The position numbers were made by a program, and so were the translations under genes. A stretch of 64,000 nt of DNA from Candidatus Microgenomates bacterium (GTDB lineage Bacteria; Patescibacteriota; Microgenomatia; UBA1406; HO2-37-13b), in assembly GCA_025449735.1 (NCBI GenBank), contig JANWIV010000003.1, forward strand, positions 1 through 64,000, written 5' to 3'. Of this stretch, positions 1-64,000 are shown in pieces. Positions within the stretch are counted from its first letter, which is position 1; every line of letters begins with the position of its first letter. Under the pieces are notes generated by a model, which had not been told where the DNA came from, did not search any database, and was given only the letters and a program-made list of their open reading frames with translations.

Positions 1-84
1 ATGCTTCATGCTTCATGCTTCATGCTTCATGCTTCATGCTTCATGCTTCATGCTTCATGCTTCATGCTTCATGCTTCATGCTTC
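1..84. repeat. Tandem heptamer repeat, 12 copies of ATGCTTC
   Basis: Twelve perfect copies of ATGCTTC run from the first base of the window to the last base before the final two bases of the neighbouring stop codon; the array may continue to the left. The repeat ends inside the TAG stop codon of the reverse-strand glycosyltransferase. Degenerate copies of the same unit recur around 5058-5088 and 18641-18812. Confidence 0.95.
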
Positions 85-833
85 TACTTATTATATTTCT
101 CTGATAAATCAAGTTTTTTAATTCTAAGGATGTCTTTGAAGGTAGCGATTGAATCATGAAGAAAATTGACATTTTTAGTCTCGACATGTCTCCAGATTAC
201 TGGTACCTCAATAATCTTCAGTCCCATTTTGCTCGCAATAAACAAGAATTCTAAATCAAAACCCGCTGAAACTGAGCTACCTTTGACCTTCTTTCCCACC
301 TTATAAACATGAAGTCGCTCAATGATATTAATAGCAGAAGTTTTTTCAAAAAGTTTAAAACCACATTGCGTATCTCTCACTCCTCCCAGACCAATTATGA
401 TATCGCGAATGAAAATAAAGCCCACCGCCATAAGTCGTCGCAAAATTGGCGCTCCCACTCTTGATGAAGAACGTGAGCCGACGATAATTTTTTTTCCCGA
501 TTCTGCTTGAGCGATTAATTTTTCTGCTTCTTCGATTGGTGTGGCTAAATCAAAATCAGAAAACATTACATATTGTCCTTCCGACTGTTTGATTCCGGTA
601 ATAATAGCAAAGGCTTTGCCTTGATGAGAATTCTCTATTAATCGAAATTTCTTGAATTGGGAAAGATAATCCGCTTTGATTATCTTTCGCGAATCGTCAG
701 TTGATCCGTCATCGATTATAAGCACCTCGATTATTTTTGGATTGGCGACGACATAATTCCCGATTTTATCAAGGACCCCTTTTTGGATATTTAACTCTTC
801 GTTGTAACAGGGAATTATTAAGGAAATTGTCAT
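84..833 (-). CDS. Family 2 glycosyltransferase, dolichyl-phosphate glucosyltransferase-like
   Basis: This 249-residue protein has the GT-A fold signature of family 2 glycosyltransferases: IIPCYNEE near the N-terminus, the nucleotide-binding IDDGSTDD at 40-47 and an acidic DFDLATP motif at 93-99. The stretch DTQCGFKLF at 154-162 is typical of the ALG5/DPM1 branch, which charges a polyprenyl phosphate with a sugar for use on the outer face of the membrane. There is no C-terminal membrane domain, so it should act at the cytoplasmic face. The neighbouring multi-pass glycosyltransferase is a natural consumer of its lipid-linked sugar. The sugar specificity is not readable. The stop codon abuts a heptamer array. 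Confidence 0.85.
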   Translation of the reverse strand: MTISLIIPCYNEELNIQKGVLDKIGNYVVANPKIIEVLIIDDGSTDDSRKIIKADYLSQFKKFRLIENSHQGKAFAIITGIKQSEGQYVMFSDFDLATPIEEAEKLIAQAESGKKIIVGSRSSSRVGAPILRRLMAVGFIFIRDIIIGLGGVRDTQCGFKLFEKTSAINIIERLHVYKVGKKVKGSSVSAGFDLEFLFIASKMGLKIIEVPVIWRHVETKNVNFLHDSIATFKDILRIKKLDLSEKYNK

Positions 834-949
834 ATCAGTAAATTCAGTATATTTAGCCCCGAATCAATCGGGGTCAGTTGTAATCAGTTATTATCAGTAT
901 TGAAGCTGAATTAACCGAATATACCGAATAAACCGATTATAACCGAATT
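834..949. repeat. Short-repeat spacer with a CCCCGA hairpin
   Basis: This spacer between two reverse-strand glycosyltransferase genes holds a small hairpin (CCCCGA/TCGGGG, 857-873) without a clear T-run on either side, and then degenerate repeats of ACCGAATA. No gene was seen in it. The hairpin could weakly separate the two transcripts. Confidence 0.5.
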
Positions 950-2428
950 TTATCTAACTAATTTGTAAATTCTATCATGTCCGACTGTCCATTCTCCCAC
1001 AAACTTATTCGGCGCAAAAAAGGCAATATCCCACATCGGGTCCCCTATCGGTTTGCAATCGTTTTCACAGACGACAAAAAGCTCATCAGCTTTGTCTAGG
1101 CTATCATGCTCGAGCGCCCTCACTCCCCATTTCTCTAAGAAATAGCGATAGGTGCTATCAGAATATTTATCTGGCAGACCAGTGACCTGGAATTGATCGG
1201 TATTTTTTTCATTTTTTATAATTGTGGCAATACTCTCTGCATGCGCTATTTGGTTTGAAGGCGAGTCGAAAAAGAATCGCATCGTCGGTATAGAAAGATT
1301 GATGTAAAAAATTAAAAACACAAGAACGGGAATCCAAGCTAATTTATTGAGAAGAAGTCGACCAGCCAAATATGCAAGGGTCAAATAATAAAATGAATAG
1401 ACTACAGTGAAATAGTGGATGTATTTTGGTCCACTATAAAGTGAGACTCCTAAAAGAGAAAAAAGAAAGAAAGCGCCAAGATGCCAATTTTTCCTATCTT
1501 TATAAAATGAGACTCCAAGACTAGCAATTAGAATCATAAACAAAATCAAAGAAAGTGAAGTTGGAAGTTCAATATTAAAACTGAATTTATTAAGGCTGGA
1601 GAAAGTTTGAAGGAGAGTCTCAATATGGCTGCCGCCGACTGCATTTGACTCAGAAAACAATTTGATGAAATTACGACTATTTAAAAAGTCATGGCGCAAG
1701 TCAAAGATGAATAAAGGAATTGAAAAAAATATTGCCGAACCTGTCATTGCTAGAATATTTTTGATTGCTTTTGAAAGCTTTTTCTTTTCTTGCCAAAGAT
1801 AATAAGATAAGAAAAACCCCGTAGGCGCAGCGAGCACAAGAGCGATATAGTGAAATTGAATACAAAAGGAAAACAAGGAACCAGAGAGAATAAACAGACG
1901 CCAATCGGCCCGACGAACCGCAAACAGCAAAGAAAAATAATACAACAATGTAAAAACTGGCAGCAAATTAGGGTTCCATGAATAACGCGATAAATCGACT
2001 AGCGATGGTGAGAAAGCGATCAGTCCTGTCAAAAGCAGTGCTATCCTTTTATCAAAAAGTTGGGAGGTGCGATAAAAAGCAAATAAAATAAACAAACTCG
2101 AGATGATCGCCACTCCAATTGCCGGTCCTAAGGGATGAAAATTGAATAGTAGTAGCCAAGGGGCGATAAAATAATAGTAAAAAGGACCCAAATAGACTTG
2201 ACCAACCGAAGTCGGTGCTCCAATTGCTGGGAAATGCTCAAACGTCAAAATTCGACGCAAGACAATGACGTCTCTCCCCTGATCGCCCAAAAATGTGACG
2301 TAACTACCAATTTTATAAAGCCTCAAAAATGCACCAATGATAAATAGAATAAATACCGACCTGAAATAATTATCTTTAAATAATTCTTGAGTTTTTATTG
2401 TTACGCTCTGCGTTAATTTTTTTATCAT
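950..2428 (-). CDS. Multi-pass membrane glycosyltransferase, GT39/ArnT-like
   Basis: The 492-residue product has many hydrophobic helices and the motif GDQGRD at 48-53 in the first extracytoplasmic loop, followed by a YLGPFYYYF stretch. The acidic first loop is the catalytic signature of GT-C enzymes that move sugars from polyprenyl-phosphate donors to surface acceptors. A soluble domain of about 100 residues follows the last helix. It starts a few bases from a divergently transcribed second membrane glycosyltransferase. Acceptor and sugar cannot be told from the sequence. Confidence 0.75.
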   Translation of the reverse strand: MIKKLTQSVTIKTQELFKDNYFRSVFILFIIGAFLRLYKIGSYVTFLGDQGRDVIVLRRILTFEHFPAIGAPTSVGQVYLGPFYYYFIAPWLLLFNFHPLGPAIGVAIISSLFILFAFYRTSQLFDKRIALLLTGLIAFSPSLVDLSRYSWNPNLLPVFTLLYYFSLLFAVRRADWRLFILSGSLFSFCIQFHYIALVLAAPTGFFLSYYLWQEKKKLSKAIKNILAMTGSAIFFSIPLFIFDLRHDFLNSRNFIKLFSESNAVGGSHIETLLQTFSSLNKFSFNIELPTSLSLILFMILIASLGVSFYKDRKNWHLGAFFLFSLLGVSLYSGPKYIHYFTVVYSFYYLTLAYLAGRLLLNKLAWIPVLVFLIFYINLSIPTMRFFFDSPSNQIAHAESIATIIKNEKNTDQFQVTGLPDKYSDSTYRYFLEKWGVRALEHDSLDKADELFVVCENDCKPIGDPMWDIAFFAPNKFVGEWTVGHDRIYKLVR

Positions 2429-2468
2429 TATTTTCTTGTTTTTTCGTACTATATACTACATACTACAT

Positions 2469-3737
2469 ATGTATATGCTAAAGTCATTATACAAAAAAAC
2501 ACCTTTTGCACCATATATTGCGATAATTTTTTTAACCGTATTCTCAACAATTCTTCTCTGGCTGCCCTTTTTGCTTCGAGTTGACAGTATTAATGGGATT
2601 GAAACACCAGAACTAAACTTTCAGACGGTTATTAAGCACTGGGACGGCCCACTTTATATTATACCGGCAAAAACTGGCTATGACATCAATAATAACATCC
2701 TAAAACAAGCCCCGTTGGGTCTGGAGGGAAAATATTTTGCTGCCCACATGCCAGGATATCCTGCAACAATTGCCGCGCTTTCACCCTTTGTCGGCTATCC
2801 AAAAGCTACTGTACTGTCAACTTTGCTGGCTTCAATATTTATGTACTGTTTCTTTTATTATTTTTTGACCAAATTGAAAATCACTGATCATAAACTGATT
2901 TTGACAACAGTACTCCTTTTTTTGACTCCAAGGCTTTATGTGGTCCGCTCGGTTGGCAGTCCGGAACCGATGTTTATCCTGTTTATATTGACCTCGATTT
3001 ATATGTTTGTTAAAAAGAAATATTTTTGGTCAGGGATTTTGGGAGGGCTTGCGGTCATAACCAAAACGCCAGCCATATTGCTTTTTGCTGCTTATGTATT
3101 ATTTTTTGTTGACCAGTGGCGCCAGACTAATAAGATTGAGATTGAAAGAGCCTGGCTACTGCTGATTCCTGCTTCACTTCTCGCTGTCTTTGTATTTTAT
3201 TCGCGGCAATTTGGTGATTTCTTTGCTTATTTTAATTCGGGAGATAATCTTCACTTAATCTTCCCACCATTTTCGGTGTTTAATTTTCAAAAAGATTGGG
3301 TCGGGACTGCTTGGCTTGAAGAAATTATATTTCTCTACTTTTTTTATGGTCTGACGCTTATTACTTTGTGGGAAAAAATTATAAATCCTCCAATGGGTGG
3401 CGCGACTGGCTTGCCCGCCGTAGCCTCGGCGAAGGTGGGGAGGGAAGCGGGTCAGGACCCATTGGTTCAACAAAATGAGTTTACGCAACGTTTTTATAAA
3501 ATATCTTTTTATTTTGTGCTTTTATTTTTCCTATCAATAATTTCAGTGCAACATCGTGATATATCTCGCTACTCATTGCCGCTATTGCCAATTACTTTAA
3601 TTACTTTCGCTGACTTTTTTACCTCGAGGCGATTTGTTATTGTGCTAATGCTATTATTGCCAGCAATTTATCTCTATGCAATAAACTTTATGCTCTACAA
3701 CATCGCCCCAATTGCAGATTGGAGTCCTTTTCTTTGA
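2469..3737 (+). CDS. Multi-pass membrane glycosyltransferase, PIG-V-like
   Basis: The protein of about 420 residues is mostly membrane helices. An early loop carries KHWDGPLYIIPAKTGYD, which resembles the WDG...Y..IA..GY pattern of PIG-V-type mannosyltransferases, followed by a HMPGYPATIA segment in the place of their conserved proline-rich loop. The open frame extends upstream to a TTG at 2436, but those codons lie in a TACTACA-type heptamer repeat, so ATG 2469 or 2475 is more likely. A palindromic element of 76 bases sits inside the gene near the C-terminal third and is translated in frame. PIG-V assignment is from motif similarity only. Confidence 0.6.
   Translation: MYMLKSLYKKTPFAPYIAIIFLTVFSTILLWLPFLLRVDSINGIETPELNFQTVIKHWDGPLYIIPAKTGYDINNNILKQAPLGLEGKYFAAHMPGYPATIAALSPFVGYPKATVLSTLLASIFMYCFFYYFLTKLKITDHKLILTTVLLFLTPRLYVVRSVGSPEPMFILFILTSIYMFVKKKYFWSGILGGLAVITKTPAILLFAAYVLFFVDQWRQTNKIEIERAWLLLIPASLLAVFVFYSRQFGDFFAYFNSGDNLHLIFPPFSVFNFQKDWVGTAWLEEIIFLYFFYGLTLITLWEKIINPPMGGATGLPAVASAKVGREAGQDPLVQQNEFTQRFYKISFYFVLLFFLSIISVQHRDISRYSLPLLPITLITFADFFTSRRFVIVLMLLLPAIYLYAINFMLYNIAPIADWSPFL
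3390..3465. repeat. Palindromic element inserted in frame in a glycosyltransferase gene
   Basis: The ends CCAATGGGT (3390-3398) and ACCCATTGG (3457-3465) are perfect inverted copies, and the inner part is GC-rich with further imperfect pairing. Its composition differs sharply from the AT-rich host gene. It keeps the reading frame and adds about 25 residues rich in Gly, Ala and Val to a loop of the membrane protein. Confidence 0.8.
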
Positions 3738-3841
3738 CAATGATTGCTTGCCATTCCGACTTGTCCACCAAAATTTTAATGACGGTGGAAGCTACGAGCG
3801 AAGGATGGGGCCCCATTTTTATAGTATAATTAAGCATTGTT

Positions 3842-3913
3842 GGCACGTTGGCGAAGTGGAAACGCGGAAGTCTGCAAAACTTTTATGCGCGGGTTCGATT
3901 CCCGCACGTGCCT
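3842..3913 (+). tRNA. tRNA-Cys(GCA)
   Basis: The acceptor arm GGCACGT pairs with ACGTGCC, the T-arm holds GGTTCGATTCC and the anticodon loop CTGCAAA gives anticodon GCA. No CCA is encoded at the 3' end. A TATAAT box at 3825-3830 lies 11 bases upstream, so the transcript probably begins almost at the mature 5' end. Confidence 0.95.
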
Positions 3914-3963
3914 CAGAAATTAATATTACATAGTTCATCATTCTACTCTGCTATAATATAGCT

Positions 3964-4965
3964 ATGAAGATTTTACGCCGTCACAAAAAGCTAATTATTA
4001 TCATTCTTACGATAGCCATCGTTTCTGGATTTGGGATTTTGAACAGGTCGCAAAAAGATGATTCTTTAAGCACTGCTCAAGTCAAACAAGGGACTCTTGA
4101 AGATACGCTCGTTCTTTCTGGTGAAATAAGTGCCGATCGAATCGCTAGTCTTTCCTTTTTGAGCGCCGGTCGCCTGACCTATGTCGGCGTCACCGAAGGG
4201 CAACGAATTGAAAAAGGCACTACTGTCGCTTCCCTTGACACTCGCTCTGTCAAAAAAAACTTACAAAAAGAATTAAACGATTATGCCAAAAGTAGAAACG
4301 ATTTTGACCAGTCGCGAGATGACAATGAAACAATATTAAATGACACCATCAAGAGAACTCTCGAAAATACTCAATATGATTTAAATAATGCCGTCTTAGA
4401 TGTCGAACTACAAGACCTCAGTCGTGAATATTCCTATCTGACAAGCCCAATCAGTGGCATTGTCACCAAAGCCAGTCCAAAAAGCCCAGGAGTAAATATC
4501 ACCGCGACCAGTGCGGTTTATGAAATAGTTGATCCTAGCTCGGTATATTTTTCCGCCTCTATTGACCAGTCCGACGTCACTTCAATTAATGTCGGGGACA
4601 GAGTAAAAATTGTCATTGATGCTTTTCCTGATAAAGACTTTTCTGCCACAGTAAGTTCAATTTCCTTTTCTCCGAAAGTTGATGAGACTGGCACTGTCTA
4701 TGAAGTCAAACTCGTTTTTGACGAAATTGATAGTGCGATGATGCGCCTCGCTATGACCGGAGATGCTGAGTTTATCCTAAGGCGCCAAGAGCAGGCGCTT
4801 TATATACCACTTCTATATCTTCAAGAAGATGAGACCGGCCAAAAATTTGTCTATCTTTTGAAAAATGGCAAACGAGAAAAGAAAAATGTTAAAACCGGTA
4901 TTGAAACCGAATATAGTATTGAGATAAAAAATGGTCTTGCTTTAGGTGACATCGTCTCTGAATAA
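3964..4965 (+). CDS. HlyD/MacA-like membrane fusion (periplasmic adaptor-type) protein
   Basis: The 333-residue protein has one N-terminal membrane helix (about 9-25), a biotinyl-lipoyl-like hairpin (LSFLSAGRLTYVGVTEGQ and TSPISGIVTKA), a short coiled coil between the two halves, and C-terminal beta-barrel strands. This is the adaptor subunit layout of MacA-type efflux systems, anchored outside the membrane. The ATPase and permease of the same system follow directly, as in macAB-like loci. A TATAAT box at 3952-3957 ends 6 bases before the ATG, suggesting a leaderless message that would serve the three-gene unit. Substrate unknown. Confidence 0.85.
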   Translation: MKILRRHKKLIIIILTIAIVSGFGILNRSQKDDSLSTAQVKQGTLEDTLVLSGEISADRIASLSFLSAGRLTYVGVTEGQRIEKGTTVASLDTRSVKKNLQKELNDYAKSRNDFDQSRDDNETILNDTIKRTLENTQYDLNNAVLDVELQDLSREYSYLTSPISGIVTKASPKSPGVNITATSAVYEIVDPSSVYFSASIDQSDVTSINVGDRVKIVIDAFPDKDFSATVSSISFSPKVDETGTVYEVKLVFDEIDSAMMRLAMTGDAEFILRRQEQALYIPLLYLQEDETGQKFVYLLKNGKREKKNVKTGIETEYSIEIKNGLALGDIVSE

Positions 4966-4978
4966 TTGTTAATTATTT

Positions 4979-5042
4979 GTCATTCTCGCGAAAGCGGGAA
5001 TCTATATCAATTTTATGGATTCCGGATCAAGTCCGGAATGAC
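4979..5042. repeat. Palindromic repeat of the GTCATTC...GAATGAC family
   Basis: The element begins GTCATTC and ends GGAATGAC, with inner arms CGCGAAAGCG and TCCGGATCAAGTCCGGA. It fills the spacer between the adaptor and ATPase genes. Relatives in this window lie at 8367-8433, 11421-11447, 26683-26737 and 31421-31518. Such palindromes are scattered in many bacterial genomes and can act as weak terminators or mRNA stabilisers. Confidence 0.8.
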
Positions 5043-5057
5043 AGTTGAGTAGTGCCA

Positions 5058-5088
5058 CATGCTTCATGTTATATGATTCATGATTCCT
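5058..5088. repeat. Degenerate CATGCTT/CATGATT heptamers
   Basis: About four degenerate seven-base units related to the ATGCTTC array lie directly against the start of the ABC ATPase gene. One of them supplies an ATG at 5080 in frame with the gene, which confuses start prediction. Confidence 0.7.
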
Positions 5089-5757
5089 ATGATTAAACTT
5101 GAATCCGTCTGGAAAGAATATGAAATTGGCGAAAACATAATCCCTGTCGTCAAAAATGTGACTCTAGATATAAAAAAGGGTGAATATACGGCGATTATCG
5201 GTCCTTCAGGGAGCGGTAAATCCACTCTTATGCATATAATTGGACTACTGGATAAACCATCAAGAGGTAAAATTTTAATCGATGGAGCTGATGTCTCTCG
5301 CTTTTCGGATGATAAGCTATCACGGTTTCGTAATCAATTTGTCGGCTTTGTCTTTCAACAATTCAACCTGCTTCCAAAGTATACGGTGCTTGAGAATATC
5401 TTGCTTCCTGTCTATTATTGTCGAGATAAACTTGACTATGACCCACGACAGAAAGCCATTGAGCTCCTCAAGCGGGTCGGTATACCTGAAAAAGCTGACT
5501 CCTTTCCTAATAAACTTTCGGGAGGTCAGCAACAAAGAGTCGCAATTGCACGAGGCCTTATTATGAAACCTAATTTGATACTGGCAGATGAGCCAACTGG
5601 AAATCTCGACACTAAAAATGGAAATGCTATTCTTGATCTTCTTGAGGAACTCAATAAAAAAGATAAAATTACCGTCGTCTTGGTCACCCATGAGGCCGAA
5701 GTCGCCGCTCGCACCAAGCGCAAAATTAGAATTGTTGATGGAGAGCTAGTTAAATGA
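5089..5757 (+). CDS. ABC transporter ATP-binding protein, MacB/LolD type
   Basis: The protein has all nucleotide-binding motifs of an ABC ATPase: Walker A GPSGSGKST, signature LSGGQQQRVAIARG, Walker B LILADEPTGNLD and the switch histidine in VTHEAE. Length (about 222 residues) and the family-typical start MIKLESV match the LolD/MacB class that powers an FtsX-like permease. An upstream ATG at 5080 lies in a repeat, so 5089 was chosen. It sits between the adaptor and permease genes and together they form a MacAB-like export or mechanotransmission complex. Confidence 0.92.
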   Translation: MIKLESVWKEYEIGENIIPVVKNVTLDIKKGEYTAIIGPSGSGKSTLMHIIGLLDKPSRGKILIDGADVSRFSDDKLSRFRNQFVGFVFQQFNLLPKYTVLENILLPVYYCRDKLDYDPRQKAIELLKRVGIPEKADSFPNKLSGGQQQRVAIARGLIMKPNLILADEPTGNLDTKNGNAILDLLEELNKKDKITVVLVTHEAEVAARTKRKIRIVDGELVK

Positions 5758-5815
5758 TCGATTATCAATTTACAATTTTCAATAAATTACCAATATTCCA
5801 ATGATCATTAATTTC

Positions 5816-5857
5816 TTGAATATTGATTGAGCATTGAATATTGAACATTGAATATTT
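5816..5857. repeat. 14-base periodic repeat before the permease gene
   Basis: Two adjacent copies of a 14-base unit (core CATTGAATATTGA) run up to the ATG of the permease, preceded by a partial copy. The 14-base period equals two heptamers, fitting the seven-base periodicity of other spacer repeats in the window. Confidence 0.7.
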
Positions 5858-7063
5858 ATGACGTATTTAATATTTATAATAAAATCTTCACTTGATGATT
5901 TTAGGCGCAATAAAATCCGAACCGCGCTCACTTCTCTGGGAATTCTTATTGGTATCTTGTCGGTGGTACTTTTGATCGCGGTTGGCTTGGGACTTAAGAA
6001 TTATATCCAAGGACAATTTGATAGCTTAGGCACTAATCAAATTATTATCTTCCCCGGAAAAGTGCTCCAGGGTGGTGGTTTCAGGCCTGGTGGCGGCTCT
6101 CTCGGTGGCGCAAAATTTGATCTAAGAGATGAGGCGAGCCTCAAAAAAATTAAGCAATTATCTCATGTTGCGCCAGCCTTCATCAAAACTGTAGAGGTGT
6201 CAGTACGAGGAAAGTCTGAATTGGGAGACTTATTTGCTTCAAATGAAGATGTCTTTACTGTCTACTCGGTAAAAATATCCCACGGCCGCGCCTGGACCGA
6301 TAGTGACCTGCGCAAACGGGCCAAAGTCGCAGTGGTCGGACCTTCACTTGTTGAAAAATTCTATCCACAGGTCAATCCCATCGGCAAAATAATTAAGGTT
6401 GAGGACTCTCAATTTAAAATTGTTGGTGTGGCTGAATCAAAAGGAGGCGGGGGTTTTGGTGGTCCGGACCTGGATTCATTTATATATATTCCTCATACCG
6501 CGGCGCTATCTTTTAACCCAGACAAGACTTTCATTGCCATATATGCTAAAGCCAAGACAGAAGATGATATCCCTCTTGCTAAAATGAATATTGAACGTGT
6601 CTTAACCGAAAAATATGATGAGGGCGACTTTTCGGTACTCGAGCAAAGCGATATTTTGAATGTCGTCACTCAAATATTCTCAGTTTTAAATAGTGTCCTT
6701 GTTGCTATTGGGGCTATTTCGCTCATCGTCGGTGGCATTGGAATTATGAATATTATGTATGTGTCGGTTGTGGAGCGAACCCGAGAGATCGGTATCCGTC
6801 GCGCTGTTGGCGCCACCAAGCGAGATATTATGGCGCAATTCTTGGCTGAGTCAATACTCCTCTCGCTCACCGGTGGAATTGGAGCCATTATTATCGCCAC
6901 GCTACTCATCTTACTTGTCAGACAGGTTTTTCCTGCTAGTCTAGACCTACTTACAATAATTATTGCGTTTGGGGTTTCCAGCTTCATTGGCATTGTCTTT
7001 GGGATTTTCCCTGCCCGCAAGGCCGCAAACTTGACACCGGTTGATGCCATCAGATATGAATAA
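5858..7063 (+). CDS. ABC transporter permease, MacB/FtsX family
   Basis: The 401-residue protein has the MacB layout: one N-terminal helix (about 18-42, following RRNKIRTALTSLGI), a large extracytoplasmic domain, and three C-terminal helices with the family motif ERTREIGIRRAVGAT just before the third block. These proteins do not form a classical pore; with the ATPase and adaptor they drive extrusion of lipids, peptides or drugs. It is separated from the ATPase by a repeat-filled spacer of 100 bases. A glycine-rich loop (GGGFRPGGGSLGG) lies in the outer domain. Confidence 0.9.
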   Translation: MTYLIFIIKSSLDDFRRNKIRTALTSLGILIGILSVVLLIAVGLGLKNYIQGQFDSLGTNQIIIFPGKVLQGGGFRPGGGSLGGAKFDLRDEASLKKIKQLSHVAPAFIKTVEVSVRGKSELGDLFASNEDVFTVYSVKISHGRAWTDSDLRKRAKVAVVGPSLVEKFYPQVNPIGKIIKVEDSQFKIVGVAESKGGGGFGGPDLDSFIYIPHTAALSFNPDKTFIAIYAKAKTEDDIPLAKMNIERVLTEKYDEGDFSVLEQSDILNVVTQIFSVLNSVLVAIGAISLIVGGIGIMNIMYVSVVERTREIGIRRAVGATKRDIMAQFLAESILLSLTGGIGAIIIATLLILLVRQVFPASLDLLTIIIAFGVSSFIGIVFGIFPARKAANLTPVDAIRYE

Positions 7064-7080
7064 TCTGTTAGAATATTTAT

Positions 7081-7515
7081 ATGGAAGAAAATATTCCGAC
7101 ACATTTTTTACTTCAACCTAAAATCATAATTGTTATACTCATCTCATTTCTTTTAGGGTCGCTATCAACCTATGTTGCGGTTACCAGCCTAGCAAATCAA
7201 TCAAGTGCAATCAACCCAACGCTGTCTCAATATCCCTCACCGATTGTCACTATTAGTCCAACTCCAGAAATTCCCACTCCGACTAATTTCACCTGCCCAC
7301 CTGATTACGCCAAAGTTTGTCAGGCTGGCAATTGTGAATGTCAATTGATGACAAATTCCGAAGATTCAAATAAAAATAAGTCTTGCCAAACGACAGCCGA
7401 TTGTTATCCAGGTCCTACTTGCAATCCGGCACTGATTGAAATGTATGGTAACACTAGTCATTGTCCAGTGCCTATGTGTGATAAAGGAGTCTGTTACTGG
7501 AATTCAGTGCCATAA
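7081..7515 (+). CDS. Cys-rich membrane-anchored exported protein
   Basis: I do not recognise this 144-residue protein. It has an N-terminal membrane helix (about 18-38), a Pro/Thr/Ser linker (ISPTPEIPTPTN) and a small outer domain with ten cysteines. The even number and spacing suggest a disulfide-bonded domain on the cell surface. TAGAAT at 7069-7074 ends 6 bases before the ATG, so it may have its own leaderless transcript. Its 3' end overlaps the convergent mutM gene by 22 bases. A second ten-cysteine protein with the same layout is at 35272-35850. Confidence 0.7.
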   Translation: MEENIPTHFLLQPKIIIVILISFLLGSLSTYVAVTSLANQSSAINPTLSQYPSPIVTISPTPEIPTPTNFTCPPDYAKVCQAGNCECQLMTNSEDSNKNKSCQTTADCYPGPTCNPALIEMYGNTSHCPVPMCDKGVCYWNSVP

Positions 7516-8351
7516 ACCTGACATTTGGGACAAAAGAAGCTACTTCGACCACCTTGTTTAATTCTCACAATTATAGTTTGGCAGCGCTTGCAAGGTTTGC
7601 CTTCTTGTTGATAGACATTGAAATGATATTGATGCTCGCCTTTTGAGCCATCGGGGAGAATATAAACCTCATCCTTGCCCGATGAGCCCCGATGCTTGAT
7701 ACCCTGCGTTATGACTTTAATGATTGATCTATATAAGTGGTTCGATTGCTCGACTGTTAGACTATTCGCAGGCAATTCCGGGTTGAGACGTGCGTCAAAA
7801 AGCGCTTCACTGGCATAAATATTGCCTACTCCCGCAAAGCGATCCTGATCCATAAGGACGATTTTGATTGGTCGTCTTGTATTCTCAAGTTTTTCGGCAA
7901 AATATTTTTTGTTAAATTTAGAAGTCATTACATCTTCACCGAGAGATCGCTCTTGTTTCTCCGTTAGTTTTATCCAACCAAATTTCCTAAGTTCATTGAA
8001 ATACAACGCGCTTCCATCGGTAAAGTTAATGATAACACGGGTAGAATGCCCTGGCATTTTGTTACCAAAAGCTAAGGGGATGTTGTAAATAAATTTGGCA
8101 TTTCTGGAATCTTTGGCAAAAAGCAGTTGTCCGGTCAGCTTGAAGTGAAAGTTGAGATATAGTCCGCTGTCGAGTTTGATTGCCAAAATTTTACCATGAC
8201 GGACAATATCAACGATTTTATGACCAACGATTTTCTTTTCATCCCCTTGAAATTGTTTTTGAGTCAAAACTTCAACTCTTCTTATGACTTTACCAATAAT
8301 ATCCCGCTTCAAGTGATTTCGAATTGACTCAACTTCGGGCAGTTCAGGCAT
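7494..8351 (-). CDS. mutM: Formamidopyrimidine-DNA glycosylase (MutM/Fpg)
   Basis: The 285-residue protein begins PELPEVE after the initiator Met, placing the catalytic Pro and Glu at the mature N-terminus. It has the RHGKILAI lysine segment, HFKLTGQLLF, and the C-terminal zinc finger CKRC...CPKC. The enzyme excises oxidised purines such as 8-oxoguanine from DNA and nicks the abasic site. The length is close to the family norm. It converges with and overlaps the Cys-rich gene, and a palindromic repeat separates it from the glycosyltransferase upstream. Confidence 0.97.
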   Translation of the reverse strand: MPELPEVESIRNHLKRDIIGKVIRRVEVLTQKQFQGDEKKIVGHKIVDIVRHGKILAIKLDSGLYLNFHFKLTGQLLFAKDSRNAKFIYNIPLAFGNKMPGHSTRVIINFTDGSALYFNELRKFGWIKLTEKQERSLGEDVMTSKFNKKYFAEKLENTRRPIKIVLMDQDRFAGVGNIYASEALFDARLNPELPANSLTVEQSNHLYRSIIKVITQGIKHRGSSGKDEVYILPDGSKGEHQYHFNVYQQEGKPCKRCQTIIVRIKQGGRSSFFCPKCQVYGTEFQ

Positions 8352-8366
8352 AAATCTCCCCCCCCT

Positions 8367-8433
8367 GTCATCCTGAGGAGCGAAGCGACGAAGGATCTAG
8401 TTCTATTAGATTCTTCGTTTCACTCAGAATGAC
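8367..8433. repeat. Palindromic repeat of the GTCATCCTGAG...CAGAATGAC family
   Basis: The element opens GTCATCCTGAGGAGCGAAGC and closes TCACTCAGAATGAC, giving an imperfect hairpin with internal GATCTAG...TAGATTC arms. It fills the whole spacer between the GT4 gene and mutM on the reverse strand. This palindrome type is widespread in unrelated bacteria. Confidence 0.8.
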
Positions 8434-8434
8434 G

Positions 8435-9562
8435 TTAACTTTTATTAACGTTATCATTGATGAATTGCTTTATCTCTTTTTTAAACACTTCTTCTGAATA
8501 TTTTTCGGCTTCATCACGAGCGTTTTTTCTCATTTGTTGATATTTCACCTCATTTAATACGTTTAAACGTTTAATTGTTTTGAGTAACGATTCCGATGTC
8601 AACTCGTCAAACAAATAACCGTTGATCCCATCTTTGACAGTTTCGACAAGTCCACCACTTTTGTAGGCAATGACTGGCACGCCATATCCCATTGCTTCTA
8701 TCGGAGCAATGCCAAATTCTTCATCGCGACTAGCAAAAAGAAACGCTTTTGCGCCGGCGTACAATTGAGCAAATTCACTGTCACTAATCTTACCTAAAAA
8801 CTCTACTGTGCTCCCCGCAATTGACTCGAGATATTGCCTATCTCTTCCTTCACCGACGATTTTCAAATTAAATTTGGCTTTATTTGCCGCTCCAATTAAT
8901 ATCTCGACGTGTTTAGCCTTTTGCAAACGAGAAACAGTAACATAAAAATTTCGAATTTCGAATTTCGAATTTCGAATTTCCTCTTCCTTTGGAAGAGTTA
9001 CCGGTGGATATATAACTGTTGAATCACGGCGATAAAATTTCTGTATACGTCGACGCGTTTCTTCGGAATTTGCAATCAAATAATCTGGACGTTGACTAGA
9101 TTCAAAGTCCCAAATTCTTAAAAAGTGATTGACAATATTGGCATAGATTTTGATTGGCCAATATCGTTGCCATTCCATAGCGGTCTCATAACCATAGAGG
9201 TATCGAGGAGGATGATGAATATAAGAAATATGGACGGTTGGTGACTTTGAGAAAATGCCCTTGCACATATACCAACCCGATGAAGAAATGACGACGTCAA
9301 ACTTACCAAAATCAAATGATTCCCAGATCATTGGCGCCAAAAATCGCAGTGGCGAATATAATTTTTTTATAAATGGAATTTTTGAAACAAAAGACTGATG
9401 AATTTCCCAATTTTTAGCTTCAGGATAATGTTTTAATAACCTGTCTCGTGTAGCAAATGCGGTATAGATTGGAGCTTGAGGATATATTTTTTTTAAAGAA
9501 TAAAGCACCCTCTCTGCCCCGCCAAATTCGTGCAATTGATCATGAACCAATGCTATTTTCAT
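8435..9562 (-). CDS. Family 4 glycosyltransferase
   Basis: The 375-residue protein has the GT-B layout: an N-terminal acceptor domain opening MKIALVHDQLHEFGGAERV and a C-terminal donor domain with RDEEFGIAPIEAMGYGVPVI, the E-x7-E motif that binds the nucleotide sugar. It is a cytoplasmic enzyme that adds a hexose to a lipid or polysaccharide precursor. Midway, a run of TTTCGAA heptamers (about 8945-8981) is translated in frame as EIRNSKFEIRN between the two domains. ATTATA on the plus strand (TATAAT in reading sense, 9570-9575) lies 7 bases from the start. Confidence 0.9.
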   Translation of the reverse strand: MKIALVHDQLHEFGGAERVLYSLKKIYPQAPIYTAFATRDRLLKHYPEAKNWEIHQSFVSKIPFIKKLYSPLRFLAPMIWESFDFGKFDVVISSSGWYMCKGIFSKSPTVHISYIHHPPRYLYGYETAMEWQRYWPIKIYANIVNHFLRIWDFESSQRPDYLIANSEETRRRIQKFYRRDSTVIYPPVTLPKEEEIRNSKFEIRNFYVTVSRLQKAKHVEILIGAANKAKFNLKIVGEGRDRQYLESIAGSTVEFLGKISDSEFAQLYAGAKAFLFASRDEEFGIAPIEAMGYGVPVIAYKSGGLVETVKDGINGYLFDELTSESLLKTIKRLNVLNEVKYQQMRKNARDEAEKYSEEVFKKEIKQFINDNVNKS

Positions 9563-9618
9563 CTATTGTATTATACTTTAAATAACTATTTTGCTAACTT
9601 TTGCAATTTTTGTGACTT

Positions 9619-9730
9619 GTGGAGGCAGCGATGAATCCGTTAATGTGATAAAGGGAGGGTGAAGACGAATGTCTTGGGATCCCCCCTGGATATCACTGTA
9701 TTACGGATTCACGACCCGGAACTCAGGCAC
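9619..9730. ncRNA. Candidate structured RNA, long imperfect hairpin
   Basis: A stretch of 112 bases between two divergent genes folds on paper into one long hairpin. GAATCCGT (9633-9640) pairs with ACGGATTC (9703-9710), GTGATA (9645-9650) with TATCAC (9691-9696), G-rich 9653-9659 with C-rich 9681-9687, and the tip is AAGAC-GAAT-GTCTT. The ends GTG (9619) and CAC (9728) can also pair across a large internal loop. The strand is undecided: it could be an independent RNA, the leader of uppP, or the leader of the GT4 gene. The overall shape recalls 6S RNA, but no conserved 6S bases were recognised. Confidence 0.5.
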
Positions 9731-9762
9731 TAAAAATTGTAAAAGTAGATATATATTAATAT

Positions 9763-10545
9763 ATGAATATAATTCAATCACTAATCCTTGGCCTAGTTGA
9801 GGGTATCACTGAATTTCTTCCTATCTCCTCAACCGCCCACTTAATTCTCACTAGTCAATTATTAAAGATCGAACACTCCGAATTTCTGAAACTTTTTGAG
9901 GTAGTTATTCAATCTGGCGCTATCCTCGCAGTCGCTTTTTTATATTTTCGCTACATCTTAAACCATAAATCTTTAATTATAAATCTCATAATCTCTTTCA
10001 TCCCGACTGCAATAATTGGATTTTTATTTCATGACACGATTAAAAATATCTTTTTTGAATCAAACTTGCTAATTGCCAGCAGTCTTTTGATCGGTGGAAT
10101 TCTTTTCTTAATTCTTGAATATTTTATAAAAAAGGGGAGTCTTAAGCTGACACTCGAGCTTTCCAAAATGACCTACTCAAAAGCATTATTGATTGGGACG
10201 ATCCAAGCTTTGGCAATTGTCCCTGGAGTCTCTCGAGCTGGAGCGGTGATAGTCATCATGATTCTTCTAAAATACAAAAGAACTGATTCAGCACTTTATT
10301 CATTTTTGCTAGCGGCGCCAACCATTTTTGCCGCATCTATATTCGATTTGGCGAGTACAGATTTGGCTATTTTTTCCAGTGGTCAAAGTTTAATTTTACT
10401 TTCGATCGGTTTTATTACCGCTTTTATAAGTGCGCTTTTGGTAATGCGCTGGTTTATCGAATATCTGCAAAAAAATAATTTAGCTTTGTTTGGAATCTAT
10501 CGTATAATAATCTCGCTTGCAATTCTTCTTGCACCCGTAGTCTAA
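9763..10545 (+). CDS. uppP: Undecaprenyl-diphosphatase (UppP/BacA)
   Basis: The 260-residue membrane protein carries both family motifs: EGITEFLPISSTAHLIL near the N-terminus and VPGVSRAGAV in the middle, which together form the active site. It dephosphorylates undecaprenyl diphosphate so the lipid carrier for peptidoglycan and surface glycans is reused; this fits the nearby glycosyltransferases. Seven to eight helices are visible. The last five codons, including the TAA, lie inside the tRNA-Arg gene that starts at 10531. Confidence 0.95.
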   Translation: MNIIQSLILGLVEGITEFLPISSTAHLILTSQLLKIEHSEFLKLFEVVIQSGAILAVAFLYFRYILNHKSLIINLIISFIPTAIIGFLFHDTIKNIFFESNLLIASSLLIGGILFLILEYFIKKGSLKLTLELSKMTYSKALLIGTIQALAIVPGVSRAGAVIVIMILLKYKRTDSALYSFLLAAPTIFAASIFDLASTDLAIFSSGQSLILLSIGFITAFISALLVMRWFIEYLQKNNLALFGIYRIIISLAILLAPVV

Positions 10546-10602
10546 TGGATAGAACATGGGCTTCCGGAGCCTAAGATGTGGGTTCAATTCCCGCCGGGTG
10601 CA
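10531..10602 (+). tRNA. tRNA-Arg(CCG)
   Basis: The acceptor arm GCACCCG pairs with CGGGTGC, the T-arm holds GGTTCAATTCC and the anticodon loop TTCCGGA gives CCG. CCA is not encoded. Its first 15 bases are also the end of the uppP coding region. A TATAAT at 10503-10508 lies inside uppP, 22 bases upstream. Confidence 0.93.
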
Positions 10603-10634
10603 CTCATTTTCGTTGTATAATATAAGCTAGTGAT

Positions 10635-10711
10635 GTGCGCCTGTAACTCAGCGGTTAGAGTGCCAATCTTATAAGTTGGAGGTCCTTGGTTCGAATCCAA
10701 GCAGGCGCACA
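10635..10711 (+). tRNA. tRNA-Ile(TAT)
   Basis: The acceptor arm GTGCGCC pairs with GGCGCAC, the T-arm is GGTTCGAATCC, and the anticodon stem CCAAT/GTTGG encloses loop CTTATAA with anticodon TAT, which reads AUA. CCA is not encoded. TATAAT at 10616-10621 is 13 bases upstream. Confidence 0.9.
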
Positions 10712-10725
10712 TGTGTGGTAAGTTA

Positions 10726-10798
10726 GGCAAGGTAGCCAAGGTGGTCACGGCGCGTGTCTGAAAAACATGAGATCTCGGTTCGACTCCGGGCCTTGCCA
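10726..10798 (+). tRNA. tRNA-Phe(GAA)
   Basis: The acceptor arm GGCAAGG pairs with CCTTGCC, the T-arm is GGTTCGACTCC and the loop CTGAAAA gives anticodon GAA. No promoter is visible in the 14-base gap after tRNA-Ile, so the two are probably cut from one transcript. Confidence 0.93.
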
Positions 10799-10828
10799 CA
10801 GTTTTTGTTTTGATATAATTAAGCACTT

Positions 10829-10900
10829 GCGGCGGTAGTTCAGTGGTAGAATGCTTCCTTGCCAAGGAAGAGGTCGCCGGTTCAAATCCGGTCCGCCGCT
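10829..10900 (+). tRNA. tRNA-Gly(GCC)
   Basis: The acceptor arm GCGGCGG pairs with CCGCCGC, the T-arm is GGTTCAAATCC and the loop TTGCCAA gives GCC. TATAAT at 10814-10819 lies 9 bases upstream. The start codon of the Nudix gene begins one base after the discriminator base. Confidence 0.95.
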
Positions 10901-10901
10901 C

Positions 10902-11384
10902 ATGATAACTTGCAAATTTGAAAATGGTCGTAATGTTAGTTTGCGTCATGTTGTCATTGACAACTTAATCCTTAATGATAATAAAATTCTTCTCGTCAAG
11001 CGAGCTGCTCATCTTTTAAACGGGGGTAAATGGGGAATCATTGGGGGCTTTGTAGAGAGAGACGAAAATATTGAAGGTGCCACTCGACGCGAAATCCTTG
11101 AAGAAACCGGTTACGAAATAGAAAGCCTTCAACTTATTGCCATAGTTGATAATCCTGATCGCCCCAACGAAGACAGACAAAATATTTCTTTTGTTCACGC
11201 AGTAAGAGTTACCAACAAAGTTGGCCAACCAGACAATGAATCAACCGAGATCAAATGGTTTGATTTGAATGAACTTCCTACAAAAGAAGATTTTGCTTTT
11301 GATCATTATCAAATGATTCACCTCTATCTTGATCATTTAAAAACTCCTAAATCCTTGCCGGTAATTATTTCTGATTGGAAATAA
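10902..11384 (+). CDS. Nudix hydrolase
   Basis: The protein of 160 residues has a full Nudix box, running from GGFVERDENIEGATRREI to LEETGY, which binds the metal ions that cleave a nucleoside diphosphate linked to another group. The substrate could be an oxidised nucleotide or a nucleotide sugar. The frame stays open into the tRNA-Gly gene, but the ATG at 10902 directly after the tRNA is the sensible start. It is probably expressed by read-through from the tRNA promoter, and tRNA 3' processing would leave a leaderless message. Confidence 0.88.
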   Translation: MITCKFENGRNVSLRHVVIDNLILNDNKILLVKRAAHLLNGGKWGIIGGFVERDENIEGATRREILEETGYEIESLQLIAIVDNPDRPNEDRQNISFVHAVRVTNKVGQPDNESTEIKWFDLNELPTKEDFAFDHYQMIHLYLDHLKTPKSLPVIISDWK

Positions 11385-11420
11385 ATTTTTGATATAAATA
11401 GGGGACTGACAATAGCTTCA

Positions 11421-11447
11421 TAGATTCCAGATCAAGTCCGGAATGAC
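11421..11447. repeat. Half-copy of the GTCATTC...GAATGAC palindrome
   Basis: TAGATTCCAGATCAAGTCCG followed by GAATGAC matches the right half of the 4979-5042 element, without the left half. It lies between the Nudix gene and the SOS-type promoter; apart from this the spacer 11385-11515 shows nothing recognisable. Confidence 0.65.
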
Positions 11448-11515
11448 AAACTCCTTTTTTTAACGAGCCTCATTACATTAAACGACGTCTTTAAAATAGG
11501 GGAGCGGGATGCCTC

Positions 11516-11544
11516 TTGACTAGTGAACGATTGTTCACTAAACT
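11516..11544 (+). promoter_or_regulatory. Promoter with embedded LexA-type SOS box
   Basis: TTGACT (11516-11521) and TAAACT (11539-11544) are spaced by exactly 17 bases. The spacer holds the inverted repeat AGTGAACGATTGTTCACT (11522-11539), whose core GAAC-N4-GTTC (11525-11536) matches the Gram-positive type LexA box. A repressor bound here would block polymerase. The genes downstream, including DNA polymerase IV, fit SOS control. No lexA gene is present in the window. Confidence 0.8.
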
Positions 11545-11554
11545 AATGCTTATC

Positions 11555-11815
11555 ATGTATGAATCTATTAATGAAAAAGTCAGTGTTATTTTGTCATACA
11601 ATCGTGAAGCCGGCACTATCCTCCCTTTAAAAATGCGCTGGCAAGGTCGAGTCTACTCAATAAGCAAACTTTCTTATCATCATAAAATAAGAGATGGCCG
11701 CACTATTTTGCATATTTTCCATGTGACCAACGGTGCGCTTGATTTTCGACTCAAACTTAATACTGATACTCTTCATTGGACATTAGAAGAAATTAGCGAT
11801 GGAACTCCAGATTAA
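11555..11815 (+). CDS. Small DinB-associated protein, DUF6504-like
   Basis: The protein of about 86 residues contains MRWQGRVYSISKL followed by a charged segment ending TLHWTLEEI. This resembles the short DUF6504 proteins found beside translesion polymerase genes in actinobacteria; the comparison is from memory of the family pattern. Frames open from TTG 11516, but those codons are the promoter, so ATG 11555 just past the expected transcription start is preferred. Its last 17 bases overlap the polymerase gene, pointing to translational coupling and shared SOS control. Function unknown, perhaps an accessory factor of the polymerase. Confidence 0.7.
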   Translation: MYESINEKVSVILSYNREAGTILPLKMRWQGRVYSISKLSYHHKIRDGRTILHIFHVTNGALDFRLKLNTDTLHWTLEEISDGTPD

Positions 11816-13049
11816 TAAAAATAAGCCGTATTTGATGCATATCGATCTTAATTCTTGCTTTGCCACTGTTGAGCAGCAAGTCAACTCTCATTTAAGAGGT
11901 CGGCCGATTGCCATTGCTGCCTATACCAGCCCCAACGGCTGTGTCGTCTCACCATCTATTGAAGCTAAGCGCTATGGTGTCCGGGTTGGTATGACCGTAC
12001 GAGAAGCTAAGCTCTTATGTAAAGAAATAATTATTCGTGATCCTGATCCGATGCTTGTCCGCGACGTCCATATCAAATATCGCAATATATTCAAAGACTA
12101 TTCACCTATTGTCGTCCCTAAATCAATTGACGAAGCCATTATTGATTTTGAACCCGTTAAGCATGCTTTAAATAGATCGCTTGAAGATATCGGTCATGAA
12201 ATTAAAAAAAGATTGCGTGAAGAAATCGGGGAATGGATCTCTTGCAATGTTGGTATTGCCACTAATCGATTTTTGGCAAAAGTTGCCGCTAATCTTCATA
12301 AGCCCGACGGACTTGATATTATCACTCATGAAAATTTGCTATCTGTCTATCAGTCTTTAAAACTGACTGATCTGCCCGGCATCAATACCCGCTATGAAGC
12401 CCGACTTAATACCGAGAGTATATTCACCCCAATAGATTTTTTTGCCTCTCCACTTCTAAAACTTGAAAAGCGAGTCTTCCAAAGTATTGTTGGCTATCAT
12501 TGGTATATGCGACTTCGTGGCTGGGAAATTGATGCAATTGATTTTGGCCGTAAAAGCTTTGGTCAGGATTATGCTTTAGGTAAATTTACCAATAGTCCTC
12601 TTGAGCTATCTCGCCTTATTATGAAATTATGCATGAAAATGGGGCGAAGACTTCGCAAAGCTGGATTTACTGCTGGCGGCATTCATGTTGCTTGTATCTA
12701 CGCCGATGGTACTTATTGGCATCGAGCTCGTAAATTTCAGCAACCAATGTATTCTACTCTCGACCTTTATCGCAAGGCTCAACTGGTATTTAATCAAAGA
12801 GAAGAAAAGACAAAAATGATAACCAAACTTTCTGTCAGTTGTTATTCTCTTGAGTCTGCTATTAGTTCGCAGCTGACTCTTTTTGAGTCAGTTGACAAGG
12901 AAAGAAAGGTGTCGGATGCTACGGATAAAATCAATGATCGTTATGGGGAAGGAGTAATCATGCCAGCTTTAATGCTGGGAATGGATAATTTAATCATTGA
13001 CCGAATTGCTTTTGGGGGTGTATCGGAACTAGAGAATCTTTATGATTGA
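11799..13049 (+). CDS. dinB: Y-family DNA polymerase IV
   Basis: The 416-residue protein has the Y-family palm and fingers: HIDLNSCFATVE with metal ligand Asp16 and the steric-gate Phe21, SIDEAIIDF with the second catalytic acidic pair, and GIATNRFLAKVAANLHKPDG. A little-finger-like domain follows. It copies past damaged template bases with low fidelity. It is the second gene behind a LexA-type box and overlaps the small upstream gene. Its 3' end overlaps the convergent SRAP gene by 10 bases. A proper internal Met sits at residue 13 if the annotated start is wrong. Confidence 0.92.
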   Translation: MELQINKNKPYLMHIDLNSCFATVEQQVNSHLRGRPIAIAAYTSPNGCVVSPSIEAKRYGVRVGMTVREAKLLCKEIIIRDPDPMLVRDVHIKYRNIFKDYSPIVVPKSIDEAIIDFEPVKHALNRSLEDIGHEIKKRLREEIGEWISCNVGIATNRFLAKVAANLHKPDGLDIITHENLLSVYQSLKLTDLPGINTRYEARLNTESIFTPIDFFASPLLKLEKRVFQSIVGYHWYMRLRGWEIDAIDFGRKSFGQDYALGKFTNSPLELSRLIMKLCMKMGRRLRKAGFTAGGIHVACIYADGTYWHRARKFQQPMYSTLDLYRKAQLVFNQREEKTKMITKLSVSCYSLESAISSQLTLFESVDKERKVSDATDKINDRYGEGVIMPALMLGMDNLIIDRIAFGGVSELENLYD

Positions 13050-13711
13050 GGATAGTCAACTGGGGTCAATAATTTATCAGAATTATTGACAGGATTGTTG
13101 ACTTGCAAAGAAATTGAGTATGCTTCCAGTTCAGTCGGATCAAATGGTTTAAGCAAAGATAATAATTTGTTTGCGTCACTATTAGTGTCTAACCATTTGG
13201 ACTCACCTTTTTCAGACAGAATTACCGGCATACGATCATGAATTGGCTTGACAAGCGAATTAGGACTACAAGTGATGATGGCATAAGTATTAACCTCTTC
13301 ATTTTTAGAATTTAGCCATCGCTCATAAATACCGGCAAAAGAAAAAGTTTTATTATCAGCTCGATGGATAAAATAAGGAATTTTACCAACTTTAGTTTTT
13401 TTCCATTCATAAAAACCGTTCGAAGGAATCAGACATCGATTTGATTTGAAGGCATGACGAAAAGATGGTTTCTCAGCAATTGTTTCTGCTCTCGCATTGA
13501 TTAATTTTTGACCAATTGAGGGGTCTTTTGCCCATGATGGTATCAGTCCCCAACGCATTTTGACGACGTAATTAGGATTTTTTTTGATAATCACCGGCAT
13601 TGATGCGGCGGGGGTAATATTGTAGTCACTTTCAAGTTTTTCGAGCTTATTTATTAGGTGAAATCTTTTATAGAAATCATCAGCTGGTTTAAAAATGTAT
13701 CGACCACACAT
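13040..13711 (-). CDS. SRAP family protein (YedK/HMCES-like) DNA-protein crosslink factor
   Basis: The protein of 223 residues starts MCGRY, so Cys2 becomes the catalytic N-terminus that bonds to abasic sites in single-stranded DNA. Family motifs NARAET, RCLIPSNGFYEW and the histidine in PIHDRMPVIL are present. The frame opens six codons earlier, but a TATAAT box (reverse strand, 13718-13723) ends 6 bases before ATG 13711, supporting this start and a leaderless message. SRAP genes often accompany SOS genes, and this one converges on dinB. Confidence 0.93.
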   Translation of the reverse strand: MCGRYIFKPADDFYKRFHLINKLEKLESDYNITPAASMPVIIKKNPNYVVKMRWGLIPSWAKDPSIGQKLINARAETIAEKPSFRHAFKSNRCLIPSNGFYEWKKTKVGKIPYFIHRADNKTFSFAGIYERWLNSKNEEVNTYAIITCSPNSLVKPIHDRMPVILSEKGESKWLDTNSDANKLLSLLKPFDPTELEAYSISLQVNNPVNNSDKLLTPVDYPQS

Positions 13712-13751
13712 ACTGATATTATACTGCAAATAGTACCTCCCTCATTTGAAC

Positions 13752-13780
13752 TTGACAAGCTCAAAATGGCTAAGTATAAT
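13752..13780 (+). promoter_or_regulatory. Consensus sigma-70 promoter
   Basis: TTGACA (13752-13757) and TATAAT (13775-13780) are both perfect consensus with an optimal 17-base spacer, the only such pair noticed in the window. Transcription should begin near 13787. The leader contains a small hairpin GAGGC-CGTA-GCCTC (13791-13804). Confidence 0.9.
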
Positions 13781-13843
13781 GAGCTCACTTGAGGCCGTAG
13801 CCTCTATTTAGAGATTAACAAAGATCGGAGGTGAATAAAGTCT

Positions 13844-14041
13844 ATGCAATTTTATGACGTAAAAACTCGACAATTCGTCGAGGTTTCAGACTCTGATTTG
13901 AAAAAGACAAAATACACTCGAACCACCAAAAGCGGTAGCACACAAACACGCTACGCAGTTCGAGCTAATTACCAAGGACGCAACCTTACCAAGTTCGTTA
14001 GTGAAGCAACTTGGCAGTCAATGGATGCTCCTATGGAGTAA
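13844..14041 (+). CDS. 65-residue basic protein, strongly expressed, unknown function
   Basis: I do not recognise the family. The sequence MQFYDVKTRQFVEVSDSDLK opens a protein rich in Lys, Arg and Thr with no membrane segment. A perfect promoter, the ribosome site GGAGGTG 10 bases before the ATG, and a strong terminator right after the stop mark it as a monocistronic, highly expressed gene; Shine-Dalgarno sites this good are rare here. Size, charge and likely abundance suggest a nucleic-acid-binding or ribosome-associated role, but that is inference. Confidence 0.8.
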   Translation: MQFYDVKTRQFVEVSDSDLKKTKYTRTTKSGSTQTRYAVRANYQGRNLTKFVSEATWQSMDAPME

Positions 14042-14050
14042 GTACTTCTT

Positions 14051-14095
14051 AAAAAAGGAGAGTCGTATATATTATTGTATACCCTCTCCTTTTTT
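14051..14095 (+). terminator. Strong intrinsic terminator
   Basis: AAAAAAGGAGAG (14051-14062) pairs with CTCTCCTTTTTT (14084-14095), ending in the T-run. It lies ten bases after the stop of the 65-residue protein gene. The symmetric A- and T-runs could make it work from both sides. Confidence 0.9.
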
Positions 14096-14185
14096 GATGG
14101 GGGGAAATAACTTTTAGTCAGTGCGTAGAAGGCGAGATTTCTATGTTAATCTGAACATTTTAGAATGTAAACATAATACATATTC

Positions 14186-14259
14186 GGACTTCGTCTCGCC
14201 GAAGCCGAGCTGAAACCCGCTTTCATCCCGCTTTAGACGGGACTTCAGCGAGGCGAAGG
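14186..14259. repeat. GC-rich palindromic element beside tRNA-Ser
   Basis: GACTTCGTCTCGCC at the left pairs with GGCGAAG and GCGAGGC segments at the right, with an inner hairpin CCCGCTTTAGACGGG. It directly follows the 3' end of tRNA-Ser on the reverse strand, where it may aid termination. The bases 14096-14185 before it show nothing recognisable. Confidence 0.6.
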
Positions 14260-14344
14260 CGGAGAGGGCGAGATTCGAACTCGCGGTCCCTTGCGGGACA
14301 AAGGTTTTCAAGACCTTCGCACTAGGCCACTATGCGACCTCTCC
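14260..14344 (-). tRNA. tRNA-Ser(TGA)
   Basis: The 85-base gene has acceptor arm GGAGAGG/CCTCTCC, a long variable arm typical of serine tRNAs, T-arm GTTCGAATC and anticodon loop CTTGAAA giving TGA. CCA is not encoded. Two further copies of its 5' end sequence lie upstream in a conserved leader. Confidence 0.95.
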
Positions 14345-14553
14345 TTTAATGCTAACTCTTATCTATTAACTATCACTAGTTTCAATTTCACTTCGTGTGG
14401 CCACCCCCGCATGGTTTCACCTGCGGGATTAATTCGATTCATCGCTAAAGTTTCGGTTATCCTCAACTTTGAGCGGATCTCATTTAATATGCGACCTCTC
14501 CTATTTTAAGTAAATTATGCTAGGTCGTCCTCTTGTAGGGCGACCTCTCCTAT
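14345..14553 (-). other. Leader region upstream of tRNA-Ser(TGA) with repeated tRNA 5' ends
   Basis: In the transcribed sense this holds two copies of TAGGAGAGGTCGC (plus-strand 14540-14552 and 14491-14503), the second of which is followed by a hairpin closed by AACTTT/AAAGTT arms (14452-14474) and by GAATTAATCCCGC with a CCCG/CGGG hairpin. The same order occurs upstream of tRNA-Ser(CGA) at 28404-28509. No ordinary gene was found here. It may be a processed 5' extension or a tRNA-derived repeat. Confidence 0.5.
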
Positions 14554-14620
14554 ATTTATATTTTACCTCACTAGTACCATTTTTCCAAACTAGTTTGATC
14601 ATAATTACTTATTTACAGAT

Positions 14621-14679
14621 TACCGTAGGTTCCGTACTCAAATAACCCCGGGGGTTACTTTGAGCTTGCACCCACGGTA
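14621..14679. repeat. Long hairpin repeat, copy A
   Basis: TACCGTAGGT pairs with ACCCACGGTA at the ends, and an inner arm CTCAAATAACCCC pairs with GGGGGTTACTTTGAG. A close relative lies at 28195-28251, also beside a serine tRNA gene. It sits between divergent genes here, so simple termination is not an obvious role. The flanking bases 14554-14620 and 14680-14745 hold nothing else seen, apart from the likely YkuK promoter box TAAAAT. Confidence 0.75.
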
Positions 14680-14745
14680 TTTTAGATATATTTTTTTTCA
14701 CCAATCACATATTTTATATTGTGATAAAATACTTAGATCATCAAT

Positions 14746-15216
14746 ATGTTCAATAGTCCAACCCACGGAGAGCTCACGGAAGAACAACTCAAAACAATCG
14801 TCTCAAAATACATGAGTCATAATAAAGAAGCCAGTTATCGGATAATTGTTGGTTCTGACTCACAAGCTAGTGGTGGGGGCAAACATGATTTTGTCGCCGC
14901 TCTCGTCATCCATCAAGTTGGTGCTGGAGGAATATATTTTTGGAAACGAAATGTCGTTTCGCAAAAAATGACGCTTAAGGAAAGAATGTATCGTGAGGCA
15001 ATTATGTCACTTGAGTCAGCAGAAAATATTGTCGAGCTTTTTCGCGATAATGGGATTAGCAAATATAATGTCGAAATTCATGTTGATATCGGCCAAAATG
15101 GCAAAACAAAAGATTTAATCACTGAGATCGTCGGAATGATAAGAGGTAGTGGTTACGCGGCAAAAATAAAGCCAGAATCATTTGGTGCCTCAAAAGTGGC
15201 CGATCGCCATACTTAA
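14746..15216 (+). CDS. RNase H-like YkuK family protein (PF04308)
   Basis: The 156-residue protein shows VGSDSQ near residue 38, HVDIG near 107 and the C-terminal KPESFGASKVADRHT, the acidic and histidine positions of the YkuK/DUF458 RNase H-like family. Biochemical function in this family is not settled; a nuclease activity is suspected from the fold. A TAAAAT box lies about 17 bases before the ATG. Its stop overlaps the stop of the convergent Lon-like gene by four bases. Confidence 0.8.
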   Translation: MFNSPTHGELTEEQLKTIVSKYMSHNKEASYRIIVGSDSQASGGGKHDFVAALVIHQVGAGGIYFWKRNVVSQKMTLKERMYREAIMSLESAENIVELFRDNGISKYNVEIHVDIGQNGKTKDLITEIVGMIRGSGYAAKIKPESFGASKVADRHT

Positions 15217-16313
15217 TCAACAAAATCTCTCATATTACCTTCATTTATATTGAATTCTTTTCCTTGACCAGAGACCATTTTCAAAGCAACGCGGCGAACC
15301 AAAGACTCAACTTTGCGCTCAACCGATCTTATCCCTGGATCAAAACCTGAAGTACGAGCAATCGATGCCCACACTGAATCATTAATTGAAACAAAATTCT
15401 TATCAACTCCACTCACAGCAAGCAGTCGCGGCAAAATAAAGTCGCGAGCAATTACGATTTTTTCTTCATCTGAATAGGCTGGCATCGTGACCGTCTCCAA
15501 TCGATCCATTACCGCCGTTGAGATATTTTTAGTATTGTTGGCAGTAGCGATAAACATGACGCTAGACAAATCAAAAGGATAATCAACATAATGATCTATA
15601 AAATTTTCATTTTGTTCTGGATCGAGTAGCTCAAGAAGCACTCCCATCAAATCAGCATGAATTTCCGATGCACCGCGATCAATCTCATCAAGAAGTATTA
15701 CCGGATTTTTTACTCCGGTTCTGATCAATGCCTTAATAATTGCTCCCGGCTCGGCTTCTGGCTGCAATTTAGAAAGACCGCGCAAGTCAAGTGCTGAAGA
15801 AAAACCACCAAAAGGAATTCTTATTAAAGGCCTCCCCAAAGTCTCAGCAACCGACATTGCAAAAGTCGTCTTACCGGTTCCAGCAAGGCCTACAAAAAAT
15901 AAAACTGGCGCATGGGTATGAATTTTTGATTGTCCTTTTTGCAAAATCAATACCGATAAATATTCGAGCACCCGCTGTTTGATTGCGTTAAGTCCGTGAT
16001 GATTCTTATCCATCACAGCTTTAGCATGAGCAAGATCTAGTTTGTCATCAGATTTTTTTTGCCAAGGAAGACGCGTAATAATATCAATGTAGCGAGCGGT
16101 ATTGTCAAGTGCGTTAATGTTGCCACCATACTTAAGAGCCGAATTAATTCGCGTCAACTGAAGTAAGGCTTTTTCCAAAAGCGGCATCGGCAAACTAGAA
16201 TTGACTAGTTTTTGAGACAACATTGCGATTTCAGTGGCTGATGATTTGGTAAGATCATCACTTATCGAATTTCCATTGGTAGTTGATGTTGGATTATCGT
16301 TTTTCCCGTTCAT
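15213..16313 (-). CDS. Lon-type AAA+ ATPase without protease or LON-N domains
   Basis: The 366-residue protein contains Walker A (GLAGTGKT), Walker B (VILLDEID), the sensor-1 ATANN and a C-terminal helical part with FDPGIRSVERKVE, all in the style of Lon protease. The segment NTARYIDIITRLPWQKKS also matches the linker just before the Lon ATPase module. The usual N-terminal substrate domain and the Ser-Lys protease domain are absent: the protein ends right after the ATPase small domain. It could be a stand-alone unfoldase or remodeller, or a lone remnant that still evolves under selection. It is convergent with the YkuK-like gene. Confidence 0.85.
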   Translation of the reverse strand: MNGKNDNPTSTTNGNSISDDLTKSSATEIAMLSQKLVNSSLPMPLLEKALLQLTRINSALKYGGNINALDNTARYIDIITRLPWQKKSDDKLDLAHAKAVMDKNHHGLNAIKQRVLEYLSVLILQKGQSKIHTHAPVLFFVGLAGTGKTTFAMSVAETLGRPLIRIPFGGFSSALDLRGLSKLQPEAEPGAIIKALIRTGVKNPVILLDEIDRGASEIHADLMGVLLELLDPEQNENFIDHYVDYPFDLSSVMFIATANNTKNISTAVMDRLETVTMPAYSDEEKIVIARDFILPRLLAVSGVDKNFVSINDSVWASIARTSGFDPGIRSVERKVESLVRRVALKMVSGQGKEFNINEGNMRDFVD

Positions 16314-16342
16314 ATGCTTTTTATTAAAATTAGCAGTCTCGC

Positions 16343-16390
16343 ATTACTCTTGACAAAAGGGGACTAACATGATATATATACTAGAGTAAT
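16343..16390 (+). promoter_or_regulatory. groESL promoter flanked by an inverted repeat
   Basis: TTGACA (16350-16355), 17 bases, then TATATA (16373-16378) make a good sigma-70 promoter. ATTACTCT (16343-16350) and AGAGTAAT (16383-16390) are perfect inverted copies that bracket it. A normal CIRCE element was not found here. The repeat may be an operator; a TTAGCA half-site lies just upstream at about 16330. Confidence 0.65.
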
Positions 16391-16444
16391 TTTCAGACAA
16401 AGTCTAGTTAAGTTATTATTTAAAACTTTAATTTAGCAAATAAT

Positions 16445-16750
16445 ATGGCCAAAAAAGACACACATAATATTGTTCCTCTTTTTGATTATGTATTAATCAA
16501 ACCTCTCGAGGGTGAGCGCACTACTGCCTCTGGCATAGTCCTACCTGATTCGGCAAAAGAAAAACCACAAGTCGGTGAAGTCATGGCAATTGGCACCGGA
16601 TATGGCAGTGAAGATGGTAGAAGTAACAAGATTATTGTCAAAGTCGGTGATAAAGTTCTTTATAAAAAATGGGGTGGTAATGAAGTCAAAGTCCATGGCG
16701 AAGAATGGCTTCTTGTTGAACAAAAAGACCTCATGGCAATCATGCAATAA
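16445..16750 (+). CDS. groES: Co-chaperonin GroES
   Basis: The 101-residue protein opens with PLFDYVLIKPLEGERTTASG and continues IVLPDSAKEKPQVGEV, the mobile-loop region that docks on GroEL, and ends with the usual beta-barrel strands. It forms the lid of the chaperonin folding chamber. It is the first gene of the groESL unit with a clear promoter upstream. No Shine-Dalgarno sequence is present before the ATG. Confidence 0.97.
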   Translation: MAKKDTHNIVPLFDYVLIKPLEGERTTASGIVLPDSAKEKPQVGEVMAIGTGYGSEDGRSNKIIVKVGDKVLYKKWGGNEVKVHGEEWLLVEQKDLMAIMQ

Positions 16751-16860
16751 GTTACAAGTTACAATAACCAAGAAACAAACAAAATTCAACTAACAAATTA
16801 CAAACTTTCTTAAAAAGGATTGTTACTTGTCACTTGTATCTTGAAATTTATTAAAAATTT
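16751..16860. repeat. Inverted heptamer-rich repeat between groES and groEL
   Basis: The left side holds GTTACAAGTTACAATAACC and AAGAAACAAACAA; the right side holds the opposite-sense TTGTTACTTGTCACTTGTA. The two sides could pair into a long imperfect hairpin within the groESL message. A 22-base segment (16761-16782) recurs exactly at 54065-54086 between dnaK and dnaJ. Confidence 0.75.
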
Positions 16861-16868
16861 ATTTTTAA

Positions 16869-18524
<1,656 letters not shown>

Positions 18525-18812
18525 TATCTATCTGTTACTTCGATTATATCGAAGTTTACAGAGAGTATATCCCGAGTTTATCGAAGGATCTCCTAATCGT
18601 GGCTTAAAAGCTCTATATCCCGAGCCTGTCGAGGGATCTCCATGTTTCATGTTACATGTTACATGCTTCATGTTTCACGCTTCATGATTCACGTTTCTTG
18701 TTTCTTGTTGCTTGTTTCCCGTTTCACGTTTCATGTTTCATGTTTCATACCTAATAATCTATGCTTCACCTTTTGCGTTTAACGCTACAAGTTACATGTT
18801 TCATGCTTCCTG
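18525..18812. repeat. Repeat-filled spacer: two CCCGAG...GGATCTCC units and CATGTTT-type heptamers
   Basis: This 300-base gap holds no gene. Two near-identical 26-base units (18568-18593 and 18616-18641; four differences) are followed by about 170 bases of degenerate seven-base units such as CATGTTT, CATGCTT, CACGTTT and TTGTTTC. The last unit runs into the promoter of the RodZ-like gene (TATAAT 18813-18818). Confidence 0.85.
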
Positions 18813-18824
18813 TATAATGACCTC

Positions 18825-19442
18825 ATGCTAAGCACTGGAAGTATTTTGAAGACGGCGCGTGAAGAAAAAGGTTTAACACTTGAGGAAATCGAGCGTAAGA
18901 CCAGTATTCGCAAAAAACATCTCTTGGCAGTTGAAAACTCCGATTGGGCTTCATTTTCTTCAATTACCTATGTGTTGGGGGTTGTTAAATCTTATGGAAA
19001 ATTTTTATCGTTAGACGAAGAAAAGCTCGCCGCTTATTTCAGACGTGAATATGAAGGTGACGCTGATACTGGTTTTAAGAAAAAATTGTCACTTAATTCA
19101 TTTACTCCAACTACAAAGCGCATTCTATCAATACTAATGTTGATAATATTTATTGTTTTTGGTGCTTACTTCGCTTATCAATTCAATCTCTACCTCTCCC
19201 CTCCTGAAATCAAAATAATTGAGCCAGTGAAAGAAGAATTCCGCAGTGACAAGGTCAACCTAATTGGTCAGACTGACAAGCAAGCTAGCGTGAGTGTCAA
19301 TGGACGGCAAATTTTTGTCGATGATAAAGGCCAATTTAAGACTGAAGTGGCGCTAATTGATAGTAAAAATGAAGTGGTAATTGAAGCGATTGGTGCCAAT
19401 GGTAAGAAAACCGTTGTGAAGAAAGTTTTTATAAAAAAATAA
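18825..19442 (+). CDS. RodZ-like HTH membrane protein
   Basis: The 205-residue protein has an N-terminal helix-turn-helix of the RodZ type (SILKTAREEKGLTLEEIERK onward, residues 5-70), one membrane helix (about 106-126) and an outer Ig-like domain (PPEIKIIEPVKEEF, GQTDKQASVSVNG) similar to glucodextranase domain B folds. RodZ links the MreB cytoskeleton with the wall machinery; the equivalent role here is inferred. TATAAT ends 6 bases before the ATG, so the message is probably leaderless. Confidence 0.8.
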   Translation: MLSTGSILKTAREEKGLTLEEIERKTSIRKKHLLAVENSDWASFSSITYVLGVVKSYGKFLSLDEEKLAAYFRREYEGDADTGFKKKLSLNSFTPTTKRILSILMLIIFIVFGAYFAYQFNLYLSPPEIKIIEPVKEEFRSDKVNLIGQTDKQASVSVNGRQIFVDDKGQFKTEVALIDSKNEVVIEAIGANGKKTVVKKVFIKK

Positions 19443-19476
19443 TACCTATATGTACCGATGTTGTACCTTGATTAGA

Positions 19477-19496
19477 CCTGCCTGCCGGTAGGCAGG
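19477..19496. repeat. Palindrome CCTGCCTGCCGGTAGGCAGG
   Basis: This 20-base near-perfect palindrome lies between the convergent RodZ-like and rfbB genes and may act as a two-way transcription barrier. GC-rich palindromes of this type are common in Patescibacteria spacers. Confidence 0.75.
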
Positions 19497-19522
19497 AATT
19501 AGATCAATTAGACATTAGAAAT

Positions 19523-20533
19523 TTAGCTATAGTATTGTTTTTCATAATATCGCTGATATTCTCCTGATTTAATCTTCTGCCACCAATCTTCATTATTCTT
19601 AAACCACTCAATGGTTTCCTCAAGTGCTGAGTCTAGATTATGTTTTGGTTCCCAACCCAATTCAGTCTTAATCTTGCTCCAATCAATTGCGTATCTCCTA
19701 TCATGACCAGGTCGGTCTTTTACGAACTCAATCTCGCTCTCTGATTTGCCCATTAGCTTGAGTATTTTGCGTACCAACTCCAAATTATTTATCTCAGGAT
19801 CACTACTACCGACAAAATAAGTCTCACCGATAGTCCCTTTTTGTAAAATCAAATCAATCGCGCGGCAATGATCTTCAACATAAAGCCAATCACGGACATT
19901 CTTGCCATCGCCATATACCGGTACTTTCTTCCCCTCAAGAATATTAGTAATGGCAAGTGGTATCAATTTTTCTGGAAAATGAAAGGGGCCGAAATTATTC
20001 GAGCAATTGGAGATTGTCGTCGGAAGACCGTAAGTTATATTATAAGCACGGACTAAGTGATCAGAAGCCGCTTTTGAAGCTGCATAAGGACTACGCGGAT
20101 CATAACCAGTACTCTCGTTAAATTTTTCAGTTGAATTTAATTCCAGCGATCCAAACACCTCATCAGTTGAGATGTGGTGAAAACGTTTGATATTGTTTTT
20201 CAACGCCGACTCAAGAAGCGTGTGGGTACCGACCACATTTGTGTGTATAAAAGGAGAGGCGTCTATAATTGAGCGATCAACATGACTTTCGGCAGCAAAA
20301 TGAACCACGACATCAACATCATTCATTGCAGAATCGACAATCCGTCGATCACAAATGTCACCTTTAATAAAGGTGTAGTTGGGATTGTCTTTAATTGCCT
20401 CCAAATTAGCCAAATTGCCGGCATAGGTGAGCTTATCTAGGTTGATAATACTATCCTCCGAATGATTCTTAAGGTAGTAGTGAATGAAGTTGGCACCGAT
20501 AAATCCAGCACCGCCTGTTACTAACAATTTCAT
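19523..20533 (-). CDS. rfbB: dTDP-glucose 4,6-dehydratase
   Basis: The 336-residue short-chain dehydrogenase has the NAD-binding GGAGFIGANF at the N-terminus, the STDEVFGSL motif with the Thr-Asp-Glu catalytic set, and YAASKAASD with the catalytic Tyr and Lys. It makes dTDP-4-keto-6-deoxyglucose, the branch point to rhamnose and other deoxysugars. The other rml genes are not in the window. TATAAT in the reading sense (20542-20547) is 8 bases before the ATG. Confidence 0.95.
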   Translation of the reverse strand: MKLLVTGGAGFIGANFIHYYLKNHSEDSIINLDKLTYAGNLANLEAIKDNPNYTFIKGDICDRRIVDSAMNDVDVVVHFAAESHVDRSIIDASPFIHTNVVGTHTLLESALKNNIKRFHHISTDEVFGSLELNSTEKFNESTGYDPRSPYAASKAASDHLVRAYNITYGLPTTISNCSNNFGPFHFPEKLIPLAITNILEGKKVPVYGDGKNVRDWLYVEDHCRAIDLILQKGTIGETYFVGSSDPEINNLELVRKILKLMGKSESEIEFVKDRPGHDRRYAIDWSKIKTELGWEPKHNLDSALEETIEWFKNNEDWWQKIKSGEYQRYYEKQYYS

Positions 20534-20593
20534 AGATATTAATTATATCAAACTATAGTTGACAACTAATTAAATATTATTCATAATGATCTC

Positions 20594-23500
20594 ATGGCCA
20601 TACTTGATTTCCTCAAGAAGGATAGTAGTGATTCTAGTACAACAACACCAAATAGTGACGCCAGTGCTGTCCAAACAACTCAAACCACTACTCAAACCGT
20701 GCAACCGGTAGTTCCATCGCAGCCTTACAACGGTATTGGGTCACCTCCGGGAGGAGGACAGTCTTACAATGGCATTGGTGCCCCACCACAAGGCCAGGCT
20801 TATAGTGGTATCGGTACGCCAAATCAACCGGTTCAAACGCCTTCCAGTCAACCGGTAGCTACAAATGTCACTCCTACCGCACCAAGTGCAGTCACTACTG
20901 ATCAAGCTAGTCCAAGCGCGACTTCAGCCCAAACACCGGCTGGCGATAAAAATCCAACTCCTACTCCAGGCGCGACTCCGCCGGCCGAAGGTCAAGATAA
21001 ACAAACTCAACTTGATTTAATGACTCACTTGACACAACGCTCTAATCGAGTGTTTGTCGAAGCGCAAAAAAAGGCTAGTGAACTAAAGGTTGAGCTTGTT
21101 GACTCTGAACATGTCCTTCATGGGCTCTTGTCTGATTCAGAAATATACAAAATAATGACTGATGACAAAATTCAGCCACAAATGATTGAGCAAGAACTCG
21201 ATAAAATTTATCAAAAGGGAGCCAGTCAAACTACTCCCCAACCATCGCCACGCGTCAAGCGTATTCTTGAAAACTCACTCATCACGGCTCGTAAACTAGG
21301 CTATGAATTTATCTCCCCTGAGCATATTTTACTCTCACTATATGAGGAGGGTGAAGGCGCTGGAGCCCGAATTCTTTCTAAATTAGGGCTTAAAAAAGAT
21401 GATTTAAATAAAAAAATAACTGGTAAAAAAGAAGGTTTGAAAGAAGACGCTAAAGATGGCGACAAAACGACTGGAACCCTAGAACAGTATTCAGTTGACT
21501 TGACCGCCAAGGCCGAACAAGGACTCCTTGACCCAGTGGTGGAGCGAAGTGAGGTCATTGAGAGAGTAATTCATATTTTGTCTCGACGAACCAAAAACAA
21601 TCCTTCACTTATCGGTGAGGCGGGAGTGGGAAAAACAGCAATAGTTGAGGGACTGGCGCAAAAAATTGCCAGCAAGCAGGTACCAGAGTCTTTAATTGGG
21701 AAGCGCGTCCTTAAGCTTGATCTAATGAGCATTCTAGCTGGTGCTAGTCATCGAGGCGAATTTGAAGAAAGAATGAAGAAAGTAATCGACGAAATCGTCG
21801 CCTCAGAAGGTAAAATCATTTTATTTATCGATGAAATCCACAATTTAGTTGGTGCTGGAGCTGGTGGTGAAGGCTCTCTTGATGCTTCAAACTTCCTCAA
21901 ACCATCGCTCGCCCGCGGTGAGTTGCAACTTATTGGCGCCACTACCATCACCGAATATAGGCGGTATATTGAAAAAGATCCAGCGCTCGAGCGACGGTTT
22001 CAACCGATTGTGGTGCCGGAACCAACGATTGAACAAAGCATCAAAATGCTCAAAAGTCTTCGCGAAAAATATGAAGCCTTTCACCGAGTCAAAATCCCAG
22101 ATGCTGCCATAGAAACTGCCGTCAAGCTTTCCAAGCGCTACGTCGGTGATCGATATCTTCCTGATAAAGCCGTTGACTTGATTGATGAGGCGGCAGCGGC
22201 AGTAAGATTGCCACTCATTTCCTTGCCTGAAGAAATTAGATCAAGCGAAGAACGATTGGCACAACTCAAGCAAGAAAGTGATGAGTCGACAAAAAGCGGT
22301 AATGCTGTCAAAGTCAGAATCTTGAAATCAAAAATTGATGATCTTGAAGTCGAGCTAAAAGACAAACAAAGTCAATATGAGCTTAAGAAGGGTCAAACCA
22401 CTAGCGAAGTGACACCTGAAATCATCAAAGATGTTATTGCCCGCTGGACCAGCATACCAATTTCAAAAATAACCGAATCTGAGGTGGAAAAACTGAAAAA
22501 ACTTGAAGATATCATGCATGAGGAGTTGATCAATCAAGATAATGCCGTTTCCTCGGTCTCTGAGGCGGTGCGTCGTGGCCGAGCTGGTCTTAAATCAACC
22601 AATCGCCCGGTGGGAAGCTTCATCTTCTTAGGACCGACTGGAGTCGGAAAAACCGAACTCGCTAAGGTGCTGGCTGGAATTCTCTTTGGCCAACATGAAG
22701 CAATGATTCGATTTGACATGACAGAATACATGGAAAAACATGAGGTCGCCAAAATGCTTGGTGCCCCTCCAGGATATGTTGGTTATGAAGAGGGTGGCAC
22801 ACTTACAGAAGCAGTTCGCCGCAAACCCTACAGCGTAGTCTTATTTGATGAAATTGAAAAAGCACACCCTGATATTTTTAACATTCTGCTGCAAATTCTT
22901 GATGATGGCCGGCTAACAGACAACAAAGGCCATGTAATCTCATTTAAAGAAACCGTCGTCATTTGCACCTCAAATATCGGTACCAAGACAATCCAAGATG
23001 AAATAATGGCTAGTGGCAAAATTGATATTGAAGAACCAAATGTCCTTTCCACTTTTGCTTTCTCTCCAAGAGGACGACAAATAATGACCATTATGGGCAA
23101 AGTCTTTGAAAAAGATGGTGCGGGCGGTAAATGGAATAATAAGACATTGCTTGATTATTTTGCTGGTTCCCAAATTATCGCTCCACAGAAGAATGTCGAT
23201 AATAATGAAGCAAAAAATAGCGAACCTTCAAAAACCAAAACTTTCCCTGGTAAAGAATTTCATAGTCACGCTATGTCTTCAAAAGGAGTGGAGTTAATTA
23301 CCGTAGATGATACCATGTATATTCGCACCTCTACCACCGCCAAAGAATGGACGGCTATTAGTCTTATTGATTATTTCAAGGATTCTGTAGTCATCAATGC
23401 TTTGCCTGATGCTCCAGAGGAGCAGCTGCCGACAGCGAGAGTCAATACTCATGCCTTTACTCCAGATGAGCGAGAAATTGTCACATTGGCCGATCGTTAT

Positions 23501-24655
23501 TGGACACGAAAAGAAAGTGATAAAAATTGGCAAACAGGCACGCTTAAAGATTATTTCGCTGACTCAACATTGGCCCCAGCCAGCGTTAATGATGGAGCTC
23601 AGAAAAACCCGTCACAAAATATGCCGACTGACCCAAACAAAACAGGATTGCCCAAGGATTCTGGATCAACAAAACCTGGGCTACCAATCAACTATTGGGA
23701 TATCCATACCATCGCTCCTGACTCTTCAGAATATATTGTAGTTGGCGACGATATTTATACTCGCAAGCAAGGAGCTAAAATATGGGCAAAACAGGATTTG
23801 AAAACATTCTTCGGAGCCGATTTCCCAATTGAAAATGAGCTGGAAGAGAAGCAAAAAGTTGAATCCGAACTGGATAAAAATAAATATGAAAGAACTAAAG
23901 CGAAAGTTATGGGTCAACTAAGAGACTTTATGCGTCCGGAGCTTATCAATCGATTTGACGAAGTAATCATCTTTGAACCGCTGAAGTATATTCACATGAT
24001 CAGCATTGTGGAGCTTAATCTAAAAGCATTAACTCACCTAATGGAAGATCAAGATATGGGCTTCTCCTGGACAGAAGTTGCGGCCAAAGAAATCGTCCGT
24101 CAAGGCTTTGATCCAATATATGGGGCCAGACCGCTTCGTCGCACCATTCAAAAATTAATCGAAAATCCAATTTCCAGCCTCATCATCGAACACAAGGTTG
24201 AAGCGGGCAGCGCAGTTCATGTTGATTTTGATGGAGAAAATTTTGTCTTCAATATCGAACATGTTGAGCTTGTACCGGAATCTAGTTTGAAGGATAAAAA
24301 AATCCGTAAATTTATGTGTGTCGATAGTCATCATATGTTTGACACTGAAGTGCCTGAAAATGCCACTATCATTTGCCCAATTAATGCCGGCGAACCAGTC
24401 AAGGAGGTCATCGAAGATGAAAAAGAGACGGCTACTGATAATTCAAAAGCAACTATTGAAACTCCCGACAAATTTAATTCAAGCGTTGAGCCAAACAAAA
24501 TAGCAACGTTGAAAACTGAGCCAAATCTCAATCAAGCATCAAGCGCTCCACAATCTACTCCTGAGATGAAGAATCTCCAAGATAGGTTGACTACTGCTAG
24601 CAATGGTAATGGACACCAAACTCGTCCGGTTGTTGGCTTAGGTAGCGCATCATGA
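20594..24655 (+). CDS. ClpC-like AAA+ unfoldase with a repeat insertion in the second ATPase domain
   Basis: The 1353-residue protein is much longer than ClpC (about 810). In order: a Pro/Gln/Thr-rich segment with YNGIG repeats (1-135), a Clp N-domain (about 140-260), ATPase 1 with GEAGVGKT at 341-348, a short ClpC-style middle domain (about 550-610), ATPase 2 with GPTGVGKTE at 680-688, and a low-complexity tail. Between the sensor-1 TSN (792-794) and RPELINRF (1114-1121) ClpC has about 40 residues; here there are about 320. This insertion holds four related modules at 820-856, 892-928, 952-988 and 1038-1073, each ending W...L.DYF or similar. It replaces the ClpP-docking loop region. Its last codons overlap the next gene. 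Confidence 0.93.
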
Positions 24656-24996
24656 TATCTACAATTCTTGCTCAAAAACTAAATATTGGTGGTCGCACTA
24701 TTGAAGGACCCTTAAAAATAACTCTTCCAGGCGGGGCTGAAAATACTGATCCTAAACTGGGTGATATTGTCAGTCTTTTATTTGCCTTAATTTTGCCCAT
24801 TGCCGGCTTGCTGCTATTTTTTTACCTAGTCGCCGGAGGCTTCAACATCATGATGTCAAGAGGTGAACCGGAGGGTCTGGAAAAGGGGAAAAAAAGAATT
24901 ACCTCGGCACTAGTAGGATTTTTTATCCTCTCGTTGGCCTTCATATTCAGTAAGCTTCTAGGTCGCATTTTTGGCCTTGGTGGCGGAATTTTTTAA
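24652..24996 (+). CDS. Two-helix TrbC/VirB2-like membrane protein
   Basis: The 114-residue protein has a short polar N-terminus and two hydrophobic segments (about 45-67 and 85-105) joined by a basic loop, [15 protein letters not shown]. This pattern, with a GG.N.M..G.PE.....K.RI core, is that of small TrbC/VirB2-like proteins common in Patescibacteria. In secretion systems such proteins form pili; here no other secretion genes are nearby. The start overlaps the Clp stop as ATGA, so the two products are made together. Function unknown. Confidence 0.75.
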
Positions 24997-25087
24997 ATCT
25001 GGCATGAAAGTTTATAAACATCTATGATACAATATGATCTTGAAGTGAGAAATAAACAAAAATATTGGCAGTGAAGAGAAACCCTAT

Positions 25088-25114
25088 CCCCGACATGGAG
25101 TCGGGGTTTTTTTT
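25088..25114 (+). terminator. Intrinsic terminator just upstream of the kinase-methyltransferase gene
   Basis: CCCCGAC-ATGGA-GTCGGGG (25088-25106) is followed by eight T. It ends only 6 bases before the ATG at 25121. It may close the clp unit. Since a TACAAT box lies upstream at about 25028, it may instead act as an attenuator in the leader of the next gene. Confidence 0.9.
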
Positions 25115-25120
25115 AAAATT

Positions 25121-26458
25121 ATGTTTTTAAAACCTAAGATCCAAGAAGTAATTGTGCTTTCGGTTGGGGGTAGTCTAATTGTCCCCAATGGTGGTATTGA
25201 CGTCAAATTCTTGCGCGATTTTAATGATTTTATACGCAAACATATTAAGAAAGGTCGTAAATTCTTTATTGTCATTGGCGGTGGTCAAACTGCAAGAAAT
25301 TTTATCGATGCCGGTAAACGTATCGTCGACCAGATGCCTGATGAAGAGCTTGATTGGCTCGGGATTCATGGTACTCGGTTGAACGCCCATCTTATTCGAA
25401 CTATTTTCAGAGATATTGCTCATCCCAGAATTATCACTAAATATGACAGGCGCGCTTTTGGAATTAAAGAACCGGTGATTATTGGCGCTGGTTGGGAACC
25501 GGGTTGGTCAACCGACTATGATGCGGTGCTACTAGCTCGCGATTATAATGCGTCAGTCATCATCAACTTATCTAATATCGATTATGTCTACAACAAAGAT
25601 CCTAATGTCTACAAAGATGCCAAACCAATTAAAAAAACTACCTGGCAATATTTCGAGACACTTGTCGGTCAAGAATGGGTACCTGGCACCAGCGCCCCCT
25701 TTGATCCAGTTGCTAGCCAACTAGCCAAGAGACATGGAATAACTGTCATCATCACTAATGGTCATAAATTCAAGAATTTAGAAAATATCCTCAATGGCGA
25801 ATCATTTAAAGGCACTGTCATCACTCCATACAAAATTGATGCGACCTTTTACGATCGAGATTATTTTGAGGGGGACAAAAGCGAATATGCATGGGCCTAT
25901 ACCCAATCTTTTTTTGGCCGATTTTTAAATTCTTTGGTCAATCTTTATCGAGCAGCTTGGATTGCCTGGGTAATTAAGCCTAAGAATTGTCTCGATGTCG
26001 GCTGTGGCACTGGACTTCTCGTCAAAAACTTAAGAAAATTTGGTATCGAAGCTTATGGTATTGAAATCTCTCAATACGCACTTGATCGAGCTGATAAACA
26101 AGTAAAGCCTTATTTAAAATTCGGCGATATCACCAAAATTCCTTATGAAGCGGACACTTTCGACGTTGTCGTCACCTTTGATGTGCTTGAACATCTAGAG
26201 CGATCAAAATTGCGCCGTGCCATTGATGAATCGGTAAGAGTTAGTCGTAAATATGCCATTCATAAAGTGTTTACCAATGAGAATTATTATTTGCGCTGGT
26301 TTCACAAAAATGATTTTTCGCATTTGTCAGTCCTCAGCAAGCACTTTTGGTTAAAAATGTTTCAATATATAGATGATGCCGTAATAGTCCGCAAGCTTCT
26401 CTTTAGACTACCTTCTTTTTTTGAAACCATTTTTATTCTCCGAAAAAAAACCAGTTAA
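25121..26458 (+). CDS. Fusion of archaeal-type UMP kinase and a SAM-dependent methyltransferase
   Basis: Residues 1-230 form an amino-acid-kinase-fold domain with LSVGGSLIVPNGG, VIGGGQTAR, STDYDAVLLA and NLSNIDYVYNKDP, the pattern of archaeal-type UMP kinase that makes UDP. Residues about 280-445 form a class I methyltransferase with CLDVGCGTGLLVKNL (motif I) and VTFDVLEHLE. Both domains look intact and there is no internal stop or start at the join. I know of no common fusion of these two activities. The methylated substrate cannot be told; the C-terminal part resembles small-molecule methyltransferases. A terminator hairpin sits directly before the ATG. Confidence 0.85.
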   Translation: MFLKPKIQEVIVLSVGGSLIVPNGGIDVKFLRDFNDFIRKHIKKGRKFFIVIGGGQTARNFIDAGKRIVDQMPDEELDWLGIHGTRLNAHLIRTIFRDIAHPRIITKYDRRAFGIKEPVIIGAGWEPGWSTDYDAVLLARDYNASVIINLSNIDYVYNKDPNVYKDAKPIKKTTWQYFETLVGQEWVPGTSAPFDPVASQLAKRHGITVIITNGHKFKNLENILNGESFKGTVITPYKIDATFYDRDYFEGDKSEYAWAYTQSFFGRFLNSLVNLYRAAWIAWVIKPKNCLDVGCGTGLLVKNLRKFGIEAYGIEISQYALDRADKQVKPYLKFGDITKIPYEADTFDVVVTFDVLEHLERSKLRRAIDESVRVSRKYAIHKVFTNENYYLRWFHKNDFSHLSVLSKHFWLKMFQYIDDAVIVRKLLFRLPSFFETIFILRKKTS

Positions 26459-26747
26459 TCAAAAATCACCTTCTGTTTCAGAAAATAGTCAAGATGTGTG
26501 AAATGAGAACATGCTGATTATTGATATTTTGATGATTTGAATTATCTGAAGTGGGAATTAGTCACACATCATGCAGATATATCAAACATTCAAGATATCT
26601 TAATCAAAGATATCCCACTTCGCACATCAAATGATCAAGAATAAATACAGATACTGAAAAAGATAAAAGTATGAAAGTGTTCGAGATCCTGAATCAAGCC
26701 TTCGACCATGAGCTCAGGCCGAATTGTTCAGGATGACAAAAACCAAG
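26459..26747. other. Gene-free spacer with degenerate inverted repeats
   Basis: The 300-base gap before recF has no gene. GATGTGTGAAATGAG (26493) and the opposite-sense CCCACTTCGCACATC (ending 26628) bracket a region where GAAGTGGGA (26549) and TCCCACTTC (26613) are also inverted; this may be a decayed large hairpin. A palindromic element of the GATCCTGA...TCAGGATGAC type lies at 26683-26737. Confidence 0.55.
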
Positions 26748-26759
26748 TATAATATCCTC

Positions 26760-27806
26760 ATGATTTTAGAGTCTATCTCTCTTTCCCACTTCCGCAGTTT
26801 TGAAGATTCAATAATTAATTTCAGTCCTGACATAACTATTATCCTTGGTAAAAATTCTGTCGGCAAAACTAATCTACTTGAATCAATCAGTCTGATTCTC
26901 ACCGGCAAAGGTGTCAAGGAAGAGAAAGTTGATGAGTTTATTGCTTTTGATAAAAATAAAGCGACGATTTCGGCAGTACTAATTGATAATGATGATAAAC
27001 TAAACATAAGAGTCACCATAAAAAAATCAGAGCTCGGAATTGATAAAATCTTTCAAATAAATAAAACCATCAAACGTCTTTTTGAATATAGCCGGTCTAC
27101 ACCACCTATCGTCATCTTTACTCCTCAACAAATAAAAATCATCGATGGGTCGCCTGCCAAGCGCCGCGATTATATTGATATGGTCTTATGTCGAGTTGAT
27201 AGAAATTATTCCAAATCACTAAGAATTTATAACCAAGGTTTGCGCAAAAGAAATAAGGTGTTGGAGCAGAAAAAGCCTCTTGACCTAATTAGGCAGGAAC
27301 TAGTCTTTTGGGATAATTTGTTGATTGAACATGGCGCTTATATCAGTGAAAAAAGAACTGATCTGATTGAATTTTTCAACTTGCAAGGCAATGTGAACAA
27401 TCATCACTTTACTGCTAAATATATTAAAAATGAAATAACGAAGGATTCATTGGAACGAACTTTTGAAAGATCAATCTACAGTCGACGGACTGCGGTTGGA
27501 ATTCAAAAAGATGATTTCGAACTTACCTTGGCTGAAGAAAAGAAGTCTATTAACGTCCATAAATTTGGCTCACGCAGTGAACAAAGGCTAGCACTGTTTT
27601 GGCTTGCGATTAGACAACTTGATTATTTTGAAAAGAAAATCGATATTAAACCGATTCTACTTTTAGATGATGTCTTCTCGGAGCTAGATCTAGTGAATAA
27701 AGCAATAATTTTTGACATGATTGATAAATATCAAACTATTTTGACAACTACCGAAAAAGAGGTGATTGAAATGATTTCAACTCCACACGAGGTTGTTAAA
27801 TTATGA
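26760..27806 (+). CDS. recF: DNA replication and repair protein RecF
   Basis: The protein of 348 residues has an SMC-like ATPase layout: SLSHFRSFED at the N-terminus, Walker A LGKNSVGKTNLLE, the signature region HKFGSRSEQRLALFWLAI and Walker B LLLDDVFSELD. RecF loads RecA at gaps through RecO and RecR. The frame continues 12 codons upstream, but TATAAT at 26748-26753 ends 6 bases before ATG 26760, so that start was chosen. The signature GSRSEQR differs somewhat from the usual SQGQQR. Confidence 0.9.
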   Translation: MILESISLSHFRSFEDSIINFSPDITIILGKNSVGKTNLLESISLILTGKGVKEEKVDEFIAFDKNKATISAVLIDNDDKLNIRVTIKKSELGIDKIFQINKTIKRLFEYSRSTPPIVIFTPQQIKIIDGSPAKRRDYIDMVLCRVDRNYSKSLRIYNQGLRKRNKVLEQKKPLDLIRQELVFWDNLLIEHGAYISEKRTDLIEFFNLQGNVNNHHFTAKYIKNEITKDSLERTFERSIYSRRTAVGIQKDDFELTLAEEKKSINVHKFGSRSEQRLALFWLAIRQLDYFEKKIDIKPILLLDDVFSELDLVNKAIIFDMIDKYQTILTTTEKEVIEMISTPHEVVKL

Positions 27807-27808
27807 AT

Positions 27809-28159
27809 CTATTTGTGAAGTTCCTGTTGCTGAGGATAACGATCGCTGAGCCAATCTCTAGTATATTCTTCTAACAAGCGAACTCTACCCCTAATTTCTT
27901 CAGGAATAATGAAATTTTCTCCGGCAATATCAGCGACCAGATTTACCATTAAAGATCGAGTGTGTCCACTTTTACTATTTGGGTCCTCATCTTGACTCAT
28001 TAAGAATTCTTGAACGTAGGGTAGAATAGCTTCTCCTTGGGACCGTAAATAGCGATATTCATCACAGTCCAAATATCTCTCTATATTACTATGATAGCTC
28101 ATTCGCTCCGCGTGCACTCCCCAAGTCTCTACGACCCGATTAAATAATGGCTTTTCCAC
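27809..28159 (-). CDS. Uncharacterised 116-residue protein
   Basis: I do not recognise this protein. It is acidic and helical, with two tryptophans and no signal peptide or membrane helix; a stretch EEIRGRVRLLEEYTRDWL is a probable amphipathic helix near the C-terminus. The start is GTG; TAGAAT in the reading sense ends 6 bases before it, supporting a leaderless message. Its stop is two bases from the recF stop on the opposite strand. Confidence 0.6.
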   Translation of the reverse strand: MEKPLFNRVVETWGVHAERMSYHSNIERYLDCDEYRYLRSQGEAILPYVQEFLMSQDEDPNSKSGHTRSLMVNLVADIAGENFIIPEEIRGRVRLLEEYTRDWLSDRYPQQQELHK

Positions 28160-28194
28160 ACTGGAATTCTATCATAAATAATTAAATTATAGAA

Positions 28195-28251
28195 TACCGT
28201 AGGTGTGAACCTATTTAACCCCGGGGGTTATTTGGCTTTGAACCCACGGTA
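28195..28251. repeat. Long hairpin repeat, copy B
   Basis: TACCGTAGGT pairs with ACCCACGGTA at the ends and TAACCCC with GGGGGTTA at the centre. It matches copy A at 14621-14679 in ends and centre while the connecting arms differ. It lies between tRNA-Ser(CGA) and the next reverse-strand gene. Confidence 0.75.
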
Positions 28252-28317
28252 TTTTATTCCAAAACTATTTTCCCAATACTATTTTTGCGGAGAGTAGAGG
28301 ATTCGCCCCGACGGATG

Positions 28318-28403
28318 CGGAGAGGGTGAGATTCGAACTCACGTGAGCGTTGAGCTCCCAAGGTTTTCGAGACCTGGCCGATAGGCCGCTCCGGCACCTC
28401 TCC
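28318..28403 (-). tRNA. tRNA-Ser(CGA)
   Basis: The 86-base gene has acceptor arm GGAGAGG/CCTCTCC, a long variable arm, T-arm GTTCGAATC and anticodon loop CTCGAAA giving CGA. CCA is not encoded. Just past its 3' end the motif GCGGAGAG is repeated (28287 and 28317). Confidence 0.95.
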
Positions 28404-28509
28404 ATGGGATCCCGATATTCATCGGGATTAATTCAACATGCGCTAAAGTCTCGATGATCTCTTTCTTTAGCGAGTTTCATTGAATATTTTAACATATCGC
28501 CCTCTCCTA
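28404..28509 (-). other. Leader region upstream of tRNA-Ser(CGA)
   Basis: In the transcribed sense it begins TTAGGAGAGGGCG, which copies the tRNA 5' end, then has a hairpin with CGCTAAAG/CTTTAGCG arms (28441-28472), then GAATTAATCCCG with a CCCGAT/ATCGGG hairpin directly before the tRNA. The order matches 14345-14503. Sequences between the arms differ while pairing is kept. A 20-codon reading frame follows the AGGAGAGG but is not conserved at the other locus. Confidence 0.5.
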
Positions 28510-28544
28510 AACTTTATGAATTTGGTAAAATAGCGCTGACAAAC

Positions 28545-30302
28545 ATGAGTTCCACCACTGAAGAAGTAAAAAGTAAAATCGATATTGTTGATTATATCGG
28601 TACGGTTGTTGAGTTGAAGCGCGCCGGTCGAAATTTCAAAGCGAATTGCCCATTTCATAGTGAGCATACCCCTTCATTTATGGTCTCACCGGAGCGACAA
28701 ACCTGGCGATGTTTCGGTGCTTGCCAAGAAGGCGGTGACGTCATTAGCTTTCTCATGAAATGGGAAAATTTTACATTTTATGAAGCGCTCAAGGAACTAG
28801 CACAAAAGGCAGGGGTAAAATTGAAGAGTTTGGACCTGCAAGACCGTGCCTGGCAAAAAAAAGAGGTCTTACTTAACATAAATAATCTTGCTGAAAAATA
28901 TTATCACTACATTTTAACCACCCATAAAGCCGGCAGCGCCGCCCGCGACTATCTAAAAGATAGAGGAGTTAATGAAAAAATTATCGAAACCTTCATGCTT
29001 GGTTTTTCTCCTAGCTCATGGGGTTCATTGCAATCTTTTTTGAAGAAAAAAGGAGTTAACGACTCTGATGCCGTTGAAGCGGGTTTGCTCATCAAAGGAA
29101 ACCATGGCTTGTATGATCGGTTTCGCGCCAGATTGATGTTTCCGATCAAAGATCCTCGCGGTCAAACTGTTGGTTTTTCAGGACGATTGATAATCAACAA
29201 CGAAACCCAAGCCAAATATGTCAACACTCCTGAGACGCCTCTATATTTAAAAAGACAAACTCTTTATGGCATTGATCATTCAAAGGAAGCCATCAAAAAA
29301 GAAGGCAGTGCTATTATTGTCGAAGGTGAATTCGATATGTTATCTCTCTATCAAGCGGGGATTAGCAACGTCGTTGCGATTAAAGGCTCGGCACTTACTC
29401 GTGATCAACTTATGCTCTTGAAAAGATTTACTAATCATATCATTCTTTCACTTGATTCTGATTTTTCTGGTGGAGAGACGACTCGACGTGCGGTCGCTGA
29501 TGCTGAAAGCTTGGATTTTAAAGTTGAGGTCTCAGTGCTTGATTTTGCCAAAGATCCTGATGAAGCCGTTAAAACAGATCTTATTAAGTTTAAGAAAATT
29601 ATTAAAAAACCAATTCCAGTTTATGATTTTATTATTGACCATGCCTTGCAAACTCATAATGGGATCGATGCTTTTTCTAAAAAAGAGGCTGTCGAGGCAA
29701 TGATTCCTTATATTATTGATATTTCAAACCCAATTATTAAAGATCACTACATCAAAAAAATTGCCCGTAGCATTGATTCTGACGAAAGCTCAATTGAAAT
29801 GATGATCAGACAATTCAAAAGAAAAGTGCAAAATAAAAGCACGGCATCATTTGTTAATAAATCTACGCAAATAGATAGACTTGGACTGTTGCAACAATAT
29901 ATATTAAGTGTTACAGTGCAAAGCAGGCACGCAACTGATTTGCTAAACCAGATAAATGCGGTTCTGGGTGAAGAAGACTTTACGGTACCTGCCTACCATA
30001 AACTAATTTCTAAATTGACTTTATCCACTCAAAATAACTCAGAGCTTGATATTAATAAATTTGTCAAAAGCTTACCCACACCGCTTCAGGTTGTCTTTGA
30101 TGAGTTGTTTTTGTTCGATGTCAATCAAATCGCTGATGAGATAATTGTCAAAGATTTCGGCAAATCACTACTTCACTTGAAGAGATATTCTCTTAAGCAA
30201 CAGATTAAAGAAATTTTAGGTCAACCAAATAGTGATGAAAATATAGTGAGAGCGCTTTCTGTCAATCTTACTAAGGTTGAAAAAGAGCTTGCAATTGTGT
30301 AA
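28545..30302 (+). CDS. dnaG: DNA primase DnaG
   Basis: The 585-residue protein has the N-terminal zinc-binding domain (CPFHSEHTPSF and WRCFGACQEGGDV; the second cysteine pair is one residue wider than usual), the catalytic Toprim domain (VEGEFDMLSLYQAGI, LDSDFSGG) and a C-terminal helicase-binding region. It makes RNA primers at the replication fork. It is followed after 12 bases by rpoD, the classic macromolecular-synthesis order. A TAAAAT box lies 13 bases before the ATG. Confidence 0.97.
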   Translation: MSSTTEEVKSKIDIVDYIGTVVELKRAGRNFKANCPFHSEHTPSFMVSPERQTWRCFGACQEGGDVISFLMKWENFTFYEALKELAQKAGVKLKSLDLQDRAWQKKEVLLNINNLAEKYYHYILTTHKAGSAARDYLKDRGVNEKIIETFMLGFSPSSWGSLQSFLKKKGVNDSDAVEAGLLIKGNHGLYDRFRARLMFPIKDPRGQTVGFSGRLIINNETQAKYVNTPETPLYLKRQTLYGIDHSKEAIKKEGSAIIVEGEFDMLSLYQAGISNVVAIKGSALTRDQLMLLKRFTNHIILSLDSDFSGGETTRRAVADAESLDFKVEVSVLDFAKDPDEAVKTDLIKFKKIIKKPIPVYDFIIDHALQTHNGIDAFSKKEAVEAMIPYIIDISNPIIKDHYIKKIARSIDSDESSIEMMIRQFKRKVQNKSTASFVNKSTQIDRLGLLQQYILSVTVQSRHATDLLNQINAVLGEEDFTVPAYHKLISKLTLSTQNNSELDINKFVKSLPTPLQVVFDELFLFDVNQIADEIIVKDFGKSLLHLKRYSLKQQIKEILGQPNSDENIVRALSVNLTKVEKELAIV

Positions 30303-30314
30303 AATGAGGCTTAC

Positions 30315-31406
30315 ATGAGTTTGCAAAAAATTCCAAAAAACATCGATGAACTCCTTCAGCAAGGAAAAGATAATGGCTTCCTCGTCATCGATGATATTTT
30401 CTTTATCTATCCTGACCCAGAGCATCATATTGATGAGATCGACGAGCTTTTTGACAAAACAATTAACCTAGATATTGATATCTTTGAAAATGTTTCAACA
30501 AGAGAAGAAGAAGAGGCAAAAAAATCTATTGAGGAGCTGGAAAAAGAACTTAAAACCTTAATCACTCTTAAACAGGGAGAATCGCTTGATCCGATTAAAA
30601 TGTATCTTAAGGAAATTGGTCTACATCCTTTGCTTAAATTTGAAGAGGAGATTGAATATGCCAAGGCTTATGAAAAAGAGGATCTCGAAGCAAGAAAGAA
30701 ATTGATCCAATCCAACCTAAGATTAGTTGTCTCGATAGCTAAAAAATATCTTGGCCGTCGACTTTCTTTTCTTGATTTGATTCAAGAAGGCAATCAGGGG
30801 CTTATTAAGGCGGTAGAAAAATATGACTGGCGACGTGGTTATAAATTCTCCACTTATGCCACTTGGTGGATCAGGCAAGCAATTACCCGTGCGATTGCAG
30901 ACCAATCTCGCACCATAAGAATCCCAGTCCACATGGTCGACAGCATCAATCGATATTATAAAACACAAAGAAAGCTGACGCAAAAATTGGGTCGCGAGCC
31001 AAAAGTCGAAGAGATAGCGACCGACATGGAAATAAGTGTCAAAGATGTTGAGAATTTGATAAAAATCAGTCAACATCCTAAATCACTTTCAACCCCAATT
31101 GGAGATGATAAAGAAACGACGCTGGAACAATTTATTGCTGACGAGGATCAACCTAGTCTGTATGACTCGGTTTCCAAAGAATTTTTGCGCGATTATTTAA
31201 ATGATGTCTTGGATACGCTATCAGATCGTGAAAAAAGAGTGCTCATAATGAGATTTGGGCTTGACGATGGCAAGCCAAAGACACTCGAAGATGTCGGCAA
31301 AGAATTTAATGTCACTCGAGAGAGAATCAGACAAATAGAAGCCAAGGCAATTCGTAAACTGCGCCACCCGACCCGCGCCAGGAAACTAAAAGACTTTTTA
31401 GAGTAG
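30315..31406 (+). CDS. rpoD: Primary sigma factor RpoD (SigA)
   Basis: The 363-residue protein has region 1.2 ([16 protein letters not shown]), region 2 with the -10 reading helix ([20 protein letters not shown]), region 3 and region 4 ([19 protein letters not shown]). A shortened region 1.1-like N-terminus is present. It directs RNA polymerase to TTGACA/TATAAT promoters, which are indeed visible in the window. It is the second gene of the dnaG-rpoD pair. Confidence 0.97.
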
Positions 31407-31420
31407 GGAGCAAACAATAC

Positions 31421-31518
31421 GTCATCCTGGCTTGACCAGGATCTACTTTATAGTTACATTTTAAATTATTCCAAAACATAGATTCTGGATGCACTCATTC
31501 TTCGTTTACCAGAATGAC
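31421..31518. repeat. Palindromic repeat pair between convergent genes
   Basis: GTCATCCTGGCTTGACCAGGAT at the left, here split as GTCATCCTGG and CCAGGAT arms, and CCAGAATGAC at the right belong to the GTCAT...ATGAC family. They sit between rpoD and the convergent helicase gene, where they may stop transcription from both sides. Confidence 0.7.
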
Positions 31519-31543
31519 ATAAATTGTTGATGAATAATATTTT

Positions 31544-34500
31544 TTATTTTTCCAAAAACTCAAGGTTTCTTATTTCTTTCATCACTGTCCGAATTAGCTC
31601 TTTCAAATCATTGACGTCTGAGTCTAAAAGCTCAAATTCTCGCCTTACTAATTTGCCACTAGCCTTATCCGCTTCTACAAAATCAAACATGCCCGATTCC
31701 ACAGTATAGGGAAGTGTAGAATCCAGTTGGGCCAGCAGTTTATAAAAAAGGAGCTGTCGCTTAAGTGGCCCACGAATTGACTCAGGTAGTTTTTGTTCTC
31801 TATCCGAGAGTTTCGCCGACACAGTCTTCCCTTCAATTTCTCCGATTGTTCTTTGATGACCAGTTTTATAATCAATGACTCGTACTGTTTTATCATCCTT
31901 GTTCAGGATATCAATTCGATCCACTCGACCAGTTAACACAATGTCATCTAAAACAGTCCTTGAAAAACTTCTGCCGAAATAGCGCTCGATGAAAAGAGGG
32001 GAAACATTTTCATTTTTGTACTCCTCATGATACTTAATCAAAGTCTCCTTACCTCTAGAGAGCCACGACTGCAAATCTTCCTTTGTCAATATTTCTTCTT
32101 TAAGGGCACGGGCGAAATGATTATAAAGCTCGCCATCATTAATTTTTTTATTTTGTTGTTTTGCATTATAAAATTTTTCGAGCGCGATGTGTATTGCTGA
32201 CCCAAATCCCATATGAGGCGGCTTGGCTCGAGGCACCCGAAGCAATACATTTTCCACAAATTCTTGATTATCACGAAGATAAGTATTTAAAGCAGTAACT
32301 GATAATTTAAAGTCGGAAACTAAAAGCCGGAAATACTGCTTATCACTTACAATAACTTTTTTCTCTACCGGAGAGACAAGCTTGGTCAAATTAGCATGCA
32401 TGTCTTCTGAGACCTGAGGGACTATTTTGTCGACAAACTTCTCTCCCATTTCAGACAAAAACATTGATGGAATAGTTACGCGCGATCTCAGCTCGCTAAC
32501 GATCGTCTCTGGATAACTAAGGTAAACATTGCTCTTGGCCCGAGTTAAAGCCACATAAAACAAGCGCCTTTCGTCTTCATTTTGCTCTTTTTTGGAGATA
32601 TCGGTATTTGACAATATCCCAGTAGGCAATGGAATTAAATCGTGAACTCGGTTGTTGCCCCATTTTCTATCAGTCAGATTGACCAAAAAAACATGACTCC
32701 ATTCTCTACCCTTTGCCTTATGGACAGTTGACAGATGAATCGCTCCCCGCTCTATATTTAAATCATCGGCAAATATCGGCAGATGATATTGGCTCATTAA
32801 ATCAGTCGCCTGCAAAAAATCAATCAGTTTAAAATCATGATGCTCTCGATTCAATGCTTTTATCTCCCGATATAGCGAATTTAAATTTATTAAGTGTTCC
32901 ATACTGCTTTCGCTAACTAATATATAGTTCAAGAAACCAGACTCCTTAATTATTTCCTCAAAAAGAGCTGAGAAAATTTTTGTACTATCACGGGTGCCCC
33001 AATCGACAATCTTTTGCATAAATGTTACTACTGATTCAAACTCCTTTTCCGATATCGGTGTGCCGACATGATGTTTGTTTATGAAATCAAGACCACTAGC
33101 GACAGTGTCATAGATTGATAGATTGTTTTTCCCAGCCACTCTTCCTATTTTCATTGCCAGTGTAGATGATATCTGAGTCCACTCATAACACATCAATTCA
33201 AAAAGTGAATCTGTTGCAATCCCTGCTTTAAGCTCGTTTATAGTCCGCAGTAACACAATAAGCTGGCGAATCAACTCAGACTTTAAGACATCCTCACCAC
33301 CTTCGATCGAATAGCTGACTCCCCACTTTTCTAAAATTGACTGCAGCTCTGATGCGTCTGAATTATGACGATATAGAATCGCGATTTCCTCAGGGGCCAC
33401 ACCGGTAGAAATTAGATTTTTAATTTTCTCAGCAATATAAATATGTTCGACAATTTGTGAAGGACAGGAATATAAATTAATTTTTGAAGTGGAAGATTTT
33501 GAATCACTTATTAATTTCGTTTCAAGCACTTTAAATAGTTTAATTACAGCCGCATCTGTTGAGCTTTCTTTTGAGGTTAATAAATTATTGTTAATCACGG
33601 TTCTCGCACTATCAAGCAAAAACTGAGGACTCCGGTAGGAACGCGAAAGATTGATTATTGGCGCATTGGGATATTTTTTGGCAAAATCGGCAACGTTTTC
33701 AATACTGGCCCCTTGAAATCTAAAAATCGCTTGATTGGGATCTCCGACGACAAAGACATCGGCTTTCTCCCCCCAGAATTCGGCTAAAAGCGAAACGATT
33801 TTATTTTGGGCACTGTTGGTATCTTGATACTCATCAATCAAAAAATAATGCAGTGTCTCCTGATATTTTAGAAGCAACTCCTTATGTTGATTAAAAGCCT
33901 CAACCACAAGAGCGACCATGTCATCAAAATCAAACGCCAATGCCTGACGCAATCTTATTTCATATTCATGATAGACAGTCGCTAGCTCTTGATTTTTATG
34001 ACGACTATTTATTTCTTTATTTAACTCCGCTTTTGTTAATTTAAGATTTTCAAGATTGATAGCAAAGGCTTTTTTGACAATACGGTCAAAATTGTCAGGG
34101 GTAATTCCCTCTCTTTTCAAATCAGAGATTGAAGAAGCAATATCTGTCAAATAAAACATGGTTCTTGAAAGCGGCTTGAGCGCTTTTAGTGGCAGCTCCT
34201 TGATAATACTTTCAAATAAACCGTATCTTGAAAGAGATGATAGAGCCTCACTATTCCTATCAATCTCGAAATATTCAGGATTGGTTTTTATGATCTCAAC
34301 ACAAAAGGAATGAAAGGTTGAAATATTGACATAATAGCCAGTATTGCCCATTATTGAGACCACCCTAGCTCTCATATTGTTTGCTGCTGATTCTGTAAAA
34401 GTAAGTGCTAGGATAGCATGAGGAGGAGTATCGGTTTTAAGGAGAATATTGGCAATTCTGGCGGCCAAAACATGAGTCTTGCCAGTCCCCGGCCCGGCAA

Positions 34501-34597
34501 TCACCATCAGCGGGCCTTCAATGGTGTCAACTGCCTGTTTTTGTGCTGGATTGAGTTTTTTATAAACCGCATCAAACCGTTTGCTTCCAATTTTCAT
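31544..34597 (-). CDS. UvrD/AddA-like helicase with C-terminal RecB-type nuclease domain
   Basis: The 1017-residue protein begins with an SF1A helicase: Walker A AGPGTGKTHVLA (34-45), LIDEYQDTN, GDPNQAIFRFQGA and VHKAKGREW. The last 270 residues carry MGFGSAIHIALEKFY and RVDRIDILNKDD then VIDYKTG, the PD-(D/E)XK nuclease motifs of RecB/AddA. This suggests a single-chain enzyme for processing double-strand breaks. No AddB-like partner is adjacent. TATAAT in the reading sense (34606-34611) is 8 bases before the ATG. Confidence 0.9.
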   Translation of the reverse strand: MKIGSKRFDAVYKKLNPAQKQAVDTIEGPLMVIAGPGTGKTHVLAARIANILLKTDTPPHAILALTFTESAANNMRARVVSIMGNTGYYVNISTFHSFCVEIIKTNPEYFEIDRNSEALSSLSRYGLFESIIKELPLKALKPLSRTMFYLTDIASSISDLKREGITPDNFDRIVKKAFAINLENLKLTKAELNKEINSRHKNQELATVYHEYEIRLRQALAFDFDDMVALVVEAFNQHKELLLKYQETLHYFLIDEYQDTNSAQNKIVSLLAEFWGEKADVFVVGDPNQAIFRFQGASIENVADFAKKYPNAPIINLSRSYRSPQFLLDSARTVINNNLLTSKESSTDAAVIKLFKVLETKLISDSKSSTSKINLYSCPSQIVEHIYIAEKIKNLISTGVAPEEIAILYRHNSDASELQSILEKWGVSYSIEGGEDVLKSELIRQLIVLLRTINELKAGIATDSLFELMCYEWTQISSTLAMKIGRVAGKNNLSIYDTVASGLDFINKHHVGTPISEKEFESVVTFMQKIVDWGTRDSTKIFSALFEEIIKESGFLNYILVSESSMEHLINLNSLYREIKALNREHHDFKLIDFLQATDLMSQYHLPIFADDLNIERGAIHLSTVHKAKGREWSHVFLVNLTDRKWGNNRVHDLIPLPTGILSNTDISKKEQNEDERRLFYVALTRAKSNVYLSYPETIVSELRSRVTIPSMFLSEMGEKFVDKIVPQVSEDMHANLTKLVSPVEKKVIVSDKQYFRLLVSDFKLSVTALNTYLRDNQEFVENVLLRVPRAKPPHMGFGSAIHIALEKFYNAKQQNKKINDGELYNHFARALKEEILTKEDLQSWLSRGKETLIKYHEEYKNENVSPLFIERYFGRSFSRTVLDDIVLTGRVDRIDILNKDDKTVRVIDYKTGHQRTIGEIEGKTVSAKLSDREQKLPESIRGPLKRQLLFYKLLAQLDSTLPYTVESGMFDFVEADKASGKLVRREFELLDSDVNDLKELIRTVMKEIRNLEFLEK

Positions 34598-34655
34598 GTG
34601 TAGACATTATAGCAGGAAGTCAACAGAGCAAATTATTCGTTATAGAATTTCGCTA

Positions 34656-35033
34656 TTATGAGGTGAGTTCGATATTATATCCTTCAGGAAGATGATCTTG
34701 GAAAATAATTCTCGTCTTTTCCCGTGCTTTGTTTGTCGGTCGCATTATCCGGAGCGTCATCGACTCGCCACCTATCATTACCAATTTGACATTAGATTTG
34801 CTGCCCCGTACAGAGGCTTGCCCGGCATCGACCTCATCTCTATCCATTATTTTCAATTCAGTTACTAGAGGTAGAATATTATCTACAATCGCGAGCTCTT
34901 CATGAGAAGGGTATGTACCGCTTGTATACTCATCCATTTCAACAGGAGAAGTGATGTGTAAAGAGTCTCCAACGCGCACGAATTTAAAGTAACGAGTTTG
35001 CTCTGCCTCCGATAACCTTCCTATAAGTTCCAT
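34656..35033 (-). CDS. Uncharacterised 125-residue protein
   Basis: I do not recognise this soluble, slightly acidic protein. It contains YFKFVRVGDSLHITSPVEMD near the N-terminus and SNVKLVMIGGESMTLRIM later, alternating beta-strand-like segments, and no signal or membrane helix. TATAAT (reading sense, 35040-35045) ends 6 bases before the ATG, so it appears to be a separately transcribed leaderless gene. Neighbours give no hint of its role. Confidence 0.6.
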   Translation of the reverse strand: MELIGRLSEAEQTRYFKFVRVGDSLHITSPVEMDEYTSGTYPSHEELAIVDNILPLVTELKIMDRDEVDAGQASVRGSKSNVKLVMIGGESMTLRIMRPTNKAREKTRIIFQDHLPEGYNIELTS

Positions 35034-35125
35034 ACAAATATTATAGCATATTTGAGCCTCCTAGTAACCCAGACCTATTAAATAAATTCCTTCAGAAAAC
35101 CTCATTTCTAATCAACTCAGAAGAT

Positions 35126-35256
35126 TTATAAAAGTTTTTTTCTGATTTTGTCGGCAAGATTATAGATTGGATAAAAAGAACTGTTTGTCACCAGTTCATA
35201 GCTACCAATAAATTCCACAAAATCTATACCTAAAAAATTTTTAAATCAGTCCCTTC
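35126..35256 (-). pseudogene. C-terminal remnant of a FemAB-family gene
   Basis: Read on the reverse strand this stretch gives GIDFVEFIGSYELV, then FYPIYNLADKIRKKLL and a stop. It aligns closely with the end of the intact FemAB protein at 35941-36948 (GGEFVEFVGSYDLV, FYPIYNIAYRIRKRLI). No start or upstream domains remain; upstream the frame hits stops at the end of the next gene. It is best read as the tail of a duplicated, deleted copy. Confidence 0.8.
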
Positions 35257-35271
35257 AAAATATCAGAAGTT

Positions 35272-35850
35272 TTAAAGACGAGTCGGAGCAATAGAAATTG
35301 GTTGAACTTGTTTACTGTTTGCCGGTATTATTTGAATTTCACAACCGCACATTGTTCCAGCCAGTTTAATTGCATCCTTAAGACAGGGTTCATCTGCAAC
35401 GCACATATTGTCTGGTAAATCGCATTCAACACCAGAAAATTGCGATGAATATTTAACGATACGGCAATATTGCTCATATCCTTTAGGTATTGTTGGTTTA
35501 TATGGTTTATTGCAAGTCGTAGAAAAAGATTTTACACATGCCGGGGCACCACGATCATGCATACCTATCTCATAAACGCAAGGATAAGTAGCCCAAAGAT
35601 CGTCTCGACAATCTGACTGAATATTTTCTGCATTTGATTTATATATTATTTCAGTATTGGGATTAATTTCTGAAATTACTTGAGCAGTTGAAGATTCAAA
35701 GCTCTCAGTTGCTTGGGAAGTGATTTTTAATGCTTGTTGATTTTGTAATCGGTTTATACTGAGAAATGTAATGCATCCTATTAAAAGGATGACAATCAAT
35801 AGAATAAAAGTAACATATTTCTGACTCTTGGTAAAATGATGTGGCTCCAT
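35272..35850 (-). CDS. Cys-rich membrane-anchored exported protein
   Basis: The family is not recognised. The 192-residue protein has an N-terminal membrane helix (about 13-31) and an outer part with ten cysteines, including CDLPDNMCVADEPC and MCGCEI. It resembles the gene at 7081-7515 in layout, though not clearly in sequence. TTGACA, 17 bases and TAGACT (reading sense, 35858-35886) end 7 bases before the ATG, a good promoter. It sits between an intact FemAB gene and a FemAB remnant, so it may have arrived with or after the duplication. Confidence 0.7.
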   Translation of the reverse strand: MEPHHFTKSQKYVTFILLIVILLIGCITFLSINRLQNQQALKITSQATESFESSTAQVISEINPNTEIIYKSNAENIQSDCRDDLWATYPCVYEIGMHDRGAPACVKSFSTTCNKPYKPTIPKGYEQYCRIVKYSSQFSGVECDLPDNMCVADEPCLKDAIKLAGTMCGCEIQIIPANSKQVQPISIAPTRL

Positions 35851-35940
35851 TTATTTAAGTCTAATATTAGTATTAATAGATGTCAAGTATTTCATTGTGA
35901 ACAAGTCAGACTAGTAGAAAACAATTCATTGAATAAATTA

Positions 35941-36948
35941 TTAAATTAGTCGTTTACGTATTCGATAAGCAATATTGTATATGGGATAGAAAACTGGATT
36001 AATCACCAAATCATAACTACCCACAAACTCCACAAATTCCCCTCCAAAACCTTCTTTAAATCTAGTAAATCCTGCCCAATCACTATCTTTAAGATTTGTC
36101 TCAGCATAGTCTGGCGGCAATGACCCCCACATATCAAAAGCCCGGCAACCTAAGGATTTTGCAAGTAGCATCGATTGCCACATGAGTAGATTTGGCGCCA
36201 TAACATTCCGATACTCAATTGAAGAGCCACCATAGGGATAATAAGCCACATCATTAAATATAAAAAGTTCAAATGCCGATAGCGGAATTATTTTACCATT
36301 AACTTCTAGTTGGGCGATCAAAATATGAGAAATCCCGTCTTTTAACGAATCGAAAACAGTTTTATGATAAACCTTGTTGTGACCGTGATATTTTTGTCTC
36401 GCAGTAGTTTTAAAATAAAGGTTAGCAAAAATTTCAAAACCCTCATCATTCGTCATCTCGCGGACGGTGACATTATGTTTTTGTGCTACCTTGATGTTAT
36501 AGCGCGTTTTTGATTTCATTACCGCTAGTAACTCTTCTTCTGACTTAGTCAAGTCTACAACCTGAGTCCAATCGGTAAATAAGGGATGGGGTGAATTTAA
36601 CAATTTCGAATTTCGAATTTCGAATTTCGAATTTTTCTTAATATTTGGTTCCATTTTTACAAATATCGCTCGCCTTTTTTTTCCTTCGATGAAAATCTTT
36701 TCTAACATTTCCTTTGAAGGTAAGACTGATCGCGGTAGATAGCCAATGGTAAAAGGAGTATGTGGGATTTTATGAAAAGTGATCGTAAACACCGCGATTG
36801 ACTGGTCACCATTAAATTCTCCCAATCGCAATATTTCAATACCCATTTTCTGCCGAGCTTCTCCCCACTCCCAAGACTGCAAAGGATGAGTAGCGACCTT
36901 ATTAAGGACCTCGCTATCAAAATTTTCCTCAATGGTTCGTATTGTCAT
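35941..36948 (-). CDS. FemAB-family aminoacyltransferase
   Basis: The 335-residue protein has the FemX/FemAB double GNAT-like fold: HPLQSWEWGEARQKMG at the N-terminus, the conserved SKTRYNIKVAQKHNV near the middle, and PYGGSSIEYRNVMAPNLLMW in the second half. Relatives add amino acids from aminoacyl-tRNA to the peptide of lipid II, so it probably shapes peptidoglycan cross-bridges. A TTTCGAA heptamer run (36603-36636) encodes KNSKFEIRNSK within the first half. It is followed by a decayed copy of its own 3' end. Confidence 0.88.
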   Translation of the reverse strand: MTIRTIEENFDSEVLNKVATHPLQSWEWGEARQKMGIEILRLGEFNGDQSIAVFTITFHKIPHTPFTIGYLPRSVLPSKEMLEKIFIEGKKRRAIFVKMEPNIKKNSKFEIRNSKLLNSPHPLFTDWTQVVDLTKSEEELLAVMKSKTRYNIKVAQKHNVTVREMTNDEGFEIFANLYFKTTARQKYHGHNKVYHKTVFDSLKDGISHILIAQLEVNGKIIPLSAFELFIFNDVAYYPYGGSSIEYRNVMAPNLLMWQSMLLAKSLGCRAFDMWGSLPPDYAETNLKDSDWAGFTRFKEGFGGEFVEFVGSYDLVINPVFYPIYNIAYRIRKRLI

Positions 36949-37010
36949 GAAATGTATTAAGTCTATTAATATCTAATTGATCTAATTATACTAATTGAGC
37001 TGATATATTA

Positions 37011-37112
37011 AATTCGAAATCCGAAGTTCGAAATACGAAACAAATTCTAAATTCGAATTTATGTAATTATTAAATATTGTTTCGAAATTCGAGATTCGAG
37101 ATTCGGATTTGT
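37011..37112. repeat. Degenerate TTCGAAA heptamer array
   Basis: Seven-base units such as AATTCGA, AATCCGA, AGTTCGA and TTCGAGA repeat in two blocks across the spacer between the FemAB and pcrA-like genes. It is the same repeat type that is translated inside the FemAB gene and in the GT4 gene at 8945-8981. Confidence 0.85.
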
Positions 37113-37147
37113 TAAGTAAATATTGATTAGAAATTAGAAATTATCCT

Positions 37148-38929
37148 TTAAAATGACCTCGTATAATTATATTCTTCATCCTCTTCTCTTATGAAGCGTG
37201 ATTTTTCGGAAGCGATGCGCCGACCAAAGACAAACCTTCGTCTGACATGACTAATTTTCAGCCCCTCTCCGGCTCGAGTCGCTCCAACATAAAAAAGTCT
37301 TCTCTCCTCTTCAAGCTCCGCGTCGTCATACATGGCTCGACTATGTGGCAAGATTCCTTCTTCAAGTCCGGTGATAAATACATGGGCAAATTCAAGCCCT
37401 TTACAGGCATGCAAAGTCATCAAACTAACTCCTTGTTTCACCCCTTTTTGTTTTTCTTGCTCGGAATATTCCGACTCCACAAGAGCAATTTGCTCCAGAA
37501 ATTCTGTCAACTTAGGATAGGCGAGAGCAACTGAGCGAAGCTCTCTAATATTTTCTAGTCTGGCTAGATCACTCTCATCATGCTCATCAAACCGAGATAG
37601 ATAATCAGTGCTTTCCAAAATTTCGGTAATCAGCTCATCGGTAGAATGATTTTCAATATCATCTTTCAGCTTTTCATACAATTGCTTAAATTCTGAGAAT
37701 CTTTTCTTGCCTATTTTTAATACTCGCTTAAGCGATACCTCATCATTTGGTTTTACAAAAAGGCGCAAATATGACAAGATATCTTTGATTTCGGCTCTGG
37801 CATAAAATCGCACTCCCCCTACCAAGACATAAGGAATACCCGCATGAAGAAACGCCTCTTCAATGACTCTCGACATAGCATTTATCCGATATAAAACCGC
37901 AATATCCTCATAGCTTCCGGTACCTTGGGCAATTTTATCGACTTCAGTTGCTATATACATCGCCTCCTCTTGCTCATTCTCAAATTCAATAATACCAACC
38001 GCCTCCCCTACGTCGTTGCTGGTATGGAGCTTTAGTATTGGATGGGAAGAATTTTTGGAAATGATGCCATAGGCAAAATCAAGAATATTTTGTGTGGAGC
38101 GATAATTTTCTTCCAAATAATAAACCTGTACGTCAGGAAAATCTTTTTGAAATTTTTCCAAATTTCTGATATCAGCCCCTCGCCAAGAATATATGCTTTG
38201 GGCAAAATCCCCGACAACTGTTATATTGCGATATTTTTCTGCAAGCAATCGCGTGAGAGTATATTGAGCATAATTGGTATCTTGAAATTCATCAATGAGA
38301 ATGTAGCGAAATTTACGCTGATATTTTTCAAGAATTTGTGAATTACGACGAAACATGAGGACTGTTTTAAATAGCAGGTCATCAAAATCAACCGCTCCAG
38401 CTTTAGTTAATCGTTTTTGATATTGGGTATAAATCTCAACTATCGATTCATCAAATGAATTTCGTGACAGCGTCGCCAGTTTGCTCGGCGTAATTAAATT
38501 ATCTTTGGCAGAAGATATTTTGTTGCTAATATACGATGGGGTAATTTTGCGTTCTGACTTGATTTGTTTTAATATGTCTTTGATAATCGACTCCTTATCA
38601 TCTTCATCATAAATGAGAAAATTCCTGTCAAGAGAAACTGATTCACCATCAATCCTCAGGAGGCGGGCACACAGCGAATGAAAAGTGCCAACAAATCCAA
38701 GTGTTCTACCGACTCTCTGCTTCATCTCACCTGCTGCCTTGTTGGTAAAGGTGACCATTAATATCGACTCCGGTTGTACATCTTTATCTTCTATCAAGTG
38801 TAGTACTTTTGAAACCAGCACCCTTGTCTTACCACTCCCCGCTCCGGCCAAAATGACTGAGGGACCATTTGACTGCATTGCGGCCTCCTTCTGTTTAGAA
38901 TTTAGATCATTGATTAGCGATTTTTTCAT
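37148..38929 (-). CDS. SF1A DNA helicase, UvrD/PcrA/Rep family
   Basis: The protein of about 593 residues has the helicase motifs LAGAGSGKTRVL, VTFTNKAAGEMKQR, LIDEFQDTNYAQ, GDFAQSIYSWRGA and LHACKGLEF. It unwinds DNA in 3'-5' direction for repair and replication restart. It is shorter than PcrA (about 720) and lacks the C-terminal polymerase-binding tail. The frame opens nine codons earlier, but a TATTAT box sits 4 bases before ATG 38929, so that start is preferred. Confidence 0.93.
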   Translation of the reverse strand: MKKSLINDLNSKQKEAAMQSNGPSVILAGAGSGKTRVLVSKVLHLIEDKDVQPESILMVTFTNKAAGEMKQRVGRTLGFVGTFHSLCARLLRIDGESVSLDRNFLIYDEDDKESIIKDILKQIKSERKITPSYISNKISSAKDNLITPSKLATLSRNSFDESIVEIYTQYQKRLTKAGAVDFDDLLFKTVLMFRRNSQILEKYQRKFRYILIDEFQDTNYAQYTLTRLLAEKYRNITVVGDFAQSIYSWRGADIRNLEKFQKDFPDVQVYYLEENYRSTQNILDFAYGIISKNSSHPILKLHTSNDVGEAVGIIEFENEQEEAMYIATEVDKIAQGTGSYEDIAVLYRINAMSRVIEEAFLHAGIPYVLVGGVRFYARAEIKDILSYLRLFVKPNDEVSLKRVLKIGKKRFSEFKQLYEKLKDDIENHSTDELITEILESTDYLSRFDEHDESDLARLENIRELRSVALAYPKLTEFLEQIALVESEYSEQEKQKGVKQGVSLMTLHACKGLEFAHVFITGLEEGILPHSRAMYDDAELEEERRLFYVGATRAGEGLKISHVRRRFVFGRRIASEKSRFIREEDEEYNYTRSF

Positions 38930-38976
38930 GAGTATAATATTATCAAAACTGAGCATAAGTTGCTAGTTAAGTATTC

Positions 38977-39627
38977 ATGAAATATATTATTGGAAATTGG
39001 AAAGCATACAAAAATGATAGAGAAGCACTAGATTGGGTCATGGCTTTTCAAAAATATGATCTGACAAAATTTAAAGACAAGGTGGAAATAATAATTTGTC
39101 CTCCTTTTCCCTTGCTTCCGATTGTCAAACAGGCTTTAACGGAAACTAGTCAAATCAAATTAGCTAGCCAAGATATCTCATTTTTTCATGCTGGCTCCTA
39201 TACTGGGGAGGTGTCAGCCCACACCCTAAAAGGGATGGTGGATTATTGTTTAATTGGTCACAGTGAAAGACGGAAATATCTTCATGAAACCGATGATATG
39301 CTATCTCAAAAAGCGCTCAATGCGCAGGACTTTGATATTACACCAATTTATTGTATTCGTATGCCAGCAGACCGAATTCCTGACAAAGTGAAGTTCGTCG
39401 CCTATGAGCCGACCGCCGCCATCGGCACCGGTGCCAATGAGGATGTCTCAACTGTACTTAAAATAAAACAGGAATTATCAAAAAAACCAGAGGTATTTAT
39501 CTATGGTGGATCGGTGACCTTAAGCAATGCTTCTCAATATCTTCAAGAAAACGAAATTGATGGCGTGCTTCCCGGAGGAGCTTCACTAAAACCGGATGTT
39601 TTTTACGGAATCATAAACTGCGTTTAA
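38977..39627 (+). CDS. tpiA: Triosephosphate isomerase, short form
   Basis: The 216-residue protein has the catalytic Lys in IGNWKAYKN, the catalytic His in IGHSERRKYLHE and the catalytic Glu in AYEPTAAIGTG, plus the phosphate-binding YGGSVT and GVLPGGASLK. It interconverts the two triose phosphates of glycolysis. It is about 35 residues shorter than normal bacterial enzymes and close to the archaeal size. It is divergent from the helicase gene with 47 bases between. Confidence 0.95.
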   Translation: MKYIIGNWKAYKNDREALDWVMAFQKYDLTKFKDKVEIIICPPFPLLPIVKQALTETSQIKLASQDISFFHAGSYTGEVSAHTLKGMVDYCLIGHSERRKYLHETDDMLSQKALNAQDFDITPIYCIRMPADRIPDKVKFVAYEPTAAIGTGANEDVSTVLKIKQELSKKPEVFIYGGSVTLSNASQYLQENEIDGVLPGGASLKPDVFYGIINCV

Positions 39628-39636
39628 AAAATATTC

Positions 39637-40329
39637 CTAGAAAGCTAAAGCCATAATTATCAACAATGAGGATATTACTGCAATTGCAATTGAGGTAGTA
39701 ATATTCCCCGAAATTGGTAAAGACTCAACCGCATTTGTCGGATTTGGTGCTTCGGTCAATATAGACATCGTTGGTGTTATTGTCACCGTTGGGGTGCTCG
39801 TAACTTGAGAGGTAGAGGCAACTACAGTCGTCGGCGTCAATGTGGTGAATAAAGTTGGCGTCAATATAATTGGAGCCATGGTACTGATTACAGTAACAGA
39901 TGGAATTGAAGTTGGCGTCGCTGGTAACCCAGTACCCCCGAGACCGAAGTCAGTGTCCCCAATATCTTGAGCCGCACTAGTTGGCTCAACTGCGACAATT
40001 TCACGCTCGAACTTTTCTTCACTGACGCGACGGGCAAAAAAAACTATTCCTGAAAAAACTAGTAAACAAAGTGCCACTATACCGATTAAGATATATTTCT
40101 TTCGCTTTTCCGTCTCTTTCATTAGTGGTTGCGATTGTACCTTCCTAACAACGCTTATTGATTGAGGGGTTCTTTTCTTGCCGGTGTCAAATTCAGTAAT
40201 TTCAACTTTTTTATTTTTACCGTGTTTGTGAACAGCATGATAAATTTCATAACCAATAATTAGTACCGTGATAATAAAAGTACCTACTGCCAATTTGCTA
40301 ATTGATGTAAGAAAACTCAATATATCCAT
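39637..40329 (-). CDS. Thr/Pro-rich surface protein with two terminal membrane helices
   Basis: The family is not recognised. The 230-residue protein has a membrane helix near 11-29, a basic cytoplasmic-type stretch, a second helix near 78-98, a long Thr/Pro/Val linker and a final LPISG followed by a hydrophobic helix. The last part looks like a weak sorting signal (LPxTG-type) without a charged tail. It is the last gene of the rpsT-pilN-pilO unit, one base after the previous gene. Confidence 0.6.
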   Translation of the reverse strand: MDILSFLTSISKLAVGTFIITVLIIGYEIYHAVHKHGKNKKVEITEFDTGKKRTPQSISVVRKVQSQPLMKETEKRKKYILIGIVALCLLVFSGIVFFARRVSEEKFEREIVAVEPTSAAQDIGDTDFGLGGTGLPATPTSIPSVTVISTMAPIILTPTLFTTLTPTTVVASTSQVTSTPTVTITPTMSILTEAPNPTNAVESLPISGNITTSIAIAVISSLLIIMALAF

Positions 40330-40330
40330 A

Positions 40331-41662
40331 TTAAAAAAGTAAAATAAATCCCATACCGATTATGACCAGCGCAGTTGAAAAAATTGCCGCCGGTATAATA
40401 TTTGGTCCTGTTATTGGAGGTGTGGGGGTTGGTGTCAAACTACCAGTTGGACTTAATGTTGGGACAAGAGTCACTACTGGCGTCTCAATGATTTCTGTAG
40501 GTGTCACTGAAACCGATGTTGTCACCTGAGGAGGTGTTAAAGTCGCCCCACCTGTCGCTTCAGCCAAAACAGACGAACCGCTTTCCATGACAAAAAAATC
40601 CCGCTCAATATTTACCTTTTGATTATGATCGTCGTTGGTAGATATTTTAACCGTATGCTTGCCAAACAATAGCCCAATAGATGGCGAAAAATTCCACAAA
40701 CCCTTCTCATCGGTAGTTACGGTAAAATTTCTCTCCTCAGGTAAAATTTTCCCCTCAACTACTTTATCTGGAAAAGCGACTCCTTTAAATAACGGTCTAC
40801 TACTAGAAATTTGCGCGTCTTTTTTGGGATAGATAAAGTCAATTGCTTGATATATCTGTCCATCGGCTTTTTTTAGAAATTGATCACTTTCCCCTAGGGT
40901 TTTCGCTTGCGCAATTTCAGTTTTTCCTTCATTCATAACCAAATTATCAACAATTGGACTGACATCATTTATTGATTTTTCTACAGCTAATATGTCTCCC
41001 GAGTCATCTATAATTTTAAACTTCACAATCTCATCTGCTGGAATAGACTCGTATAGCGGTTTCAAACTGGTCTTCTCATATAAACAGCAAAGTGAAAGCA
41101 GAAAAGTACCATCACTGTTAGTCATCGTTATTTGCTTGACCGCGAGTGCAGGCTCAACTATTACAATCGCATGAGTCAATGCTTTACCATGACTGTCAAC
41201 TACTTTCCCAAATGCCGGGCCTCGATCGCTGGTTTGGGAAGTTTTTCTTGCAGTTTTGAAACTAAATGGGGAATCACTACTGGCACCTCGAGAAGTTTCG
41301 TTATTCACTAATTTAAAAAAATATGTCTCGTCTGGATCAAGATTACTTAATAAAACTAAATGATTTTGTCTACTCTTAGGAAAATTCGTTTTGTCTTGAA
41401 CTTCAAACGCTTTAGTATCGAGTGAGTTTGCTGACTTCCCATATATTAAATATGACTCAGCTGGAATATCGCTTCGCCAATATATCCCAGCAGTGCTGAA
41501 GGTAATATTGCCGATTTCGGTTGACTCGATTTTTACTTCTTTTTTAGTTGGCAATTCACCTTGTTTAAATACAAATACCAAACATAAAGCTAAAATAAGC
41601 GTCCCTAAAAAAGCCACTGGCAAGGGAATATGTTGTTTTTTGGTATAAAAGGAATAACTCAT
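40331..41662 (-). CDS. Multi-domain surface protein with Fn3-like and Ig-like segments
   Basis: The 443-residue protein has an N-terminal helix (about 15-31), a segment like the N-domain of purple acid phosphatase or fibronectin III (NITFSTAGIYWRSDIPAES), a carboxypeptidase-regulatory-like domain (GPAFGKVVDSHGKALTHAIV), an Ig-like domain, a Thr/Pro linker and a C-terminal PPITG plus membrane helix. It should stand outside the cell, tethered at both ends or sorted. Its position behind pilN and pilO suggests a role with the type IV pilus, perhaps adhesion. Confidence 0.65.
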   Translation of the reverse strand: MSYSFYTKKQHIPLPVAFLGTLILALCLVFVFKQGELPTKKEVKIESTEIGNITFSTAGIYWRSDIPAESYLIYGKSANSLDTKAFEVQDKTNFPKSRQNHLVLLSNLDPDETYFFKLVNNETSRGASSDSPFSFKTARKTSQTSDRGPAFGKVVDSHGKALTHAIVIVEPALAVKQITMTNSDGTFLLSLCCLYEKTSLKPLYESIPADEIVKFKIIDDSGDILAVEKSINDVSPIVDNLVMNEGKTEIAQAKTLGESDQFLKKADGQIYQAIDFIYPKKDAQISSSRPLFKGVAFPDKVVEGKILPEERNFTVTTDEKGLWNFSPSIGLLFGKHTVKISTNDDHNQKVNIERDFFVMESGSSVLAEATGGATLTPPQVTTSVSVTPTEIIETPVVTLVPTLSPTGSLTPTPTPPITGPNIIPAAIFSTALVIIGMGFILLF

Positions 41663-41665
41663 ATT

Positions 41666-41851
41666 TTAAAATCTAGTTTTAAGCAATTCTATAATTCCAG
41701 TATCCACCGATGCAGAAATTTTTGATGTCACTTCAGTATTCTCGATTTTAATATGACGACTAGAGGCGACATGAGCCAAATCGGCAATAATCCATGCCAC
41801 TACCGTCAAGAAAATCACAATCGACATTATAAGCAACTCTCTTTGTTTCAT
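41666..41851 (-). CDS. Small single-helix membrane protein
   Basis: The family is not recognised. The 61-residue protein has one membrane helix (about 7-25) followed by a short outer part. It lies between pilO and the multi-domain surface protein with gaps of three bases on each side, so it is co-transcribed. It could take the place of a small pilus-assembly subunit such as PilP, but no sequence match supports this. Confidence 0.6.
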   Translation of the reverse strand: MKQRELLIMSIVIFLTVVAWIIADLAHVASSRHIKIENTEVTSKISASVDTGIIELLKTRF

Positions 41852-41854
41852 AAT

Positions 41855-42430
41855 TTATATATAGTAAACCGCTAATTTCAATGTAACCTCTAGTCTAGTG
41901 ACACCCTCAATCTCAGTATTAACTATCTTAATAGTGTCAATTGTTTTTAGCCTTCTTTGACTATGTATGAGTCTCAAAAAAGTCGTCATTTGAGCATAAT
42001 CTGCAGTAAAAGTCATATTGATTCCTAGATTTTTTAGCTCTTTTTTTGCAGTTTCTTCTGATTTGTACGTAGTCTCATTGATTGTTAACTCATCTATAGT
42101 CACCCCGGCAGAAGCTGCCGCCGATTCTACCTCGCCAATAACCGAGCCTGTCGACGGACTTGAGGGCATCGCCGAATCGATTAAATATCGATCTTCTCTA
42201 ATCGATTCTAGGTCTGTTTGAATTTTTATTACTGAACGAATGTTTTCATCAAAAATTTCATTAATCGCTTTAAGTTCCTCCGCCTCCTTTTGAAGTGAGA
42301 CGCCAACCGACAACACAGGCCTTATTACAAAAAAAGCAAAGAAAGAGAACACCAGCAAAAAAATAATTAGATATGAATAATCCTGAACCTCTTTATTTGA
42401 CAATAATTCTTTAAGCTTTTGACTATCCAT
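41855..42430 (-). CDS. pilO: Type IV pilus assembly protein PilO
   Basis: The 191-residue protein has a cytoplasmic N-terminus, one membrane helix (about 19-40), a coiled coil (LQKEAEELKAINEIFDENI) and a ferredoxin-like outer domain with TFTADYAQMTTFLRLI. This is the PilO layout. With PilN it forms the inner-membrane alignment complex of type IV pili. It follows pilN after five bases. Confidence 0.85.
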   Translation of the reverse strand: MDSQKLKELLSNKEVQDYSYLIIFLLVFSFFAFFVIRPVLSVGVSLQKEAEELKAINEIFDENIRSVIKIQTDLESIREDRYLIDSAMPSSPSTGSVIGEVESAAASAGVTIDELTINETTYKSEETAKKELKNLGINMTFTADYAQMTTFLRLIHSQRRLKTIDTIKIVNTEIEGVTRLEVTLKLAVYYI

Positions 42431-42435
42431 ATTAA

Positions 42436-42957
42436 TTAAATGGTGACAATGATTGAAAAATCAAACTGTGAATCGATATTACGAATTACGTTTTCAATGA
42501 CTATTTCCTTAAATCGTTTACTTTGAGTTAGTCTTGCTTTCATTGACTGAACTGATCCGGACGTAATTGATTGTCCTTTGATATATATTTTGTCTTCACC
42601 CCATTCAAAAGAGCTAATTGTCATATCAGCGGGTATATTGGTGAAAATATAACTTAAAATCTCCACATATTTATTTTGTGAATCAATCAATTCACGAATA
42701 TGCTTTGTTTTTATTGAGAGTTCCTCAGCTTCAGCAATTAATGGAAAAGTGATCGATAGAATTTGTTGCTTTTGTGAAAACGCCTCTTTGTAATCAATAA
42801 TCTGCTGATCAATGTAAAAACGAAAAAAGAAAACTGAAATTACCGCAATTTGAGTAATAACAATAATATACCTGAAATAATGCAGGCCAAAATATAACAG
42901 TTTATCGATCAACCGCTTCTTTTTTTTAGGAAGAAGATTTATCCTTATGTCTTTCAT
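42436..42957 (-). CDS. pilN: Type IV pilus assembly protein PilN
   Basis: The 173-residue protein starts MKDIRINLLPKKKKR, the conserved cytoplasmic peptide of PilN that docks on PilM, followed by a membrane helix (about 30-50), a coiled coil and an alpha-beta outer domain. Its partner gene pilO follows at once. pilM is not adjacent. It lies 18 bases after rpsT and is probably transcribed with it. Confidence 0.87.
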   Translation of the reverse strand: MKDIRINLLPKKKKRLIDKLLYFGLHYFRYIIVITQIAVISVFFFRFYIDQQIIDYKEAFSQKQQILSITFPLIAEAEELSIKTKHIRELIDSQNKYVEILSYIFTNIPADMTISSFEWGEDKIYIKGQSITSGSVQSMKARLTQSKRFKEIVIENVIRNIDSQFDFSIIVTI

Positions 42958-42975
42958 TGGTGTTGAGCTTTGATG

Positions 42976-43200
42976 CTATTTGCTACGCGCGATTCTACTC
43001 TTTAATCGTGCTGCCTTTTTTTTATGAATGACGCGTTTTTTGGCAGCTCGGTCAATTTTGGAATAAGCTGTCGCGATGTCGCTTTTGCTTCCAGAGCTTT
43101 TTTTAATCGCTTTTTTAAAAGCACTACGAATGACACGGTTATTGCTTTTACGCACTTTGTCTTGTTTTAGCTTCTTTTTTGCAGATTTAATTATTGGCAT
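42976..43200 (-). CDS. rpsT: 30S ribosomal protein S20
   Basis: The protein of 74 residues is very basic and opens MPIIKSAKKKLKQDKVRK, then has the S20 pattern SNNRVIRSAFKKAIKK and KGVIHKK-type repeats near the end. It binds 16S rRNA early in 30S assembly. A GTG three codons upstream is in frame but forms part of the GAGGTG ribosome site, so ATG 43200 was chosen. This is one of only two convincing Shine-Dalgarno sites in the window. It heads the pilus gene unit. Confidence 0.93.
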   Translation of the reverse strand: MPIIKSAKKKLKQDKVRKSNNRVIRSAFKKAIKKSSGSKSDIATAYSKIDRAAKKRVIHKKKAARLKSRIARSK

Positions 43201-43295
43201 ATAAAACACCTCGCTTTCTATTCAAAGTGTATCTAAAATGAGTCAAATATACAATGGCTTGAGCAGTGTTGTCATTGTATAATAATGTAACCTAA

Positions 43296-44930
43296 ATGGA
43301 AAAACTACTGTCACAAACTAAAAAACTCATTTTCCACAAACAAAAAGATATATTGTCGTCAGCCATCATTCTATCAGTAATGATTATCGTATCGCGTTTC
43401 TTCGGTCTAATTCGCTATCGCACCCTAGCAACATACTTTACTAAGGAAGAACTTGATATCTTTTTTGCTGCTTTTAGAATTCCTGATTTTGTTTTCGAAA
43501 TATTGATTACTGGCGCCTTATCATCAGCTTTCATACCTATTTTCATTAAATATCAGAAAAAAGATAACAAAGATGAGCTTCAAAATAATATTTCATCAAT
43601 AATCAATTTTATCTTTTTGTTTCTTTTCATATTCGTTTTCATAACCTCAATTGGAGCCGAATTTATTGTGCCACTATTGACCCCAGGTTTTTCAGCTGAT
43701 CAAATTGATAAAGTAGTTGAAATTTCACGCATTCTGCTAATAACTCAACTGCCATTTTTAGTCGCTGGCAATATCCTTTCTGGAATTGCCCAAGCTAATA
43801 GGATATTTTTAATTACCGCCATTGCCCCAATTATCTATAATTTGGGAATTATAGGAGGAACAATTCTATTTTCAAGTCAATTTTCTCTCTATGGACCGCT
43901 TATAGGCACAATAATTGGCGCATCGCTATTTTTTCTTATTCAATTGCCAATATTATATTTGCAACATTTTCGATTTTATTTCTTTAAATTCGAAAGAAAA
44001 GTGCTCCACGAATTCATAACTCTTTTTGTACCTCGACTATTATCAGTATTAACAACTCAAATCGATCTGACAATTGATTTGATCCTGGCAAGTCTTGTTG
44101 GTTCAGGCAGTTATACTATTTTCTTTTTCTCTCAACATTTATCCTTGTTTCCAGTGTCGTTTATTGGCATGGCCTTTGGCCAGGCATCGCTCCCGTATAT
44201 GTCAAACCTATTTAAAAACAATCAAATTATGGAGATGAAAAAAATCTTCGTTAATTCACTACTGCAACTGCTATATTTAAGCGTCCCAGCTTCGTTATTT
44301 TTTATCTTTGCGAGGACTCCAATTGTAAGAATAGTCTTTGGTGGTCGCAAATTTGACTGGTTAGCCACCAATCAAACTGCACTCACGCTGTCTATTTTTG
44401 CCCTATCAATCCCCGCTCATGCGATTTTTTATTTTATCACCCGCTCATTTTATGCGATGCACGACACCAAAACGCCTTTCACGATAAATTTCGCAACCGT
44501 AGGATTAAATATCATTTTAAGCTGGATATTTATTGTGACATTAGGATTGCCTGTTTGGTCACTAGCACTATCATTTTCAATATCCATTACCATTAACATC
44601 TTCCTATTGCTAATCTCCTTCCACAAAAAAATTGGTGGCTTTGACATTACCAAACTTACCCTTCATTCAATCAAAATATATCTTATTGCTTTTCTTGCCA
44701 CTTTGCCTTCATACGCAATACTGAAAATCCTCGATCCACTGGTTATTAATACTACTCGTACGATTAATGTCGGACTGCTCTTAAGTATCGTTTTTCTTGC
44801 TTTCGGTTTTTCCTATTTATTTTTCTCGTGGCTATTCACTGTTGAGGAGATCTATATTCTATCTCGATTACTAATCAAAATCGATGAATTGAAACGTCGA
44901 CTAAGTGAAGTTTATACCGAATCTGGGTAA
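43296..44930 (+). CDS. murJ: Lipid II flippase MurJ
   Basis: The 544-residue membrane protein has the MVF-type pattern: VSRFFGLIRYRTLATYF at the first helix, about 14 helices, and GALSSAFIPIFIKY. It moves lipid II to the outer face for peptidoglycan synthesis. A TATAAT box (43277-43282) lies 13 bases before the ATG. mltG follows in the same direction after a short gap, and uppP upstream in the window serves the same cycle. Confidence 0.95.
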   Translation: MEKLLSQTKKLIFHKQKDILSSAIILSVMIIVSRFFGLIRYRTLATYFTKEELDIFFAAFRIPDFVFEILITGALSSAFIPIFIKYQKKDNKDELQNNISSIINFIFLFLFIFVFITSIGAEFIVPLLTPGFSADQIDKVVEISRILLITQLPFLVAGNILSGIAQANRIFLITAIAPIIYNLGIIGGTILFSSQFSLYGPLIGTIIGASLFFLIQLPILYLQHFRFYFFKFERKVLHEFITLFVPRLLSVLTTQIDLTIDLILASLVGSGSYTIFFFSQHLSLFPVSFIGMAFGQASLPYMSNLFKNNQIMEMKKIFVNSLLQLLYLSVPASLFFIFARTPIVRIVFGGRKFDWLATNQTALTLSIFALSIPAHAIFYFITRSFYAMHDTKTPFTINFATVGLNIILSWIFIVTLGLPVWSLALSFSISITINIFLLLISFHKKIGGFDITKLTLHSIKIYLIAFLATLPSYAILKILDPLVINTTRTINVGLLLSIVFLAFGFSYLFFSWLFTVEEIYILSRLLIKIDELKRRLSEVYTESG

Positions 44931-44957
44931 ATTAGGAAATAATTGATAAAATATACC

Positions 44958-45920
44958 ATGCGAAAATTTTCAATCGTCACCATCCTCATTGTAGTTCTCG
45001 GAATACTATTCCTTATTTACTATAAAGAAGGAACGCTACCGGTTAATAGCCAGGATAAAACTTATAAAACCTTTGTCATTAGTCGTGGTGAGTCGGTTAA
45101 TTCAATAATCACCAATCTTCATAATCAAGGGCTAATTCGTAATAAATTACCTTTCTTTATTCTTCTCAAAATTCAGGGGATTGATAATAGTATTCAAGCT
45201 GGTGACTTTAGATTATCAACTGCAATGAGTGCTAAACAAATTGCTCAAGAATTGACAACTGGAACACTCGACAAATGGATTACCATAATTGAAGGTCTAA
45301 GAGTTGAGGAAGTGGCCAATATATTAGCAATTGAATTCGGAATTCCAGAGGTGGAATTCATTTCTCAAGCGGAAGAAGGCTACCTTTTCCCAGATACTTA
45401 TCTGGTGCCAAAAGAAGCAACACTTGGCGCCATCCTCACTGTATTTGAGACTAATTTTAATCGTCGCTATTCGCCGCCATTAAGAGAAAAAGCAGAAAGA
45501 CTAGGTTTTAGCGATCATAAATTATTAACTCTCGCCAGTCTAGTTGAGAGAGAAGCTAACAATCCTGATGATATGAGACGTGTTGCTAGCGTCATGCTTA
45601 AACGGTTGACTGTTGGTATGCCACTACAAATTGACGCTACCGTGCAATATGCCATTGGCTATCAACATAATGAAAAATCTTGGTGGAAAAAAAATCTCTC
45701 AGTAAGTGACCTCACTATCAACTCTCCATACAACACCTATAAAAATGCCGGACTGCCTCCTGGACCTATTGCCAGCCCAGGGCTGGCGGCAATTGAAGCA
45801 GTGTTAAATGCCGATCCTAATACGCCTTACTTATATTACATCAGTGGGACAGATGGCGTGATGCACTATGGTCGAAATCTTGAAGAACACAATAAGAATA
45901 TTGCTAAATACTTGCGTTAA
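44958..45920 (+). CDS. mltG: Endolytic murein transglycosylase MltG
   Basis: The protein of about 320 residues has one N-terminal membrane helix, a LysM-like part and the YceG catalytic core with SLVEREANNPDDM, DATVQYAIG, SPYNTYKNAGLPPGPI and the final YYISGTDGVMHYGRN. It cuts nascent glycan strands and sets their length. The frame opens at a TTG at 44943, but TAAAAT ends 5 bases before ATG 44958, so the latter was chosen. It forms a unit with murJ. Confidence 0.95.
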   Translation: MRKFSIVTILIVVLGILFLIYYKEGTLPVNSQDKTYKTFVISRGESVNSIITNLHNQGLIRNKLPFFILLKIQGIDNSIQAGDFRLSTAMSAKQIAQELTTGTLDKWITIIEGLRVEEVANILAIEFGIPEVEFISQAEEGYLFPDTYLVPKEATLGAILTVFETNFNRRYSPPLREKAERLGFSDHKLLTLASLVEREANNPDDMRRVASVMLKRLTVGMPLQIDATVQYAIGYQHNEKSWWKKNLSVSDLTINSPYNTYKNAGLPPGPIASPGLAAIEAVLNADPNTPYLYYISGTDGVMHYGRNLEEHNKNIAKYLR

Positions 45921-45926
45921 GATTTG

Positions 45927-48044
45927 TCAGTCCTCATCTGGAATCGCCGCTTCCTCAACGCTCCCCGCTGCGGCCGATCGGATGATCTCTCGAGGTTTTG
46001 AACCTTGTGCTGGACCGACATATCCTTCCTCCTGAAGCTGATCAAGAATTCGAGCTGCCCGAGCATAACCAATAGAAAGTCGTCTTTGTAACAGTGAAGC
46101 TGATCCTTTACCATCAGAATAAATAGCATTAATAGCTTGATCAAATAGATCATCATGATCCCCGCCACCCATTCCTGACATTCGTCCTGTCTTGCCTTTT
46201 ATCGTCACTTCCTGCTCGGTCACCTCATCAGTGTAATGGACTTCAGGGAAAGACTTTCTTAAGTGGTCAACTACCGCCGAGACATCACTCTCGGGAATAA
46301 GCGGGCTCTGAATTCGCTTTGGTTTTGCTTGATCGGGTGGCATAAAAAGCATATCTCCCTTACCAAGCAACTTCTCCGCTCCTGGCATATCAAGGACTAC
46401 TCTTGAATCAACCATTGACGCCACATTAAAAGCGATTCTGGCGGGAATATTTGCCTTCATAAGTCCCGTAATGACGTCTACCGAGGGTCGCTGGGTTGCT
46501 AAAATCAAATGAATGCCAGTAGCACGCGCCATTTGAGCAATACGAGTGATTAGCTCCTCAGCTTCATTAGCCGCAAAAATCATTAAATCAGCCAGCTCAT
46601 CAATAATGAAAATTATATAAGGGACATGTTCAGTATTTTTTAATTGATTAAAACTTTCAATATTGCGGACTTTTGCCTCTGAAAATAATTTGTAACGATT
46701 TTCCATCTCACCGACAGTCCACTTCAAAGCTGATATTATCTTTTTGGGATCAACTATAACTTCTGTCAACAGGTGAGGAATTCCGTTATATGGAGTCAAC
46801 TCTACTCTCTTTGGGTCAACCAGAATTAATCTCACCTCCTCAGGACTAGCCCGAAAAAGCATCGAACAAATCCAAGAGTTAAGTAGTACTGATTTACCAG
46901 CACCGGTTGTACCAGCGATCAACACATGAGGCATTTTTGTGATATCAACACCATACGCCTTGCCAGAAACATCAAGTCCTAAAGGCATAAAAAGTGGCGA
47001 CGCATGCTCTTGCATTAATCTTGAACCTAATAATTCTTTGAGTGCCACAATCTGAGCTCTTCGGTTTGGAATTTCAATTCCCACCAATGATCGCCCTGGG
47101 ATTGGTGCCTCGATTCTTACCTGTCCGGTCGGGGCGGCGAGTGCTAGCGCCAAGTCATTGGCTAAAGTGGTAATTTTGGTAAGCTTGGTCCCGCGAACGA
47201 TCTCGAGCGCATATTGACTGACCGTTGGTCCCTCATTAATCTCCGATACTCTCGCTCTAACTCCAAAACTATCAAGGGTTTTTTCGATAGTGTCAGAATT
47301 TTTCTTAGTGTCGCCCGTGTCGGCGGTCTGATCGGGCAGATCAGCAAGAAGTGAAATCGGCGGATACTGCCAGACTCCAGATAATTTTTTAAACGGTCTA
47401 ATATTGAGCCCGTCTGTCTGTTGAGCTACCGGCAACTGGCTATTCCTCACCGGAGTGACAACGCGTCTATCTTTGATAAATTCGCTATCTGATTCGGATT
47501 GCTGAGAACCGCGCTTCCCGTTTGAAACCTCTCTAAATAAATATGTTCTAGCTAGATTAATCACAGTCTTTATAAAACCTATGGTATTTAAAATAAACAC
47601 ATCAACCGAGGTATTGAAAAAAAGAATTACGCCTACAAGAAATGTCAAAAACATGATGAGAAACCCACCAAGCAAAGAGAAATCAGCTATCAAACTTTCG
47701 GCAATTCTCGCTCCTACCGATCCAGCTCTCAATACTCCCAAGAAGGCCAAAAAAATCAGTAATAGCCCAAGACTGACATTAGGCGAGACTATTTTTAGTT
47801 TTTTTGAATTAAAGAAGTGACTCCCAAATGAAGCCAATATCACGGGGATAACTAGAGATAGCCCACCAAAAAACCGCACCAAATTAGCATTTAATAAAAT
47901 AAGCGTCGAACCACTTTGAAAAAAGGATAACAGACTAAATATCGCCCCGGCCCAAATAGCAAGTCCGATCAATGTTTTTGAAGTATTACGTTGGATCTTA
48001 AACTTAAAAAATGGCAATTTAAAAAACTTTTTATGTCGTGACAT
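45927..48044 (-). CDS. ftsK: DNA translocase FtsK/SpoIIIE
   Basis: The 705-residue protein has four N-terminal membrane helices, a short linker, the RecA-like motor with AGTTGAGKSVLLNSW and the Walker B FIIDELADLM, the RPSVDVITGLMKANIPARIAF-type motif (shown in two parts, RPSVDVITG and IPARIAFNVAS), and a C-terminal winged-helix gamma domain (GSASLLQRRLSIGYARAARI) that reads KOPS-like sites. It pumps chromosome DNA through the division septum. It converges with mltG and overlaps nothing. Confidence 0.96.
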   Translation of the reverse strand: MSRHKKFFKLPFFKFKIQRNTSKTLIGLAIWAGAIFSLLSFFQSGSTLILLNANLVRFFGGLSLVIPVILASFGSHFFNSKKLKIVSPNVSLGLLLIFLAFLGVLRAGSVGARIAESLIADFSLLGGFLIMFLTFLVGVILFFNTSVDVFILNTIGFIKTVINLARTYLFREVSNGKRGSQQSESDSEFIKDRRVVTPVRNSQLPVAQQTDGLNIRPFKKLSGVWQYPPISLLADLPDQTADTGDTKKNSDTIEKTLDSFGVRARVSEINEGPTVSQYALEIVRGTKLTKITTLANDLALALAAPTGQVRIEAPIPGRSLVGIEIPNRRAQIVALKELLGSRLMQEHASPLFMPLGLDVSGKAYGVDITKMPHVLIAGTTGAGKSVLLNSWICSMLFRASPEEVRLILVDPKRVELTPYNGIPHLLTEVIVDPKKIISALKWTVGEMENRYKLFSEAKVRNIESFNQLKNTEHVPYIIFIIDELADLMIFAANEAEELITRIAQMARATGIHLILATQRPSVDVITGLMKANIPARIAFNVASMVDSRVVLDMPGAEKLLGKGDMLFMPPDQAKPKRIQSPLIPESDVSAVVDHLRKSFPEVHYTDEVTEQEVTIKGKTGRMSGMGGGDHDDLFDQAINAIYSDGKGSASLLQRRLSIGYARAARILDQLQEEGYVGPAQGSKPREIIRSAAAGSVEEAAIPDED

Positions 48045-48177
48045 ATATTAGAAACTGGTTGTGAATTAATGAAACAATAAACTCATTCTTGCTATCGTAT
48101 GTATCATTCTAGAGTCACTGAAGCCAAAAGTCAAACAGATGTCATACTATAAAAATGGTAAGATTCCTTTGAAGTTT

Positions 48178-50274
48178 TTATTTGCTAATTAAACGCAGAC
48201 CGATTTTACCAGTAGGCTCAACTTTGACAACTTGAACCCGAATTTTGTCTCCTTCAGCAACAACATCATTAGGATCTTTGACAAATCCTTTACCCATTTG
48301 CGACACATGAACCAAACCTTCTTTGCCTGGTAAAAATTCAACAAAAGCACCAAAAGGCATTATTCGTTTAACCACACCATCAAATTCCTCATCAATATTG
48401 ACCGTTCGGTAGACATTTTCAATCATTTCGACCGCCTTGCCGACCGCCGCTTGATCAATGCCAGAAACACTGACCTTACCATCATCACCCACATTTATAT
48501 CAGTGCCGGTTTTGGCGATAACCGCACGAATATGCTTTCCTCCCGGTCCAATAATTTCACCTATTTTTTCTTCCGGAGGCGTCAATACCACCACTTTTGG
48601 TGCGTATTTAGAAAGTTCTTCTCTAGGCGCGTTAATTAATTTCTTCATTACCTCAAGAATTTGCATTCTGGCTTTAAGTGATTGCTCAAAAATGCGACCA
48701 ATCATCTCGCTAGTTAGACCAGTATTTTTGACATCAAGTTGAATCGCAGTGATTCCAGACTCAGTGCCAGCAATTTTGAAGTCCATATCACCAACAAAGT
48801 CTTCAATTCCAGCAATGTCAGTCAAAAGCTCATAATTTGTATCAGACTCCCATACCAAGCCGACTGAAATTCCAGCCACCGGAGCCTTAATTGGTACCCC
48901 AGCATCCATCAACGCCAAAGTTGAGCCGCAGGTTGACGCCATGCTAGTTGAACCATTAGAAGTCAACACTTCTGACACTATCTGGATTGTATAAGGAAAT
49001 TCTTGCTCAGTTGGAATTACCGGCTCAAGCGCTTTTTCAGCCAGTGCGCCATGACCAATTTCTCTTGGGGATGGCCAACCAGTCCGACCGACTTCACCGT
49101 AAGAATAAGGTGGTGAATAATAGTGATGAATATATCGTTTTGATTCCTGCCCCTCTGGTCCTTCTATAAGCTGCTCCATGGTTGGGGAGCCTAGAGTCGC
49201 GATTGACATTACTTCAGTTGATCCTCGTTTGAACAAAGCCGACCCATGAGTACGAGGTAATACTGAGGTTTCGCCATGCAACTCTCGAATTTCATCAAAA
49301 GCTCGACCATCAAATCTCTTTTTATTTTTAAGGACATCAGTTCTAATTTTTTCACGAGTAATCTCAAATACCGCTCCCGCTATTTTACCTTTATCAAAAT
49401 CATGGCCTTCCGCTTCAGCGATCTGCTTGACGAGCTCAGTTGTCAAGATCTTGTCATTATTATCACTGGCAAAAGCCGCAAGGATCATGTCGATTTCTTT
49501 GGTGTAACTTTTATTAATAAGCTGTTTCACTTCCTCAACAATCGTGTCTTTCGCTACCGTTTCTTTTGGCGTCCCAAATTGTTTTTGCATCGCCTCAATG
49601 GCTGTAATAATTTTGTTATTTTCGGCAATCGCCATCTCGATCCCTTCATAAATGACTTTGTCAGGAATAATTTTCGCTTGAGTTTCAATCATGACGACAC
49701 GATCGCGCCCTGAAGTGACAACCAAATCAAGCACCGAATAATCTTGTACTTCTTCTGACGGATTGATTACTAGATTGCCAGCTGCAGTGCCTTCTCCCAC
49801 AATATAACCAACACGAACTGTAGAGATCGGACCCTGCCATGGCAAGCCAGAAATTGAAAGCAAAGCCGAAGCCGCAATCGCCGATACAATTTCAGGTGAA
49901 TTTACCCCATCAAGAGATAAAAGGGTGATGATTATTTGCACCTCACGTTTGAATTCTTTCGGGAAAAGTGGTCTTATGCCGCGATCAATCAATCGTCTAG
50001 TCAAGACCGCTTCATCAGAGGGTTTGCCCTCACGCTTCACCCATCGCGAACCCTTAATTCGTCCGCCCGCATAGAGCTTCTCGACATAATCAATATAAAG
50101 TGGGAAATAATCAATATCAGCCCGCGCGCTGCCAGCGACCAGTGTCGCCATAACGCAGGTTTCACCAATTTGGGCAAATACCGAATGATCCGCTTTGCTG
50201 GCAAATCGATCAAATTGTAGTTTGAGAGTGGTGTCTCCAATAGGAATTGACACTTCGTTCATTGTTCTTTTCAT
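48178..50274 (-). CDS. pnp: Polyribonucleotide nucleotidyltransferase
   Basis: The 698-residue protein has two RNase PH domains (the second with GSALFKRGSTEVMS and PTMEQLIEGPEG), a KH domain (IGEIIGPGGKHIRAVIAKTG) and a C-terminal S1 domain (FGAFVEFLPGKEGLVHVSQ). It degrades RNA with phosphate. The order rpsO-pnp with seven bases between matches the classical operon. The length is normal. Confidence 0.98.
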   Translation of the reverse strand: MKRTMNEVSIPIGDTTLKLQFDRFASKADHSVFAQIGETCVMATLVAGSARADIDYFPLYIDYVEKLYAGGRIKGSRWVKREGKPSDEAVLTRRLIDRGIRPLFPKEFKREVQIIITLLSLDGVNSPEIVSAIAASALLSISGLPWQGPISTVRVGYIVGEGTAAGNLVINPSEEVQDYSVLDLVVTSGRDRVVMIETQAKIIPDKVIYEGIEMAIAENNKIITAIEAMQKQFGTPKETVAKDTIVEEVKQLINKSYTKEIDMILAAFASDNNDKILTTELVKQIAEAEGHDFDKGKIAGAVFEITREKIRTDVLKNKKRFDGRAFDEIRELHGETSVLPRTHGSALFKRGSTEVMSIATLGSPTMEQLIEGPEGQESKRYIHHYYSPPYSYGEVGRTGWPSPREIGHGALAEKALEPVIPTEQEFPYTIQIVSEVLTSNGSTSMASTCGSTLALMDAGVPIKAPVAGISVGLVWESDTNYELLTDIAGIEDFVGDMDFKIAGTESGITAIQLDVKNTGLTSEMIGRIFEQSLKARMQILEVMKKLINAPREELSKYAPKVVVLTPPEEKIGEIIGPGGKHIRAVIAKTGTDINVGDDGKVSVSGIDQAAVGKAVEMIENVYRTVNIDEEFDGVVKRIMPFGAFVEFLPGKEGLVHVSQMGKGFVKDPNDVVAEGDKIRVQVVKVEPTGKIGLRLISK

Positions 50275-50281
50275 TATTTAT

Positions 50282-50746
50282 TTATTTTTTCATTCCGAGG
50301 CTTTTGATAAGAGCGCCATATCGGCTCTCATCCTTACCCTGAAGGTAGTGGAGAATCCGGCGACGTTTCGCAATGATCTTCAACAATCCTCGTCTTGAAT
50401 GATTGTCTTTTGGATTTTCATCCAAGTGACTAGTTAGATTATAAATTTTTTGAGTGGCGAGTGCAACTTGGACTTCAGGACTTCCGGTGTCTCCCTTTTT
50501 TTGGGCGAATTGCTCAATCACATTCTGTTTTGACACATCAGTTAATGGGGCGCTCGTTTTTTTAGAATCGCTTTTACTTGCCTTTTCTGCCTTTTTTGGT
50601 GCTTGTGATTTAGCAGTTGATTTCGTTTTTAATGAAGTCTTAGGAGTCGTTTTCTTAGCTTTAGCGCTGACTTCGACTGTTGCTTTTTTGACTGGAGCCG
50701 CCTTTTTGACGACTTTTGATTTTTCAGTTACTTTTTTTGTTGCCAT
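50282..50746 (-). CDS. rpsO: 30S ribosomal protein S15 with a Lys/Ala-rich N-terminal extension
   Basis: The C-terminal 88 residues are a normal S15 (GDTGSPEVQVALATQKI, HSRRGLLKIIAKRRRILHYL). The first 66 residues form a Lys/Ala/Pro/Ser-rich extension, with KKAAPVKKATVEVSAKAKK as an example, resembling histone H1 tails. S15 binds 16S rRNA; the tail may add RNA or DNA contacts. A promoter TTGCAT-17-TATAAT lies upstream on the reverse strand. The start is supported because no Met occurs at the usual S15 start. Confidence 0.95.
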   Translation of the reverse strand: MATKKVTEKSKVVKKAAPVKKATVEVSAKAKKTTPKTSLKTKSTAKSQAPKKAEKASKSDSKKTSAPLTDVSKQNVIEQFAQKKGDTGSPEVQVALATQKIYNLTSHLDENPKDNHSRRGLLKIIAKRRRILHYLQGKDESRYGALIKSLGMKK

Positions 50747-50758
50747 AATTTGAAGCTC

Positions 50759-50787
50759 ATTATATCGGAAAAGACCACTTTATGCAA
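50759..50787 (-). promoter_or_regulatory. rpsO-pnp promoter
   Basis: In the reading sense TTGCAT (plus-strand 50782-50787) and TATAAT (50759-50764) are separated by 17 bases. It lies back to back with the hrcA promoter. The leader before rpsO is about 7 bases from the expected start. Confidence 0.8.
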
Positions 50788-50809
50788 GTGGGAATAATAT
50801 CCAATCCTC

Positions 50810-50846
50810 TTGACATCCGTTGGCAGATGATGTAAACTTCTGCTAA
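50810..50846 (+). promoter_or_regulatory. hrcA promoter with CIRCE-like operator
   Basis: TTGACA (50810-50815), 17 bases, TAAACT (50833-50838) form the promoter. Overlapping it, TTGGCAGAT (50820-50828), nine bases, TTCTGCTAA (50838-50846) form an inverted repeat with the 9-9-9 layout of the CIRCE element (TTAGCACTC-N9-GAGTGCTAA); the outer TTnGCA/TGCTAA parts are kept. It ends four bases before the hrcA ATG and is a likely self-regulation site. Confidence 0.75.
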
Positions 50847-50849
50847 TAT

Positions 50850-51590
50850 ATGGACGATTTGACTCCTCGACAGACGGAGATACTAAAAAAAATCATAGTC
50901 GAATATACCGAAACCGGTCATCCGGTAGGTTCTGATATATTGGACAAAAAATATAATCTTGGCGTCAGCCCAGCCACTGTCAGAAATGAAATGGTAGAAC
51001 TTGCCAAAAAGAAATATTTAAAAAAATCTCATTTTTCTTCAGGTCGAGTCCCAACTGCCGCCGCATTTCGCTTCTATATACAAAATCTAATGCAAGAAAA
51101 GGATTTGTCGACTGCCGATGAGGTTTCATATAAAAGTGATGTCTGGGATTCAAGAGAAGAGCTTCATCGTTTGCTTCAGCAAGCAACGAGAGTGCTCGCC
51201 AAACATACCAAACTTCTCGCTGTCGCGACAACCACCAAAGGGGACATATATTATTGTGGTATTAATAATGTACTAAACCAAGATGAATTTCTTGATATTG
51301 ATGTCACTCGTCGATTTTTCTTAATGCTTGACGAAGAGGCATTTTTTAGCTCAGTAATGCGCGAGTTTGAGACTTTAGAATCAGAACTGTTGTATTTACT
51401 TGGTGAAAAAGATTTGGCTAGCCCGTCACTAGAAGAATGCGCCACTGTTTTTGGTATGTTTGAAGGAAATCAAGTCAGAGGCGCTATTGGCGTCATGGGA
51501 CCAAAACGAATGCAATATGACATGGTGGTACCAAACGTCAAATATTTTAGTAATTTATTGCAAACGATAATGAGAGACCAGGGATTCTAA
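50850..51590 (+). CDS. hrcA: Heat-inducible transcription repressor HrcA, short form
   Basis: The 246-residue protein opens LTPRQTEILKKIIVEYTETG with the winged-helix motif VSPATVRNEMVELAKK and SSGRVPTAAAFRFYI, characteristic of HrcA. A reduced GAF-like domain follows, ending RMQYDMVVPNVKYFSNLLQT. It is about 100 residues shorter than typical HrcA. It represses chaperone genes through CIRCE and needs GroEL for stability. It is the first gene of hrcA-grpE-dnaK-dnaJ. Confidence 0.93.
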   Translation: MDDLTPRQTEILKKIIVEYTETGHPVGSDILDKKYNLGVSPATVRNEMVELAKKKYLKKSHFSSGRVPTAAAFRFYIQNLMQEKDLSTADEVSYKSDVWDSREELHRLLQQATRVLAKHTKLLAVATTTKGDIYYCGINNVLNQDEFLDIDVTRRFFLMLDEEAFFSSVMREFETLESELLYLLGEKDLASPSLEECATVFGMFEGNQVRGAIGVMGPKRMQYDMVVPNVKYFSNLLQTIMRDQGF

Positions 51591-51661
51591 GCGCTAACGC
51601 TTTAATTTATAAATAAAAAATAATAAATAAAAATTACAGATTAAAATTTTTAAAGACTATC

Positions 51662-52117
51662 ATGAAACAGAGCTCAAAAAACGCAAAACCAATTAAACAT
51701 AAAGCGGAAGTGGATTGGGAGGATAAATATATGCGAGCCATGGCTGATTATCAAAACTTAGAAAGAAGAATCATCATGCAAGCTGCCAAAAATAAAAATG
51801 AGGCTAATCGAGAGTTGCTTTTACAATTGTTGGAGATTTTAGATGATATTGAGAAGGCACAGATTTTTGTTGACAATGAAGGATTGAAACTTATAAAAGT
51901 GAAGCTGATCACTATCCTTGAAAAAAACGGGGTAACTGAAATTAAATTTGAAAATAATACCTTTGATCCTAATATTGCTGAGGTAGTTTCACTCGATAGT
52001 GAAACTCCTCAAAATATTATAAGCGCGGTGCTGCAAAAAGGTTATATGTTGGGAGAGATGCTTTTAAGACCGGCTCAGGTGCAAGTCGGACAAAAATTAA
52101 CAGTTCCTAGTGACTAG
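51662..52117 (+). CDS. grpE: Nucleotide exchange factor GrpE
   Basis: The 151-residue protein has a coiled-coil first half (DWEDKYMRAMADYQNLERR) and a C-terminal beta domain with FDPNIAEVVS and GYMLGEMLLRPAQVQV, the GrpE signature. It releases ADP from DnaK. It lies between hrcA and dnaK in the usual order. The spacer before it is A/T-only and contains the small hairpin AAGCG-CTAA-CGCTT. Confidence 0.94.
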   Translation: MKQSSKNAKPIKHKAEVDWEDKYMRAMADYQNLERRIIMQAAKNKNEANRELLLQLLEILDDIEKAQIFVDNEGLKLIKVKLITILEKNGVTEIKFENNTFDPNIAEVVSLDSETPQNIISAVLQKGYMLGEMLLRPAQVQVGQKLTVPSD

Positions 52118-52147
52118 TTTAAAGTCATTAGCTAAAATATTATAAAT

Positions 52148-54046
52148 ATGGCAAAAACAATCGGAATCGATCTCGGAACCACAAATACCGCCGTCGCGGT
52201 CATGGAGGGTGGTAAAGCAAAAATTATTCCTTCAAAAGAAGGAAGAAATACAATTCCTTCAGTCGTTGATCCAGTGACTCGTGTTGTTGGCGACGTCGCC
52301 AAGCGTCAAATGGTGATGAAGCCAAAACAGATTATTTTTTCAATCAAGCGTTTGATGGGACGTAAATTTGATGACGCGCTCGTGCAAGAAGATAAAAAAT
52401 GGCTACCATACGAAATCAAAAAGGGAGGCGAAGGACGCGCTATCGTCGAGGTAGAGGGCAAAACCTATACCCCGCCAGAAATTTCTGCGATGATCTTGAA
52501 AAAAGTCAAAGATGATGCTGAGGCTTATCTTGGTGAAAAAGTCGAAAAAGCCGTTGTCACCGTGCCCGCCTATTTTGACGATACACAGCGCCAAGCCACT
52601 AAGCAAGCGGGTGAGATTGCTGGGCTTGATATAGTTCGAGTCATCAATGAACCAACCGCATCAGCTCTAGCCTACGGTCTAGACAAGAGTCATTCTCATA
52701 ACATTGCGGTATATGACTTTGGAGGCGGAACCTTTGATATTACCATTCTGGAACTTGGTGAAGGTGTCTTTGAAGTCAAAGCGACTCGAGGCGATACTCA
52801 TCTCGGAGGGGATGATATCGATCAAGCCCTTATAAACTTCTTGAGCGAAGAATTCAAGAGTGAACATGGGATTGACTTAAGTAAAGACCCTCAAGCTTTG
52901 CAACGATTAAAAGAAGCGGCGGAAAAAGCCAAGATTGAACTTTCAAGCTCAGTAGAAGCTGAAATCAATCTTCCCTTTGTTACCGTAAAAGAGGGGCAAC
53001 CACAGCATTTTGTCACCAAACTTACCCGTGCCAAGCTTGAGTCATTGAGTGACGCGCTCATTAAGCGCTCATTTGAGCCGGTAGAGAAATGTATGGCTGA
53101 TGCCAAGATGAAGCCAAGTGATATAAACGAAGTAATTTTGGTCGGAGGAATGACTCGAATGCCAAAAATTCGCGAAGAAGTAAAGAAATATTTTGGCAAA
53201 GAGCCAAATATGTCTGTCAATCCAGACGAAGCGGTAGCTTTGGGAGCCGCTATCCAGGGTGGAATTCTTTCAGGAGATGTAAAAGATGTCGTCTTGCTCG
53301 ACGTCACCCCACTCACCTTGGGAGTGGAGACTTTGGGCGGTATCTCAACTCCGCTGATCGAGCGCAATACCTCAATCCCTAGTAGTAAATCAGAGGTATT
53401 TTCTACGGCGGCCGATAACCAAACCCAAGTCGATATCCATATTTTGCAAGGAGAACGCACCCGAGCTTCAGATAATAAATCTCTGGGGCGATTTATTCTT
53501 GAAGGCATTCCACCAGCACCAAGAGGAATACCTCAAGTCGAAGTCGCTTTTGATATTGATGCCTCAGGAATTCTCACCGTCACCGCAAAAGACAAAGCGA
53601 CCGGAAAAAGCCAAAGCATCAAAATCACCGGCTCAACCGGACTCACCGATGAAGAAATCGAAAAGATGAGGAAAGAGGCCGAAGAGCATGCTGAAGAAGA
53701 TAAAAAAGAGGCGGAGAAAATAAGCGCTCGTAATGCCGGAGATAGCTTGGTTTATACCGCGGAAAAATCTTTGAGTGATGCCGGTGATAAAGCTCCAGCG
53801 GAGCTTAAAACCGAAATCGAGGAAAAAATAAAAGCGCTCAAAGATATCCTCGCGACCGGCGAGCGTGAAGATATCGAAGCTAAAACTAAAGAGCTTTCTG
53901 ATAGTCTTCAGAAACTCGGCACCCACATGAGTGCCGAGACGCCGGGAGCAGAAAATGCTGAGGAGGTAAAACCTGACGGCGAAGAGCCAAAAGATGGCGA
54001 CAAAAAAACCAATGGCGTAGTCGAAGAAGGTGAGGTAGTCGGTTAG
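52148..54046 (+). CDS. dnaK: Chaperone DnaK (Hsp70)
   Basis: The 632-residue protein has the actin-like ATPase motifs [29 protein letters not shown] and [13 protein letters not shown], the linker [16 protein letters not shown] and a substrate domain with a lid and acidic tail. It binds exposed hydrophobic segments and works with DnaJ and GrpE. Length and motif order are normal. No Shine-Dalgarno site is seen before its ATG. Confidence 0.98.
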
Positions 54047-54049
54047 ATT

Positions 54050-54180
54050 CAAAGAAAACAAGAAACAATAACCAAGAAACAAACAATATCCAACTTACAA
54101 TAACCAAACAAAAATAATTTTGTAATTTGTTTTTTGAAAGTTGTTTGCATCTTGTGTCCTTGTATCTTGGTTATTAGATA
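54050..54180. repeat. Inverted repeat-rich spacer between dnaK and dnaJ
   Basis: AATAACCAAGA on the left and TCTTGGTTATT on the right are exact inverted copies, and between them lie opposite-sense AAACAAAC/GTTTGTTT-type units. The transcript could form a long hairpin. A 22-base segment (54065-54086) is identical to 16761-16782 in the groES-groEL spacer. Confidence 0.8.
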
Positions 54181-54193
54181 AGAATTATCTTTT

Positions 54194-55039
54194 ATGGATT
54201 ATTATGAAACTCTCGGTGTCAGTAAAAACGCCACTAAACAGGAAGTAAAATCCGCCTATCGCCGCCAAGCGCTCAAATGGCATCCTGATAAAAATAAAGA
54301 AGCTGGCGCTGAGGCCCGCTTCAAAGAAATTAATGCCGCCTACGAAGTCTTATCTGACCCAGACAAGCGCGGTAATTATGACAAATTTGGTCATGAAGCC
54401 TTTGTCCGTGGTGGCGGTGGCGCCGCACGAGGTGGTCAAAGCGCAGGACAAGGTCCTTTCACCTATACCTATTCGACCTCTGGTGGCAACCCCTTTGAAG
54501 GCGTTGATTTTGGCGGTTTTTCTGATCCATTTGATATTTTTGAGCAATTTTTTGGCGGTGGGGGTGCTCGACAACGTCAAAAACCCTTATATCAAATTCA
54601 ACTCAGTTTTGATGAAGCGGTCCATGGTGTCAGCAAAAAAGTAAATATTGAAGGCAAGCAAAAAGACATTAAAATTCCTGCGGGAGTAGACGAAGGTATG
54701 CGAATCAGATTTGGCGATTTTGATGTAATTGTCACACTACAAAAAGATAAAACTTTCAGACGCCAAGGGCAAGATGTCTATGTGGAGCTCGATATCCCCT
54801 TTTCAACGGCAATTTTAGGTGGCACTACTGACGTGCCGACGCTTGACAAGAAGAGTGTGAAGCTCAAAATCAAACCCGGCACCAAACCCGGCACAATGAT
54901 GCGTTTGCAAGGCAAAGGTATCGCCTATCCTCAATCCAACAGAAAAGGTGATCAATATATTGTCTTTAATCTAAAAATCCCCGAACACTTGAGCCGTCGA
55001 CAAAAAGAACTCTTGGAAGAATTTGAACGCGAAAGCTAA
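54194..55039 (+). CDS. dnaJ: DnaJ-like co-chaperone without zinc finger (CbpA/class B type)
   Basis: The 281-residue protein starts with a J domain ([20 protein letters not shown], with the HPD motif in [10 protein letters not shown]), a Gly/Phe-rich stretch ([20 protein letters not shown]) and two C-terminal beta domains ending [11 protein letters not shown]. The four CxxCxGxG zinc repeats of DnaJ are absent, making it class B like CbpA. It feeds substrates to DnaK. It is the last gene of the hrcA unit, and efp follows after eight bases. Confidence 0.93.
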
Positions 55040-55047
55040 CAGAACTT

Positions 55048-55611
55048 ATGAAAATTAACGCTGGACAAATCAAACAAGGTGACTGCATCAGGCACAATGG
55101 TGAAATTTTTCAAGTTGTCAAAACCGAACATAATTATCGAGGACGCGGTTCGGCTTGGCTCAAGATAAAATTAAAAAATACCGAGTCGGGCAGAGTGCTT
55201 GAAGAAACTTTTAGTCCAGATGGTAAGATCGAAAAACTTGATGTCGACTCGATCAAACTCCAATTCCTTTATCGAGAGAGCCAAGAGCTGCAATTCATGA
55301 ATCCAAAAACCTATGATCAAGTGGCGATCCCTATCAAAATAGTCGGCAACTTAATTTCATTTTTGAAAGAAGGTCAAGATTTGTTTGTGCTGATGTATGA
55401 TGGTCGCCCACTAGCAGTCACCCCACCTAATAAAGTAATCCTAAAGGTCACCGAGTCGGATACTGCTGTCAAAGGTGACACCGCCAGCACCGCCAGAAAA
55501 ATCGTCACTGTCGAGACTGGAGCCAAAATCCAAGTGCCGCTTTTTGTCAAAACTGGTGACAAAATTGTCGTCAGCCCAGAAACCGGCGATTATTTAGAGC
55601 GCACTTCTTAA
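55048..55611 (+). CDS. efp: Elongation factor P
   Basis: The 187-residue protein has the three EF-P domains, with KINAGQIKQGDCIRHNGEIF at the start and the final ETGAKIQVPLFVKTGDKIVV. It helps ribosomes through polyproline stretches. At the tip of domain I, where many bacteria have a modified Lys34 in PGKG, this protein has RGRGSAW, so the tip residue is Arg33. No modification enzyme gene is nearby. Thr/Pro-rich surface proteins in this window could be its clients. Confidence 0.95.
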   Translation: MKINAGQIKQGDCIRHNGEIFQVVKTEHNYRGRGSAWLKIKLKNTESGRVLEETFSPDGKIEKLDVDSIKLQFLYRESQELQFMNPKTYDQVAIPIKIVGNLISFLKEGQDLFVLMYDGRPLAVTPPNKVILKVTESDTAVKGDTASTARKIVTVETGAKIQVPLFVKTGDKIVVSPETGDYLERTS

Positions 55612-55634
55612 AATACATGTTCTTGAAAACGCTC

Positions 55635-55663
55635 TTGAATTATCTCCTATGGACTGATACAAT
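55635..55663 (+). promoter_or_regulatory. purP promoter
   Basis: TTGAAT (55635-55640) and TACAAT (55658-55663) are spaced 17 bases and end 6 bases before the purP ATG at 55670, fitting a leaderless transcript of purP-purB. Confidence 0.75.
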
Positions 55664-55669
55664 CGCCGA

Positions 55670-56827
55670 ATGCCAAAAGAATCAGCATCGATTGATGTGC
55701 CTGAAAATAATTCTTCAGAATTAGTTATCTCCAGCATGAAACGCGTAGTTGGAAATTACCCTGAAAATCCTGAGGATATCACAATTGTCACTATTTGCTC
55801 GCATTCCAGTCTGCAAATTTTTGATGCTGCCAAACGCGCTGGCTTTAACACACTTGGAATTATTGTTGAAAATGACCCGGCAATTGATTCATATGATGTT
55901 TTTCCCAAAGCAAGGCCCGATCATATTGCCGTTGTCCCAAAATATTCTGACTTTATTAAGAGAGCCGAGAAAGGAAATTTTGATGGTTATACCCCGATAT
56001 TCATCCCTCATGGCTCTGGTGTGGAATATCTAAAACAAGGAAGTGATGAACCGCATGGTTTGGAAATACTTTCTCTGCCAACTTATGGGAATCGTCGCGT
56101 CATCCCTTGGGAAGCTGATAGGTCAAAGCAAAGAGAGTGGCTTCAGGATAAAGCCGGTTTAATAATGCCACGTGAATATACAGATCCGAATGAAATTGAT
56201 GGACCGATAATTTTAAAACTGAAAGGGGCGCCTGGTGGTCGCGGTGCCGTCATCCTTTCTTCAAGAGAAGAGTATGATGAGTTTATGGCGATCCATGGTC
56301 AAAATCATGACTATGATGGGAGCACTATGCAACAATTCGTACCCGGCACCAGATATTATTATCAATATTTAGTTAACTTGGACGGCGAAATGGAATTTTT
56401 TGGGATTGACAGGCGCGATGAAAGTGATGCTGATGAGTTTTATAAATTAGGTTCAAGAAGCGAGCTGATGAAGCTAGGTCAATGGCCGACATTCAATGTC
56501 ACCGGTAATATACCTGTGGTCGCTCGTGAAAGCAATTTGATGCGTCAAGTCATTCCTGCTGGGAGAAGAGTCATAGAAGCCTCAAGAGAACTTATGAAAG
56601 AAGGATTAATTGGTCCTTTTTGTCTGGAGACAATTGAGACGCCGGATAATCAAATGTATGTCTTTGAAATCAGCGCTCGAATTGTCGCGGGGAGCAATGT
56701 CATGGTCGATGGCTCACCCTATGGCCGCTTTGGATTCCGTGGCGACAATGATAACTATGCCGATTGGATGATGCAAGATATTGCTCTCGCTGCCAAGCAA
56801 AAAAAGTTATCAACAATTATTACTTAA
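55670..56827 (+). CDS. purP: PurP-like formate-dependent FAICAR synthetase, archaeal type
   Basis: The 385-residue protein has the PurP N-domain (ICSHSSLQIFDAAKRAGF, then DVFPKARPDHIAVVP) and an ATP-grasp part (GPIILKLKGAPGGRGAVIL and YVFEISARIVAGSNVMVDGS). PurP formylates AICAR with formate and ATP, the archaeal alternative to the PurH formyltransferase. The adjacent genes purB and purC supply the two preceding steps, which supports the assignment. It is a little longer than typical archaeal PurP. A paralogue with another substrate cannot be fully excluded. Confidence 0.85.
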   Translation: MPKESASIDVPENNSSELVISSMKRVVGNYPENPEDITIVTICSHSSLQIFDAAKRAGFNTLGIIVENDPAIDSYDVFPKARPDHIAVVPKYSDFIKRAEKGNFDGYTPIFIPHGSGVEYLKQGSDEPHGLEILSLPTYGNRRVIPWEADRSKQREWLQDKAGLIMPREYTDPNEIDGPIILKLKGAPGGRGAVILSSREEYDEFMAIHGQNHDYDGSTMQQFVPGTRYYYQYLVNLDGEMEFFGIDRRDESDADEFYKLGSRSELMKLGQWPTFNVTGNIPVVARESNLMRQVIPAGRRVIEASRELMKEGLIGPFCLETIETPDNQMYVFEISARIVAGSNVMVDGSPYGRFGFRGDNDNYADWMMQDIALAAKQKKLSTIIT

Positions 56828-56830
56828 AAT

Positions 56831-58285
56831 ATGACCGAGGTACCAACCCCACAAACAAAAGAGCGCCCACTTATCCCCAATATCCTTGCCGAAAGATATG
56901 CCAGTACCCCAATGCTTGAGATCTGGTCACCAGATGCGAAAATTCTGATGGAAAGAGATTTTTGGATTGCAGTCATGAGAGCTCAGGCGGCTGCCGGTTA
57001 TGATATTCCACAAGAAGCCATCGAAAGTTATGAAAGAGTTAAACATTATATTGATATCGATTCAATTAGAAAGCGAGAACTAGATACTCGCCATGATGTC
57101 AAAGCAAGAATTGAAGAATTCAATGCCCTCGCTGGATATCAATACACCCATATTGCTCTTACCTCTCGCGATGACACCGACAATGTCGAACAAATGCAAG
57201 TGAAACGTGGCCTGATACTGATTCGCGATAAATCAGTTGCACTTCTTAAGAGAATGTCGGATCGAGCAGTTGAATGGGAGGGTTATGTCATTGCCGGGCG
57301 ATCTCATTTCATGCCGGCGCAACCAACTACAATTGGCAAACGGGTCAGTAATGCTGGAGAAGATTTCTTAATTGCTTTTGATAAGCTAGAAAGTTTTATT
57401 GAGACTTATCCTTTAAGAGGAATAAAAGGTCCGGTTGGCACCCAAATGGACCAACTTAATTTGTTGGGAAGTCCTGAGAAAGTGGCCCAACTTGAAAGTG
57501 CAATCGCCAATCATTTGGGATTTAGTCGCGTTATGAATAGTGTCGGCCAAGTCTATCCACGATCGCTAGATTTTAATATGACAAGTATCCTAGTACAACT
57601 TTCTGCTGGCCCAGGTAACTTGGCAAAATCATTTCGACTCATGGCCGGACTAGAACAAATGACCGAGGGATTTAAAGAAGGTCAAACCGGCTCCACCGCC
57701 ATGCCTTGGAAAATGAATTCTCGTTCTAGTGAGCGAATCAACGGTTTAATAGCAGTGCTCTGTGGATACAACACTATGACTGAGCGATTGATTGGTGATC
57801 AATGGCTTGAAGGTGATGTCAACTGCTCTGTTCCAAGAAGAATTGCTCTGCCAGACTCCCATATGGCGTTTGATGGTCTCCTTGAAACCACACTAACTGT
57901 GCTAGATGAATGTGGTATTTATCCAACAGTTGTTCAAAAAGAACTCAATCGCTATTTGCCATTTATTGGTTCCACCAATATTTTGATAGAAGCGGTTAAA
58001 CGAGGGGTTGGTCGTGAGACGGCTCATAAAGCAATCAAAGAAAATGCCGTTGCTGTGGCTTTAATAATGCGACAAGAAGGAGAACAGGAAAATGATTTAT
58101 TAGAAAGACTAGCTGATGACCCACGACTTCCCCTCTCGCTTGATGAAATTCAATCATTAATCGGTCAACCGGTTGAATTTGTCGGTACCGCTTTTGAACA
58201 AATTAACAAATTCTCAAAGTCAGTATCAGAAATTGTTAAAAAATATCCTGACGCTGCAAATTATGAGCCTGAGCCAATTTTATAA
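56831..58285 (+). CDS. purB: Adenylosuccinate lyase
   Basis: The 484-residue protein has the fumarase-superfamily motifs ALTSRDDTDNVEQMQ, GRSHFMPAQPTTIGKR and GSTAMPWKMNSRSSERI. It splits SAICAR to AICAR and adenylosuccinate to AMP. It starts three bases after purP, so the two are co-transcribed and probably co-translated. The signature loop reads STAMPWKMN where SSxMPxKxN is usual, a conservative change. Confidence 0.94.
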   Translation: MTEVPTPQTKERPLIPNILAERYASTPMLEIWSPDAKILMERDFWIAVMRAQAAAGYDIPQEAIESYERVKHYIDIDSIRKRELDTRHDVKARIEEFNALAGYQYTHIALTSRDDTDNVEQMQVKRGLILIRDKSVALLKRMSDRAVEWEGYVIAGRSHFMPAQPTTIGKRVSNAGEDFLIAFDKLESFIETYPLRGIKGPVGTQMDQLNLLGSPEKVAQLESAIANHLGFSRVMNSVGQVYPRSLDFNMTSILVQLSAGPGNLAKSFRLMAGLEQMTEGFKEGQTGSTAMPWKMNSRSSERINGLIAVLCGYNTMTERLIGDQWLEGDVNCSVPRRIALPDSHMAFDGLLETTLTVLDECGIYPTVVQKELNRYLPFIGSTNILIEAVKRGVGRETAHKAIKENAVAVALIMRQEGEQENDLLERLADDPRLPLSLDEIQSLIGQPVEFVGTAFEQINKFSKSVSEIVKKYPDAANYEPEPIL

Positions 58286-58288
58286 TCC

Positions 58289-58317
58289 TTGACAGATTAT
58301 AAGTCCGATAGTACAAT
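58289..58317 (+). promoter_or_regulatory. purC promoter
   Basis: TTGACA (58289-58294), 17 bases, TACAAT (58312-58317). The expected start of transcription coincides with the ATG at 58326, so purC would be leaderless and independent of purP-purB. Confidence 0.85.
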
Positions 58318-58325
58318 GCCCAAAT

Positions 58326-59333
58326 ATGCCAGAATCCCTTACTCCTCCTGCTGAAAATCTTGAGCGCGGTCTCAATAGTGTTGAGATCCCAGAGCTTGGA
58401 GAAAAAACTACTGGCAAAGTGCGCGATATGTGGCGAGTTGAGAACTAAGAGCTTGGTCCTCTACGAGTTCTCATTACTTCAGATAGACTTTCGGCATATG
58501 ACAGACTAATTTGTGCCGTCCCACAAAAAGGAGCAGTGCTGAATCTTTCCTCAGGATATTGGTTTAGACAAACTCAAGATATTATTTCCAACCACGTCAT
58601 AAGCCTTCCTCATCCAAATGTTTTAATCGCCAAGGAAGCAGAAAAAACTATCCCAGTAGAAGTCGTTGTTCGCCGCTATATGGCAAAGAGCTCAACCCAT
58701 ACCTCTATATATTATCAGTATGTAAATCAAGGAAGGCGAAATATTTATGGTATAGACTTTCCAGATGGACTTCGCGCTAATCAAGAGCTGCCCATGGGGA
58801 CAATTATTACTCCGACGACAAAATCAGAAGATCATGATGAAGAGCTAACTAATGATCAAGCCCGTGAAACAGTTGACAATGAATTTGGTAATGGCACTTG
58901 GAATAAAGTTAGTCAAGCCGCTTTAAAAATATTTGACCGGTCCCGCGTAATCGTTGCGAATAGAGGTCTAATACTTGTCGATACAAAGTATGAATTTGGA
59001 ATTGACGCTCAGGGCAATTTGATGCTTATTGATGAAATAAACACTCCTGACTCTTCTCGATTTTGGCTTGCCGATAACTACCGCGAACGCTTTGAGGCCG
59101 GTGCGACCCCTGAAAGTTTTGACAAAGATATAATTCGTCGTTATCTTGCCGATGCCAGTTTTACTGGAGAAGGACCGGTTCCCGTTGTAGATCCAGAGGC
59201 AATAAATGAAACTTCCCGAGTTTATCGCAAGGCATTCGAAATGATCACGGCAACAGAATGGCGCGGTGTTGATCCTGATCCGGAGCGCATCCGATCCGCC
59301 GTCTTCAGAGGTCTTGAAATAATTAACTCTTGA
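58326..59333 (+). pseudogene. purC: SAICAR synthetase purC interrupted by an in-frame TAA
   Basis: From ATG 58326 the frame reads EKTTGKVRDMWRVEN, then TAA at 58446-58448, then ELGPLRVLITSDRLSAYDRL and on to a normal end at 59333. Joined, it is a 335-codon SAICAR synthetase with intact phosphate- and ATP-binding regions. Only codon 41 is wrong; CAA, AAA or GAA would each repair it by one base. The rest shows no decay, so this is a recent mutation, a strain variant, a sequence error or a suppressed stop. A restart at GTG 58536 would lose the first 70 residues, including part of the nucleotide site. Confidence 0.85.
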
Positions 59334-59386
59334 TTTAGATGACACGCATACACACTCTTAAATCTTAATCTTTCCTTTTTAATAAA

Positions 59387-60391
59387 TTAATCTTGCAAAT
59401 AGGATCGGAACTTCTCACTTCTTTTGGGATTCCTCAATTTAATAAATGCCTCGTTTTCAATTTGTCTTATGCGCTCAGCGGTTAATCCGAATAATTTTCC
59501 GATTTCTCTTAATGAATGCGCATGACCATTTCGAAGTCCAAATCTTAATTCTATGACCCGTTGCTCACGAGCAGTCAGACATAACATCAGCTCAGTTATA
59601 TCTCCACTTAATATACTGTTTACTACCTGACTTTCATCAAATTCATCTTCCAAAGTATCTCCCAACTTAAGCTCTTTCCCTTCATATCTTTTGACCGGAA
59701 GTTCAAATGAATAAACTGGCCTTGAATAATCAAGTATCGATTTAATTTGTTTTGGAGACATAGACTCAACATGATCGGCAATTTCAAACTCGGTTGGACG
59801 ACGACCTAAATGCTTTTCTAGTTCAGTAGAAACTGCATATATTTTTCTACTTCTATCATTCATGTGTACTGGAAGCCTGATTGTCCGACCTTGATTAGCT
59901 AATGCTCTGGTGACTGATTGCCTTATCCACCAAATGGCACACGTGGAAAATTTTAATCCTCGTCGCCAATCAAACTTATTTGCTGCCGCCATAAGTCCGA
60001 TATTTCCTTCTTGGATTAAATCCAAAAAAGCGACTCCTTGATTCTGATAGCGTTTTGCCATTGCAATCACCAAGCGGGTATTACTTTCAACTAATGTTTG
60101 AAATGCTTGTTGCCCGTCGAGAATATTTTTCTCAATTTGCTCCCTTTCAACTCCTACAATTGGTTCACTGACTAGCCTATCCATCGCTTCTCTACCTTGT
60201 TCAATTCGTTTTGATAAACTAGCTTCCTGATCTCTTGTTAACAATTCTTTTTGACCGATTTCACTATAGTAAATATCGATATCATCGAGCTCGCCCTCTT
60301 TTTGAATAAAATAGCTTTGTTCTTTGCTTCTTGGACTTATTAATCTTTGGTCCAAAAGCGATGATCTTCTTGCTGGTTCTCTCTCCATCAT
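59387..60391 (-). CDS. Second RpoD-like sigma-70 factor
   Basis: The 334-residue protein has sigma region 1.2 (DIDIYYSEIGQKELLTRDQE), region 2 (NIGLMAAANKFDWRRGLKFS, ending IWWIRQSVTRALA), region 3 and region 4 (TAERIRQIENEAFIKLRNP). It lacks region 1.1, as alternative group 2 sigma factors do. Region 2.4 is similar to that of RpoD at 30315-31406, so it may read similar promoters under other conditions. A TAAAAT box is 7 bases before the ATG. Confidence 0.93.
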   Translation of the reverse strand: MMEREPARRSSLLDQRLISPRSKEQSYFIQKEGELDDIDIYYSEIGQKELLTRDQEASLSKRIEQGREAMDRLVSEPIVGVEREQIEKNILDGQQAFQTLVESNTRLVIAMAKRYQNQGVAFLDLIQEGNIGLMAAANKFDWRRGLKFSTCAIWWIRQSVTRALANQGRTIRLPVHMNDRSRKIYAVSTELEKHLGRRPTEFEIADHVESMSPKQIKSILDYSRPVYSFELPVKRYEGKELKLGDTLEDEFDESQVVNSILSGDITELMLCLTAREQRVIELRFGLRNGHAHSLREIGKLFGLTAERIRQIENEAFIKLRNPKRSEKFRSYLQD

Positions 60392-60479
60392 ATATTATAT
60401 TTTATCAAATTAATTGTCAGAAGAAGACGAATCGATAAATCTATAATCGCAGTAAAATTTTAAATATACCTTCAATAAT

Positions 60480-61343
60480 TTAACGAGAGTTATTTTTTGA
60501 TTTCGCATCTCGCTTATCCATTTCGTAGAGAAATTTTCCAATCGTGAAAATTGCGCCATTTTGTGTGCCATGAGCGACAATAGCATGAGGAAATCCGCGT
60601 TCGCGCATCATTTTCCAATAAAATAAACCACCGACAAATTGGGGCAAGGGTATAAAATCAGTACTGAAATGATATTCCTTAGCTAATTTCTCTCGTTTAA
60701 TATTATGCATTAAAGCAAATAATACTGATGTGGGAATTCCAACTTTCCAAATATTACCACGGACTTTCAACTGATTTAGTGCTGTTTGAGGTAATCCCCG
60801 AAAAAGTGCTTCTTCAAAAGCCGAGTGTAAACCAGCATATTGTATTAATATTTTTTCAATCGGTGCTTGCAATAACTTCTCGATCTGTGCATTTGTTAGC
60901 CCAGCATTGCCTATCGGAATATTTAACTTATCAAATATTTCTGTCATCGCGATTTCAGCAATAAGAAGCGCCCCACTATCAAACATTGTATCAACATAAG
61001 TATCTTCTGACTCTTGTTTGGCTGCAATATTCGGTTGCTCACCTGATAGGTCTTTATCATCGGCTTTATTTAGTGCTGGTAGTGAGCTAGTGGCGAGAGC
61101 CGCACCAGCTAAACTAATCATTTGTACAAATTCTCGACGCGACAAAATTATCGGCTCACGTGGAGAAATTGATTCAACACTCGTCTCTAGATTTGCTCTG
61201 CTTAGAGAGCCAAATGGTCTGGTAAATCGAGTAAAAAAATCTCGACGACTCATAGAGCTAACTTCTCTTGATTCTGTTTGATTCGGTTCCGAATCATTGT
61301 TTATGCCTCTCTGTTGAGAGATTTCTGAATCTTGATCAATCAC
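60480..61343 (-). CDS. CAAX-type (CPBP) protease-like protein with twin-arginine motifs
   Basis: The 287-residue protein carries the three CPBP motifs: EEALFRGLPQ, FALMH and HGTQNG, whose Glu and His residues bind the catalytic metal. Unlike usual family members it has little hydrophobic sequence. Its N-terminal half has SRRDFF (about 32-37) and SRREFVQMISLAGAALATSS (about 68-87), a plausible Tat signal. It starts with GTG behind a TAAAAT box 7 bases upstream. It could be an exported or membrane-attached peptidase; activity is inferred from motifs. Confidence 0.7.
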   Translation of the reverse strand: MIDQDSEISQQRGINNDSEPNQTESREVSSMSRRDFFTRFTRPFGSLSRANLETSVESISPREPIILSRREFVQMISLAGAALATSSLPALNKADDKDLSGEQPNIAAKQESEDTYVDTMFDSGALLIAEIAMTEIFDKLNIPIGNAGLTNAQIEKLLQAPIEKILIQYAGLHSAFEEALFRGLPQTALNQLKVRGNIWKVGIPTSVLFALMHNIKREKLAKEYHFSTDFIPLPQFVGGLFYWKMMRERGFPHAIVAHGTQNGAIFTIGKFLYEMDKRDAKSKNNSR

Positions 61344-61397
61344 AAATTAAATTTTATCAGAAATTAAAAAGTCTGTGGAAGCAACACTAAATTTTGC

Positions 61398-63011
61398 TTA
61401 ATCCTTTGATTTGAGATTGAGCTTATATATATTGCAGGTGTCATGACAACCACTTTTGACGAGTGTGACGTCAAACTCGCTAACAAGAGTCTCATAATCA
61501 GTCTTCCAGGAAATCAAATTGGCTTGATAATAAGGAGACACATAAATGTCATTGCCATCCTTCAATAATTTCTTATAATAGTCAGTCAAAGAGACCAAAT
61601 AACCATTTGATTTGTCTATCTTGTCTCCAAAAAATTCCTGCCCCATTGAGATCGGTAAATAATTATAGTTGCCATTAGCAAAATAATTGACATAATAAGG
61701 TGGTAACAAGGTCCCCAGGTATGGTTTTTGTGCTTTTTTTGTCTCAAAATAAGAATTGAATTCAATGACCGCATTATAATTCCAGGGTTCCTCTGCATGG
61801 CGAAAGTTAAGACCAACTTGTTTTTTCAATGTAATAATGGCTCGCTCCCCATTTATTTGGCTGACTGTCGGCAGAAGTAAGTAGAAGAAAAATAAAACAG
61901 TTAATAAAGGTGTCATTGCTTTTATGCCAAATCGATTCTTTATGTATTGAAAACCGAAGCCCAAAAAAATAAGCATTATTGGGTAGATAGGCAAAATATA
62001 TCTGATATCTCGGGTGTAGAAAAATGACATAAATTTGATTAGTGCCAAGCTATAGATCAAAAGGGACAAAACTATGATTCGTGTTTTTTTTGTATAGTGA
62101 CCAGCGAAAATACCAAAAAGAGCTGGTATAGATATGGCCGTACTCGTCAGGCGATGACTAAACCATAAATATCTTTCATTTTGACCAAAAACCACTCTCA
62201 AATATGCCCAGAAATTTGGTAGAAAATAACTCGAAGAAAAACCCGAATTACCTCCTAAATTTTTATGATTAGAAAATATATTAGTTGAAAAAATATTAGC
62301 TATCATCACCGCAGCTGATATGGCTGAGGCAGTGACAAAAGGCTTGATAAATTTTTTTGTTTCTTTGCTTTGCAATAACTTGAAACCATACAAAAGATAA
62401 AAAGCCATTGTGAGCGGGAAGTTGGAAAATTTAATAAGCAGTATTAATATGCCGACACTCCCGGCAAGAAGGGATTTTAACTTTGAAACTGGAGAGATAA
62501 ACAAATAGATAGCTAACATCGAGAAAAATAGCGTAATCGACTCGGCCATAAGCAGGCTTGGCAAAGTGTAGAAATAAAAATTGGTGACATAAAAAAAACC
62601 AAGAGATCCTATCAAAAACAAATCTTCTTTTTTTTGATAAAACAAAATCTCTAATATCTTGACAAAAAATATTATTCCCCCAAACATGACTGCCAGATTG
62701 GCAAAATAGAAAGCGCGCACATCATCAAAAATTGCAAAAAAGGGTAGCAGGTAAAGGCTATAAACTGGTGGAGTAACAATTTTGCTTTCAAAACCATATG
62801 ATGTCATATTGAACCCCAGACCATGGACAAAATTCCAAGCGGGGACAGAGTAGTATAGAGTGTCGGGATAAGGCTCAAGGTTGGGAACCAAGGTACGTGT
62901 ATTATATGGATTTTTGAATGCCAGTACGCTAAAAATAATAATCAAAATGAAACTAATTAAGAACACTCTTTTCTCAATAACCAAATTAGCCAGTTTTTTA
63001 ATATTTAACAT
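61398..63011 (-). CDS. Multi-pass membrane glycosyltransferase, GT39-like
   Basis: The 537-residue protein has about ten membrane helices, an acidic first loop (LEPYPDTLYYSVPAWNFVHG) and a soluble C-terminal domain with TDYETLVSEFDVTLVK. This is the GT-C pattern of enzymes that use polyprenyl-phosphate sugars. It overlaps the upstream DPM1-like gene by 14 bases, and the two would act in sequence: one charges the lipid, the other transfers the sugar. The acceptor is unknown. Confidence 0.75.
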   Translation of the reverse strand: MLNIKKLANLVIEKRVFLISFILIIIFSVLAFKNPYNTRTLVPNLEPYPDTLYYSVPAWNFVHGLGFNMTSYGFESKIVTPPVYSLYLLPFFAIFDDVRAFYFANLAVMFGGIIFFVKILEILFYQKKEDLFLIGSLGFFYVTNFYFYTLPSLLMAESITLFFSMLAIYLFISPVSKLKSLLAGSVGILILLIKFSNFPLTMAFYLLYGFKLLQSKETKKFIKPFVTASAISAAVMIANIFSTNIFSNHKNLGGNSGFSSSYFLPNFWAYLRVVFGQNERYLWFSHRLTSTAISIPALFGIFAGHYTKKTRIIVLSLLIYSLALIKFMSFFYTRDIRYILPIYPIMLIFLGFGFQYIKNRFGIKAMTPLLTVLFFFYLLLPTVSQINGERAIITLKKQVGLNFRHAEEPWNYNAVIEFNSYFETKKAQKPYLGTLLPPYYVNYFANGNYNYLPISMGQEFFGDKIDKSNGYLVSLTDYYKKLLKDGNDIYVSPYYQANLISWKTDYETLVSEFDVTLVKSGCHDTCNIYKLNLKSKD

Positions 63012-63675
63012 ACCAATAGGGGACTCGCATCAAAATAAAAAAAGCATCCAACAATGTGACTCCTTTATTCTTATCCATATAAATTGTATCAATAAGTGCT
63101 TCTTTAAAGGGCAATCTTTTTTTTCCAACAATAGCGGAGATTTCCGTCTCAACACCATAATTAGTTGACTGCCAAGAAATCGCATTAAACATACTACTTT
63201 TAATTCCCATAAAACCGCATAAAAGATCATGCCGGGCAATATGAAAAAAATTGCGAAAAATAAATCGCGCTAGTTGATTGCCCAGTCTTCGCGCCGCCGG
63301 CTCACGCCGAGACAGTTTGCGATAGCCAAATACCAATTGATTATTTTGAAGCGCGCTGACAAAAGTCTTTAGGTGCTTCGGGTTATGTTGCCTATCAGCA
63401 TCCATAAAAATCAAACCATCAAAATTCCTTTTTTTGACATAGTTGAGACCGGTTTTCATTGCACTCCCTTTTCCTAAATTTTTCTTATGTGAAATTAAGT
63501 GGAGATTGTCAAAATTTTTTCTGATAATTTCTATGGTAGCATCGGTCGAACCATCATTGACAATCACAATCGATATTATTTCTGGCAGAACTCGCACCTG
63601 AGATTGCAATTCTTTAAGAAATATTCGTAAGTATTTTTCTTCATTATAGACTGGGATGACAAGTGCTAGCTTCAT
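62998..63675 (-). CDS. Family 2 glycosyltransferase, polyprenyl-phosphate mannosyltransferase-like
   Basis: The protein of about 225 residues begins MKLALVIPVYNEEK, with the nucleotide site VIVNDGSTDAT, the metal-binding FMDADRQHNP and DLLCGFMGIKSSMF, matching the DPM1/Ppm1 group. It would charge polyprenyl phosphate with mannose or a similar sugar. An ATG three codons upstream (63684) is in frame; the chosen start gives the usual family N-terminus. The 3' end overlaps the membrane glycosyltransferase that probably uses the product. Confidence 0.85.
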   Translation of the reverse strand: MKLALVIPVYNEEKYLRIFLKELQSQVRVLPEIISIVIVNDGSTDATIEIIRKNFDNLHLISHKKNLGKGSAMKTGLNYVKKRNFDGLIFMDADRQHNPKHLKTFVSALQNNQLVFGYRKLSRREPAARRLGNQLARFIFRNFFHIARHDLLCGFMGIKSSMFNAISWQSTNYGVETEISAIVGKKRLPFKEALIDTIYMDKNKGVTLLDAFFILMRVPYWYVKY

Positions 63676-63698
63676 GTTTAACATCTTAGCACATAGAA

Positions 63699-64000
63699 TT
63701 ATTTAACGGTTTGTTTTCGGATACGCAGTTGAACACTGTTTTCTTCAATTTTATAAGTACTCAGAACCTCGGTATTATCTTTTATATATTGCCAAACCTC
63801 CCCACCTCGAGCCTCAGCCGATTCGACAAAAATAAGAAAGTGATAAGTATTTGCCTTTTCCAAGTCGCTAATAATTTCTTGCTCAGTCTTGTCAGTTCGC
63901 TCGCCGGTGAGATAAAGGTAACGGGTAGGATTTTTTATTTGAAAATATTCATACAGAATCGTATGGTTGGGAAAAATAAAAAGCGACATCGCTTTTTCAA
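63699..64000 (-). CDS. C-terminal part of a probable membrane glycosyltransferase, cut by the window end
   Basis: The reading frame stays open through the right edge of the window, so this is the 3' end of a longer gene; the ATG at 63989 is probably internal. The visible 96 or so residues form a soluble alpha-beta domain (RYLYLTGERTDKTEQEIISD, then YHFLIFVESAEARGGEVW) like the tails of GT39-type enzymes. Its stop is 24 bases before the DPM1-like gene, suggesting one transcript. Confidence 0.6.
   Translation of the reverse strand, partial: EKAMSLFIFPNHTILYEYFQIKNPTRYLYLTGERTDKTEQEIISDLEKANTYHFLIFVESAEARGGEVWQYIKDNTEVLSTYKIEENSVQLRIRKQTVK

Follow-up and report, generated by a model that had tools for sequence, protein, structure and literature searches.

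The 1353-residue Clp protein encoded in the analysed window, a stretch of 64,000 nucleotides from a Candidatus Microgenomates genome, carries within its second ATPase module (D2) a large insert that is predicted to fold into a four-bladed β-propeller and lies at the site of the ClpP-docking loop. We consider it probable, at roughly 60%, that this protein is a ClpP-independent unfoldase or disaggregase of the ClpC lineage which would present six binding propellers at its exit face. This reading draws on the computed motor motifs, insertion site, predicted fold and conservation, and on the absence of both a GF motif and canonical ClpP. The machine is probably rewired to something other than ClpP.

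The gene is a single open frame without internal stop and is collinear with its relatives over the full length, and a pseudogene or a frameshift was rejected on these grounds. Pfam recognized AAA_2 (E 1.7e-65), AAA_lid_9, ClpB_D2-small and Clp_N, and the nearest solved relatives among PDB sequences are the ClpC proteins of B. subtilis and S. aureus (best E 2e-233), with the N domain aligning with ClpC from residue 145. Walker A and B are intact in both AAA+ modules, as are the D2 pore loop (GYVG) and sensor 2 (Table 1), and the D2 Walker motif at residues 680-688 is invariant among the aligned relatives (alignment A1) except for V/T. Because these motifs are preserved, the motor should work, and we predict an active two-ring machine. 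The low-complexity N-terminal extension contains a YNGIG/YSGIG motif three times (aa 45-74; 20726-20815, +). A C-terminal CxxC...CxxC stretch resembling a zinc ribbon, present in L149 and L151, is decayed here (aa 1239-1266; 24308-24391, +). The same genome encodes a second Clp-like ATPase of 746 amino acids with N-terminal membrane helices, a degenerate D1 and no GF motif (G000:C4:33973-35718; L152-L154).

In ClpA and ClpC, the ClpP-binding IGL/VGF loop sits between the TSN and RPE motifs of ATPase 2. The original prediction had estimated this spacing at about 320 residues, and the count from T792-S793-N794 to RPELINRF (1114-1121) is 322. It had also held that the insert takes the place of the docking loop, which agrees with the phmmer alignment to B. 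subtilis ClpC: query residues 801 and 1097 correspond to ClpC residues 666 and 681, so that 295 residues stand between the same flanks that enclose only 14 in ClpC, and the propeller falls on the site of the VGF ClpP loop. In the AlphaFold2 model the insert interrupts D2, which itself matches ClpC from ClpC-ClpP complexes and NBD2 of ClpB with TM scores of up to 0.84. No intact IGF-type loop persists inside the insert, which retains no GF tripeptide.

The insert had been described as four modules with a shared pattern, and these are truly homologous repeats. All six module pairs align profile to profile with E-values of 3e-12 to 9e-9 and scores of 46-67, whereas 150 column-shuffled controls reached no more than 8.7. 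They are, however, not separate modules but the blades of one hemopexin-like β-propeller, as judged by AlphaFold2 and Foldseek. Both when D2 was modelled together with the insert (22 sequences) and when the insert was modelled alone, each module formed four strands and a short helix with pLDDT of about 90-95, and the prediction closes a single propeller, for which reason four independent modules were rejected. Foldseek matched the insert to hemopexin-like four-bladed propellers with E of about 1e-6 and TM scores by target length of 0.70 for MMP9, 0.69 for both Lathyrus LS24 and vitronectin and 0.61 for hemopexin; the top match by E-value was a designed six-bladed propeller with a lower TM score. 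These models predict a hemopexin-like four-bladed propeller. Since sequence identity to such propellers is about 7-12% and a Pfam match is missing, the likeness is a statement about the fold and not about the family: the hemopexin repeat PF00045 gave no match up to E 1 in the insert of the 1353-residue Clp, and none up to E 10 in two inserts, in a motorless relative (G002) and in a membrane-anchored protein (L118), both described below. Pfam matches on the inserts were at chance level only, including a weak PSII_BNR match (E 0.012) that is perhaps an echo of the propeller. The insert profile found nothing among PDB sequences (best E 1.4), and no second copy of the insert turned up in the own genome.

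Conservation within the insert peaks in the loop between blades 2 and 3. Across 37 Clp inserts, a count without the inserts of G043 and G050, which are divergent and do not keep the loop well, the mean frequency of the top residue is 0.82 in the 16 loop residues aa 932-947, compared with 0.56-0.65 in the blades. The low-complexity linkers that were thought to join all modules are found between blades 1 and 2 and between blades 3 and 4; the joint of blades 2 and 3 is the exception. In the relative L046 the linkers are short. The loop is absent from the secreted propellers and from the G002 protein, and as the latter has lost it together with the motor, we suggest that the loop may touch the motor.

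Table 1 Features of the Clp gene and its insert, with residues of the 1353-residue protein and nucleotide positions in the window.
Feature	Residues	Positions	Strand	Basis
Clp unfoldase gene: N domain, D1, short ClpC-type M domain, D2 with propeller inside, C-terminal tail		20594..24655	+	Pfam and ClpC matches
D1 Walker motif, intact	341-349	21614..21640	+	motif position
Middle domain, short, ClpC-type	558-601	22265..22396	+	gapless alignment with B. subtilis ClpC
D2 Walker motif, intact	680-688	22631..22657	+	motif position
D2 pore loop GAPPGYVGY, intact	723-731	22760..22786	+	motif position
D2 Walker motif, intact	748-756	22835..22861	+	motif position
Interval from TSN to R1114, site of the ClpP loop in ClpA/ClpC (322 aa)		22967..23935	+	alignment, motif positions
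Propeller blade 1	817-861	23042..23176	+	AlphaFold2 strands and helix
Propeller blade 2	889-933	23258..23392	+	AlphaFold2
Blade 2-3 loop, 17 residues	932-948	23387..23437	+	conservation; highest in the insert
Propeller blade 3	949-993	23438..23572	+	AlphaFold2
Propeller blade 4	1034-1078	23693..23827	+	AlphaFold2
Helix returning the chain to D2	1081-1113	23834..23932	+	AlphaFold2 helix 449-482 of the modelled stretch
D2 sensor-2 GARPLRRTI, intact	1177-1185	24122..24148	+	motif position

Loss of ordinary ClpP docking had been proposed, together with a check of propeller genomes for clpP, and the enzyme is indeed very unlikely to dock in the usual way. An xGF docking loop occurs neither in its interval nor in the short-loop relatives inspected, a GF motif is retained by none of the close relatives, whether they have the propeller or not, PF00574 has no match in the own genome (88.7% complete), and no canonical ClpP was found in 57 relatives. 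Weak ClpP matches were obtained in six of these 57 (four inspected): three represent ClpP-like proteins that are divergent, short (about 190-220 amino acids) and not tied to the propeller, and the others score lower. HslV or proteasome subunits gave no match in 56 of the 57. Canonical ClpP (E<1e-75) is present in nine sampled genomes of the class, from families f164 and f174, and all six ClpP-bearing genomes inspected have a separate ClpC with LGF, IGF or MGF at the loop. One genome (G470; L194, L186) encodes a canonical xGF ClpC with ClpP as well as a GF-less ClpC-like paralogue. The short-loop orthologues are likewise devoid of GF and of ClpP. Docking therefore disappeared either ahead of the insertion or independently of it, and the insert was rejected as the cause of ClpP independence.

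The insertion is shared by many close relatives, a point that had been raised with the original prediction: a strong insert match (E<1e-10) is found in 47 of the 83 genomes of the order, where the profile gave 52 matches in total, the remaining five covering the flanking helix alone and not being counted. Most of the related loci come from genomes named Roizmanbacteria or from other Microgenomates. Within the class, families f155, f165 and f169 contribute a further 16 sampled genomes whose long Clps have a propeller (ten inspected). Among 380 genomes of the phylum there are, besides two of the order, one clear non-Clp match (G339) and one weak match (G424), and the propeller is essentially absent from the phylum outside the class. 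Given its presence in 47 of 83 genomes of the order and in three other families of the class, the insertion is ancient. In a tree of the Clp core calculated without the loop, all propeller Clps fall into one supported clade (96/83), together with genus g16, which has a short loop, and others. A single gain followed by several losses would be the simplest reading, of which the tree is no proof. The propeller is dispensable for the motor, given that it is missing from the orthologues of g16 and a few more. In L151 (G458:C194), a second whole propeller is nested in blade 1 of the first, giving eight blades.

A genome of the same family, G002, encodes at its clp locus (L148 3668-4726) a protein of 352 amino acids that consists of the D2 large domain only and four blades. 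The protein has lost the N domain, ATPase 1 and the catalytic function of ATPase 2, whose Walker A now reads GPTGPAKT and whose Walker B reads FANIE. No other close full-length homologue was found in this genome. The gene is preceded by genes for GroEL, a RodZ-like protein and a dTDP-sugar dehydratase and followed by genes for a pilin-like protein, UMP kinase and RecF. Here the propeller is kept without a motor, since all four blades are retained on a dead, truncated D2, and the gene may be undergoing loss instead of being functional.

Related propellers were also found outside Clp proteins, namely in the membrane-anchored protein L118 of 250 amino acids and in secreted, enzyme-like proteins (L160-L163) that carry signal peptides and, in some cases, GH2, DUF2961 or dockerin-like parts. 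Counted by eye, every one of them has four blades, except that L118 may have three or four. They have the blade pattern in common with the Clp propeller, and within the class the profile matched them down to E 1.7e-13, a value obtained before these proteins joined the profile. The secreted propellers differ from that of Clp in their carriers and in the missing blade 2-3 loop. In secreted GH2 or DUF2961/dockerin-like proteins, an accessory binding role is usual for such domains.

Compared with ClpC of ClpP systems (B. subtilis, S. aureus, M. tuberculosis ClpC1), the protein has the N domain, D1, short M domain and D2 motifs in common, whereas the xGF interval of about 14 residues is replaced by a propeller region of 295 residues and canonical ClpP is not found in the genome. 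With ClpB/Hsp104 it shares the absence of a ClpP loop and presumed ClpP independence, but the M domain of ClpB is long while here it is of the short ClpC type, and the NCBIfam ClpB score of 928 bits is under the cut-off of 1232 bits. ClpP independence itself is not new, since ClpC-like enzymes without LGF are known: ClpIb of Actinomycetota has a ClpC-like short M domain and no LGF loop, and is presumed to be ClpP-independent (PMC10149685). The 1353-residue Clp resembles ClpIb in the short M domain and the missing LGF motif. ClpIb, however, has about 5 residues at the loop and no folded domain there, belongs to another phylum and exists beside ClpB and ClpC (PMC10149685). Hemopexin, the C-terminal domains of MMPs, vitronectin and LS24 are built, like the insert, of four blades of four strands and a helix. 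These known propellers are eukaryotic extracellular or seed proteins, whereas the insert lies within a cytosolic motor. In the literature searched we found no description of a folded propeller at the ClpP-loop site and no paper covering both hemopexin and Patescibacteria.

We propose that the two-ring motor would thread proteins through its pore, and that each subunit would hold one propeller on two hinge segments at the exit face of ring 2, where it would replace the ClpP-docking loop. A hexamer built like ClpC would then show six propellers around the pore exit; this position is inferred from homology with ClpC-ClpP rather than from a model of the hexamer. The propellers would most likely form a binding platform for a partner protein or for emerging or aggregated substrate, and the blade 2-3 loop may serve as contact to the motor or to the partner. 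Recruitment of a partner or substrate by the propeller becomes likelier because the motorless G002 protein retains it. More tentatively, we speculate that a binding propeller of a type otherwise known from extracellular proteins of the lineage replaced the ClpP dock once, long ago in Microgenomates, redirecting the motor exit to a new partner through the blade 2-3 loop, and that the propeller outlived the motor in one lineage and works there alone; we consider this fuller history less likely than not.

The propellers might instead bind no outside partner and mediate subunit packing or tail-to-tail pairing of hexamers in a resting or storage state. The dimeric hemopexin domain of MMP9 is among the best fold matches, hemopexin domains can dimerize, and conservation of the blade 2-3 loop is restricted to proteins that retain the motor, as expected of a ring contact. 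Head-to-head resting states are known for ClpC, although it is the M domain that forms them (PMC5699869). We nevertheless regard such an assembly module as unlikely: the G002 protein retains the propeller with no ring left to assemble, and the sister lineages presumably assemble without it. Coupling of the unfoldase to a substitute protease, be it a divergent ClpP-like protein, FtsH, Lon or HtrA, would suit the position of the propeller on the protease-docking face and the short ClpP-like proteins of a few relatives. We consider it still less probable, as these genes are sporadic (3/57), missing from the own genome and not linked to the propeller, and HslV and the proteasome are absent from nearly all relatives. 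To our knowledge, FtsH, Lon and HtrA do not need an outside unfoldase.

It is least probable, and in our view improbable altogether, that the propeller is a mobile binding domain tolerated without a role of its own in a loop freed by the loss of ClpP. This loop does appear unconstrained in ClpP-less relatives, being short, variable or a charged stretch of 148 residues (L075); moreover, the propeller has seemingly been lost several times, and one lineage (G458) carries the nested second copy. Yet conservation in 37 inserts from several families covers the four blades with their tryptophans as well as the blade 2-3 loop, and in G002 the blades have survived the loss of the motor.

A binding platform at the pore exit, the reading that we prefer, touches the question of what becomes of a Clp unfoldase once its protease disappears. 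Clp motors have a site that is able to accommodate a whole domain, and a large bacterial lineage without canonical ClpP has kept the motor and placed a folded domain where the protease docked. The question becomes testable because related lineages without the propeller are natural controls and one lineage retains the binding domain alone.

No neighbouring gene tracks with the propeller, a point against the preferred reading: the clp locus has the same gene order whether or not the propeller is present, and the gene neighbours were rejected as propeller partners on that ground. Overlapping the clp stop codon, a protein of 114 amino acids with two membrane helices is encoded at 24652-24996 (+), weakly similar to Mbov_0395-type pilin-like proteins; almost every locus with sufficient flanking sequence has a homologue of it close to clp, propeller or not. 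Further downstream, at 25121-26458 (+), an archaeal-type UMP kinase is fused to a SAM methyltransferase.

Follow-up and report, generated by a model that had tools for sequence, protein, structure and literature searches.

Known archaeal-type UMP kinases (TIGR02076), such as those of Pyrococcus furiosus (2bmu) and S. solfataricus (2j4j), are proteins of about 220-245 amino acids that carry no C-terminal enzyme. The protein described here shares with them the kinase domain, the fold and the residues that contact the nucleotides, but it adds about 200 residues of methyltransferase. This second part has motif I, the acidic residue after strand 2 and the LEH motif in common with the Methyltransf_11/23/25 group (PF08241, PF13489, PF13649), from which it differs in being a separate subfamily fused to UMP kinase. 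Fusions of a GT4 domain with a methyltransferase occur in other Patescibacteria (loci L169 and L170); their C-terminal methyltransferase is related to ours (profile A3 scores them at 123.5 and 120.6 bits) and that of L169 also has the FYNRDYF-type start. In those two cases, however, the partner is a glycosyltransferase encoded in a glycan cluster, whereas here it is a kinase. The region ahead of the gene resembles the pyrE and pyrBI attenuators of enteric bacteria, in which a ribosome at the stop codon of the leader reaches the terminator. As in those, many relatives of the gene have a promoter, a short leader ORF, a stop about 6-19 nt before the terminator and the gene adjoining, but the gene is that of a UMP kinase and the leader ORFs are near-leaderless.

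In the window, by which we mean the whole stretch of 64,000 nucleotides that was analysed, the fusion gene occupies positions 25121-26458 of the forward strand. The initial annotation had read here a single uninterrupted frame with the domains of both activities, an archaeal-type UMP kinase and a class I SAM methyltransferase. Both the frame and the domain names hold, since the frame starts with ATG, contains no internal stop and encodes 445 amino acids, and TIGR02076 and the Pfam models are matched above their cut-offs. The kinase domain comprises residues 10-235 (25148-25825, +) and the methyltransferase domain residues ~241-445 (25841-26455, +), the latter delimited by Pfam Methyltransf_11/25/23 and alignment A3. 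The junction and the start of the methyltransferase (residues 236-262; 25826-25906, +) contain the conserved Y244 and Y248, and no in-frame ATG, GTG or TTG was found in residues 226-263. AlphaFold2, run on an alignment of 48 sequences, gave a model (mean pLDDT 86.9, pTM 0.69) with two well-predicted domains and, between them, a poorly predicted stretch at about residues 241-257; an earlier model from four sequences had reached a pLDDT of only 42.8. As the same full-length frame occurs in other genomes, the fusion is real and conserved; it unites two known families and belongs to one branch of Patescibacteria.

The kinase half is matched by Pfam AA_kinase (residues 10-213, E 6.7e-27) and scores 180.4 bits with the NCBIfam model TIGR02076, pyrH_arch, whose cut-off is 158.05. 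A fold search with the model, in which the matches listed concern the kinase half alone, aligned it with P. furiosus UMP kinase 2bmu_A over 223 residues (Z 29.6, rmsd 1.9) and also matched 2j4j. Arg49, Tyr146 and Asp149 of the P. furiosus enzyme, named in PMC12404492, correspond in the alignment to R59, Y157 and D160, and the positions of E. coli Asp77 and Thr145 to D78 and T131. Six residues (R59, D78, T131, D132, D160 and D195) are invariant in the 46 fused proteins compared, and position 157 holds Tyr in 42 of them and Phe in the other 4; three of the 46 deviate elsewhere, at the glycine-rich positions compared or at their Ser.

Two AA_kinase genes were found in the genome of the window, a draft of four contigs estimated to be 88.7% complete. 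The other one passes the cut-off for isopentenyl phosphate kinase (174.6 versus 120 bits), so a second UMP kinase is rejected and the fusion is the sole UMP kinase candidate found, which answers, for a genome of this completeness, the question raised in the initial annotation of whether another such gene is present. Pfam cytidylate kinase was likewise not found above its cut-off in this 88.7% complete genome. The isopentenyl phosphate kinase gene (G000:C3:192915-193637, L006) adjoins a gene that appears NUDIX-like by eye. Judging from these sequence features, the N-terminal domain would be the cell's UMP kinase, converting UMP and ATP to UDP and ADP.

The methyltransferase half is matched by Methyltransf_11 (PF08241) at residues 291-377 (E 2.5e-17; 63.7 bits, gathering score 21.2), and its SAM motif I, read from the sequence as DVGCGTG at residues 292-298 (25994-26014, +), is intact. 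None of the NCBIfam methyltransferase models reaches its cut-off on the window protein. In 281 genomes of the class, 27 methyltransferase matches exceeded 200 bits, and every one shares its frame with kinase sequence; the frame is at least 439 aa long in 26 cases, and in the remaining one it measures 352 aa and the kinase is shortened. The best non-fused methyltransferase scored 129.6 bits in these genomes and 131.8 bits in 379 genomes of the phylum, against at least 218 bits for the fused domains, and five unfused genomes of the order gave no separate match at E 1e-18. The methyltransferase is thus a subfamily of its own, seen only fused to UMP kinase in the 281 genomes of the class. From its motifs, the C-terminal domain is expected to bind SAM and to methylate a small acceptor.

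A scan of contigs, in which the best 80 of 400 candidate loci were retained so that the proportions are no census, gave 36 loci whose match covers both halves within a single frame (402-454 aa; L039-L074), one split case (L075) and 43 loci that have just the kinase. The fused loci are mostly labelled Roizmanbacteria, Microgenomates or just Patescibacteria, and one of them (L042) lies on a record deposited as a chromosome, CP066689.1. The domain pair, which the initial annotation proposed to look for elsewhere, is therefore present at full length in independent genomes. Its statement that no standard fusion of these activities is known also stands, as a search of PMC article listings found no paper describing the UMP kinase-methyltransferase pair, or Roizmanbacteria with it.

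In the order to which the window belongs, the kinase profile matched in 71 of 83 genomes and had no match in 12. With frame length taken as a proxy for fusion, 45 of the 71 have frames of at least 405 aa and 13 have short ones (234-300 aa, one with an internal stop); one gene is in pieces at contig edges and 12 matches are weak and probably represent other kinases. The methyltransferase itself was checked in sequence for 46 fused rows and one shortened row. Throughout the class a strong kinase match was found in 133 of 372 genomes, 37 of which belong to the order of the window, and frames of at least 439 aa account for 32 of these 37 and for 3 of the 96 elsewhere (G091, G100 and G261). In a fourth case outside the order, G103, the methyltransferase is joined to a shortened kinase and lies beside a full but divergent one. 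This divergent full-length kinase (L173:3179-5166, -), in which GGS is replaced by RGS, scores 145.3 bits with TIGR02076, below the cut-off; it adjoins the methyltransferase joined to the shortened kinase, ahead of recF, and the genes beside the pair look by eye like pyrE and pyrF. Of the eight genomes in the family of the window, four have the fusion, one has the kinase alone and three have no amino-acid kinase; these three (G001, G003 and G004), which accordingly show no UMP kinase of the archaeal type, are drafts 77-87% complete.

The fusion gene is followed by recF (26760-27806, +; TIGR00611 above cut-off) and preceded by a gene for a small, type IV secretion pilin-like membrane protein (24652-24996, +; PF18895), a relative of which stands upstream in 27 of 46 fused rows. 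By phmmer, 43 of 46 full fusions and 37 of 51 unfused kinase genes are followed by recF; this test replaced an earlier motif-based one, which had given 31 of 47 and 13 of 51. The fusions that lack recF as the next gene are L060, L071, where 63 bases of contig are left, and L150. Further upstream in the window lies a gene for a ClpB-like ATPase of 1353 aa (20594-24655), with an insert of ~320 aa (about residues 805-1130) within the second AAA+ domain that contains repeats of the kind FSPxGxxIxxxGxxIYxRK...W...LxDYF; similar pieces were seen by eye in L009, L010 and L011.

Since fused and unfused kinase genes share the place before recF, the methyltransferase was added at the 3' end of a kinase gene that already occupied this position. 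On a tree built from 96 kinase rows, seven changes of the label 'fused' are required, compared with a mean of 32.3 after shuffling, and unfused genes are nested among fused ones. The hypothesis that the fused kinases form one clade, with no loss or transfer, was rejected (AU p 0.0188, on a quick tree from which rows L075, L077 and L118 had been left out beforehand), which together with the nesting indicates later losses or transfers. A tree of the methyltransferases separates the fused domains, with weak support (71), from seven relatives outside the fusion, and places the four cases from other orders outside a well-supported group (100) formed by the order of the window. The same shared site would suit a passenger, that is, a methyltransferase with a job of its own that became fused merely by landing between UMP kinase and recF. 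Such a reading also agrees with the higher rate at which the methyltransferase evolves (in the 46 fused proteins its pairwise identity averages 50%, against 66% for the kinase) and with the loss of the domain in some lineages. We consider it possible but doubtful, as no close unfused relative was found and the junction is conserved in different families and orders, an indication that the tether either has a role or leaves no way back.

Both domains are under purifying selection. In the least diverged pairs (L069/L070, L067/L073, L053/L054 and L045/L046) dN/dS ranged from 0.02 to 0.09 in the kinase and from 0.04 to 0.17 in the methyltransferase, rough values because synonymous distances are large; L053/L054 gave 0.037 and 0.041 for the two domains and the methyltransferase of L069/L070 gave 0.166. 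SAM motif I fits our own pattern in 30 of the 46 fused proteins, including that of the window, and departs from it in 16, some by one residue and L073 by lacking the motif, so catalysis is unlikely to be retained everywhere. The drift is found mostly in one sub-clade (L061-L070, L074, L136 and L139), and the LEH motif also drifts in one sub-clade. H381, T385, S400 and W410, on the acceptor side, are kept in the sub-clade with the drifted motif I, a pattern that fits a domain still binding its partner while catalysis may be changing. Several lineages have kept the kinase although their methyltransferase domain is lost or has drifted, so the kinase can do without it.

C-terminal ligand domains are known on other amino-acid kinases, namely ACT in aspartokinase and PUA in glutamate 5-kinase. 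By analogy, the methyltransferase domain could be a regulatory SAM sensor of the kinase that is not, or no longer, a catalyst, and the drift of motif I and LEH in one sub-clade, in a domain still under purifying selection (L069/L070) and with its acceptor-side residues kept, would be compatible with this. On the other hand, motif I is canonical in most fused proteins, that of the window among them, the conserved acceptor-side residues argue for a bound substrate and the kinase of unfused relatives works without the domain, so that we regard a pure sensor as unlikely. We give still less credence to an extended version, in which the methyltransferase fold, turned into an allosteric SAM-binding domain in part of the lineage, would gate the UMP kinase by SAM and tie UDP synthesis to one-carbon status, in combination with a pyrimidine-sensing attenuator that acts through a leader ORF.

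The gene neighbours in the 64-kb window give no hint of the methyl acceptor. Six non-fused relatives of the methyltransferase were inspected, of which four stand among unrelated genes and two are tied to glycosyltransferase domains or glycan clusters: one forms the C-terminal part of a glycosyltransferase whose gene belongs to a transporter-linked glycan cluster, and the other stands behind a glycosyltransferase-like piece in a nucleotide-sugar cluster. The association of these two, which are among the nearest outside relatives, with glycosyltransferases leans towards a sugar over RNA, and as a weak guess the acceptor might be an envelope sugar or a sugar intermediate. The idea of the initial annotation that the fusion may couple UDP supply to methylation of a nucleotide sugar or RNA is thus a conjecture. 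The partner domain, a UMP kinase, could instead suggest RNA or a nucleotide near the kinase substrate as the acceptor; this seems improbable, as the nearest outside relatives include the glycosyltransferase fusions, and searches of Pfam and NCBIfam found neither an RNA-binding domain nor an RNA-methyltransferase family above cut-off in the window protein. As for a misassembly, or a frame break between two separate genes, which the initial annotation had named as what would undo its reading and which the fragmented state of the draft might invite, the full-length fusion in 36 of the best 80 of 400 loci, one of them on the deposited chromosome, and by frame length in 45 of the 83 genomes of the order leaves it practically no chance, and it is rejected.

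The sequence before the fusion gene contains a terminator-like hairpin with a 7-bp stem and a T8 tract (25088-25114, +), ending 6 nt before the start codon. Rfam gave two matches on this leader, both taken as chance, and the fold of the leader is not exceptional (z -1.31). One of the two, to Hrs1 at 25074-25114 (-), lies over the hairpin and is weak, below the gathering score. With a strict definition, a terminator stem ending within 25 nt of the start was present in 23 of 47 fused genes, in 4 of 51 unfused ones and in none of 162 control genes, these being other genes of the same loci; it is missing in the remaining 24 fused genes. Such a hairpin was found before none of 24 pyrG and none of 15 pyrE-like genes in the order, a count made from the first possible start codon that may miss cases, which indicates that it is no general pyrimidine switch.

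Of 47 fused genes, 41 have a perfect TATAAT in the 150 nt ahead of them, where shuffled sequences have it in 9.4 on average; for the 51 unfused genes the figures are 11 and 6.6. No excess of -10 elements was found within 45 nt of the hairpin (11 of 23, shuffle mean 12.1), the promoters being further upstream. With looser hairpin rules, TATAAT precedes the hairpin by 20-85 nt in 21 leaders, 20 of fused genes and one of an unfused gene (L076). Of these 21, 17 contain an ORF that starts with ATG, has five codons or more and ends before the stem (shuffle mean 3.1; 0 of 1000 shuffles reached 17), with its stop 6-19 nt before the stem; if the stop is allowed inside the hairpin the count is 19 of 21 (shuffle mean 3.7, again 0 of 1000). 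The leader peptides are dissimilar while position and length are kept (L053 and L054 both have 10 codons and identical offsets), which points to translation and not to the peptide. In lineages without the hairpin, TATAAT mostly lies 6-25 nt before the start codon.

The gene in the window has no perfect TATAAT upstream. Tentative -10 elements, TATGAT and TACAAT, each matching at 5 of 6 positions, occur at 25023-25033 (+), and a possible leader ORF of nine codons, tentative because of its GTG start, lies at 25045-25074 (+) with its stop 13 nt before the hairpin stem. Given the imperfect -10 and the GTG-started ORF, the attenuator layout is probable here. In many relatives, promoter, leader ORF and terminator directly before the fusion gene, in the region that corresponds to 25023-25120 of the window, look like the layout of a transcription attenuator. 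Whether the fusion gene is in fact attenuated we rate, from this layout, as evenly balanced; UTP as the signal, by analogy with pyrE and pyrBI, is a tentative suggestion.

On balance, the explanation that we favour as probable is that of a bifunctional UMP kinase and methyltransferase with a leader of attenuator type. Its core would be an archaeal-type UMP kinase, probably a hexamer like its relatives, in which case several methyltransferase domains would sit on one kinase core. The tether would keep both activities at one place and in one dose, with no substrate passed between the sites. The fusion gene would form its own transcription unit, and in many relatives, probably also in the window, transcripts would have to get past a terminator that separates the start codon from a short leader ORF. 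If a ribosome halted at the leader stop, it would cover the 5' arm of the terminator and permit read-through, and such a pyrE/pyrBI-like attenuator could answer to UTP.

Gene regulation in Patescibacteria is, in our judgement, hardly known, and the leader described here gives this group a concrete example in which transcription attenuation is likely. Moreover, an essential step of pyrimidine metabolism is welded to a methyltransferase across an order of ultra-small bacteria, which have few genes to spare, and the methyl acceptor would reveal what the UMP kinase step is tied to.
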